Below, in pieces: positions 1-42,199 of a stretch of DNA of 42,199 bases (position 1 is its first letter; every line of letters starts with the position of its first letter). The notes beneath the pieces are model-generated. The model was not told the DNA's origin. It saw only the letters and a program-made list of their open reading frames with translations, and did not search any database. Position numbers and translations under genes: made by a program. Origin of the DNA: Candidatus Sumerlaeia bacterium (lineage in GTDB: Bacteria; Sumerlaeota; Sumerlaeia; JABWBI01). Location: positions 1 to 42,199 of the forward strand of contig JABWBI010000005.1 in assembly GCA_013360565.1 (NCBI GenBank), given 5' to 3'.

Positions 1-182
1 ACCGCGTCGAGAATCGCGGAGACATGGGCGCACCCGTGGCAGCAGTGTCTGCGGCCGAGCGCATCCGTCACCGGGCGCGTGGGCAGCCCTCCGCCGCAGA
101 GGGCGCAGGCGTCCGCCGCCGGCGCATTCGACTCGCGGCTCTCCGCAGGGGCGGAGATCAAGGGCATGGAGACGATGGTCAT
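1..182 (-). CDS. N-terminus (partial) of heavy-metal P-type ATPase, CcoI/FixI-like metal-binding domain
   Basis: Reverse-strand reading from ATG at 182 gives MTIVSMPLISAPAESRESNAPAADACALCGGGLPTRPVTDALGRRHCCHGCAHVSAILDA; the CxxCG...CCxGCxxV pattern is typical of the N-terminus of cbb3-associated Cu ATPases. ATGA overlap with the upstream cytochrome gene. Confidence 0.7.
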   Translation of the reverse strand, partial: MTIVSMPLISAPAESRESNAPAADACALCGGGLPTRPVTDALGRRHCCHGCAHVSAILDA

Positions 183-775
183 GGCGTCGCCGGGGTCGCG
201 TTCCTGTAGAGATCCAGGCGGGCCTGGTCGACCGGCACCGCGCCGTACCGGAAGCCCGCGGGTTCCCCCATCGGCGCCTCACCGGCGGCCACAGCGCGCA
301 CGTAGTGAATCACTCGCCAGATGTCATCCGCCTGGAGAGTCGAGCCCAGTGGGGGACACGAGTATCGCGGTGCGCCGCTCCAGTGGTAGATCTTCCAGAA
401 GAGCACTCCATCGCTCTGCGCCAGAATGGCGGGGTCGAGGAGGCTACGGCGCAGGTGAGGGAGCGAGGGGCCGACCGTCGCGATCAGATTCCCGAGGTTC
501 GACTCCCCGTCAAGGGCCGGGCCGTGGCACGCCCAGCAGTTGCGGCGATAGATCATGTGCCCGGCTTCGACCGCAGCCGGTCCCGGCGGGAGCGGATTGG
601 ACACTGCGGCGGCTTCGCCGAGGGACGCGGGGATCGGCTCGGTCTGATTGACGGCCACCGTGTTCCGCACCGGTGCCATCTGCGGATTCTCGTGCGGCCG
701 GACCGACGGCTGCTCATGCATCTGCCAGCATCCCGACGAGGCGAGTGCGGCGAAAAGGAGGGTCAGGCGGCGCAT
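179..775 (-). CDS. c-type cytochrome lipoprotein (one CxxCH)
   Basis: Lipobox-like MRRLTLLFAALASSGC; heme motif CWACH; downstream member of the cbb3 operon. Start trimmed from 847 to the signal-peptide Met at 775. Confidence 0.8.
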   Translation of the reverse strand: MRRLTLLFAALASSGCWQMHEQPSVRPHENPQMAPVRNTVAVNQTEPIPASLGEAAAVSNPLPPGPAAVEAGHMIYRRNCWACHGPALDGESNLGNLIATVGPSLPHLRRSLLDPAILAQSDGVLFWKIYHWSGAPRYSCPPLGSTLQADDIWRVIHYVRAVAAGEAPMGEPAGFRYGAVPVDQARLDLYRNATPATP

Positions 776-786
776 CCCAGGGCTCC

Positions 787-984
787 TCAGCGGGCGTCCG
801 GTCCCACGGCATAGGGCGACTCCGCCGGGACGAACGGGGTGGTCCACAGGTCCGGCCGCTGCTCGGAGGTCGGACCGATCATGAAGCGCGTGAACACGGC
901 ACAGGCGATGACGAAGAGGACGCCGAGAAGCGGCAGGATCCAGATCCCGTTGCGGCCGCCGCGGCTGGGGGTGTCACTGGACAT
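787..984 (-). CDS. Small single-TM protein in cbb3 operon
   Basis: 65 aa, hydrophobic segment GIWILPLLGVLFVIACAVFTRFMIG; overlaps neighbouring gene in operon order. Confidence 0.6.
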   Translation of the reverse strand: MSSDTPSRGGRNGIWILPLLGVLFVIACAVFTRFMIGPTSEQRPDLWTTPFVPAESPYAVGPDAR

Positions 985-1252
985 GGAGCCACTCCTGCGA
1001 AATGGCGATGACGTATCCGGCCATCCAGAGGACGATGATCACGGCCAAGAGGATGAGGATGATCGGCACCGGCCGATTGCCCTCGAGCAGTCCATCGCTG
1101 AACTCGTGCGTCACCTCCGCGGGCTCATCGGGGTCGATCCGCTTGGTCCCGAATCGCGACGCGAAGTAGCCCAGGATCAGAACGAGCAGGAAAAGCACCC
1201 CGCCGAGGAGGCCGAGGAGAAGGTACTGGGTCTGGGACAGATAGAAGTACAC
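974..1252 (-). CDS. Membrane protein resembling the CcoP N-terminal domain (cbb3 oxidase subunit III membrane anchor)
   Basis: Two TM segments and THEFSDGLLEGNRPVPIILILLAVIIVLW, like the CcoP-N pattern (THEYDGIxELNNPLPRWW). GTG start at 1252 has a GAGGAGG Shine-Dalgarno; ORF track extends to 1312. Confidence 0.6.
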   Translation of the reverse strand: MYFYLSQTQYLLLGLLGGVLFLLVLILGYFASRFGTKRIDPDEPAEVTHEFSDGLLEGNRPVPIILILLAVIIVLWMAGYVIAISQEWLHVQ

Positions 1253-1262
1253 GGGGACCTCC

Positions 1263-1541
1263 TCAGGCGCCTCTGAGCGCGATGTAGACGGAGTAGCTGA
1301 CGATCGCGACACCGATCACCGTGATCGCCATCATCACCCGGAAGATCGTTCGCCCGCCGCGTGAGTTGCCCGGTGATTCGAGCGGGACGTCGTCGAGCAC
1401 GATCAGTGCCGCCCGGCGCGACTCCTCGAACTGCCGCGTGCGCAGAGCCCACCAGAAGAGGTACGCGGCGGCGGCCAAGCCGAGTGCGGCCCAGACGATC
1501 CAGAACGCCACGAACTCGGGGAGATTGTAGTGCTCGATCAT
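1263..1541 (-). CDS. Small two-TM membrane protein in cbb3 operon (CcoQ-like position)
   Basis: 92 aa, TM segments FVAFWIVWAALGLAAAAYLFWWAL and IFRVMMAITVIGVAIVSYSVYIAL; ATGA overlap with ccoO-like gene. Confidence 0.6.
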   Translation of the reverse strand: MIEHYNLPEFVAFWIVWAALGLAAAAYLFWWALRTRQFEESRRAALIVLDDVPLESPGNSRGGRTIFRVMMAITVIGVAIVSYSVYIALRGA

Positions 1542-2692
1542 CGCCCGTCACCTCCACCCGGCGCGGGGACGCCGGCCGGCCCCGCCCTCCGCCGCTCCGC
1601 CGATGAGGCCCCAGCCAAGACCTCCGGCAGCGGCATCGGCGCGGTCTGCGTGAACAGGTGTGGCTCCGATGACGGCGGAATCGTACGTGGGAGCTGGCCC
1701 CGGAAGACCTCGCTCTCCGACTGGCCCGCCCCGTAGCGGCCAACGAAATTCACGGCCAGGTAGTTCGCGACCGCCCAGATCATGTCCGACTCGAGCTCCG
1801 TCTTGAAGGCGGGCATGGACGTCCCCGTGATCCCGTTCATCACCTGATAGTAGATCATGCCGCCGATCGGACCGTCCCACGACGACAGATAGGTGAAATT
1901 GTAGGGGGGCGCCTCCGGAGCGAAGTCGTACTCGCCCGAAGCCGGCTCGGCGATCAGCATCTCGTTGCGGCGCAGAATGTCGAGTCCTCCCGGGCCACGG
2001 CCATCGCCCACGGGCCCATGGCATCCGATGCAGAAGTGCTGGTAGACGAAGTGGCCTCGATCCATGGACCTGGCGTCGGCGACATAGGGGTTGGCCATCT
2101 CCATCCACTCGCTCGGCACATGGGCGTGGAGCCACTCCGTGTTGGCCGTCGGCCCTGCCTCGTACGCTTCCCAGGCGGCATCGCGCCAGCGGTGCTGCTG
2201 CGCCACACGCGCGTCGGCGTCCGTGCCGCCGAGCCCCTGGACATAGGCCGTGAGGTCCTCCATGTCGGGGACGCTGAGCCAGTGGAACGGGGGCATGATC
2301 GAATCCGGCCGCGTGTGGCGCGGATTGGTGAAATGCGCCCAGTGCCAGCCGTCCGACCGCAGCCCCCCCTCGCGCGAGAGATCGGGCCCCTGGCGCTCGG
2401 AGCCGAGGAGCGGCGGCTGATCCTCGAAGTAGTCGCCCGCCTGCGCCACGCGGTCTTGGCCGTAGTCGCCGTCCTGAGGCCGCACGTACTGCGAATGGCA
2501 GTACTGGCAGCCGTTCTCGATGTAGATCGCCCTCCCCCGGTTCATCTGGGCCGTCCGGGGCCGAAAGATGTCCGACGGCTGGACCCGCAGCCGGTACTCA
2601 ATGGCCGGAAAGATCACGATCATCACGACGATGGTGAAGAAGACGACCAGCGAGCCGATGATCGTCGCCGCCGGTGTCATGTTGAACTTCAT
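1538..2692 (-). CDS. ccoO: cbb3-type cytochrome oxidase subunit II (CcoO) with additional C-terminal c-type cytochrome domain
   Basis: N-terminal TM anchor, YIENGCQYCHSQYVRP (CcoO signature), then a second domain with FCIGCHGPVGDGRGPGG. Confidence 0.85.
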   Translation of the reverse strand: MKFNMTPAATIIGSLVVFFTIVVMIVIFPAIEYRLRVQPSDIFRPRTAQMNRGRAIYIENGCQYCHSQYVRPQDGDYGQDRVAQAGDYFEDQPPLLGSERQGPDLSREGGLRSDGWHWAHFTNPRHTRPDSIMPPFHWLSVPDMEDLTAYVQGLGGTDADARVAQQHRWRDAAWEAYEAGPTANTEWLHAHVPSEWMEMANPYVADARSMDRGHFVYQHFCIGCHGPVGDGRGPGGLDILRRNEMLIAEPASGEYDFAPEAPPYNFTYLSSWDGPIGGMIYYQVMNGITGTSMPAFKTELESDMIWAVANYLAVNFVGRYGAGQSESEVFRGQLPRTIPPSSEPHLFTQTAPMPLPEVLAGASSAERRRAGPAGVPAPGGGDGR

Positions 2693-4104
2693 GCGGCCAC
2701 CTCCGCGCGGGCCATCGCACCCTCGGGCTCAGGCGCCCGCGAGAGGACGGTTCTCAGCACGTTGTACGACATCAGGATCAGTCCGGTGAGGATCGCCAGA
2801 CCCGACACGGAGCGCAGGATCATGTAGACGGTCATCATGGGGACGGTGCGGTAAAACGCCTCCTGGTTGAGCCACGCATTGCCCTGGACGAGGCCGGCGG
2901 TGGTGAGAGCCAGGAACATCATGAGCAGGCCCATCAGCATGATCCAGTACTGCAGGTCCGCCAGGCGGCGCGAGTAGATCGGCCGGCGGCAGACCATCGG
3001 CAACACCGTGTAGGCCGCCCCGATGGCGATGAACCCTGCGAAGCCCAGGATCGCCAGATGCGCGTGGCCCACGACCCAGTGGGTGAAATGCGTCAGCCGC
3101 TGCACCGAGGGCAGCGACTGGAGCGGCCCCTGGAAGCAGGTGATGAAGTACCAGATCGTGCCCGCGAAGACGAACCGCGCCCCGACGTCGGTGTGCAGCG
3201 CGCCCCACCGGCCCCGCAGGGGCAGCCAGATGTTGAGGAGCACCGTCAGCACCGGGATCAGCAGCGCGATCGAGTCGATGATTGAGATCACCTTGAGCCA
3301 CCTCGGCACCGGCGCCTGCAGCAGGTGGTGCGTGCCCGTGTGAGTGTAGACAACGAGGAGCACCCAGAAGCCGATGAGCGACATGTTGTGGCTCCACACC
3401 GGCGCGCGCGCGGCCCGCGGCAGCACCCAGTAGGCCGCGCCCACGGCCATCGGCGTCAGGATCAGGCCGACGACGTTGTGCCCGTAGAACCACAGCCAGA
3501 TCGAGTCGATGATCCCCTGGAGAGCCGCGGGCTCGCCCATCAGCGGCTTCCACATGATGTTGCCGATCACGTACACCCCGATCGTCCACACCAGGCCGCC
3601 GCAGATGTACCAGAGCGAGACATAGAGGATCGGCTCGCGCCGCTTTGCCACCGTCATCAGGACGTTCGCCGTGATCGACAGCGTCGAGATCGCCACCAGC
3701 ACATCGAGCGCGAAGATCAGCTCGGCGTACTCGCGCCCCTGCGTCATGCCGAAGGGCAGCGTCAGCAGCGCGCCGATCCACACCGCGTTCCACACCCAGA
3801 GCGTCAGCGTGCCCAGCCGCTCACTCCACAGCCCCTCCACGCGGCACAGGCGCGGGACGATGAACGCCGCGACGCCGAGCAGCACCGTGTAGACGAATCC
3901 CAGGGCCACCAGATTCACGTGCAGCGGCCGCAGCCGGCCGAACGTCATGTGCGGCCACCAGCCGATGTGATCGGGCGCCACGAGCTCCAGCGAAGCCAGC
4001 AGACCGATCAGCGCCCCCACGACACCCCACACGGCGCCCGAGACAAGGTACCCCTTGCTCGTCGCGTACGGGCGGTCGGAGGAGATGCGGTCAAGCAGAG
4101 ACAT
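2689..4104 (-). CDS. ccoN: cbb3-type cytochrome c oxidase subunit I
   Basis: Polytopic 471 aa with GRLRPLHVNLVALGF, WFYGHNVVG, THHLLQAPVP, THFTHWVVGHAHLAILGF (CcoN heme/Cu ligand patterns). Confidence 0.93.
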   Translation of the reverse strand: MSLLDRISSDRPYATSKGYLVSGAVWGVVGALIGLLASLELVAPDHIGWWPHMTFGRLRPLHVNLVALGFVYTVLLGVAAFIVPRLCRVEGLWSERLGTLTLWVWNAVWIGALLTLPFGMTQGREYAELIFALDVLVAISTLSITANVLMTVAKRREPILYVSLWYICGGLVWTIGVYVIGNIMWKPLMGEPAALQGIIDSIWLWFYGHNVVGLILTPMAVGAAYWVLPRAARAPVWSHNMSLIGFWVLLVVYTHTGTHHLLQAPVPRWLKVISIIDSIALLIPVLTVLLNIWLPLRGRWGALHTDVGARFVFAGTIWYFITCFQGPLQSLPSVQRLTHFTHWVVGHAHLAILGFAGFIAIGAAYTVLPMVCRRPIYSRRLADLQYWIMLMGLLMMFLALTTAGLVQGNAWLNQEAFYRTVPMMTVYMILRSVSGLAILTGLILMSYNVLRTVLSRAPEPEGAMARAEVAA

Positions 4105-4119
4105 GGGCGGGGGACCTTC

Positions 4120-4686
4120 TCACTGGTGACAGTTCAGGCAGTCGAGGATGGCGTGGCGGGACTCCTGCTGGCTGTGGCAGTCCACGCAGAAGCCCATCAG
4201 CAGGCGATTCTCCTCGTAGACACGGTCCATCGCCTCGACCGGCCCGTGGCAGTCGGCGCAGTTCACGCCCGCCGTGATGTGCTGCTGATGCGAGAAGTTC
4301 GCGTGATCGGGCAAGTAGGTCACCTTCACCCACGGGATGGTCTCTCCCGAGTCGGCGAACCGGTGGAGCTCGCGGATCCACGGGTGCTGCGGGATGATGT
4401 GCTGATGGCAGTAGAGGCACTTCTCCGCGGGCGGCATGCCGGCGTTGCGGCCGACTTCGACGGTGTTGTGGCAGAAGCGACAGTCGATCTCCTTGATGCC
4501 GACATGCAGGCGGTGCGAGAAGGGAATGGGCTGCGCGGGCCCCGCCGACGCCGCCGGGCTGACGAAGTAGAAGTAGATGATGCCGAACGCGACGAGCACC
4601 GTGGTCAGCGCCGCGCTCGCGACGGCGATCGCGTGCGCCTTGACGGAGCGCCGGGGCGTGACGGACATCTCAGACATGGCACTCAC
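4120..4686 (-). CDS. Membrane-anchored pentaheme c-type cytochrome, ActA (alternative complex III)-like
   Basis: Five CxxCH motifs: CRFCH, CLYCH, CADCH, CVDCH, CLNCH, after one TM helix; NAGMPPAEKCLYCHQ...FSHQQHITAGVNCADCHGPVEAMDRV...MGFCVDCH resembles ActA. Confidence 0.82.
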   Translation of the reverse strand: MSAMSEMSVTPRRSVKAHAIAVASAALTTVLVAFGIIYFYFVSPAASAGPAQPIPFSHRLHVGIKEIDCRFCHNTVEVGRNAGMPPAEKCLYCHQHIIPQHPWIRELHRFADSGETIPWVKVTYLPDHANFSHQQHITAGVNCADCHGPVEAMDRVYEENRLLMGFCVDCHSQQESRHAILDCLNCHQ

Positions 4687-4760
4687 CTGGGGCCGCGGGG
4701 GCGTCAGTCGTCATCGCGAAATTCCACTCTCTCTCACTCACCGGCGCCTCGGCAGGCGCC

Positions 4761-4776
4761 TGTGAATAAAGTCACA
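4761..4776. promoter_or_regulatory. CRP/FNR-family-type operator palindrome
   Basis: TGTGAATAAAGTCACA is an exact TGTGA-N6-TCACA palindrome, about 75 bp upstream of the pentaheme-cbb3 operon start. Confidence 0.6.
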
Positions 4777-4822
4777 AATTCAGTCCTGGCTTCTCGTCCG
4801 ACCCTCGTGTGGAAAGAGACCG

Positions 4823-4842
4823 CTCTTCACCTGGGTGAAGAG
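4823..4842. repeat. 20-nt inverted repeat (operator or hairpin)
   Basis: CTCTTCACC-TG-GGTGAAGAG, 9-bp perfect arms; no T-tract. Confidence 0.5.
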
Positions 4843-4946
4843 ATCCTGAACCTCCCGTGCCTCAGCCGATAGGAGATGACCCACACTTTGCACACACAGC
4901 CCCCGGGTCTACGGACAGACCCGCACCCCGTCAAGTCTCAAATGCT

Positions 4947-5834
4947 TCAAACCGGCTCGCCCGGGACGGGCTTCTCACTCTGCCGCCAGCACGACTCCGC
5001 CAAGTCCTTGATCACCAGCGCCTGTGCCCATCGGTCGCTGAACTCCTCCCCCTCCGGCCGGCCGGACGGTGCGACAGCCCGTGGAGAGTATGGATAGGGC
5101 CCCAGCTCGACAACAAACCGCAGCTTTCGATGGATGTTCTCTCGATCGGTACGCCAGGCGCGCATCCCCTGCGTCCACCAACGCATGAACCGCTCGGCAT
5201 CATCCGACTCCGAGCCATCGCCCACATCGATCTGGATCTGCTCTCCGTTGGAGATGCGCCCGTGAAAGTGGCCGGTGCGGGCCAAGACAACCCCGATCAT
5301 TCGTTCGAACTCTGCCGCGTCATTCCAGGCGACCTCCGAGCCCACCACGTAGTGGCTGAGGTCACACGTGAAACGCAGTCCGGGCAGCAGCTCCGCCAGC
5401 TGGACCGTGAGCGGCAGGCTCTGCGTCAAGCGGTCGCGGTGCGTCTCAATGGTCGGCGGCAGACCGAACTCCTCCCCCACCTCGATCATCATCGCCAAGC
5501 GGTCCCGCGCCTCGCGCAGCGGCAGGTACGCGCCGAACGGCTGAACCGTCACATGCTCCGCGCCTTGGCTCATCGCCCACTCGTACTCGCGGCGTGTGGA
5601 TTCGCGGTCTCCCACGATCATCGCCGCCGAGAGCGCCAGACCCCGCTCACGGGCCAAGCGTCCGATCGCCTTCGCCTCGCCGACGGCCAGTCCGCTGTCA
5701 CATTCGATCCCCGCGAAACCCGCCTCCGCGATGCGGTCGAGCTTTTCGCGGATGCTCCACTCCGGTCCCCCGCGGGGGAGATGCGTCATGCCCCAGAGCG
5801 ATTGGAAGACGGAGAAAGCCGCCGGGATCATCAC
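4947..5834 (-). CDS. Sugar phosphate isomerase/epimerase-like TIM barrel
   Basis: 295 aa; AGFAGIECDSG, TIETHRDRLTQS, LRFTCDLSHYV patterns of the xylose isomerase-like TIM-barrel superfamily. Confidence 0.75.
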   Translation of the reverse strand: MMIPAAFSVFQSLWGMTHLPRGGPEWSIREKLDRIAEAGFAGIECDSGLAVGEAKAIGRLARERGLALSAAMIVGDRESTRREYEWAMSQGAEHVTVQPFGAYLPLREARDRLAMMIEVGEEFGLPPTIETHRDRLTQSLPLTVQLAELLPGLRFTCDLSHYVVGSEVAWNDAAEFERMIGVVLARTGHFHGRISNGEQIQIDVGDGSESDDAERFMRWWTQGMRAWRTDRENIHRKLRFVVELGPYPYSPRAVAPSGRPEGEEFSDRWAQALVIKDLAESCWRQSEKPVPGEPV

Positions 5835-6445
5835 GGCCCCCAGCGGTAGAGGTTCCCCTCACTCACCGTGCCGTTCGTCGCGTCGTAGAGCGGGATGCCG
5901 ATACCGCCGGAGCCCGCGTCGTAGCGGCGGTTCGGGCCCGGCGAGGAGAGGATCCACTGCGTCGATTGAATGTCGAACGGCAGGAACATGCCGGCGAGCA
6001 TCGACGCGAAGGGAATGTAGAAGCCGTCGATGGCCGGCCGCCCCTCGTAGAAGAAGTGTGTGAACTCCTGTGAGTTGAGGACCATGAGAGCGCTCGTGTA
6101 GGCGGTCATGAATGGCGCGAAGGCGTCGCGCGGCAACGACGTGATGTAGGCCACCGGCGTTGTGAGAATCGTCAGTGAGCGAAGCGAGTGCACGGCCTCG
6201 GCCTGTGCGCTGGTCCCATTCCCCAGCAGCCACCAGTCCGGCGGATACCTGTTCCAGTCGACCGCATAGGCCTCGAGCGCTGTGGCCAGCGAGCGCATGT
6301 CCGTGGCATCGCGCGAGATCTTCGACCGCGTCTGAGCTTCGAGAAAGTTCGGCACCGCGATGGCCGCCAGGATGGCGATGATCGCCACGACGATGAGCAG
6401 CTCGATCAGCGTGAATGCGGCGCGGCGATGGTTCAGGTGCTTCAT
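5831..6445 (-). CDS. Type II secretion/prepilin-like pseudopilin (GspG-like)
   Basis: MKHLNHRRAAFTLIELLIVVAIIAILAAIAVPNFLEAQTRSK, N-methylation/prepilin motif; start trimmed to 6445. Confidence 0.85.
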   Translation of the reverse strand: MKHLNHRRAAFTLIELLIVVAIIAILAAIAVPNFLEAQTRSKISRDATDMRSLATALEAYAVDWNRYPPDWWLLGNGTSAQAEAVHSLRSLTILTTPVAYITSLPRDAFAPFMTAYTSALMVLNSQEFTHFFYEGRPAIDGFYIPFASMLAGMFLPFDIQSTQWILSSPGPNRRYDAGSGGIGIPLYDATNGTVSEGNLYRWGP

Positions 6446-6572
6446 GATGGCCGGAGGGGCGGGAGTGTGCCGAAGGGAGGCCTGACTCGTCCAGCGAATT
6501 TTGGCATTGACAGCACAAGTTGTCATTGACTAGCGATTGCTTGGCAATTCAAATACAGAGCGGAATCGCCCC

Positions 6573-6689
6573 ATGACCCTGCCCCCCTGGCTTCAAAAGC
6601 TCGGCCTCGCCGGCTTCCTCTTCTTCTTCATCAAGGGGCTTGTCTGGCTGGCCATCGGCGTCGGGGTCTGGATGTTCGCCACCGACTGA
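6573..6689 (+). CDS. 38-aa hydrophobic microprotein upstream of heme oxygenase
   Basis: Direct reading: MTLPPWLQKLGLAGFLFFFIKGLVWLAIGVGVWMFATD*; not in the supplied ORF track. Confidence 0.55.
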   Translation: MTLPPWLQKLGLAGFLFFFIKGLVWLAIGVGVWMFATD

Positions 6690-6717
6690 AATTGAACCCC
6701 CAGGAGCCCCCACCGCA

Positions 6718-7365
6718 ATGACCTCCATCGCCTCTGGCCTTCCCGATCGACTCCGAGAGGAGACCCGTCCGCACCATGACGCTGCCGAGCGGCATCCGCT
6801 CCAAGCAGCATTGGCTCGCGGCACGCTCCCCCTGGAGACCTACGTCGCCCACCTCGAGCAGCTCCTGCTGATACACGCCCGGCTGGAGTCGTGGCTGCTG
6901 TCGGAATCCTCCCGGGAACCTCGGCTGCTGTCGGTTGCCGATCCCGCCCACTTTCAGGAGGCGAATCTGCGGGCCGACCTTCGCCACTTCGGAGGCGCCG
7001 AGTCGCCCTCCCCCACGCCAGCCACACGGCGACTGCTCGACCACATCGATCAGGTGGCGGCGAGCTGCCCCATCGGACTTCTGGGATTCCACTACGTCCT
7101 CGAAGGCAGCAAGAACGGCGGACGTTTCATCGCCATCGCCGTCCGCAGGGCCTACCATCTCGAGGGGGCCGGCACCGCCTACCTCGATCCGCACGGTGAG
7201 CAGCAGCGCCCGCTGTGGCAGGCCCACCGTCAGCGGCTGGGCGCCATTGCCGTCACGCCCGCCGAGGCGGATGTTATCATCGACTCCGCCAAGGCACTCT
7301 TCGTCGCCATTGCCGCGACCGGCGACGACCTCCTGGCGGCCGGTGAGGCTGCCACTTCGCGTTGA
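6718..7365 (+). CDS. Heme oxygenase-like (biliverdin-producing) protein
   Basis: LREETRPHHDAAERHPLQ (proximal His region) and CPIGLLGFHYVLEGSKNGGRFIA. ATG at 6718 preferred over the TTG at 6640. Confidence 0.8.
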   Translation: MTSIASGLPDRLREETRPHHDAAERHPLQAALARGTLPLETYVAHLEQLLLIHARLESWLLSESSREPRLLSVADPAHFQEANLRADLRHFGGAESPSPTPATRRLLDHIDQVAASCPIGLLGFHYVLEGSKNGGRFIAIAVRRAYHLEGAGTAYLDPHGEQQRPLWQAHRQRLGAIAVTPAEADVIIDSAKALFVAIAATGDDLLAAGEAATSR

Positions 7366-7400
7366 CACGCGACCCCGGTGCCTGAGAGGAGTGACGCCCG

Positions 7401-7856
7401 ATGCGACGACTCCACCATCGCCTGCTGATCCCGCTGCTGCGCGGCGCGGGCCTTGCCACATCGGTGGCGCTGGCCCTCGGCCACCTGTGGCTGCTCGGGT
7501 CGCGCTGGAGTCAGCTGAGCTGGACGCAGGCCTCTCTGCTGCTTCTCGCGACCGCTCTGTGTGGCGTTCTCGCCGCTGTTCACCGCTCGCTGTTCCGCCG
7601 CCCTGCGCTTCTCCTGATCGTCGTCCTCGCCGGGCTGGTCGCCCATCCCCCGACGGAGCTCGATTCCCCTGTCTCGGCGGCGATTGTCCCCACCCTGCTG
7701 ATTCTTGCCGCCGCGGCGCTGGCCCCGGCGCTCGAGCGCCAGTCCGCCCCGGAGGTGACTCGCCCCCTGACCCGCCGCGGCGTTCGCCAAGTCATCCCCG
7801 CGGGTCCGGAGCTCGTCACTCCTCACTTCTCGCGTCCTCCCCCGCCGCGCACCTGA
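7401..7856 (+). CDS. Hypothetical membrane protein
   Basis: 151 aa, about four hydrophobic segments; follows heme oxygenase on the same strand. Confidence 0.55.
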   Translation: MRRLHHRLLIPLLRGAGLATSVALALGHLWLLGSRWSQLSWTQASLLLLATALCGVLAAVHRSLFRRPALLLIVVLAGLVAHPPTELDSPVSAAIVPTLLILAAAALAPALERQSAPEVTRPLTRRGVRQVIPAGPELVTPHFSRPPPPRT

Positions 7857-7917
7857 TCGCGCCTCCCCCTGCACCGCGGCCGTGCGCCGCCCCCGAATCA
7901 GAGAGGATTGACCAATC

Positions 7918-8829
7918 ATGTCTCGTGACCACGCGTCCGCGTGGCGCGCGGCGAGCCGCCTCCTGGCCAGCGCCTTCGCGCTCGCCCCGAGTCTCGCTGC
8001 CGCTGCGCAGATCGACGCCCCCGGAGAGGACTTCTCCGGCGACTGGGGTGCCTTCTTCACGCCGATCGACACGGCCGGCACGACCGAGGCTCCGCAGACC
8101 CCCACCTCGGATGCTGACAACCGCAGCCTGGGAACCTGGGGGGGGTACTACCCCGTCGCCGGCCCCTCGCAGGGCGGGCTCTTCCTGGGTGACGACGAGT
8201 TGCCCAACTTCATTCCCACCACTGGGAGCCTCTTCGGCGTCAACAATCCCGGCACCGTGGGCGACGGATTCCTCTTCTTCGGCGCCTATCCGGCCGCGGG
8301 CGGACCCGGTGAGAACGAAACGGGCGGCTACGCCTACACGGCGTTTCCGTCGAACCCGCTCGACCTGTCCGGCACCGGCCGCGTTCAGTTCGACGTCCTC
8401 AATGGCACGGTGCAGACCTCGGACTCCGTCCACCTGAGACTCCTCCTTCGGCTCGGCACATCCTCGCCGCAGTGGGTTCTCTCCGAGCGGTTTCCGATCA
8501 CCGGTGCCGAACAGGCCGTCCTGAGCAGCCCGCCGGCGGATGGTTCCCTCTTCAGCGACGACGCCATCATCGATGTGCGTCCCTCGCTTCTCTCGTGGAC
8601 CCTGGTGACCGGCCCCGCCGACGCCACGCTGGTCCCCGTCGCGCCGGGGGGCGAGGAGCCTCTCGTCCTCGGCGGCTCCGCCCTTGCCCCCGATCTCAGC
8701 CAAGTCACCGGGTTTGGGATCGAGATCGACGACGACATCGCCCGCGGCGACGCCTATGGCGTCGGCGTCGATGCCATTCGTCTCCTCGAGAACTCATCCG
8801 GCGTGGAGTGCTTTGGGCTCTATCGCTGA
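7918..8829 (+). CDS. Secreted hypothetical protein, paralog A of tandem pair
   Basis: Signal-like N-terminus; shares GEDFSGDWG, TPTSDADNRSLGTWGGYY, DLSGTGRVQFD, QVTGFGI with the next gene. Confidence 0.8.
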   Translation: MSRDHASAWRAASRLLASAFALAPSLAAAAQIDAPGEDFSGDWGAFFTPIDTAGTTEAPQTPTSDADNRSLGTWGGYYPVAGPSQGGLFLGDDELPNFIPTTGSLFGVNNPGTVGDGFLFFGAYPAAGGPGENETGGYAYTAFPSNPLDLSGTGRVQFDVLNGTVQTSDSVHLRLLLRLGTSSPQWVLSERFPITGAEQAVLSSPPADGSLFSDDAIIDVRPSLLSWTLVTGPADATLVPVAPGGEEPLVLGGSALAPDLSQVTGFGIEIDDDIARGDAYGVGVDAIRLLENSSGVECFGLYR

Positions 8830-8865
8830 CACGACTTCCGCCTTCCCAGAGAAAAGGAGAATGAC

Positions 8866-9741
8866 ATGACTCGCATCACAGGACTCACCGCCGCCTTCGC
8901 CCTGATGGCCGGGGCCGCTTTCGGCCAGGTCGACCGCGGAGAAGACTTCACCGGCGCCTGGGGCTCGGCCTCGGCCCTGGACCGGGGCAACGCCGGGAGC
9001 AACGGCCCGCGCACTCCCACACTCGATGCTGACAACCAGAGCTTCGGCACCTGGGATGGCTACTACACCGGCACCGTCGGCGCGGGCATCTTCATGAACA
9101 ACTCGACCGGCTTCGGCGCCGACAATGGGAGCGAGTTCCGCTCGTTCCCCGGTGTCGGTGCGGGCTTCCTCGCCATCGGCGTCAACGACACCGGCAACGA
9201 GGCCGGGACCTATGGCTACTCCGCACCGTTCACCACCGTCGATCTCAGCGGTGATGCGCGCATCCAGTTCGACTGCACACTCACGGGTCTGACCACCCCT
9301 CCGGGCGGAGTCGATCTCCGCGTGATGCTGCGCGTGCCGAACAATCCCCCGACGCCCCCGGAGGCGTGGATCATCTCGGAGCCGATCAACTTGGCCGGTG
9401 TCGGCGTGACGCCCTCGCTGATCACGAATCCCGCCAACTGGGCCACGCCGAACATCGCCTCTCCCGACGTCGCGGCGGTGAGTGTCCGGCCGGACACGTT
9501 GGACTGGTTCTCGTTCTCCGTCGCCGACACCGATCTCGTCCCGATCGACGCCAGCACGGAGTTTGCCGGCTCGCCGGGGGCGATGCTCCCGGTGGTGCTT
9601 CCCCAGGTGACGGGATTCGGCATCTACCTCGAGTCGAATCCCTCTGCCCCGGCGGGCAACAACAGCATCTGGATCGATGCGATCCACCTGCGGGACGCCA
9701 TCTCGGTCCCGGTTGAACTCAGCCGCTTCGAATGGGACTGA
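8866..9741 (+). CDS. Secreted hypothetical protein, paralog B of tandem pair
   Basis: Signal peptide MTRITGLTAAFALMAGAAFGQ; GEDFTGAWG, TPTLDADNQSFGTWDGYY, DLSGDARIQFD, QVTGFGI; ends VPVELSRFEWD. Confidence 0.8.
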   Translation: MTRITGLTAAFALMAGAAFGQVDRGEDFTGAWGSASALDRGNAGSNGPRTPTLDADNQSFGTWDGYYTGTVGAGIFMNNSTGFGADNGSEFRSFPGVGAGFLAIGVNDTGNEAGTYGYSAPFTTVDLSGDARIQFDCTLTGLTTPPGGVDLRVMLRVPNNPPTPPEAWIISEPINLAGVGVTPSLITNPANWATPNIASPDVAAVSVRPDTLDWFSFSVADTDLVPIDASTEFAGSPGAMLPVVLPQVTGFGIYLESNPSAPAGNNSIWIDAIHLRDAISVPVELSRFEWD

Positions 9742-9770
9742 GCTGCCGCTGTCATCCCCACGAGAAAAAG

Positions 9771-9800
9771 GAGACCCGGTGGCCTGAGCCGCCGGGTCTC
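9771..9800. terminator. Bidirectional hairpin terminator candidate between convergent genes
   Basis: GAGACCCGG-T-GGC-CTGA-GCC-G-CCGGGTCTC flanked by AAAAAG upstream; sits between convergent CDSs ending at 9741 and 9824. Confidence 0.7.
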
Positions 9801-9823
9801 TCCTCATTCAGTGGGGCGGGCCG

Positions 9824-11449
9824 TCAGTACTCGACCCAGACCTCTTCGATCCACGCGGGGTCGCGGTCGATGCCGATCACGAACGACTGCACCGACCGGT
9901 TGACAGTCCACCGGGCCTCGCCGGGAGAAGAGACATCCCGTGTCCCGTAGCGCGACGTGCGCTCGCCGTTGATGAACAGCCGGCCGCGCGCTTCGCCGCC
10001 CCGATCCGACCACACGACACGGACCGAGCGGACGGGACGGGACGGGTCTGGCGTCGTGAACACCTGGCTGAAGCCGTTGGCCGGGACCAACATTCGGCCA
10101 CCCGTGCCTCCGAAGAGGCAGACCGGCCCACTGCCCGCACCCGTCGCGTAGTAGACGCGGATCCAGTAGATGTACAGATCCGCCGTGTAGGAGCGGATCG
10201 AAAACGCGGCCGCCGTGTCGCGCAGGGTGAACGACTCGATCTCGCCCTCGCGGCTCACGGAACGCCGGTCTGTCGAGTCGGCGTGCGCGCCCTCGAAGTA
10301 GAGGCGTCCGCGAGCACGCTGCCGGTTGCCGTCACCCCAGCAGATGTCAATGCGGTCGATCAGCCGGCGCGAGTCGACCGGGAACAGCGCGCTGCGCGTC
10401 TCACGCGGAATGACCAGCGGATTGCGCATGTACAGGTACTCGTCGTACGGGCGGCCGCTCACAGGTTGCCCGCCGCCACTGCCGTAGGTCACATTGACCT
10501 GGAGCAGGTAGATGTCGTCGCGCTGGGCGTGCAGACGGAACCCGGTGATGCGGTCATTGACGACGAAGGCGACCGTCCCGGGGCTGTCGACCTGCTCGGG
10601 CTGCCAGCGTGAGGAGGACTCGTTGTTCACCAGCAGATGGCCCATGGCGAAGCGGCCCCGGTCCGTCCACGTGATCTCGATGCGCGCCACAGGGCGGGAC
10701 GCGTCGACCGGGTAGAAGGCGGATGTCGCTCCGGCGCGGATGCGCCCTGAGCTGTCGAACGAGGTGATGAGCAGCGGCCCCGCCGTCGGGATGGGATAGG
10801 GCACCGGTGTCGGGACAGGCGCCGGAACCGGCACCGGAACGGGCACCGGCTGCGGCTGCGTGGGGACCACGATGATCTGGCTCGTCCCGGCAGTTCGATC
10901 CGGCGGCGTCAGAATCTCCGCCGGCGGCGCCTCTGTGTAGTTCGGTGGCGAGGTGCTCTCCGGTACAGGCGGGGCGGTCGGTTCCGGCGCCGGAGTTGGT
11001 GCCGGACTCGGCGAGATGCGAATCTGGTCCGTCTGCGGCACGTCGGCCGGCGGCTCCGTCACAAGCGGACCGTCCACGGGTGTGGGCGGTGCGGCGGGGG
11101 CCGATGGAGGGACGAACTCCGGCGCCGGTGGCTCGAAGACGGGTGACTCGACGACTGGAGGCGGAGGTGGCTCGAAGGCCGGAGGCTCGAGGGGGGGCGG
11201 CTCCACGGGAAGTGCCGGAGGCGGTTCGGATGGAACCGGCGCCGGGGCGGGGGCTGGTTCCGGAACGGGGGGCGGGGCGAATCCATCCGGCGGGACGAAC
11301 TGGCCTGGGTCGATGGCCGGGGGCTGGAAGGCCGGCATCTCCGGCGCTGGCGGAGCCGCGGCCTCCTCCGGGGGTTGAGCGCCGATCGATGTCATCGCCG
11401 CCAGTGCCAGAGCGGCGGCGAGGGTGCCCGAACGCAGTGAGAGGGACAT
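9824..11449 (-). CDS. Secreted proline-rich protein with three C-terminal beta-type repeats
   Basis: Signal peptide MSLSLRSGTLAAALALAAMTSIGAQ, about 200-aa Pro/Glu/Ala-rich linker, then three related units (RPVARIEITWTDRGRFAMGHLLVN..., RRLIDRIDICWGDGNRQRARGRLYFEG..., RPVRSVRVVWSDRGGEARGRLFING...). Confidence 0.8.
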   Translation of the reverse strand: MSLSLRSGTLAAALALAAMTSIGAQPPEEAAAPPAPEMPAFQPPAIDPGQFVPPDGFAPPPVPEPAPAPAPVPSEPPPALPVEPPPLEPPAFEPPPPPVVESPVFEPPAPEFVPPSAPAAPPTPVDGPLVTEPPADVPQTDQIRISPSPAPTPAPEPTAPPVPESTSPPNYTEAPPAEILTPPDRTAGTSQIIVVPTQPQPVPVPVPVPAPVPTPVPYPIPTAGPLLITSFDSSGRIRAGATSAFYPVDASRPVARIEITWTDRGRFAMGHLLVNNESSSRWQPEQVDSPGTVAFVVNDRITGFRLHAQRDDIYLLQVNVTYGSGGGQPVSGRPYDEYLYMRNPLVIPRETRSALFPVDSRRLIDRIDICWGDGNRQRARGRLYFEGAHADSTDRRSVSREGEIESFTLRDTAAAFSIRSYTADLYIYWIRVYYATGAGSGPVCLFGGTGGRMLVPANGFSQVFTTPDPSRPVRSVRVVWSDRGGEARGRLFINGERTSRYGTRDVSSPGEARWTVNRSVQSFVIGIDRDPAWIEEVWVEY

Positions 11450-11511
11450 GGGTGAATCCTCCTTCGGGGTCGAGACATTGGACATCCGTGGCCGGCAGGC
11501 CGTTCCCAGGT

Positions 11512-12699
11512 TCATGGCTCTGCCGCCAAAGCCACCTCGTGGATTTCCATGGGTGCGACGAGGCCTCGTCGTACGGCGAAGACACGTGAGGGCGTGACTC
11601 CCTCCAGCGCCGCTGGGGTCTCGACGGTCGTCACGAGGGTCTGCACCTCCGGGCGTAGCAGCCCGAAGAATCGGCGGCGGCGCTCGGGATCCAGCTCGGA
11701 GACGATGTCATCGAGCAAAAGCAACGGCGTTTCACCCGTCTCCTCTTCCATCAGGGTGACCTCCGCCATCCGCAGCGCCAGGATGACCGCGCGCTGCTGG
11801 CCTTGGCTGGCGAAGGCGCGGATATCGGCGCCGTCGATGAAGATCCAGAGATCGTCACGGTGGGGTCCGACGGTCGTCTGCCCCCTCTCGATGTCCGCCT
11901 CCCGGGCCTCGAGGAGCAGCCTCCGGTGCCTGTCGATGCTCTCTTCACGCGTCAGATCTCCCGCCGTCTCGAGCTGGCTGTGGTGGACGAGTTGCAGCGT
12001 CTCCGATCGCCCCGAGATGGCGTGGTGAGTCGCCTGCACGAGTGGCCCGAGCCGTCCCACGATGTCACGCCGGTGGCCATGGATCTCCGCCGAGGCCTCG
12101 GCCAGTGTGGCATCCCACGCGTCCAGCTCGTGGCGCGGCCGCTGCCCCGCGGCCACGGCCCGCAGAAGTGCCGCGCGCTCACGCAGCGCCGTCTGAAAAC
12201 GCTGAAGCCAGAGCAGGTAAGCGGGCCGCATCTGGCTGATCTCCGTGTCGAGCAGGAGCCGGCGCATCGCCGGCGGTCCCTTGATCAGCTGGAGGTCGTC
12301 GGGAGTGAAGAGGACCGCATTGATCCTCCCCCAGAGCGACGCGAGCTTGGTGATCGGCGCCCCGTCGATCTCGATGCGCCGGTGCTGCCCTTGAAGGGCC
12401 ACCTGAACCGTGTGCTGCCCGCTCGCCCGGACGATCCGGCCGCGCACCAGAGCGGCACGGTCCTCCTCGTCATCGGTCCGGCCCTCCGAACCCGGAGGCG
12501 CCGACGGCCTCCACCGGATGCACTCCCGCTCGCGCCGCGCCCGAAACGAGCGGCCTGTCACGAGCAGATGCACAGCCTCGAGGAGGTTCGTCTTGCCCTG
12601 CGCGTTGGCGCCGCAGAGGAGATTCACGCCAGGCCCGAGCTCGACCTCAGCCCGCTCGATGTTGCGGAACTCGCGGATCAGAAGATGATCGAGACGCAT
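11512..12699 (-). CDS. recF: DNA replication and repair protein RecF
   Basis: MRLDHLLIREFRNIERAEVELGPGVNLLCGANAQGKTNLLEAVHLLVTGRSFR; signature SQGQQRAVILALRMAE; LLLLDDIVSELDPERR. Confidence 0.95.
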   Translation of the reverse strand: MRLDHLLIREFRNIERAEVELGPGVNLLCGANAQGKTNLLEAVHLLVTGRSFRARRERECIRWRPSAPPGSEGRTDDEEDRAALVRGRIVRASGQHTVQVALQGQHRRIEIDGAPITKLASLWGRINAVLFTPDDLQLIKGPPAMRRLLLDTEISQMRPAYLLWLQRFQTALRERAALLRAVAAGQRPRHELDAWDATLAEASAEIHGHRRDIVGRLGPLVQATHHAISGRSETLQLVHHSQLETAGDLTREESIDRHRRLLLEAREADIERGQTTVGPHRDDLWIFIDGADIRAFASQGQQRAVILALRMAEVTLMEEETGETPLLLLDDIVSELDPERRRRFFGLLRPEVQTLVTTVETPAALEGVTPSRVFAVRRGLVAPMEIHEVALAAEP

Positions 12700-12711
12700 G
12701 GGACTCTTCGC

Positions 12712-13599
12712 TCAGGTCCCCCTGGACCAGACATCCAGCACGACTCCGGCCAGAATCGCCAGACTGAAGAGGCCATTGAGCGTCAGAAAGGCGGATGGCA
12801 GGCGAGACAGGTCCTCCGGCCGCACGAGCCGATGCTCGAGGACGAGAAGTGCGCCCGCCGCCAGGACCCCGATGGTGTACCAGAGCCCCCGCTGTGCCAC
12901 GAGGCCGAGTATCAGGAGCAGCATCACAGACAGGACGTGGAGAACCGCGGCAAGCGCCATCGCGCGGCGGGCGCCCAGGCGAGCGGGGATCGAGTGCAAC
13001 CCCTCCCGCCGGTCGTGCTCGATGTCAGCCAGCGCATACAGAATGTCGAAACCAGCCACCCACGGGACGACGGCCAGCCCCATCAGCAGTGGCGTCCAGG
13101 CCAGCGAGCCGGTGATCGCCACCCAGGCACCCACAGGAGCCAAGCCCAGCGCCACACCGAGCCAGATGTGCGCGAGGGCCGTGAAGCGCTTCGCGTGGCT
13201 GTAGCCCAGCAGCACCGTGAGAAAGAGCGGCGAGAGTGCGAGGGCAAGGGTGTTGATCAGCCCTGAGATGAGGACAAAGACCAGGCACGCGGCCACCGTG
13301 AAGCCGAGGAGGAACCCGGGGCTGACGGCCCCTGTCACCGATGGGCGCGAGGCGGTCCGGGGATTCGTCGCGTCGATGTCGCGGTCGGCCCAGCGGTTGT
13401 GCGCCATCGCGGCCGACCGGGCCGCAAACGCCGCGAGGACGATCAGGAGGATCTTCCAGGTCCACCAGCCCGCACTCCGCGGAGGCGAAGCATCGATCGC
13501 GAGGACGGCCGAAGCAAGGGCCATCGGCAGCGCGAAGACCGTGTGCTGCCACCTGATGAGATCGAGGACGATCGTCAGCCGGGCGAGCGGACTCACCAT
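12712..13599 (-). CDS. UbiA-family prenyltransferase (4-hydroxybenzoate/menaquinone-type)
   Basis: MAHNRWADRDIDATNPRTASRP (NxxxDxxxD motif), polytopic membrane protein; DILYALADIEHDRREGLHSIPARLG second Asp motif. Confidence 0.9.
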   Translation of the reverse strand: MVSPLARLTIVLDLIRWQHTVFALPMALASAVLAIDASPPRSAGWWTWKILLIVLAAFAARSAAMAHNRWADRDIDATNPRTASRPSVTGAVSPGFLLGFTVAACLVFVLISGLINTLALALSPLFLTVLLGYSHAKRFTALAHIWLGVALGLAPVGAWVAITGSLAWTPLLMGLAVVPWVAGFDILYALADIEHDRREGLHSIPARLGARRAMALAAVLHVLSVMLLLILGLVAQRGLWYTIGVLAAGALLVLEHRLVRPEDLSRLPSAFLTLNGLFSLAILAGVVLDVWSRGT

Positions 13600-13610
13600 G
13601 CGCCCGCGGT

Positions 13611-16600
13611 TCAATCCGCCCCGAGCAGGACGACGCCCGCGGGCACCGATGCGCCGAACCAGGAGAGCACATCGTCCATCGCTTGGATGCGCTGGGGCTC
13701 CGAGTTGATCGTCTCGAAGGCGAATCCGAGGTGCACGAGCATCCCTGGCGTCGCGCTCGCACCGAAGGTTCCGCTGTACTGAATCCCCGCGATCACCCCC
13801 GGGCTGTACTCGATCGCCGGGGTGCTGGACACGGCAGCGACCACGTCTGGGAAGTCCGGGTGATAGGGAGAATCTCCGCCGCTTCCATACGAGAACGCGT
13901 GAGACGTGAACGCCGATGAACCGCCAGTCCCCGTCACGGTGTAGTCGTTCGAGTCATCGGTCACGTAGTCCGCGCGCAGGTAGTTGTTGTAAAATGCACG
14001 GTCCGCCCCCGTCGGTCCGGAGGGCCGGTCGAGGTCCCACCCGATCTCGTTGCCCGAGACGAGGAGCTTGCCGCCGCCCTCGAGATACGCCGAGACGAGA
14101 GTCTGCTCCGCCGCGCTGAACGTCTCGTGCACGGTGGACTCGTCGCCGCAGATCCAGTCGACCACCTCGTAGGAACCCAAGGAGAACATGCCGCCGACCT
14201 CCTCGTTCGCGCAGGTGTCGAACGGGGTCCCATAGGCGGCCACGGCGCGTCCGTGCATCGCGGCGATTGCATGGTTCAGCCCTCCGCTGAATGCCTGGGT
14301 GTTCCACCGGTCGTAGGCATCCACGATGAGAAGAGACGCCGCGCCAGGCCCGACGCGCACACTGTAGACATCCGAGGGAGCGCTCTCACCGGTGCCGACC
14401 GCGGTCAGCTGGAAGTGCGCGGTGTCCCAGGCGGAGAAACCGCCGGCCACATGCTGCGTCGTCGCCAGAGTCAGCGTCGACTCGTCCGCGACGAGGGTCC
14501 AGCCGCTGGTTCCGTTGGGGCTGCGATACAGCCGGTAGCCCGTCGCCGAGGGATCGGTGCTCTGCAGCCATCGCACGGTCACATTCCCGGTGGCGCCGTT
14601 GCCCGTGACGCTCAGGAGGGTCGGCGCGGCGGGGGCCGGGATCGGCCCCTCGGTGTTGAAGTCCAGGAGCCAGTTGTCCGGGTCGAAGGTGACATCGGTC
14701 ACCGTCCCGGGCCCCACGTTCACGGAGAACGACTGAGCGGCCATCGTGTTGTTCACCGTGAAGTCCGCCGTCCCGCCCCCGCTGAAGTCCACGCGGAAGT
14801 CGATCGGCATCACATACGTCCCGCCGGACTGTGTCTGAAGCAGATCGATGTCGACATAGGTGTCTGGGCCGGCAGTGTGAGTCGACCAGTTCCACGTGTA
14901 GCTCGGCCGCGCCGCGCGGAGAAGCCACTGGTCGAAGTACCAGTCGAGCTGCTGGCCCGCCGCGGTCTCAAAGTTCCGCTCGACATCCTCGCTGTTGGCC
15001 GTCCCGTAGCGCAGAGCCGGGTCCGCGATGTAGTTCCGTGCCCCCTGGAAGAACGCCGTGTCGCCGAGCACCCGCCTCAGCATGTGCAGCACCCACGCCC
15101 CCTTCCGGTAGACGATCGAGTTGTTGAACTCGTCGCCGTCGTCGCTGACGATCGGGACAGCGTCGGAGGTCGTCCACGCGTCGACATAGGCGTGATAGGC
15201 CGCCGTGCCGCTCTGGAACTCGTAGAACAGCGCCTCGCAGTACGTCGCCCACCCCTCCTGAATCCAGAGATGATCGAAGTGGTTGTTCGTGATGAGGTCG
15301 CCGAACCACATGTGGGCCAGCTCGTGGATGTTGCGGCGGTGAAAAGGTGTCGCCAAGTTGAGAGCCGGCATGCTCGTCGCTGTCTGGTGCTCCATCCCCG
15401 AGCCCGAGCCGTGGGAGGCCGTCCAGTACTTCTCAGTCAAGAAGGGATACTCGCCGAACGTGTCCGCGAAGAACTCCATCACCGTGATCGTGTTCGGGAC
15501 CTCGGGCGACTCCGAGGCGAAGTTCTCCGGGTAGACGTGGTGGGCCACCTCCATGGTCGTCACATTGTCGAGGGCCGTGTATGTCCCGCTGGCCGCCCGG
15601 TAATTCGTGCAGCAGATCGAGACGAGATAGGACGACAGCGGAAAGCCCTCACTCCAGTTGAATGTCCGCGTCGCGCCGTTGTCGATGTTCGACACCAGAG
15701 CCCCGTTCGAGACGACGGAGAGCGGAAACCCGCCGTAGCTCGCGTCGGGGACCGTGACGTGCAGGTCGATCGTGAACTTGTCCTCGGGGATGTCCTTGCA
15801 GGGAAACCAGACGCGCGCCCGGTAGGGCTCGTTGAACGTGTAGAGCAGCGGCACGGACGAGCCGTGCGTCGTGTAGCGGAAGGGCTGACCGAAGACCCCC
15901 GCCCCGTAGCTGGGAGGGGAGTTGTTCGGCGAGCCGCTGTAGGAGACGCGCACGGTGAACGTGGCATTGAGCGGGGCCGGCGGGGACAGCGTGATCCTCA
16001 GGCGCTCGTTCGCGGTGTCCCAGCTGTGTGTGAGTGGCGTGAACGAGGGCGGACCAGTGTCGACGGAGCTGACGGTCATCAGGCCGCCATTGTCATTGAA
16101 GTCCAGCACGCACTCGGTCAGCCCGCCCGTCAGGCTCCGGGCCGTCATTGTCATCACGCCCGACGTGATGGTCGCGCCGGTCATCGGAAGATTCAGAGCC
16201 AGGTCGATGTGCTCCACGTCCATCAGATCCTGGAGAGGATCGGTGGCCGGCTGGGTCCAGCGAACGGGGTCACCGAACATCCGGTCGAAGTGCGCCTCCT
16301 CCGCGGAGTCCACGAGGGAGAAGGCCCGGATGAGCGTCAGATCGAGCGGCGAGCCGTCACGAGACTCGATGGCAAATGAGTTCTCCCCCACCACGAGCAG
16401 CGCCGGGGGAACTTGGTACCACAGTCCCACCCGGACCGAGCCGGCCGGGTCCTGGTCCAGCGTTCGTCCGTTGATCAGGATGCGGATCGCGTCAGGGTCG
16501 AGATCGCCCTCCAGATGCAGCGCGTAGTGATCGCTCGCCGCTGGGGCATCCAGGGTCGCCGAGAATGCCCAGGCGGGACCGTGAGGTCCGCGGAGGCGGG

Positions 16601-16727
16601 GTCCTTGCCGGTCGATGAGCACCGTGCGACCGGTCAGATCGACGTCGCCGGCCAGCACGGGAAATGCGGTCACCGAGAGGACGATGCTGAGACAGAGGGA
16701 GACCTTCCAGGCGAGCTTCACGTGCAC
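13611..16727 (-). CDS. Secreted M1-family metallopeptidase with FnIII and GATase-like C-terminal domains
   Basis: HELAHMWFGDLITN...WIQEGWATY (HExxH-18-E), GSGSGMEHQT; C-terminal AAPTLLSVTGNGATGNVTVRW FnIII segment and LLIVDAYDRWN...GGGKLLVSGNEIGWDL. Confidence 0.9.
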   Translation of the reverse strand: MHVKLAWKVSLCLSIVLSVTAFPVLAGDVDLTGRTVLIDRQGPRLRGPHGPAWAFSATLDAPAASDHYALHLEGDLDPDAIRILINGRTLDQDPAGSVRVGLWYQVPPALLVVGENSFAIESRDGSPLDLTLIRAFSLVDSAEEAHFDRMFGDPVRWTQPATDPLQDLMDVEHIDLALNLPMTGATITSGVMTMTARSLTGGLTECVLDFNDNGGLMTVSSVDTGPPSFTPLTHSWDTANERLRITLSPPAPLNATFTVRVSYSGSPNNSPPSYGAGVFGQPFRYTTHGSSVPLLYTFNEPYRARVWFPCKDIPEDKFTIDLHVTVPDASYGGFPLSVVSNGALVSNIDNGATRTFNWSEGFPLSSYLVSICCTNYRAASGTYTALDNVTTMEVAHHVYPENFASESPEVPNTITVMEFFADTFGEYPFLTEKYWTASHGSGSGMEHQTATSMPALNLATPFHRRNIHELAHMWFGDLITNNHFDHLWIQEGWATYCEALFYEFQSGTAAYHAYVDAWTTSDAVPIVSDDGDEFNNSIVYRKGAWVLHMLRRVLGDTAFFQGARNYIADPALRYGTANSEDVERNFETAAGQQLDWYFDQWLLRAARPSYTWNWSTHTAGPDTYVDIDLLQTQSGGTYVMPIDFRVDFSGGGTADFTVNNTMAAQSFSVNVGPGTVTDVTFDPDNWLLDFNTEGPIPAPAAPTLLSVTGNGATGNVTVRWLQSTDPSATGYRLYRSPNGTSGWTLVADESTLTLATTQHVAGGFSAWDTAHFQLTAVGTGESAPSDVYSVRVGPGAASLLIVDAYDRWNTQAFSGGLNHAIAAMHGRAVAAYGTPFDTCANEEVGGMFSLGSYEVVDWICGDESTVHETFSAAEQTLVSAYLEGGGKLLVSGNEIGWDLDRPSGPTGADRAFYNNYLRADYVTDDSNDYTVTGTGGSSAFTSHAFSYGSGGDSPYHPDFPDVVAAVSSTPAIEYSPGVIAGIQYSGTFGASATPGMLVHLGFAFETINSEPQRIQAMDDVLSWFGASVPAGVVLLGAD

Positions 16728-16923
16728 AATGTCCGATCAGGCATCAGATGGCAGCGCGGGCGGCGGCATCACTCCCCCCGCAGGACTCGGAGAGTCGGCG
16801 AACTCTGGCACGCCCGTGGGCCCCCCGGCAAGTCTCCTGTCGCCCAGGCGCACCGTGTCGAGCTCACCGGGTGCGATTTTCCCATGGACGATCTGGCCCC
16901 CACTCTGACATCCTCCCTGCCGC

Positions 16924-17547
16924 GTGTATGCACACGGTGACCCCATGACCTCGCTGCTCAACCAGTCGGTCCTCGTCCTCAATCGCCACTGGCTGGCGAT
17001 CCACTTCTGCAACGTGCGGCGAGCCCTGTGTCTCCTGTACTCCGACCTCGCCCGGGTCGTCGACGAGGCGCATCAGACCCACGACTTTCAGTCGTGGCGC
17101 GAGCTGAGCCAGGTGGCCAGCTCGCCGGAGAAGATCCACTCGCCCGGTTTCAGCATTCTGGTGCCGCAGGTGATCATGCTCACCCGCTACTCACGCCGGC
17201 CGCCCCAGCAGGTCAAGTTCTCCCGCCGGAACATCTATCTGCGCGACAGCCACCAGTGCCAGTACTGCGGGGCCACGCCGCCCCGCGACGAGCTGACCAT
17301 CGACCACGTCACGCCCCGCTCGCGCGGCGGGCGCACGACCTGGGACAACGTCGTTCTCGCCTGCATCAGCTGCAACACGCGAAAGTCCAACCGTCTTCCC
17401 GACGAGTGCGGCATGCGCCCGCGACGCCCGCCGGCGCGGCCACACTGGCCTCTGCTCGGTCAGCGACTCCACGGGGGGCCGCCCCGGTCTCTGTGGCAGA
17501 AGTTCGTGGACACGGCTTACTGGAACTCGATCCTCGAGAGCGACTGA
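16924..17547 (+). CDS. HNH endonuclease family protein
   Basis: CQYCGATPPRDELTIDHVTPRSRGGRTTWDNVVLACISCNTRKSNR, HNH plus two CxxC. Confidence 0.9.
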   Translation: MYAHGDPMTSLLNQSVLVLNRHWLAIHFCNVRRALCLLYSDLARVVDEAHQTHDFQSWRELSQVASSPEKIHSPGFSILVPQVIMLTRYSRRPPQQVKFSRRNIYLRDSHQCQYCGATPPRDELTIDHVTPRSRGGRTTWDNVVLACISCNTRKSNRLPDECGMRPRRPPARPHWPLLGQRLHGGPPRSLWQKFVDTAYWNSILESD

Positions 17548-17551
17548 TCCT

Positions 17552-18571
17552 TCAGTTCGCTTCACCAGCGTACCACAGGCGAATCAGGGCCTCCGCCGGT
17601 TTCCCCTGGGGCGTGTAGCTCCGGTCCTCCGGCCCCCCGCCGTCACCCGCCCACTCATAGAAGTAGAGGCCGTTGAGGGCGGTGACGCCGTCCCACGCCG
17701 CGATCAGTGCCTCGTAGCACCGTGCCTGCGCCTCCAGGTCGAGCGGTGCGCCGCGGTTGTAGGACCACGGGTGGACCGGCGCGCTCGCCTGGCTCGGGTA
17801 GCCGACCTCCGTGAGGACCAGCGGCATTCCGGGCACACGTCGTGACCGCCAGGCCAGTAGATCATCGCGGTGGCGCCGCCACGCGGCCTCCAGCGAGGCC
17901 TGCGGGGCCGTCGACTCGCGCGCCAGCTCGAAGTACGACGAAACGCCGACCACATCGAGCTCGTCCCAGAACTCGATCGTCTCGAGGTGATCCCAGTTCA
18001 CGGAGTACGTGAGCCACCCCGAGAACTCGCCCCGGACGGCCCCGATGGTCTGGCGCCAGTGCTCGGTCTGTGCCTCGAGGGTCGAGAGCTCCGACCCCAC
18101 GCTCAGCCCCTGCGCGCCCTCTCGCTCGGCCAAGCGGGCGATGTGCAGAAGCCTCCGACGGTAGCTCATGAACCAGGCATCGATGTCCGGCGGGTGAATT
18201 CGGCCCCTCCACTCACGCGGGGCGGCCCGTTCGAGGAGGACGATGGGGAGCACCAGCACCTCCAGGCCGCATGCGCGCGCTTCCCGGATCGCCTCGGCGA
18301 GCTGCGCATCGGTGGCCGTTCGTCCCTCGACGGCTCTCACCTCCTCGGCGTGCAGGTTCTCCTGCATCAGCGCGAGACAGAGCGCCACGGCGTTGGCACC
18401 GAGTGAGCGGATCTCGTGGAGATCCTCCGCGTAGGAGTGTGCCGTGTCCGCATGATACAGCCCCAGGGCCACGCCCCGCCGCGGCGGCGCTCCCCCCGCC
18501 GGGGCGCACTGCGCCGCCGCGGTGAGGCTCAGACCGGCCAAGAGGAGTGCGACTCGGAGAAGGTTCATCAT
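17552..18571 (-). CDS. Glycoside hydrolase-like TIM barrel (GH113-like)
   Basis: Signal peptide MMNLLRVALLLAGLSLTAAAQ; SVGSELSTLEAQTEHWRQTI, LTYSVNWDHL, VLTEVGYPSQ patterns. Confidence 0.65.
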   Translation of the reverse strand: MMNLLRVALLLAGLSLTAAAQCAPAGGAPPRRGVALGLYHADTAHSYAEDLHEIRSLGANAVALCLALMQENLHAEEVRAVEGRTATDAQLAEAIREARACGLEVLVLPIVLLERAAPREWRGRIHPPDIDAWFMSYRRRLLHIARLAEREGAQGLSVGSELSTLEAQTEHWRQTIGAVRGEFSGWLTYSVNWDHLETIEFWDELDVVGVSSYFELARESTAPQASLEAAWRRHRDDLLAWRSRRVPGMPLVLTEVGYPSQASAPVHPWSYNRGAPLDLEAQARCYEALIAAWDGVTALNGLYFYEWAGDGGGPEDRSYTPQGKPAEALIRLWYAGEAN

Positions 18572-18664
18572 GTGACTGCCAGGCTGACACCGGCATTGAC
18601 GCGCGGCTGTGTGGCAACTCACAGTCGCTGTCAACCGGGGCGACGCCCCGGCGTCTCATGGGAC

Positions 18665-18817
18665 ATGGGCCACTTCGGAGCCAAGCTCTTTCTCTTCACC
18701 GGTGTGGTGCTTCTCGCTGGCAGTCACTTCGTCATCCGCGACAACGCCTTCGCCGCCGTCATGATGCGGTGGATGGGATTCCTGGCCCTGGCCCTCGCGC
18801 TCGTCTTCCGCGACTGA
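18665..18817 (+). CDS. 50-aa hydrophobic small protein
   Basis: MGHFGAKLFLFTGVVLLAGSHFVIRDNAFAAVMMRWMGFLALALALVFRD; C-terminal end of the 18416..18817 ORF. Confidence 0.5.
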   Translation: MGHFGAKLFLFTGVVLLAGSHFVIRDNAFAAVMMRWMGFLALALALVFRD

Positions 18818-18831
18818 GCCCCGGGGAGCGA

Positions 18832-20199
18832 TCAGCCCTCCTTCACGCGTCGCACGAGGTAAGAGACGATGTTCTTGACGTGGGAGTCGACGGCCAGAGC
18901 CTTCTCGACCTTGCGCACGGCGTGCATGACGCTCGTGTGGTCGCGGCCTCCGAAGCGCTGGCCGATCTCCGGGAAGCTCAGCTCCGTCAGCGTGCGGCAC
19001 AGGTACTGCGCCACGTGGCGCGGGAAGGCGTACTTCTTGATCCGTGACTCGCCGATCAGCTCCGCATCCGTGACGTTGAAGTACTCACACACAACCTCTT
19101 GAATCCGGTCCACCGTGACGCGCTGGGAGGCCGCCTCGCTCACCATCAGCGAGCCGAGCACCTCGCGGGCCAGGCTGAGGTCGATCTCCCGATTGGCCAT
19201 CATTGCGAATGCCTTGACCCGCAGCAGCGAGCCCTCGAGCTCCCGGATGTTGCTCCGGATGTGCTCCGCGATGAACAGCGTCACCTCGCTGGGGAGATCC
19301 ATCCCCTCGCTCTCTCCCTTGCGCCGGAGAATCGCCACGCGCGTCTCGAGGTCGGGCTGCTGGATGTCCACAATCAGGCCCCACTCGAACCGTGAGCGGA
19401 GCCGCTCCTCGAGCGTCTTGATCTCCTTGGGCGGCCGGTCGCTCGAGACGACGATTTTCTTGCCGGCATCATACAGCGCATTGAACGTGTGGAAGAACTC
19501 CGTCTGCGTCCGCTCCTTGCCTGTGAAGAACTGGATGTCGTCGATCAGCAGCAGGTCCACGTTGCGATAGAGGGCGCGGAACTCCAGCTGCTTGCCCGTG
19601 GAGATTGCGTCGATGAAGGCGTTCATGAACTGCTCGCTCGTGACGTAGAGCACCCGCGTGCCGCCGTCCGCCGCCAGCATCTGGTGCCCGATCGCCTGCA
19701 TCAGGTGTGTCTTGCCGAGGCCGACCCCGCCGTAGATGAAGAGCGGATTGTACGCCCGGCTGGCGGGATCGGCCACCTGCACGGCCGCCGCGTGGGCGAA
19801 GCGGTTGGACTCGCCGATCACGAACCGGTCGAATGTGTAGCGGGGGTTCAGGTTCCGGCTGATCAGGGTCGTCGTCTCCTGGCCATTGCCGGAGTGGGAC
19901 CGCGGCGGCTCGGCGGGCGGGAGGGGCTCCATCTCTCCATCGATCTCCTGAACCCGGAAGGCGAGGTGAATCGGCGAGTCCACCAACTCCCCCACGGTCC
20001 TTGTGATCACGTCCCGGTAGTTGGACGAGAGCCAGTTCACGTAGAAGCGCGACGGCACGGTCAGGGTCAGCGTGCTTTCGGCGAATGCGTGTGCGCGCGC
20101 GGGCATCAGCCACGCCTGAAGGCTCTCCGCGTCCACTTGGCCGCGCATCCGCTCGAGCGCCTGATCCCAGAGCGCCTGGATGTCCACTTGCACGTTCAT
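18832..20199 (-). CDS. dnaA: Chromosomal replication initiator protein DnaA
   Basis: [65 protein letters not shown]-terminal [17 protein letters not shown]. Confidence 0.98.
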
Positions 20200-20314
20200 G
20201 GCTTCACGGCTCCGCCTAGTGCCCCTGCGCCTGGGCCGCCTGCGCCCACGGTCCGCACCGCCTCGAGTGTCACTTCACCCGCCACCGCCGAACTGTCCAC
20301 ACTGCAGGCATCGG

Positions 20315-20504
20315 GGGTGTCACTCTGGCTGTGCCAGACAGAGCACCCGGTGTCAATGATGTCGATGCCCGGAGCAGATCTCTTCGCTGAAAGTCCCATC
20401 GGCTTCCGCGCCTGACTCTCGACGGCGAGAGACACATCTGGTCCCCGAAGGGACGCCGAGCGCAAGATTTGGTCTGTCTCCTCCCTCAAGCCGCCGCATT
20501 GAGG
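20315..20504 (-). ncRNA. Hairpin-rich noncoding segment upstream of dnaA (candidate structured RNA/leader)
   Basis: At least four short perfect-arm hairpins in an otherwise unexplained ~430-nt gap, including GTCCC-TTCG-GGGAC on the minus strand. Confidence 0.25.
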
Positions 20505-20632
20505 CCCCGTCCTCGTCAGCTGCGAGTCCCGCCGGGCTCCGGGTGTGCAAGCAGCCGGGCTTTGCATCGGAGCTCCGTGCCCGTGAGACCGCACCGGACC
20601 CCGCCTCAGTTCGTCCATTCCCCCGCCCCGAT

Positions 20633-20980
20633 CTAGAAGAGGAGATGACGCGCTTCCCACCACTTGTTGAGGAGCGCTTTCATGTCGGCCACGCTGTCCA
20701 CGCCCATGAAAAAGTGGGCAACGGCGCCGAAGGCCCCGGCAGCGAGCAACAGCACGATCACCCCGCCGACGAGTTGCCGGAAGGGAAAGACCTTCCTGTG
20801 CCGGACGACATCGTCAGAGACCCGTGATTGAAACTGCCGGGTCCTCGTCTCGCACTCCGGCGAACAGAAGATCCCGGCGTCGGTGACGTGCTTGCACTCG
20901 GAGCAGAGCGGCTTGCCGCAGCACTTGCAGCGCGCCGTCGCCATCTTCACCGGATGATTCGCACAGGTGGACACGTTCAA
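20633..20980 (-). CDS. Small zinc-finger (B-box-like) membrane protein
   Basis: NVSTCANHPVKMATARCKCCGKPLCSECKHVTDAGIFCSPEC followed by one TM segment; probable TTG or GTG start near 20980. Confidence 0.65.
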   Translation of the reverse strand: MNVSTCANHPVKMATARCKCCGKPLCSECKHVTDAGIFCSPECETRTRQFQSRVSDDVVRHRKVFPFRQLVGGVIVLLLAAGAFGAVAHFFMGVDSVADMKALLNKWWEARHLLF

Positions 20981-21167
20981 GGCCCCGAGGTTCCGACTTC
21001 TGACGCCTCTCCCCGCCGAAGTCAAGCGGCGCTCGCTGATTCCCTGGTCGCCGATTCCCATGCGGCGCCCCCTGCTCCGCGAATCGTCGCCAGGGGGATT
21101 TCCACTTGCCCCCCCCCTCCGCGGGTTGTTACTCCTTTCACAGAACCGCCGCCCCCCTGAGGCCTGA

Positions 21168-22151
21168 ATGCCTTCCCCTGCCGCGCTCTCGCCCCTTGAC
21201 ACGCTGCGAGCCCACCTCGCCGAGGACCTTCACACGGTGGAGGCTCACCTCGCCCGCGTCCTTGCCAACCGGCGCACGGAACTGACCGATGATGTCGGGG
21301 ACTATCTTCAGCGCACGGCCGGCAAGCGCATTCGCCCCATCTTGACCCTCCTCGCCGCGCGGGGGCTCGGCGGCACCGCCACCCAGGCGGCGCCTGTCGC
21401 CGCAGCCATGGAGTGTGTCCACGTCGCGTCTTTGCTCCACGACGACGTGATCGACCAGGCTCCTCTCCGCCATGGGGCGGAGACCGTCAGCAGCCGCTAC
21501 GGCGCGGACGTCGCCATTCTCATGGGCAACTACCTCTACAGCCACGCCTTCCAGCTCCTGCTCGACACCACTGACCCGCGTCCCCTCATGATCCTCACCC
21601 GGGCCACCGCCCGCATGTGCGAGGGCGAGATGTTCCAGATCCAGATCGGCCAGAGGACGATTGCTCAGGACGACTATCTCCGGATCATCACCGACAAGAC
21701 CGCCCACCTGATCGCCGCCTGCACGACGCTCGGTGCTGTCGTCGCCGAAGCCGACGAGGCCGCTGTTGCGGCACTCACCGGCTTCGGCCTCGACCTGGGC
21801 ATCGCCTACCAGATCACCGACGACGCGCTCGATTACGCCGGCGCCGATGGGGCCTGGGGAAAGGCCTCCGGCATCGACCTGCGAGAGGGCAAGTGGACAC
21901 TGCCCCTCATCCGCACCTACGAGCTGGCCAACCAGACCGACCGCGACGCGCTGCTTCAGATCTGGAACAATGGGCGCGAACTGCCCGCGATTCTCGAGAT
22001 CATGGGGCGCTATCCCAGCCTCGAGCAGTGCTTTGCCCTGGCGCGGCAGCATGCCGCCGCCGCCGTCACGCACCTGGCGGGGCTGCCGCGAAATTCCGAC
22101 ATCGACTTTCTGCGCGCCCTTCCGGACTTCGTGATCTCTCGCACTCACTGA
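21168..22151 (+). CDS. Polyprenyl diphosphate synthase
   Basis: AAAMECVHVASLLHDDVIDQAPLRHG (DDxxD) and GIAYQITDDALDYAG. Confidence 0.95.
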   Translation: MPSPAALSPLDTLRAHLAEDLHTVEAHLARVLANRRTELTDDVGDYLQRTAGKRIRPILTLLAARGLGGTATQAAPVAAAMECVHVASLLHDDVIDQAPLRHGAETVSSRYGADVAILMGNYLYSHAFQLLLDTTDPRPLMILTRATARMCEGEMFQIQIGQRTIAQDDYLRIITDKTAHLIAACTTLGAVVAEADEAAVAALTGFGLDLGIAYQITDDALDYAGADGAWGKASGIDLREGKWTLPLIRTYELANQTDRDALLQIWNNGRELPAILEIMGRYPSLEQCFALARQHAAAAVTHLAGLPRNSDIDFLRALPDFVISRTH

Positions 22152-23433
22152 GGCCCATCGCCGTCCTTGAGGAATCCACGGTGCGGCGCTAGGCCTCGCC
22201 CATGCGTCACGGCGCGCTCGCAGCCCTGCTCCTCCTGATCGCTCTGGCAATCGCCCAGGCGGACCTCCGGTTGCTCGGCGCCCGGGAACTCACACCGATG
22301 CTCTCCGTGACCATCGCGATGCTCGATGGGCCTGCCTCTGTGAGCGCGGCCTATCCGCCGGGGGTCGCTTGGGTGCTCACCGGTCTCCGCGCGGGAGGGC
22401 TTTGGCCGGTCGATCCATGGCGGTTCAACCAGACTCTCTTGGGCCTCGGGGTCCTGTCGTTCTTCACACTGTCATCCCTTCTGCTTCGCTCGGCCCCCCT
22501 GGCGTTTCTCGCGGTGCTCTTCGGGCTTCTCAACCCCTACTTCGTTTGGACACTGCTGCTCTCGCGCGATTCCGCCCCCGAGTTCCTTCTGCTGACGCTC
22601 CTCGTCTGCGTGACCGTGTACGGCCTGCGGTCCCCCCGAGCTCCGTGGACGCCGGCTCTGCTCGCGCTGGCGCTGGCCACGGCGCTGGGGTTCACCCGCG
22701 TGACCGGCTTCTTCACTGGCGCCGCGGTGCTGGCCGTTCCACTCTTCACCGCGGGCCCCGGGCGACGAGGGCCGTGGGCTGCGGCTCTGGTGGGGCTGAC
22801 CCTGGGCGCTGTGGGGCTCTGTGCCCTGAATCACACCCGGGCCGGGGCTTTCACCCTCACGACCACGAGCGGCTTCAATCTCTACCTGGGCCATCACCCC
22901 GCCTATCTGGACGGTCATCCCCGCCACGACATCGATGTCTTCTTGTCTCGCGCTGCCGAGACCGAGGGCTTTGGGACGCTGCCCGAGGCCGAGCGAGATC
23001 AGGCGTTTCGCCGGCGCGCTTTCGATTTCATGCGCGACGATCCCCTGGCGCTGCTCCACCGCACCCTCGTGAAATCAATCTGGCACTGGTTCAACTTCGA
23101 GAAGATCCCCTCTTCCTCCGGGGCCGCGTGGCTCGACCCCGCTGATGGCACGGTGCACATCGGCCGCGGCGGCTCGCTGACCTCACTCGCCTATCTCCTG
23201 TACAAAATCATCTACATCCCGCTGTTTGTGCTCGCTCTCGCAGGTCTGGCCCGGCGCCGCGTGCCATGCGAGTTCCGGCTCCTCCTCGCGCCCCTGGCCG
23301 GCCTCTGGCCTCTCGCCGTCCTGGCCTTTCCTGACACGCGCTTCAAGATCGCCGCCGAGGTCCTCCTGTGCCCCTTGCTCCTCGCAGCGCTTCGACAGGC
23401 ACTCTCTGATCGGCCCAGCGCAGACGCGACCGC

Positions 23434-27135
<3,702 letters not shown>

Positions 27136-27199
27136 GGTCCTCTTTTCCGGTCGTGCTCGGTGAAACTCCGACAGTGCCCTGGCATGGCGTCGGGAGTCA

Positions 27200-27213
27200 A
27201 CCATCGCGATGGT
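27200..27213. promoter_or_regulatory. 14-bp perfect palindrome in metH divergent intergenic region
   Basis: ACCATCGCGATGGT. Confidence 0.4.
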
Positions 27214-27327
27214 GTTCAACAATGTGCTACACTCCGCCGCCATTCGAGCGCCACGGCCGCTTTTCCCTTGCCGCCATGGCCAAGGCGCCCCAGCGTCGCC
27301 AGCAGACGTGCCTCCGAGGAGTTGGCC

Positions 27328-28158
27328 ATGCGTCCTGTCACCTCGGCCCTGGGCTGGAACGCCGGGCCCCTCACGGACCTTGAGTGGCATTGCCTCCATG
27401 CGCGCCGCCCGCTTCCCCTGGGAGCATTGTCCGTCTGGGTGGCACTCACGCTGTATGCCGTTGCCCTCTCGTTTCCCGTGGCGACGCTCCCCTCGCTCTC
27501 GCCGGGTCTGGCGCGAGCCGTTGGGGACCTCCCCTTCGCGCGGCTGCTGCTGAGCCCCGTGTTCTGGATGCAGGCCCTGCTCTTCTGGCTGCTGCCCTGG
27601 ATCCTACTCGAACGGCGCATGCGCTACCGCGGCAATTCGCTGCCTGAGCTCGAGGCGAAGGCCGCGGCGATCATGCGCCTCTACGCGTACGCACTCGCCT
27701 GCTATCCTCTTCTGCGGCTCGGCTCGTTCGGCATGCTGCACCTCGTCCGGCGAGGGGCACCGGCGCCGACGCATGTCGACATGATCCTCTTCGATGTCTC
27801 TCAGCCGATGCTCATCCGCTATGTCGCCGCGCTGGGAGTGACGGCGCTCTTTGGCCTGGTGACGTGGACTGTCGTCGTCAGCCGCCTCCGCCTCGCCCAG
27901 TGGGCCGCGATGTCCACCCCCGGGCGCTTCGACCGGTTCGTCGCTTACTCGATCACCACCGGCGTCTTCGTCCTCTTCCTGGGTCTCCTCAAGCGCAACA
28001 TCTACGACCCGCTCACCCCGAGTGGTCTGCTGCCCGACCACAAGCTGGAGCACTTCCTGACCAATCTCTTCCCCTGGGCACTGATCGTGATGACCGTGTC
28101 CATCGCCGTGGCCGCGGGCGCGCACTTGGCCGCCCGCCGCCGTGTGGGCCTCTTCTGA
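27328..28158 (+). CDS. Hypothetical polytopic membrane protein
   Basis: 276 aa, about six hydrophobic segments; ATG at 27328 in 26692..28158 ORF (N-terminal extension is antisense to metH). Confidence 0.65.
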
Positions 28159-28214
28159 GCGGCATCTCTCCCTTGACTTCGCCCGGGGTCGGCCTATTCT
28201 GATTGTTCCTCTGT

Positions 28215-28290
<76 letters not shown>

Positions 28291-28324
28291 CCTTCACTCC
28301 TCCCCTCTTCCGAGGCATTGGACC

Positions 28325-28645
28325 ATGGCCTGGACGCTGCTCATCATCGCGGGGCTCCTCGAAGTCATCTGGGCCATCGGGCTCAAGCAGTCAGACGGCT
28401 TCACCCGCCTCCTGCCCTCGGTCATCACGATCACGGCCATGGTCGTCAGCTTCGCTCTCCTCGCTGCCGCGATGCGCTCGCTCCCCGTGGGGACCGCCTA
28501 CGCCGTCTGGACGGGAATCGGGGCCCTGGGAACCGCCGTCATCGGGATGGTGTTCCTCGGTGAATCGCGCGAGGCGCTGCGCATTGCCTGCCTCGTCCTC
28601 ATCGTGGCCGGCATCGCGGGTCTCAAACTCACCTCGGCCTCGTGA
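28325..28645 (+). CDS. sugE: SMR-family transporter SugE/Gdx (guanidinium exporter-like)
   Basis: [32 protein letters not shown]...[29 protein letters not shown]. Confidence 0.92.
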
Positions 28646-28654
28646 CAACCGCCC

Positions 28655-29701
28655 TCAGAGGGAGACCCCCGGCCTCAGCGTCACTCCCAACCCCGGTGAA
28701 TCCCCGAGCATCAGTTTCCCCCCCTCCCAGCCGCAGCCTTCGAAGGGGTCGTTGGCGATGAGCACGTGCCCGTCGAGATCGATGTGATCGAACAGCGGAC
28801 CGATGTGCGCGGCCGCGGTGATCCCGGCACTCGTCTCGACCATGCAGCCGATCATCAGGCCCAGGCCGTGAGACCGTGCCGCCTCGACGATGCGCACGGC
28901 CTCGCGGATACCGCCGGACTTGACGAGCTTGACATTCACCCCGTGAGCCATGGACGCGAGACTGGGAATCTGGCCGGCCGTGTGGCAGTCCTCATCGAGG
29001 TACAGAGGGAGCGGTGAGATGTCCTTCAGACGTCTCATCTCATCCACCGCGCCCCTTGGCAGAGGCTGCTCCACGAACTCGACCCCCAGCTCCGCCATGG
29101 CGGGGATCAGCCGTTCGGCCTGCGCCAGGCTCCAGCCCTGATTGGCATCCACCCGGAGCACTTTGTCCGGCGCAGCACTCCGGATGGCCCGCATCGTCTC
29201 GGCATCTTGATCGGGATGCCGGCCCAGCTTGATCTTGAGCACAGGAGACCGCGTTCCGGCCGTCTGAATCCGTCCCAGCATCGTTTCGATGTCATCGATG
29301 CCGATCGTGAAGGACGACACAGGCAGGTTCTCGCGCTCGACGCCGAGCAGTCTCCACAGCGGCTGCCCCTTGGCCCTGGCCCATCGGTCATAGAGCAGCA
29401 TGTCCAGCGCGGCGAGCGCCGATCGGTTGCGGCCCAGCTCCCCCGCCGCCGCCTCGTCCAGGTAGGCCCCCGGGTCTTCATCGCCATCGGGGAAGCCGGG
29501 GAGAGGCTTGCTCAGGACGGCCATCACGCTCTCGATCGTCTCGCCATACATCTGGCTGGGAGCCGCCTCTCCCCAGGAGCCTTCGCATTCGATGAGCACC
29601 GACCGGCTCACGGCGGTCGTGCTCTGGCCCACGCCGAACGGATGCTCGAGGATCTTCTTGAACTCGATGATTCGAAGTCTCCCCGTGTCAGTGCGGCTCA
29701 T
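28655..29701 (-). CDS. Enolase-superfamily dipeptide epimerase (mandelate racemase/muconate-lactonizing type)
   Basis: VLKIKLG (KxK), LRVDANQGWS, EFVEQPLPRG, LDEDCH, VKLVKSGGI, FDHIDLDGHVL (DxD). Confidence 0.85.
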   Translation of the reverse strand: MSRTDTGRLRIIEFKKILEHPFGVGQSTTAVSRSVLIECEGSWGEAAPSQMYGETIESVMAVLSKPLPGFPDGDEDPGAYLDEAAAGELGRNRSALAALDMLLYDRWARAKGQPLWRLLGVERENLPVSSFTIGIDDIETMLGRIQTAGTRSPVLKIKLGRHPDQDAETMRAIRSAAPDKVLRVDANQGWSLAQAERLIPAMAELGVEFVEQPLPRGAVDEMRRLKDISPLPLYLDEDCHTAGQIPSLASMAHGVNVKLVKSGGIREAVRIVEAARSHGLGLMIGCMVETSAGITAAAHIGPLFDHIDLDGHVLIANDPFEGCGWEGGKLMLGDSPGLGVTLRPGVSL

Positions 29702-30764
29702 AGGTGATGCCTGTCCCTCCGGTGATGCCTTCGACCGAAAACTCCGCGCCGCGCAGCGTGAAGCCGCCCTCGCAGGCGAACGGGCGGAGCAGATAGATCG
29801 AGTCCAAGTCACAGTGGGTGAAGCAGCCCAGGCCGCAGGCCAGGTGCACCGAGGCCGCGAGCCCGATTTTCGACTCCATCATGCAGCCGATCATCAGGTC
29901 GACATTCGCTGCCCGGGCGACCGAGGCGATGTCGAGGGCCCCGGCAAGCCCGGCCTTGGCGACCTTGATGTTGATCACGTCGGCGGCCCCCTCACGCACA
30001 ACGCGGATGGCGTCCTCGGGTGAGAACACAGACTCGTCGGCGCCCACAGGCACCCCGCAGTGCTCTCGCACATGGCGCATGCCCGCCAGGTCGTCCCTGC
30101 GCACCGGCTGCTCGAGCAGGCTCAACTCGATCCCCTCCGCCGCCACCCGGTGCGCGAGCTCCACCGCCTGCTTCGGCGTGAAGGCCTGATTGGCGTCGAG
30201 AGCCAGCTCGCACTGGGGCGCTGCCGCCCGGACGGCGATCACGCGGGCGATGTCGATGGCCACGCCCATTCCGACCTTGATCTTGATCTTCCGGAACCCG
30301 TCCCTCACGGCTCGGCCCGCCGCCGTTCCAGTCTCCTCAGGGGTTCCCAGGGAGAGTGTGAGGTCGGTTTCGACCGCGGCCTTGACCCCGCCGAAGAGCT
30401 GCCACAACGGGACTCCAGTGGCCTTCCCGAAGGCGTCGAACACCGCGATCTCCAGGCCGCTGTGCGCGCCGGCCTGGAATCGCAGATGGCGCCGGGTCTC
30501 GGCGAGCAGGGACCTCCAGGAGCGCACGTCCTTTCCGATGACCACCGGCCGGAGGTGATCGAGGGCCGCGATCGCCGTCGCCTGCGTGTCGCCCGAGGTG
30601 TAGGGCGTCGCCGACACCTCCCCCCAGCCGATGGTTCCGTCGGCCAGCTCGACGCGGACGAGGACATTGCTCGCAGCGTCTTTCCGGCCAGTGGCGATGA
30701 CAAAGGGCTCCTTCAGGGGAAGGTCGAGGGGCTCGGCCCGGAGGTCCTTGATCGTGGTGGACAT
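29688..30764 (-). CDS. Enolase-superfamily dipeptide epimerase (L-Ala-D/L-Glu epimerase-like)
   Basis: RKIKIKVG, LALDANQAFT, SLLEQPVRRDDL, ADESVFS, INIKVAKAGL, CDLDSIYLL. Confidence 0.87.
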   Translation of the reverse strand: MSTTIKDLRAEPLDLPLKEPFVIATGRKDAASNVLVRVELADGTIGWGEVSATPYTSGDTQATAIAALDHLRPVVIGKDVRSWRSLLAETRRHLRFQAGAHSGLEIAVFDAFGKATGVPLWQLFGGVKAAVETDLTLSLGTPEETGTAAGRAVRDGFRKIKIKVGMGVAIDIARVIAVRAAAPQCELALDANQAFTPKQAVELAHRVAAEGIELSLLEQPVRRDDLAGMRHVREHCGVPVGADESVFSPEDAIRVVREGAADVINIKVAKAGLAGALDIASVARAANVDLMIGCMMESKIGLAASVHLACGLGCFTHCDLDSIYLLRPFACEGGFTLRGAEFSVEGITGGTGITYEPH

Positions 30765-30779
30765 CGCTCTCCGCTCTCT

Positions 30780-32144
30780 TCAGATCATCGCCAGCTCATG
30801 CAGCAGAGCCGCCCCGGTCCGGATACCGGCGTGGAAGTCTTTGAGGCTGAACTTCTCGTTCGGACCGTGGATGCGGTCGTCGTGCAACCCGTAGCCGAGC
30901 AGCAGGCAGGGTATCCCGAGCTCTTCGACGAAGAACGTCACGATCGGGATCGAGCCGCCCTCGCGGATCATCACGGGCGGCTTCCCGAATCCCGCCTCGA
31001 GAGCGCGGACCGCCGCCGCGATCCACTTGCTGTCGACCGGAATGCTCACTGGAGGCGCTCCGTGACCGAATTGAAGGTTCGACTCCACTCCAGCCGGCGT
31101 CAGCTCAGCGATCCGGCGGCGCACCGCCTCGATGACCCGCGCCGGCCGCATGTTCGGCACGAGGCGAGTCGAGAATTTGGCGACGGCGCGGCACGGGACG
31201 ACACCCTTGTGACCCGGCCCCTGGTGGCCCCCGGTGATCCCGACGATCTCGAGTGTCGGGCGTGCCCAGGTTCTCTCGAGGGAGGTTCGGCCGGGCTCGC
31301 CGAGCAGCGACAGGAACCCCGACGTCTCCCGAAACTCCTCCTCGGACTGCGGAAGTGCTGACCAGGATTCTCTCTCGAACGCCGCCGGTTCGGCCACGTC
31401 GTCATAGATTCCCGGGACATCGATCCGCCACTCCTCATCGTGGAGCCGGTCGATCATCCGCGCCAGAATGTGAATGGCATTGGGAACCGCCCCGCCGAAG
31501 GTGCCCGAGTGCACGTCGGTCTGCCCGGTTCGGACTTCGAGCTCGAACGACGCGATCCCGCGCAGTCCAGTGCAGAGCGAGGGCAATCCTGGCCCGAACT
31601 GGGAGGTGTCGCTGATCGCCACGACGTCGGCCTTCACAGCCTCACGGTTGGCCATCATCCACGCGGGCAGGTTGGGGCTTCCCACCTCCTCTTCCCCCTC
31701 GATGACGAACCGCACATTGACGGGAAGAGAACCGGTCCGCTTCAACCACGCCTCCGCTGCTTTCAGGTAGGTGAAGACCTGGCCCTTGTCGTCGCTCGCG
31801 CCCCGCGCGATCAGATTCCCGTTCACCTCGACCGGCTCAAACGGAGGCGTCGTCCACTCCGCGAGCGGTTCCACCGGCTGCACATCGACATGGCCGTAGA
31901 CCAGCAGTGTGGGCTTGCCCGGGGCACCCATCCACTCGGCGTGGCACAGTGGGTGCCCCCCCGTCTCACAGACGCGCGCTGTGATTCCGATCCGCTCGAA
32001 CGCCACGCGGACCGCCTCGACGGCTTGCCGGACATCCGCCGCATGCGCCGGGTCGCTGCTGACCGAGGGGATCCGCAGCAGATCCTTGAGCTCGTCCACG
32101 TGGCGGGCTCGATCGGCGTCGATGGCGGCAAGGACGTCTCTCAT
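30780..32144 (-). CDS. M20-family metallopeptidase (dipeptidase)
   Basis: LLVYGHVDVQP, ARGASDDKGQVFTYLKA, VIEGEEEVGSPNL, GHQGPGHKGVVPCRAVAKFSTRLVP. Confidence 0.92.
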   Translation of the reverse strand: MRDVLAAIDADRARHVDELKDLLRIPSVSSDPAHAADVRQAVEAVRVAFERIGITARVCETGGHPLCHAEWMGAPGKPTLLVYGHVDVQPVEPLAEWTTPPFEPVEVNGNLIARGASDDKGQVFTYLKAAEAWLKRTGSLPVNVRFVIEGEEEVGSPNLPAWMMANREAVKADVVAISDTSQFGPGLPSLCTGLRGIASFELEVRTGQTDVHSGTFGGAVPNAIHILARMIDRLHDEEWRIDVPGIYDDVAEPAAFERESWSALPQSEEEFRETSGFLSLLGEPGRTSLERTWARPTLEIVGITGGHQGPGHKGVVPCRAVAKFSTRLVPNMRPARVIEAVRRRIAELTPAGVESNLQFGHGAPPVSIPVDSKWIAAAVRALEAGFGKPPVMIREGGSIPIVTFFVEELGIPCLLLGYGLHDDRIHGPNEKFSLKDFHAGIRTGAALLHELAMI

Positions 32145-32268
32145 GTCTCTCCCACTCTGCGCCCAGTGCGCAGGCCGCCTCAGCTACGCTCTGGGTCCCC
32201 GGGTGTCAATTCATTCATCCGCTTCGCACTCTTGACGCCCCCCCGCTCAGCCGCCACTCTGTCCGCTG

Positions 32269-33027
32269 ATGCCCGATCGCCTCTTCACCCGCGCTGTGCT
32301 GGCTGGCCACGATCTGGGCGAAATCCGTCCCCTGGCCGAGGCCCATGGCTTCGCGCTTGTCCAGAGCCACCCCGAGATCGTCATCTGCCACGGAGGCGAC
32401 GGCACCGTGCTTGGGGCCGAGCGCGAGTGGCCCGGCGTCCCGAAGCTGGCCCTGCGGCGCGCGGGAGATCACCACCGGGCAACCGATCACGGGGCACTCC
32501 TCGCGGCCATCGCCCATGGCGAGGGCGAGATGCTCGAATTCGTGAAAGTCGAGGCCGAGGTCCGCGGCGAGCGGTTGATCGGCATCAACGAGATCTTGCT
32601 TCACAACGCGGTCGCCACCTCCGCCGTTCGTTATCGCATCGCGATCGATCGCCGCCCCTGGGGTCACGAGATCGTCGGCGACGGTCTCGTTGTCTCGACC
32701 CCCTTCGGCTCGTCCGGCTACTACCGCTCCATCACCCACTCGACGTTCGAGGTCGGCCTGGGCCTCGCCTTCAACAACTCCACCGAGCCGCTCGATCACC
32801 TCGTGCTCCGGCCCGAGGTCATCGTCGGCGTCCGGGTGACACGGGGACCGGCCGTCCTCGCGGCCGACAACAACCCGGCGTGGATCACGCTCGACCGCGA
32901 CGATGAGGTGACCATCCGGCAGCACGCGCACCCGGCCCTGATTCTCCGGGTGCCGGGCCATCCCCATCCTCCGTTTCGCCGGCACATCCACCCGAACGGC
33001 CACCCTCTGGGCCACCGGACGACGTGA
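32269..33027 (+). CDS. NAD kinase (ATP-NAD/diacylglycerol kinase fold)
   Basis: IVICHGGDGTVLGAE (GGDGT), GINEILLHN, GDGLVVSTPFGSSGYYRSI. Confidence 0.85.
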   Translation: MPDRLFTRAVLAGHDLGEIRPLAEAHGFALVQSHPEIVICHGGDGTVLGAEREWPGVPKLALRRAGDHHRATDHGALLAAIAHGEGEMLEFVKVEAEVRGERLIGINEILLHNAVATSAVRYRIAIDRRPWGHEIVGDGLVVSTPFGSSGYYRSITHSTFEVGLGLAFNNSTEPLDHLVLRPEVIVGVRVTRGPAVLAADNNPAWITLDRDDEVTIRQHAHPALILRVPGHPHPPFRRHIHPNGHPLGHRTT

Positions 33028-33029
33028 GC

Positions 33030-33986
33030 ATGGCGCGGTCCCATGTCTTCGGCGCGGTCGACATGGGTTCGAACACGCTCAAAGTCCGGCTCTGGCAGAT
33101 CGACGCCTTCGGTCACGCGGTCGCGATCGACCAGCGGCGCCTCCCCGTGCGGCTGGGCAAGGGAACCTTCCAGGAGGGCATTCTCTCCCAGTCCCTCATC
33201 AACGACGCGGTCGAGGCGCTCCGCGAGATCCGGGCGCTGGCCGACCACCATGGAGCCTCAACGCTTCGCGCCGTCGCCACCGCGGCCATGCGCGAGGCGC
33301 AGAACGCCGGAGCGCTGGTCGCGAGAGCTCAGAGGGAGACGGGCATCGAAGTGGAAATCATCTCCGCCGAGCGCGAAGGCGAGCTGACCGCGAAGGGGGC
33401 GCTGAGTTCGCTCACCCTCGCGCGCGATGAACGGGCCGCGATCGTCGACATCGGCGGAGGCTCCGCCGAAGTGGTGAGCGTGATCTCCGACGGAGAGGGG
33501 CGTTTTCACTCCATGACGGCGCTCAGTCTGCCGCTCGGGGCCGTTCGTCTCACGGAGGCATTTCTCCCCTCGGATCCGCCCGGCCCGGGGGAGCTGAAAT
33601 CCCTGGCGAAGCATGTCACGAAGACACTGATGGCAAGCCCGCTGACCCCGCCGGACGGTGTGGCGGTCGGCTGCGGCGGCACCCTCGTGAGCATGGCCCG
33701 GATCGCTGCCCTCTTCGAGCGCGTTGACAGTCAGGCCTACGACGAAGAGCTGCCCCCCCTGCGGCAGCGGATTCTGCGGTCGCTGCTCGGCGAAATGAGC
33801 GCTCTCTCCGCGGCGCGGCGCGCCGCGCGATTTCACCTCGAGCCACAGCGGGCGGAGGTGATCGTCGCGGGCGCGACGGTCCTGGACGCTCTCCTCGAAG
33901 TGCTGCACACGGACGTCATCCGCGTCGTCCCCTCGGGCCTCCGCGAGGGTCTCCTCGTCGAGCATCTGGCCTCCCTCGCGCGCTGA
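33030..33986 (+). CDS. Exopolyphosphatase/GppA phosphatase family
   Basis: FGAVDMGSNTLKVRLW, VATAAMREAQN, AAIVDIGGGSAEVV, GCGGTLVSMA. Confidence 0.9.
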   Translation: MARSHVFGAVDMGSNTLKVRLWQIDAFGHAVAIDQRRLPVRLGKGTFQEGILSQSLINDAVEALREIRALADHHGASTLRAVATAAMREAQNAGALVARAQRETGIEVEIISAEREGELTAKGALSSLTLARDERAAIVDIGGGSAEVVSVISDGEGRFHSMTALSLPLGAVRLTEAFLPSDPPGPGELKSLAKHVTKTLMASPLTPPDGVAVGCGGTLVSMARIAALFERVDSQAYDEELPPLRQRILRSLLGEMSALSAARRAARFHLEPQRAEVIVAGATVLDALLEVLHTDVIRVVPSGLREGLLVEHLASLAR

Positions 33987-34058
33987 CGGCTCTTGCGCAT
34001 TCGCACGGACTCCTCTACAATGCTGGCGCCACCTTCCGCAGAAGAGGATGGGACTGAG

Positions 34059-35468
34059 ATGGCCGAGAAGTTCCGCGTCGAGAGAGACTCCCTGGGAGAG
34101 GTCCGAATCCCCGCCGGGGCTCACTGGAGCACAACCACCCAGCGTGCCCTGGAGTCGTACCCCATCTCCGGCCTGCGCCATCACCCCAAGTTCGTCGACG
34201 CCTACGTCATGCTGAAGTGGGCCGCCGCCGCCGCCAACCGTGAGTCAAAGGCTCTCAGGCCCGCCGTTGCGAATGCCATCATGAAGGCCTGCGAGGAGAT
34301 CCTCGCCGGGAAGCTCCGCGACGAGTTCCCCGTCGACGTCTTCCAGATGGGCGCCGGCACCTCCTTCCACATGAATGTCAACGAGGTGATCGCCAACCGT
34401 GCCAATGTGATCCTCGGGGGCAGGCTCGGCACCTACGAGCACCTCACGGCCAATGACCACGTCAACTTCGGCCAGTCGACCAATGACACGTTCCCCACCG
34501 CCATGCGCCTGGGCATCCTGCTCATGCTCCGTGACCACCTTCACCGGCCCCTTGTCGACCTGGAGCGAGCCCTCTTCGCCAAGGGGAAGGAGTTCGACGG
34601 TGTGCTCAAATCCGCGCGCACCCATCTCCAGGACGCCGTGCCGATCCGTCTGGGGCAGGAGTTCACAGCCTATGGAGAGGCGATCAAGCGCTGCCACGCC
34701 ACGCTCGGCTTCGCCCGCCGCGGAGTCGCCGAGCTCGGCATCGGCGGATCCGCCGCGGGCACTGGCCTCAACACCGCCCCCGGGTACCGCGAGAAGATCC
34801 TCAAGCACCTCCGGAAGATCACCGGGATTCGGGATCTGACCCTGTCGCCCAACATGTGCGAGGCGATGCAGAGCCAGCGCCCCATCGCTGAGATCAGTGC
34901 GGCCCTACGCAACCTCGCCATCGAGGTGAACCGCATCTGCAACGACCTCCGCCTCCTCTCCAGCGGCCCCACCACAGGCCTCGCCGAGATCGACCTGCCC
35001 TCGATTGCCCCTGGGTCCTCGATCATGCCCGGCAAGGTCAACCCCTCCATGCTCGAGTGTGCCAACATGGTCTGCTTCGAGGTCATCGGCAACGACACCG
35101 CCGTCGCCTGGGCCGTCGGCGCCGGCCAACTCGAGCTCAACGTGATGATGCCGCTCATGCAGCACAAGGTGATCTCCTCAATCCACGTCATGGGCTCGCT
35201 CTGCCGGCAGCTCACTGACCTCTGCGTCACGGGTATCACCGCCAACGTTGACCGCTGCCGCCGCTACAGCGAGTCCTCGATGGGCCTCGCGACCGCGCTC
35301 AACGTCCACATCGGCTACAAGAACGCCGCCGCCGTGGCCAAGGAGGCGCTGCACTCCGGCAAGACGATCATCGACATCATCCGGGAGAAGAAGATGCTCA
35401 CCGAGGCCCAGATCGCCAAGATCATGGACGCCAAGAAGATGACTGAGCCCGGCATCCCTGGAACGTGA
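34059..35468 (+). CDS. Aspartate ammonia-lyase/class II fumarase family
   Basis: QMGAGTSFHMNVNEVIANRA, NFGQSTNDTFPTAMR, GSSIMPGKVNPSMLECANMVCFEVIGND. Confidence 0.93.
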   Translation: MAEKFRVERDSLGEVRIPAGAHWSTTTQRALESYPISGLRHHPKFVDAYVMLKWAAAAANRESKALRPAVANAIMKACEEILAGKLRDEFPVDVFQMGAGTSFHMNVNEVIANRANVILGGRLGTYEHLTANDHVNFGQSTNDTFPTAMRLGILLMLRDHLHRPLVDLERALFAKGKEFDGVLKSARTHLQDAVPIRLGQEFTAYGEAIKRCHATLGFARRGVAELGIGGSAAGTGLNTAPGYREKILKHLRKITGIRDLTLSPNMCEAMQSQRPIAEISAALRNLAIEVNRICNDLRLLSSGPTTGLAEIDLPSIAPGSSIMPGKVNPSMLECANMVCFEVIGNDTAVAWAVGAGQLELNVMMPLMQHKVISSIHVMGSLCRQLTDLCVTGITANVDRCRRYSESSMGLATALNVHIGYKNAAAVAKEALHSGKTIIDIIREKKMLTEAQIAKIMDAKKMTEPGIPGT

Positions 35469-36637
35469 GCCCCCTCCGGAAGTCCCCACTCCGGGCGGCG
35501 GCCTGCCTGCTCGTCGCTCTCCTCCCGGCACTGGCGGTGCCGGCGCAGCCCATGGATGCGCAGGCCAGCGCTGAGCTGGCGGCTGTCGAGGCACTCGGCG
35601 ACGAGGCCGCCGTCTCATCGAGCCGGGGGGACGCCCGGGCATCGCTCCTGCTCTGGACTCAGGCGCTTGAACGCATGCAGTCGCTCGCCCAGGCGCAGCC
35701 CGCCAATCGCACGGTGCAGATGGGGCTGGCGCGATCCCACCTCATTGTCGGGGAGGCACTTCTGTCGCTCGGAGCCAGCGGCGAGGCCCGCTGGCACTTC
35801 GACACCGCCGCGAGAATCCAAGATGAGGGCATCAGCCGGGAAGGCTCTGCCCTCTGGCTCTTGGAGCGGGCCCAGACACACGACAGCCTGGCCGGTCTTC
35901 ACCTCCTGGTCTGGAATTCGTCTCAGGCGCTCGCCGAGGCCCAGGCGGCGCTCTCGGTGCTCACGCCGCTTTCGGAGCTCGGCCTCGAGCGTCAAAGCCG
36001 TGAGATGATGATGTCTCCCCACCAGGTGCGGCTCGCCCAGGTCATGCAGCGGCAGGCTCAGTGGGATGACGCCCATGCCATCCTCACTCGGCAGGAGCTG
36101 CTTCTCCTCACTGAGATCTCTTCCCCGGAACCCGCCACGTCCGCTCGGGGCCGTCTCCTCTGGGTACGGGAGCTCCTGGGCGAGAACCTGCGGGGCCGCG
36201 GCGTGTGGGCCGGGGCTGAAATCCAGTTCCGGCTGGCGCTCGAGATGGCCCGGGAGGACTTGGCGCTCGAGCCTGACGACATCGGCAACCGCAACTCGGT
36301 CGCCTGGTACCTTTACCTGTGGGGGCGTGCTCTCCGCGACCTGGGACGGGAGGTCGAGGCACGCACCGCGTGGGAAGAGGGGCGGCAGCTTCTGTGGGAC
36401 CCGCTGCAGGCCGTGCCTCTGGAGAACATCTCGACTTCGATTCTCGACACACTCGCCCAGATCCTGCTCATTCAGGGCCGCGTCGAGGAGGCACGGCCCG
36501 TCGTCGAGCGCCTGCTGGGAACCGGGTGGTGCATGGGAGACTTCGTCGTGCTCTGCCAGCAGACGGGGCTCCTCGGCATGTCGAAGCGCGCCGCCGCGCG
36601 ACCGGTTCCCCGCCCCCCCGCCGAGCGCCCGCTCTGA
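35465..36637 (+). CDS. Secreted TPR-like helical repeat protein
   Basis: Signal peptide; alanine/leucine-rich helical repeats; GTGA overlap with previous gene. Confidence 0.7.
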   Translation: MSPLRKSPLRAAACLLVALLPALAVPAQPMDAQASAELAAVEALGDEAAVSSSRGDARASLLLWTQALERMQSLAQAQPANRTVQMGLARSHLIVGEALLSLGASGEARWHFDTAARIQDEGISREGSALWLLERAQTHDSLAGLHLLVWNSSQALAEAQAALSVLTPLSELGLERQSREMMMSPHQVRLAQVMQRQAQWDDAHAILTRQELLLLTEISSPEPATSARGRLLWVRELLGENLRGRGVWAGAEIQFRLALEMAREDLALEPDDIGNRNSVAWYLYLWGRALRDLGREVEARTAWEEGRQLLWDPLQAVPLENISTSILDTLAQILLIQGRVEEARPVVERLLGTGWCMGDFVVLCQQTGLLGMSKRAAARPVPRPPAERPL

Positions 36638-36652
36638 GAGCCCTGTGCGCCT

Positions 36653-37300
36653 TCACCCCAGCTCTCTGACGGCCTCCTCGAGCGCTCTCACGATCTCCTG
36701 ACGTGCTCCGTGCGGTTTCATGGGAGATCCGATCCGCACTTCGCAGAACAGCGGAACGGGAACGAGCGCTCCCTTGGGCAGACTCCGGCCCATGTTGACG
36801 AGGCGCACCGGGATGACCGGAACCTGAGGCGCTCGCGCGACGAGGTGCGCGATTCCGCTCCGGAACGCGCTGACCTGCTCGCCGGAGTGACGCGTCCCTT
36901 CGGGGAAGAAGATCAGAGACTCCCCGCGGGCGAGGGCGTCGAGGAGGACCGGCAGCGGGTTGTTCTCCCGGCTGATTCCCTTCCGTGCGACCGGCAACAC
37001 GTTGAGGCAGACGCGCGTCACCCAGGTGAGAAGGCCGCCTTGCCCGAAGTGATCGACTGCCGCCACGGGCCGGATCCGGGGAATCCGGGAGAGAGGAAAC
37101 AGGCTCATCAGAGACACGGCGTCCAGATGACTCGTGTGATTGGCCACCAGAATGAAGGGGTCGCGGCCAGGAAGGTGCTCTGCCCCGCGGACCCGCAGAC
37201 CGATGAAGAGCGCGAAGAACGGCCGAACGATCAGACAGAAGAACAGCCACTGAGGCCACCGGGGGCGAGGCCGCGACAGGGGGGCGGGTGGAGGCGTCAC
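36653..37300 (-). CDS. 1-acyl-sn-glycerol-3-phosphate acyltransferase-like (PlsC)
   Basis: LVANHTSHLDAVSL (HxxxxD) and LIFFPEGTRHSGEQVSAFRSG. Confidence 0.9.
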   Translation of the reverse strand: MTPPPAPLSRPRPRWPQWLFFCLIVRPFFALFIGLRVRGAEHLPGRDPFILVANHTSHLDAVSLMSLFPLSRIPRIRPVAAVDHFGQGGLLTWVTRVCLNVLPVARKGISRENNPLPVLLDALARGESLIFFPEGTRHSGEQVSAFRSGIAHLVARAPQVPVIPVRLVNMGRSLPKGALVPVPLFCEVRIGSPMKPHGARQEIVRALEEAVRELG

Positions 37301-37304
37301 GGCG

Positions 37305-38255
37305 TCAGCCCAGCTTGATGTGGTAGTGAACGAGATAATGGAAGAACACCGGCGCCGCATAGCAGAGGGAATCGACGCGGTCGAGCGTTCCCCCGTGGCC
37401 GGGAATCAGGTCGCCGAAGTCCTTGACGCCGAAGTCGCGCTTCACCGCGCTCATCACAGCGCCCCCCGCGAAGCCCGCGAGACAGAGCATGAGGGAGACG
37501 CCCAGCGTCTCCCACACGCCAAATGGCGTCAGGAAGCGCACGAGGAGGCTCAGGAGCGCCGTGGTCAACACTCCCCCGATGAATCCCTCCCAGGTCTTGT
37601 TTGGACTGATCACCGGCAGGATCTTCCGGCGCCCGAACGTCTTGCCCCAGACGTACTGCATGACGTCACTCACCTCGACGACGAAGACCAGAAAGAGGAC
37701 CAGCGTCCGGCCGTTCGCTTCGCTCCCCGGTGTCGAGGGGAGCTGAAGGAGGTATCCCGCATGGCTGAGACCGAAGCCGAACGCCATCAGCCCCCACAGA
37801 ATCGTCCCCGCCGAGGCGGTCAAGCCCTCCGGCTCTTTCGCCATCACGAGACGAAGGGGCAGGAGGAGGAACACCCAGACGGGGATAAACACGATGAACA
37901 TTCCAAACCACCCCGTCGCGATCCAGTAGTACTGAACCGGGATCGTGAGAAACGTGAGCACCAGCGCCCCATGGTCGGCGGGGCGTGTGCGGAGAAGGGT
38001 GACGTACTCCTTCAGGGCCCAGAACGACATCAGGGCGAAGAAGACGAGCGAGAGTGTGTTCGAGACCGCGACGGCGCCGAAGAACACGGTGGCCATCACC
38101 CACCACGCGCGGACCCGCGCCGTCAGCTCCGAGAGGTCGCGCTCGGGCCAGCGCCTCCGAAGCCAGAGGGTGATGGCCGAGGCGAGCACAAGGCACGCGA
38201 GAATGATCAGCCCCATGCGCCAGACCGGCGGCATCGCGAGCAGCTTGTGAATCAC
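37305..38255 (-). CDS. Phosphatidate cytidylyltransferase (CdsA family)
   Basis: VEVSDVMQYVWGKTFGRRKILPVISPNKTWEGFIGG, KRDFGVKDFGDLIPGHGGTLDRVDSLCYAAPVFF signature. GTG start at 38255 overlapping upstream stop. Confidence 0.92.
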   Translation of the reverse strand: MIHKLLAMPPVWRMGLIILACLVLASAITLWLRRRWPERDLSELTARVRAWWVMATVFFGAVAVSNTLSLVFFALMSFWALKEYVTLLRTRPADHGALVLTFLTIPVQYYWIATGWFGMFIVFIPVWVFLLLPLRLVMAKEPEGLTASAGTILWGLMAFGFGLSHAGYLLQLPSTPGSEANGRTLVLFLVFVVEVSDVMQYVWGKTFGRRKILPVISPNKTWEGFIGGVLTTALLSLLVRFLTPFGVWETLGVSLMLCLAGFAGGAVMSAVKRDFGVKDFGDLIPGHGGTLDRVDSLCYAAPVFFHYLVHYHIKLG

Positions 38256-38875
38256 CGCTCCCCTCCCCCCTCGATCTCTCCCAGGCCCCGCCTCACACGG
38301 TTGATGCAGGTCCACGCAACGAGGCCCGCGCCGAGCGCGAAGAGCGGCCCCCACGCGCTCAGCCAGGCGGGTGCGAACACCGGCACCAGGGCCGCGATGC
38401 TCACGAGAACGGCCCGATCGCTCTTGCCCATGGGGCCGTCGTAGCGACGCGACGCGCCGAGGGCCTGCATCAGGACGCCGCACAGCTCCGTCAGGACCGC
38501 CCCGAAGAGGAAGAGCAGAATGAGCCAGCGTGTCCGCGCGTCGAAGACGGCGAATGGGAGATACAGCCCCACGTCCGACACCACATCACCAACTTCGTTG
38601 AGGACAGCGCCCAGGCGCGTGGTCATCCCATGCTCGCGGGCCAGCATGCCGTCGATCGCATTGAGGGCCATCCGCACGAGAAGCCAAACCGGCACGAGGA
38701 GGAAGAGCCAAACCGCCAATGGTGCGAGAAGCAACAGCCCTCCGACGGCACAGGACCCCGCCGCCGCCGCCACGGTGACTTGGTTGGCCGTCACTCCCCG
38801 CCCAGCCAATCGACCCGCCAGGGGGCGAAGTCGCGCCTGAAAGCGAGGCTTGATTTCGTAGACGGAGGCCATGGT
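38252..38875 (-). CDS. CDP-alcohol phosphatidyltransferase with variant motif (YnbA-like)
   Basis: LNAIDGMLAREHGMTTRLGAVLNEVGDVVSD; polytopic. Likely start at or near MASVYEIKPRF. Confidence 0.85.
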   Translation of the reverse strand, partial: TMASVYEIKPRFQARLRPLAGRLAGRGVTANQVTVAAAAGSCAVGGLLLLAPLAVWLFLLVPVWLLVRMALNAIDGMLAREHGMTTRLGAVLNEVGDVVSDVGLYLPFAVFDARTRWLILLFLFGAVLTELCGVLMQALGASRRYDGPMGKSDRAVLVSIAALVPVFAPAWLSAWGPLFALGAGLVAWTCINRVRRGLGEIEGGGER

Positions 38876-38999
38876 TCCCAGCGTCCAATTGCGCCCCGAA
38901 AGAGGCAACGGCTTTGTCGAGACTCGGGCGCCCACTGACGCTGGACAGCGGCGGCGTGCCCCCGCAGACTGGGTTCACACCCAGCCGAGGAGGGATGCC

Positions 39000-39797
39000 A
39001 TGAGAGCGCACCTGTTCGCCCCGCTCTTCGCTCTGTACGTCACCTGTGCCACGGCCACTCCGGCGGGCTGGGAATTCGACCCCGCCTGGACCATCGTCGA
39101 GGGCGGGATCACGCGAGGGAGCACCGCCAGCCGGGAGATCGCACTCGTGTTCACTGGAGGTGACCACGGTGAAGGTGCTTCGACCATTCTCGACACTCTG
39201 CGAGAGCACGGCATCCGCGCTGCCTTCTTCGTGACAGGCGCCTTTGTCAGCAGAGAGGAGCATCATCCCCTTCTGCGGCGAATGGTCGACGAGGGACATT
39301 ACGTCGGCCCGCACTCCCACGCTCACCCGCTGTACGCTTCGTGGGATGACCGCTCCCAGACGCTCGTCAGCGAGGAGTTCTTCCGCCAAGACCTGCAGCG
39401 CAACATCGACGAGCTGCGCGCCTTCGGAGCGATGGCCGGTCCCGGTCCGATCTACTTCATCCCGCCTTCCGAGTGGTACAATCGAGAGCAGGTGGACTGG
39501 GCACGCGAGATCGGCGTCGTCCTGATCAATTTCACCCCGGGCTCGGGCTCGAACCGCGATTGGGCACCCGAATCCCACGCGAGCTTCATGTCCTCCGAGG
39601 CCATCCTCCAGGGGATTCTCGACTTCGAGCAGCGCGAAGAGCGCGGCTTGAACGGCTTCCTGCTGCTGCTGCATCTCGGCTCTCAGCGACAGGACAAGAT
39701 GCACCCCCTCTTTCCCCGCCTTGTCACCACACTTCAGGAACGCGGCTATCGATTCGTCCGCGTGGACGAGCTTCTGCCATTCGCCCCCTGTGACTGA
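39000..39797 (+). CDS. Secreted polysaccharide deacetylase (NodB-homology) with noncanonical motif 1
   Basis: Signal peptide; IALVFTGGDHGEGASTILDTLREHGIRAAFFVTG, GHYVGPHSHAHPLYASW, PIYFIPPSEWYN. Confidence 0.85.
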   Translation: MRAHLFAPLFALYVTCATATPAGWEFDPAWTIVEGGITRGSTASREIALVFTGGDHGEGASTILDTLREHGIRAAFFVTGAFVSREEHHPLLRRMVDEGHYVGPHSHAHPLYASWDDRSQTLVSEEFFRQDLQRNIDELRAFGAMAGPGPIYFIPPSEWYNREQVDWAREIGVVLINFTPGSGSNRDWAPESHASFMSSEAILQGILDFEQREERGLNGFLLLLHLGSQRQDKMHPLFPRLVTTLQERGYRFVRVDELLPFAPCD

Positions 39798-39798
39798 G

Positions 39799-40815
39799 TC
39801 ACTCTCCGTCCTGAATCCATTCGCTGTAGGCACGGCCCATCTCAAGACGGCCCGCAGCCCCCTCGTGCGGTGTCCCGAGCGTCAGCGCGTGGATGAAGCC
39901 ATTCATCTCCCCCACCAGCACGGTGTGGAGGATCACATTCTCCGGGTTCGTGTGGATGCGCAGGTCGATTCGCCCGCCGAGTCCGGTGAAGCACAGGAAA
40001 TCTCCCTCCCGCGTCTCCGCCAAGTCCACGTCCCGGCGCATACGCGCGATCATCCTCTGCGTCGCACCATAGGTCCCGGCGAGGGGAGTCGACAGCACCG
40101 GGCGCCCGTTGAGGGTGATGGTGCGGTCGTCGTAGCAGACGGCGATCAGCGCATGCGCGGGGTCACGCCGAAGCCAGGCGAGCAGCTTGTCGCCGTGTCC
40201 CTCCCCGTCGTCGTAGCTGTAGTTGGCGTCGAGATACGCGATGCGAGTGATTGTGTCGGGGATCTCGTCCGAGGCATTCAGAATCCCCGTGATCAGACTC
40301 CCGCCGCCGCTGTGCGCACAGAGCACCCGGGTCGTGCTCTCGTCGAGCAGCGGAAACGCTTCGTCCAGCAGCCTGATCAGGTGTGATCCCGGATTCCCGT
40401 GCTCGCGGCGCCATGCCGGCCAGGAGCGCCCGCCCGCCTCCAGGTACACCGTGACGAGGTTGCGGTCCGTCATCACCCGCCTGAGCGCTCGAGTCTGCGC
40501 AGCGATGTGCTGAATGTCGAAGTGCCAGTCGAGTCCCGGCGTCATCATCCGCCCGGCCGTCTGCTCGATCGTGTTGCCGTTGGGAAGCGCGTAGTAGACG
40601 GTCTCGGTCGGCCGCTCGGGATCAAAGTCGCCCGCCACGTTGACCAGGTACCTCGCGTCCGGCTCGAAGGCCCCCTCGCGAACCCACTCACCGAAGTGAG
40701 CGCTCCGGTGAAAACCTGCAAACGGGGCATCCGCCCCCACCTCCGGAGACACGTCGCCGTGGGCGAAACACGCTGTCAGGCTCAGCCAAGTCAGCACCAG
40801 CAGTGAGCACCGCAT
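39799..40815 (-). CDS. Secreted alpha/beta-hydrolase-like protein
   Basis: Signal peptide MRCSLLVLTWLSLTACFA; RVLCAHSGGGSLITGIL nucleophile-elbow-like motif. Confidence 0.6.
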   Translation of the reverse strand: MRCSLLVLTWLSLTACFAHGDVSPEVGADAPFAGFHRSAHFGEWVREGAFEPDARYLVNVAGDFDPERPTETVYYALPNGNTIEQTAGRMMTPGLDWHFDIQHIAAQTRALRRVMTDRNLVTVYLEAGGRSWPAWRREHGNPGSHLIRLLDEAFPLLDESTTRVLCAHSGGGSLITGILNASDEIPDTITRIAYLDANYSYDDGEGHGDKLLAWLRRDPAHALIAVCYDDRTITLNGRPVLSTPLAGTYGATQRMIARMRRDVDLAETREGDFLCFTGLGGRIDLRIHTNPENVILHTVLVGEMNGFIHALTLGTPHEGAAGRLEMGRAYSEWIQDGE

Positions 40816-41039
40816 TCGTGACACTCCATGCCCGCAGGATCCGACCCCAGCGTCACCCGAACGGACCTGGACGCGAAAGGGAAAACAGGGCCGCACCTTG
40901 ACATTGAGACAGTGTGGCAGAGAATCATGATCTCGCGAGGCCTTCTGGACCAGGGACGGTCCGGGGGCCTCGGCCAAACCAACCTTCCTGCCCGGAGGTC
41001 CATTGACATTGATCCCTGTGTGATCGTCAGGATCGCCCC

Positions 41040-41486
41040 ATGAACGACAAGACCAAGACCCTCGCCAAGGCACTCGCCGCTGTCGCTCTTCTCGCCGGAG
41101 CACTCGGGTGGATGTGGTCCACGTACCGGAGCTACGGGCCCATCAGTCCGGAACAAGCCCGGGAGATGATGCAGTCGGAGCGACAGGCCCGCCGCGAAGC
41201 GCGCCGCCAGCAGTTCCCGGCGGGACCCCGCCAGGAAGCAGAGCGCGCGCAGCCGACGCCGGAAGAACGGAGACAGAACCTCTATCGAAGGCTGGAGTTG
41301 ACCGAGGCCCAAAGGATTCAGGCCGAGATCATTCGGGTCCGCCTCGAGCAGGAGGGGCCGGTGCGCGAGGGAGCGTTCCGCCGCGAGCTTTCGAGCATTC
41401 TCACCGAAGACCAGCGGGCCGAGCTCGCCGAGATCGAGGCCCAGCGGCGCAACCGTCAGCGCCAGCCCAGCCCGGAGGGCACTTGA
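41040..41486 (+). CDS. Membrane-anchored, periplasmic Spy/CpxP-like helical protein
   Basis: N-terminal TM then Arg/Gln/Glu-rich helices; LELTEAQRIQAEIIRVRLEQE, LSSILTEDQRAELAEIEAQRR. Confidence 0.5.
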   Translation: MNDKTKTLAKALAAVALLAGALGWMWSTYRSYGPISPEQAREMMQSERQARREARRQQFPAGPRQEAERAQPTPEERRQNLYRRLELTEAQRIQAEIIRVRLEQEGPVREGAFRRELSSILTEDQRAELAEIEAQRRNRQRQPSPEGT

Positions 41487-41525
41487 GCCCTCAGAGAACA
41501 GGACTTCCGGCTCTTCGCCGAGAGG

Positions 41526-42080
41526 TCACACGAACTCACGGAACAGCTCCGCCCGTGGCCGGGGAATCACCACTCGCGCCACGAGAAGGCCCTTGCGGGA
41601 AGCTGCCGCCGCCCCCTCCTCCACGGCGGCTCGGACAGCCGAGACTTCGCCTGTGACCTGGACGTAGCCTTTGCCGCCGATGGCCATGGCCAAGTAGACG
41701 CGAAAGAGGGTCACATCGCCGGCTTTGACGGCCGCGTCCGCCGCCTCGACCGCCGCCGCGGCGCTGAACGTCTCAATCACCCCCATGGCCCCCACCTGCG
41801 AGGCGTCGAGCGCGACGCTCTGGCCAATGGCGGGGAAGACCGACGGATGGATGCTGGGGATGATGATGTGGTCGATCAACCCTTCGCGTGCCGTGTCGAC
41901 TCCGGCCCCAACAGCGGCTTGGATGGCCCCGGTGTCCCCCTTGACCATCACCGCGAACTTGCCCGAGCAAATGGTGCGGGCCATCAGCAGCTCCACTGCA
42001 CCGCTCTTGAGCATCGCATCCTCGACCTCATGGCCGATCGCGATCGAGGTCAGCTCGACCATTCCAATCGAGTCAGACAT
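41526..42080 (-). CDS. Bacterial microcompartment BMC-T shell protein (tandem BMC domains), PduT-like
   Basis: SIGMVELTSIAIGHEVEDAMLKSGAVELLMARTICSGKFAVMVKGDTGAIQAAV and second domain VGAMGVIETFSAAAAVEAADAAVKAGDVTLFRVYLAMAIGGKGYVQVTGEVSAVRAAVEEGAAAASRKGLLVARVVIPRPRAEL. Start MSD at 42080 with GGGAGGG SD. Confidence 0.95.
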   Translation of the reverse strand: MSDSIGMVELTSIAIGHEVEDAMLKSGAVELLMARTICSGKFAVMVKGDTGAIQAAVGAGVDTAREGLIDHIIIPSIHPSVFPAIGQSVALDASQVGAMGVIETFSAAAAVEAADAAVKAGDVTLFRVYLAMAIGGKGYVQVTGEVSAVRAAVEEGAAAASRKGLLVARVVIPRPRAELFREFV

Positions 42081-42101
42081 CACCATCCCTCCCTGCTGGT
42101 C

Positions 42102-42199
42102 TCATCGCTCAATCACCACCACACTGCCGCCGGCGGCCACGACCCTGCCGCCGATGCTGGCGTGGATCGGTGCGCCGAGCGCGTTGGGGGCCACGCGCC
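42102..42199 (-). CDS. C-terminal fragment of probable PduS/RnfC-like protein (partial)
   Basis: Reverse reading in-frame to TGA: RVAPNALGAPIHASIGGRVVAAGGSVVVIER*; matches the barrel-sandwich tail LGAxIHASIxGxV of PduS/RnfC family. Confidence 0.6.
   Translation of the reverse strand, partial: RVAPNALGAPIHASIGGRVVAAGGSVVVIER

Follow-up and report, generated by a model that had tools for sequence, protein, structure and literature searches.

The window, the whole analysed stretch of 42,199 nucleotides, belongs to a Sumerlaeota MAG (G000; 3.33 Mb, 422 contigs, 82% complete). The DNA is GC-rich, and genes were called with a composition-based caller. On the reverse strand at the end of the window lie a complete gene for a bacterial microcompartment (BMC) shell protein and the end of a second gene upstream of it. 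The rest of this second gene was found on another contig, C224. The features are as follows.

41526-42086, reverse strand: PduT-like BMC-T shell protein, with two PF00936 domains and matching PDB entries 3pac and 3n79 by sequence and fold
41556-41789, reverse strand: second BMC domain (PF00936, E 1.6e-22)
41853-42071, reverse strand: first BMC domain (PF00936, E 1.2e-20)
41967-41969, reverse strand: codon of the predicted [4Fe-4S] cysteine, Cys38 counted from the MSD start or Cys40 from the MVM start, from the alignment (39/39 homologs)
42087-42104, reverse strand: 18-base spacer between the stop codon of pduS and the ATG (MVM) of pduT, with a Shine-Dalgarno-like GGGAGGG, read from the sequence
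42105-42199, reverse strand: 3' end of a pduS-like gene, barrel-sandwich domain, colinear with the PduS C-termini of relatives
G000:C224:2461-3681: 5' part of pduS, whose frame continues into the window across a 6-bp overlap

The open reading frame 41526-42086 encodes a two-domain BMC shell protein related to PduT. It is 186 amino acids long from the MVM start and 184 from the MSD start (MSDSIGM) at 42080; the latter is equally backed by the Shine-Dalgarno-like GGGAGGG, and the two starts are equally likely. In Pfam the whole frame matches PF00936 as two fused domains (E 7e-43). The best PDB sequence matches are the PduT structures 3pac (1e-49) and 3n79 (2e-48), with about 50% identity to PduT of solved structure. 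An AlphaFold2 monomer model built on 39 homologs has a mean pLDDT of 90.9, and Foldseek places 3pac and 3n79 on top of its matches (TM 0.82-0.85). The same-family genome G001 contains a match with 78% identity. The sequence-only reading, which had taken the tandem-BMC protein for a PduT relative, is borne out by these domain, sequence and fold matches. The best NCBIfam model is eut_PduT, but its score of 123 bits is under the cut-off of 250, and thus the protein is a relative rather than the ethanolamine or propanediol equivalog.

The Cys, Gly and Lys of the C-x-G-K motif are invariant in all 39 aligned homologs, which come from many phyla. The cysteine of ARTICSGKF aligns with a cysteine of 3pac and stands opposite a serine of 3n79, which by its PDB title is a C38S mutant. 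Hence the earlier placement of Cys38 at the position of the PduT cluster cysteine holds. The pore cysteine of PduT has been described together with its motif C-[PSA]-G-[KRS]-[YF] (PMC6325248), and the window sequence CSGKF fits this motif. Since Cys38 aligns with this pore cysteine, it is predicted to lie at the three-fold axis of the trimer.

The upstream frame ends in ...LGAPIHASIGGRVVAAGGSVVVIER*, with the stop codon 18 bases ahead of the MVM start. In 14 relatives, a PduS-type protein encoded immediately upstream of PduT has a C-terminus that matches this tail, and the corresponding segment of the full-length relatives is the RnfC barrel-sandwich domain, PF13375. The 30-residue tail alone had no significant match in Pfam; a DUF1330 match (E 0.21) was set aside. 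A search of the window's own genome for PduS recovered residues 3-402 at the extreme end of contig C224. The last six bases of this contig match the end of the window, and the joined frame is gapless relative to PduS of G001, so that the join rests on a 6-bp overlap and homology. As the copy of the window is split over two contigs, domains were scanned in the full-length proteins of G004 and G001. Both contain PF01512, PF10531, PF13534 and PF13375 (Complex1_51K, SLBB, Fer4_17 and RnfC_N), the same four Pfam domains that are given for PduS in PMC6325248. From this homology, the tail is the end of PduS, and pduS and pduT form a two-gene unit, as had been proposed from the window alone.

The suggestion that the signature enzymes lie just beyond position 42199 was not supported. 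Upstream of pduS, contig C224 encodes a response regulator, an RHS-like protein and a TPR-like fragment (named by eye), and no BMC genes were found in the approximately 3.7 kb past the window. The other shell genes and the genes for an aldehyde dehydrogenase (AldDh) and for DeoC, a deoxyribose-phosphate aldolase of the PF01791 type, are on separate contigs of the same genome. In the relatives, too, the pair is isolated: no BMC neighbours were observed in G001, G004, G007, G010, G019 and G024. Among these, G004 is assembled in one contig. There the pair stands alone, the shell genes occupy six sites, and DeoC and AldDh are found at two more; these two and the other shell genes are hundreds of kilobases away from the pair:

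91 kb: PduS-PduT pair
586 kb: BMC-H and flavoprotein
673 kb: DeoC
875 kb: BMC-H2
906 kb: BMC-P
1143 kb: AldDh
1162 kb: BMC-P
2850 kb: BMC-P

We analysed 39 genomes of the class, of which 24 contain BMC-domain genes and 15 do not, counts that are limited by MAG incompleteness. PduS (E<1e-60) and PduT are jointly present or jointly absent in all 39, being present in 16. BMC-P (PF03319) was found in 20/20 genomes searched, with three genes in 19 of them, including G000 (contig C74). PduL was not found in G000, G001, G004 and G007. In G019, a phosphotransacetylase-like gene (identified by eye; L069:9650-10684) is co-oriented with PduT, two genes further downstream, and is a possible CoA-recycling partner. 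PduS-PduT pairs that stand apart from other BMC genes, with none in about 10 kb, were also observed in KSB1 and Gemmatimonadota MAGs (L031:8659-10549, L042:8614-10549).

One closely related AldDh (E<1e-120) is present in all 24 genomes with BMC-domain genes and in none of the 15 others; a partial copy was seen in G036, where no shell gene was found. Wherever the AldDh locus was readable (17 cases), the N-terminus carries a helix that follows the pattern I..IV(E/D)EVV.RL and resembles encapsulation peptides. A similar helix is found in an N-terminal extension of DeoC, about 55-80 residues ahead of the aldolase domain. Of the 24 genomes with BMC-domain genes, 17 encode this tagged DeoC, compared with 2 of the 15 that lack such genes (Fisher p 8e-4, shared ancestry ignored). 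In the window's genome it is encoded at C114:2476-3489, two genes upstream of a shell gene, and the order is the same in G001. Tagged DeoC genes with no shell gene found occur in G036 (C161, L252) and G037 (C274, L253), whose genomes are 80% and 84% complete; these may reflect missing contigs or a relic.

The helices were also scored with a weight matrix, a heuristic trained only on the AldDh N-termini. AldDh, DeoC, PduL and a flavoprotein of family PF02441 were among the best of 540 neighbouring proteins; the top 30 also hold unrelated proteins, and the DeoC scores are weak in G026, G028, G032 and G035. The flavoprotein with the encapsulation-peptide-like N-terminus (L081:7407-8225, L159:9721-10506) adjoins BMC-H1 in G004 and G001. 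A fusion of flavoprotein and DeoC was observed in G039 (L084:3-1298), and another is probable in G056 (L172:50-1480). Homology between the fused domain and the separate flavoprotein of G004 is weak but detectable (E 1e-5). The PF02441 flavoprotein is a possible cargo enzyme.

In G039, which belongs to another class of the same phylum, a single locus contains the flavoprotein-DeoC fusion, BMC-P, RpiB, PduT, PduS, AldDh, BMC-H and PduL. G056, from outside the phylum, falls between the two arrangements: RpiB, AldDh and BMC-H are encoded together with a long DeoC protein, and the PduS-PduT pair and a BMC-P triplet are on other contigs. RpiB (PF02502), identified by eye in the G039 locus, was found 5 kb from BMC-H2 in G004.

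A class II aldolase was considered as a signature enzyme and rejected, since it was not seen beside the dispersed shell genes that were read; it occurs in the compact loci of G009 and two Acidobacteria MAGs. Two such loci (L153:4781-11554 and L027:1583-10549, from G009 and an Acidobacteria MAG) encode the class II aldolase, AldDh, acetate kinase, PduL and BMC-H/P. In the Acidobacteria MAG, a divergently oriented PduS-PduT pair lies alongside, and its PduT is 62% identical to that of the window.

The tagged DeoC and the redox pair do not always occur together. Twelve of the 16 genomes with PduS-PduT have the tagged DeoC, and it was not seen in the other four (G008, G010, G016, G018); hence the module is not exclusive to DeoC. 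Conversely, G013, G028, G029, G032 and G035 have tagged DeoC and AldDh without PduS and PduT, which suggests that the electron outlet is optional and lies outside the core.

The dispersed shell genes include one with three fused BMC domains. In the window's genome it is split between G000:C114:4839-5337 and G000:C22:1-410 (L075, L076), a join that rests on a 12-bp overlap of the contig ends and homology. Intact homologs are found at L074:5567-6439 and L068:10007-10888, the copy of G001 being 290 amino acids long, and the protein is conserved in genomes of three families. Between G001 and G007, domains of equal position share 51-59% identity, whereas across positions the identity is mostly 40-48%. 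Thus the three-domain fusion is older than the divergence of these families. No PF00936 protein other than this one was found in G028, G032 and G035. By our inference, two such chains could form one hexagon. No description of a naturally occurring triple-BMC shell protein came up in literature phrase searches, which does not prove novelty.

On balance, we favour the interpretation that PduS-PduT is the redox module of a dispersed, FRAG-type BMC with a core of DeoC and AldDh, and that it exports electrons from NADH. The pair of the window would then probably carry electrons out of a compartment whose genes are scattered over the genome and which would break down the sugar of DNA. The gene identities, the conserved Cys, the isolated position of the pair and the joint occurrence of shell genes, AldDh and tagged DeoC are observed, whereas encapsulation, substrate and electron direction are what we infer here. 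Both DeoC and AldDh would be encapsulated through their candidate N-terminal helices, and their reactions are established for the two families. DeoC would split deoxyribose-5-phosphate, freeing acetaldehyde inside the shell, and AldDh would convert the acetaldehyde into acetyl-CoA, with formation of NADH. Other metabolosomes re-oxidise NADH by alcohol dehydrogenase. In the proposed scheme, PduT-like trimers would be part of the shell, with Cys38 holding a [4Fe-4S] cluster in the pore. PduS, a putative flavin and Fe-S NADH oxidase with relatives in RnfC and complex I, would attach to the shell from the inside. The internal NADH would be re-oxidised by PduS-PduT, the electrons passing through the shell to the cytosol and NAD+ being regenerated. 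This last step is proposed because NADH oxidation and PduT binding have both been described for Citrobacter PduS (PMC2982820), and the PduT cluster, with a reported potential of +99 mV, could accept the electrons (PMC6325248).

One alternative is that the pair is a part of an ordinary clustered PDU, EUT or GRM locus with the signature enzymes just past the contig end, and that PduS reduces cobalamin or feeds a glycyl-radical activase. Indeed, GRM loci often contain PduS, which in PDU BMCs is a corrin reductase (PMC2982820, PMC6325248). However, the genes that continue on C224 are of another kind, the pair has no BMC neighbours in the six genomes named above, and in the compact locus of G039 both PduS and PduT accompany DeoC and RpiB. 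We therefore regard a clustered locus as improbable. A search of 39 genomes for PduC (PF02286) gave no matches, and its positive control likewise gave none.

It is also conceivable, although unlikely, that the pair is part of the dispersed BMC yet imports electrons, or that it works with some other flavoenzyme inside the shell, for example the tagged PF02441 flavoprotein. The position of that protein next to BMC-H1 and its fusion to DeoC, observed in G039 and probable in G056, would fit such a role, and the direction of the PduS-PduT flow is not known (PMC6325248). On the other hand, the potential of the PduT cluster suits taking electrons from NADH (PMC6325248), and the proposed chemistry yields NADH with no clear need of imported electrons. 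Least probable is that the pair is a relic or a decoration of the shell with no redox role. About a third of the class genomes with BMC-domain genes do lack the pair, but the invariant C-x-G-K residues in homologs from many phyla, the strict co-occurrence of PduS and PduT in the class, and the retention of isolated pairs in KSB1 and Gemmatimonadota MAGs all argue against this.

The interpretation as an electron outlet of a dispersed DeoC-AldDh compartment can be compared with known systems. The shell protein shares with PduT of Salmonella and Citrobacter (3n79, 3pac) the two-domain BMC-T fold, about half of its residues, the TIC-x-GK motif and the adjoining pduS; unlike these, it is encoded outside any pdu operon and falls short of the eut_PduT cut-off. 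The upstream gene resembles PduS/RnfC-like NADH oxidoreductases, the relatives having the FMN domain, SLBB, the double 4Fe-4S domain and the C-terminal RnfC barrel-sandwich, of which the window contains the C-terminal end. In contrast to PduS systems, a B12-dependent signature enzyme may be lacking here, to judge by the genome context. Judging by sequence and gene context, we assign neither relative to a PDU or EUT system.

In FRAG BMCs, the shell genes are dispersed and include a BMC-P triplet, and FRAG1-7 have AldDh and no obvious signature enzyme (Sutter 2021, PMC8217296). The compartment described here shares the many separate shell-gene sites, the triplet and AldDh, but differs in that a candidate signature enzyme, DeoC with its encapsulation-peptide-like helix, and a redox pair can be named. 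With SPU BMCs (Axen 2014, PMC4207490; Sutter 2021) it has in common the proposed DeoC and AldDh chemistry. PduS occurs in some SPU loci and was noted there as unexplained (Axen 2014, PMC4207490), and a compact SPU-like locus that includes both PduS and PduT is found in G039, a member of the same phylum. In contrast to SPU, the genes are dispersed in the class of the window and PduL is often missing. Thus the predicted compartment would work like SPU but is not classed as SPU, because its genes are not in a single locus and RpiB is at most a candidate member. A text search for compartments in a Sumerlaeota genome paper (PMC8092238) found nothing.

More tentatively, and with somewhat less than even confidence, we suggest that the FRAG compartments of Sumerlaeota may be deoxyribose-phosphate metabolosomes without B12 or radical chemistry, in which PduS-PduT would serve purely as a wire from NADH to the outside; one sub-lineage may have facets of the triple-BMC protein, with two chains per hexagon. 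The function of FRAG compartments becomes testable, as DeoC with its candidate encapsulation peptide is a concrete aldehyde-producing enzyme candidate in one phylum. The same is true of the role of PduS and PduT in the absence of a B12-dependent or glycyl-radical enzyme: with a core of an aldolase and AldDh, the re-oxidation of NADH would be left as their natural job.
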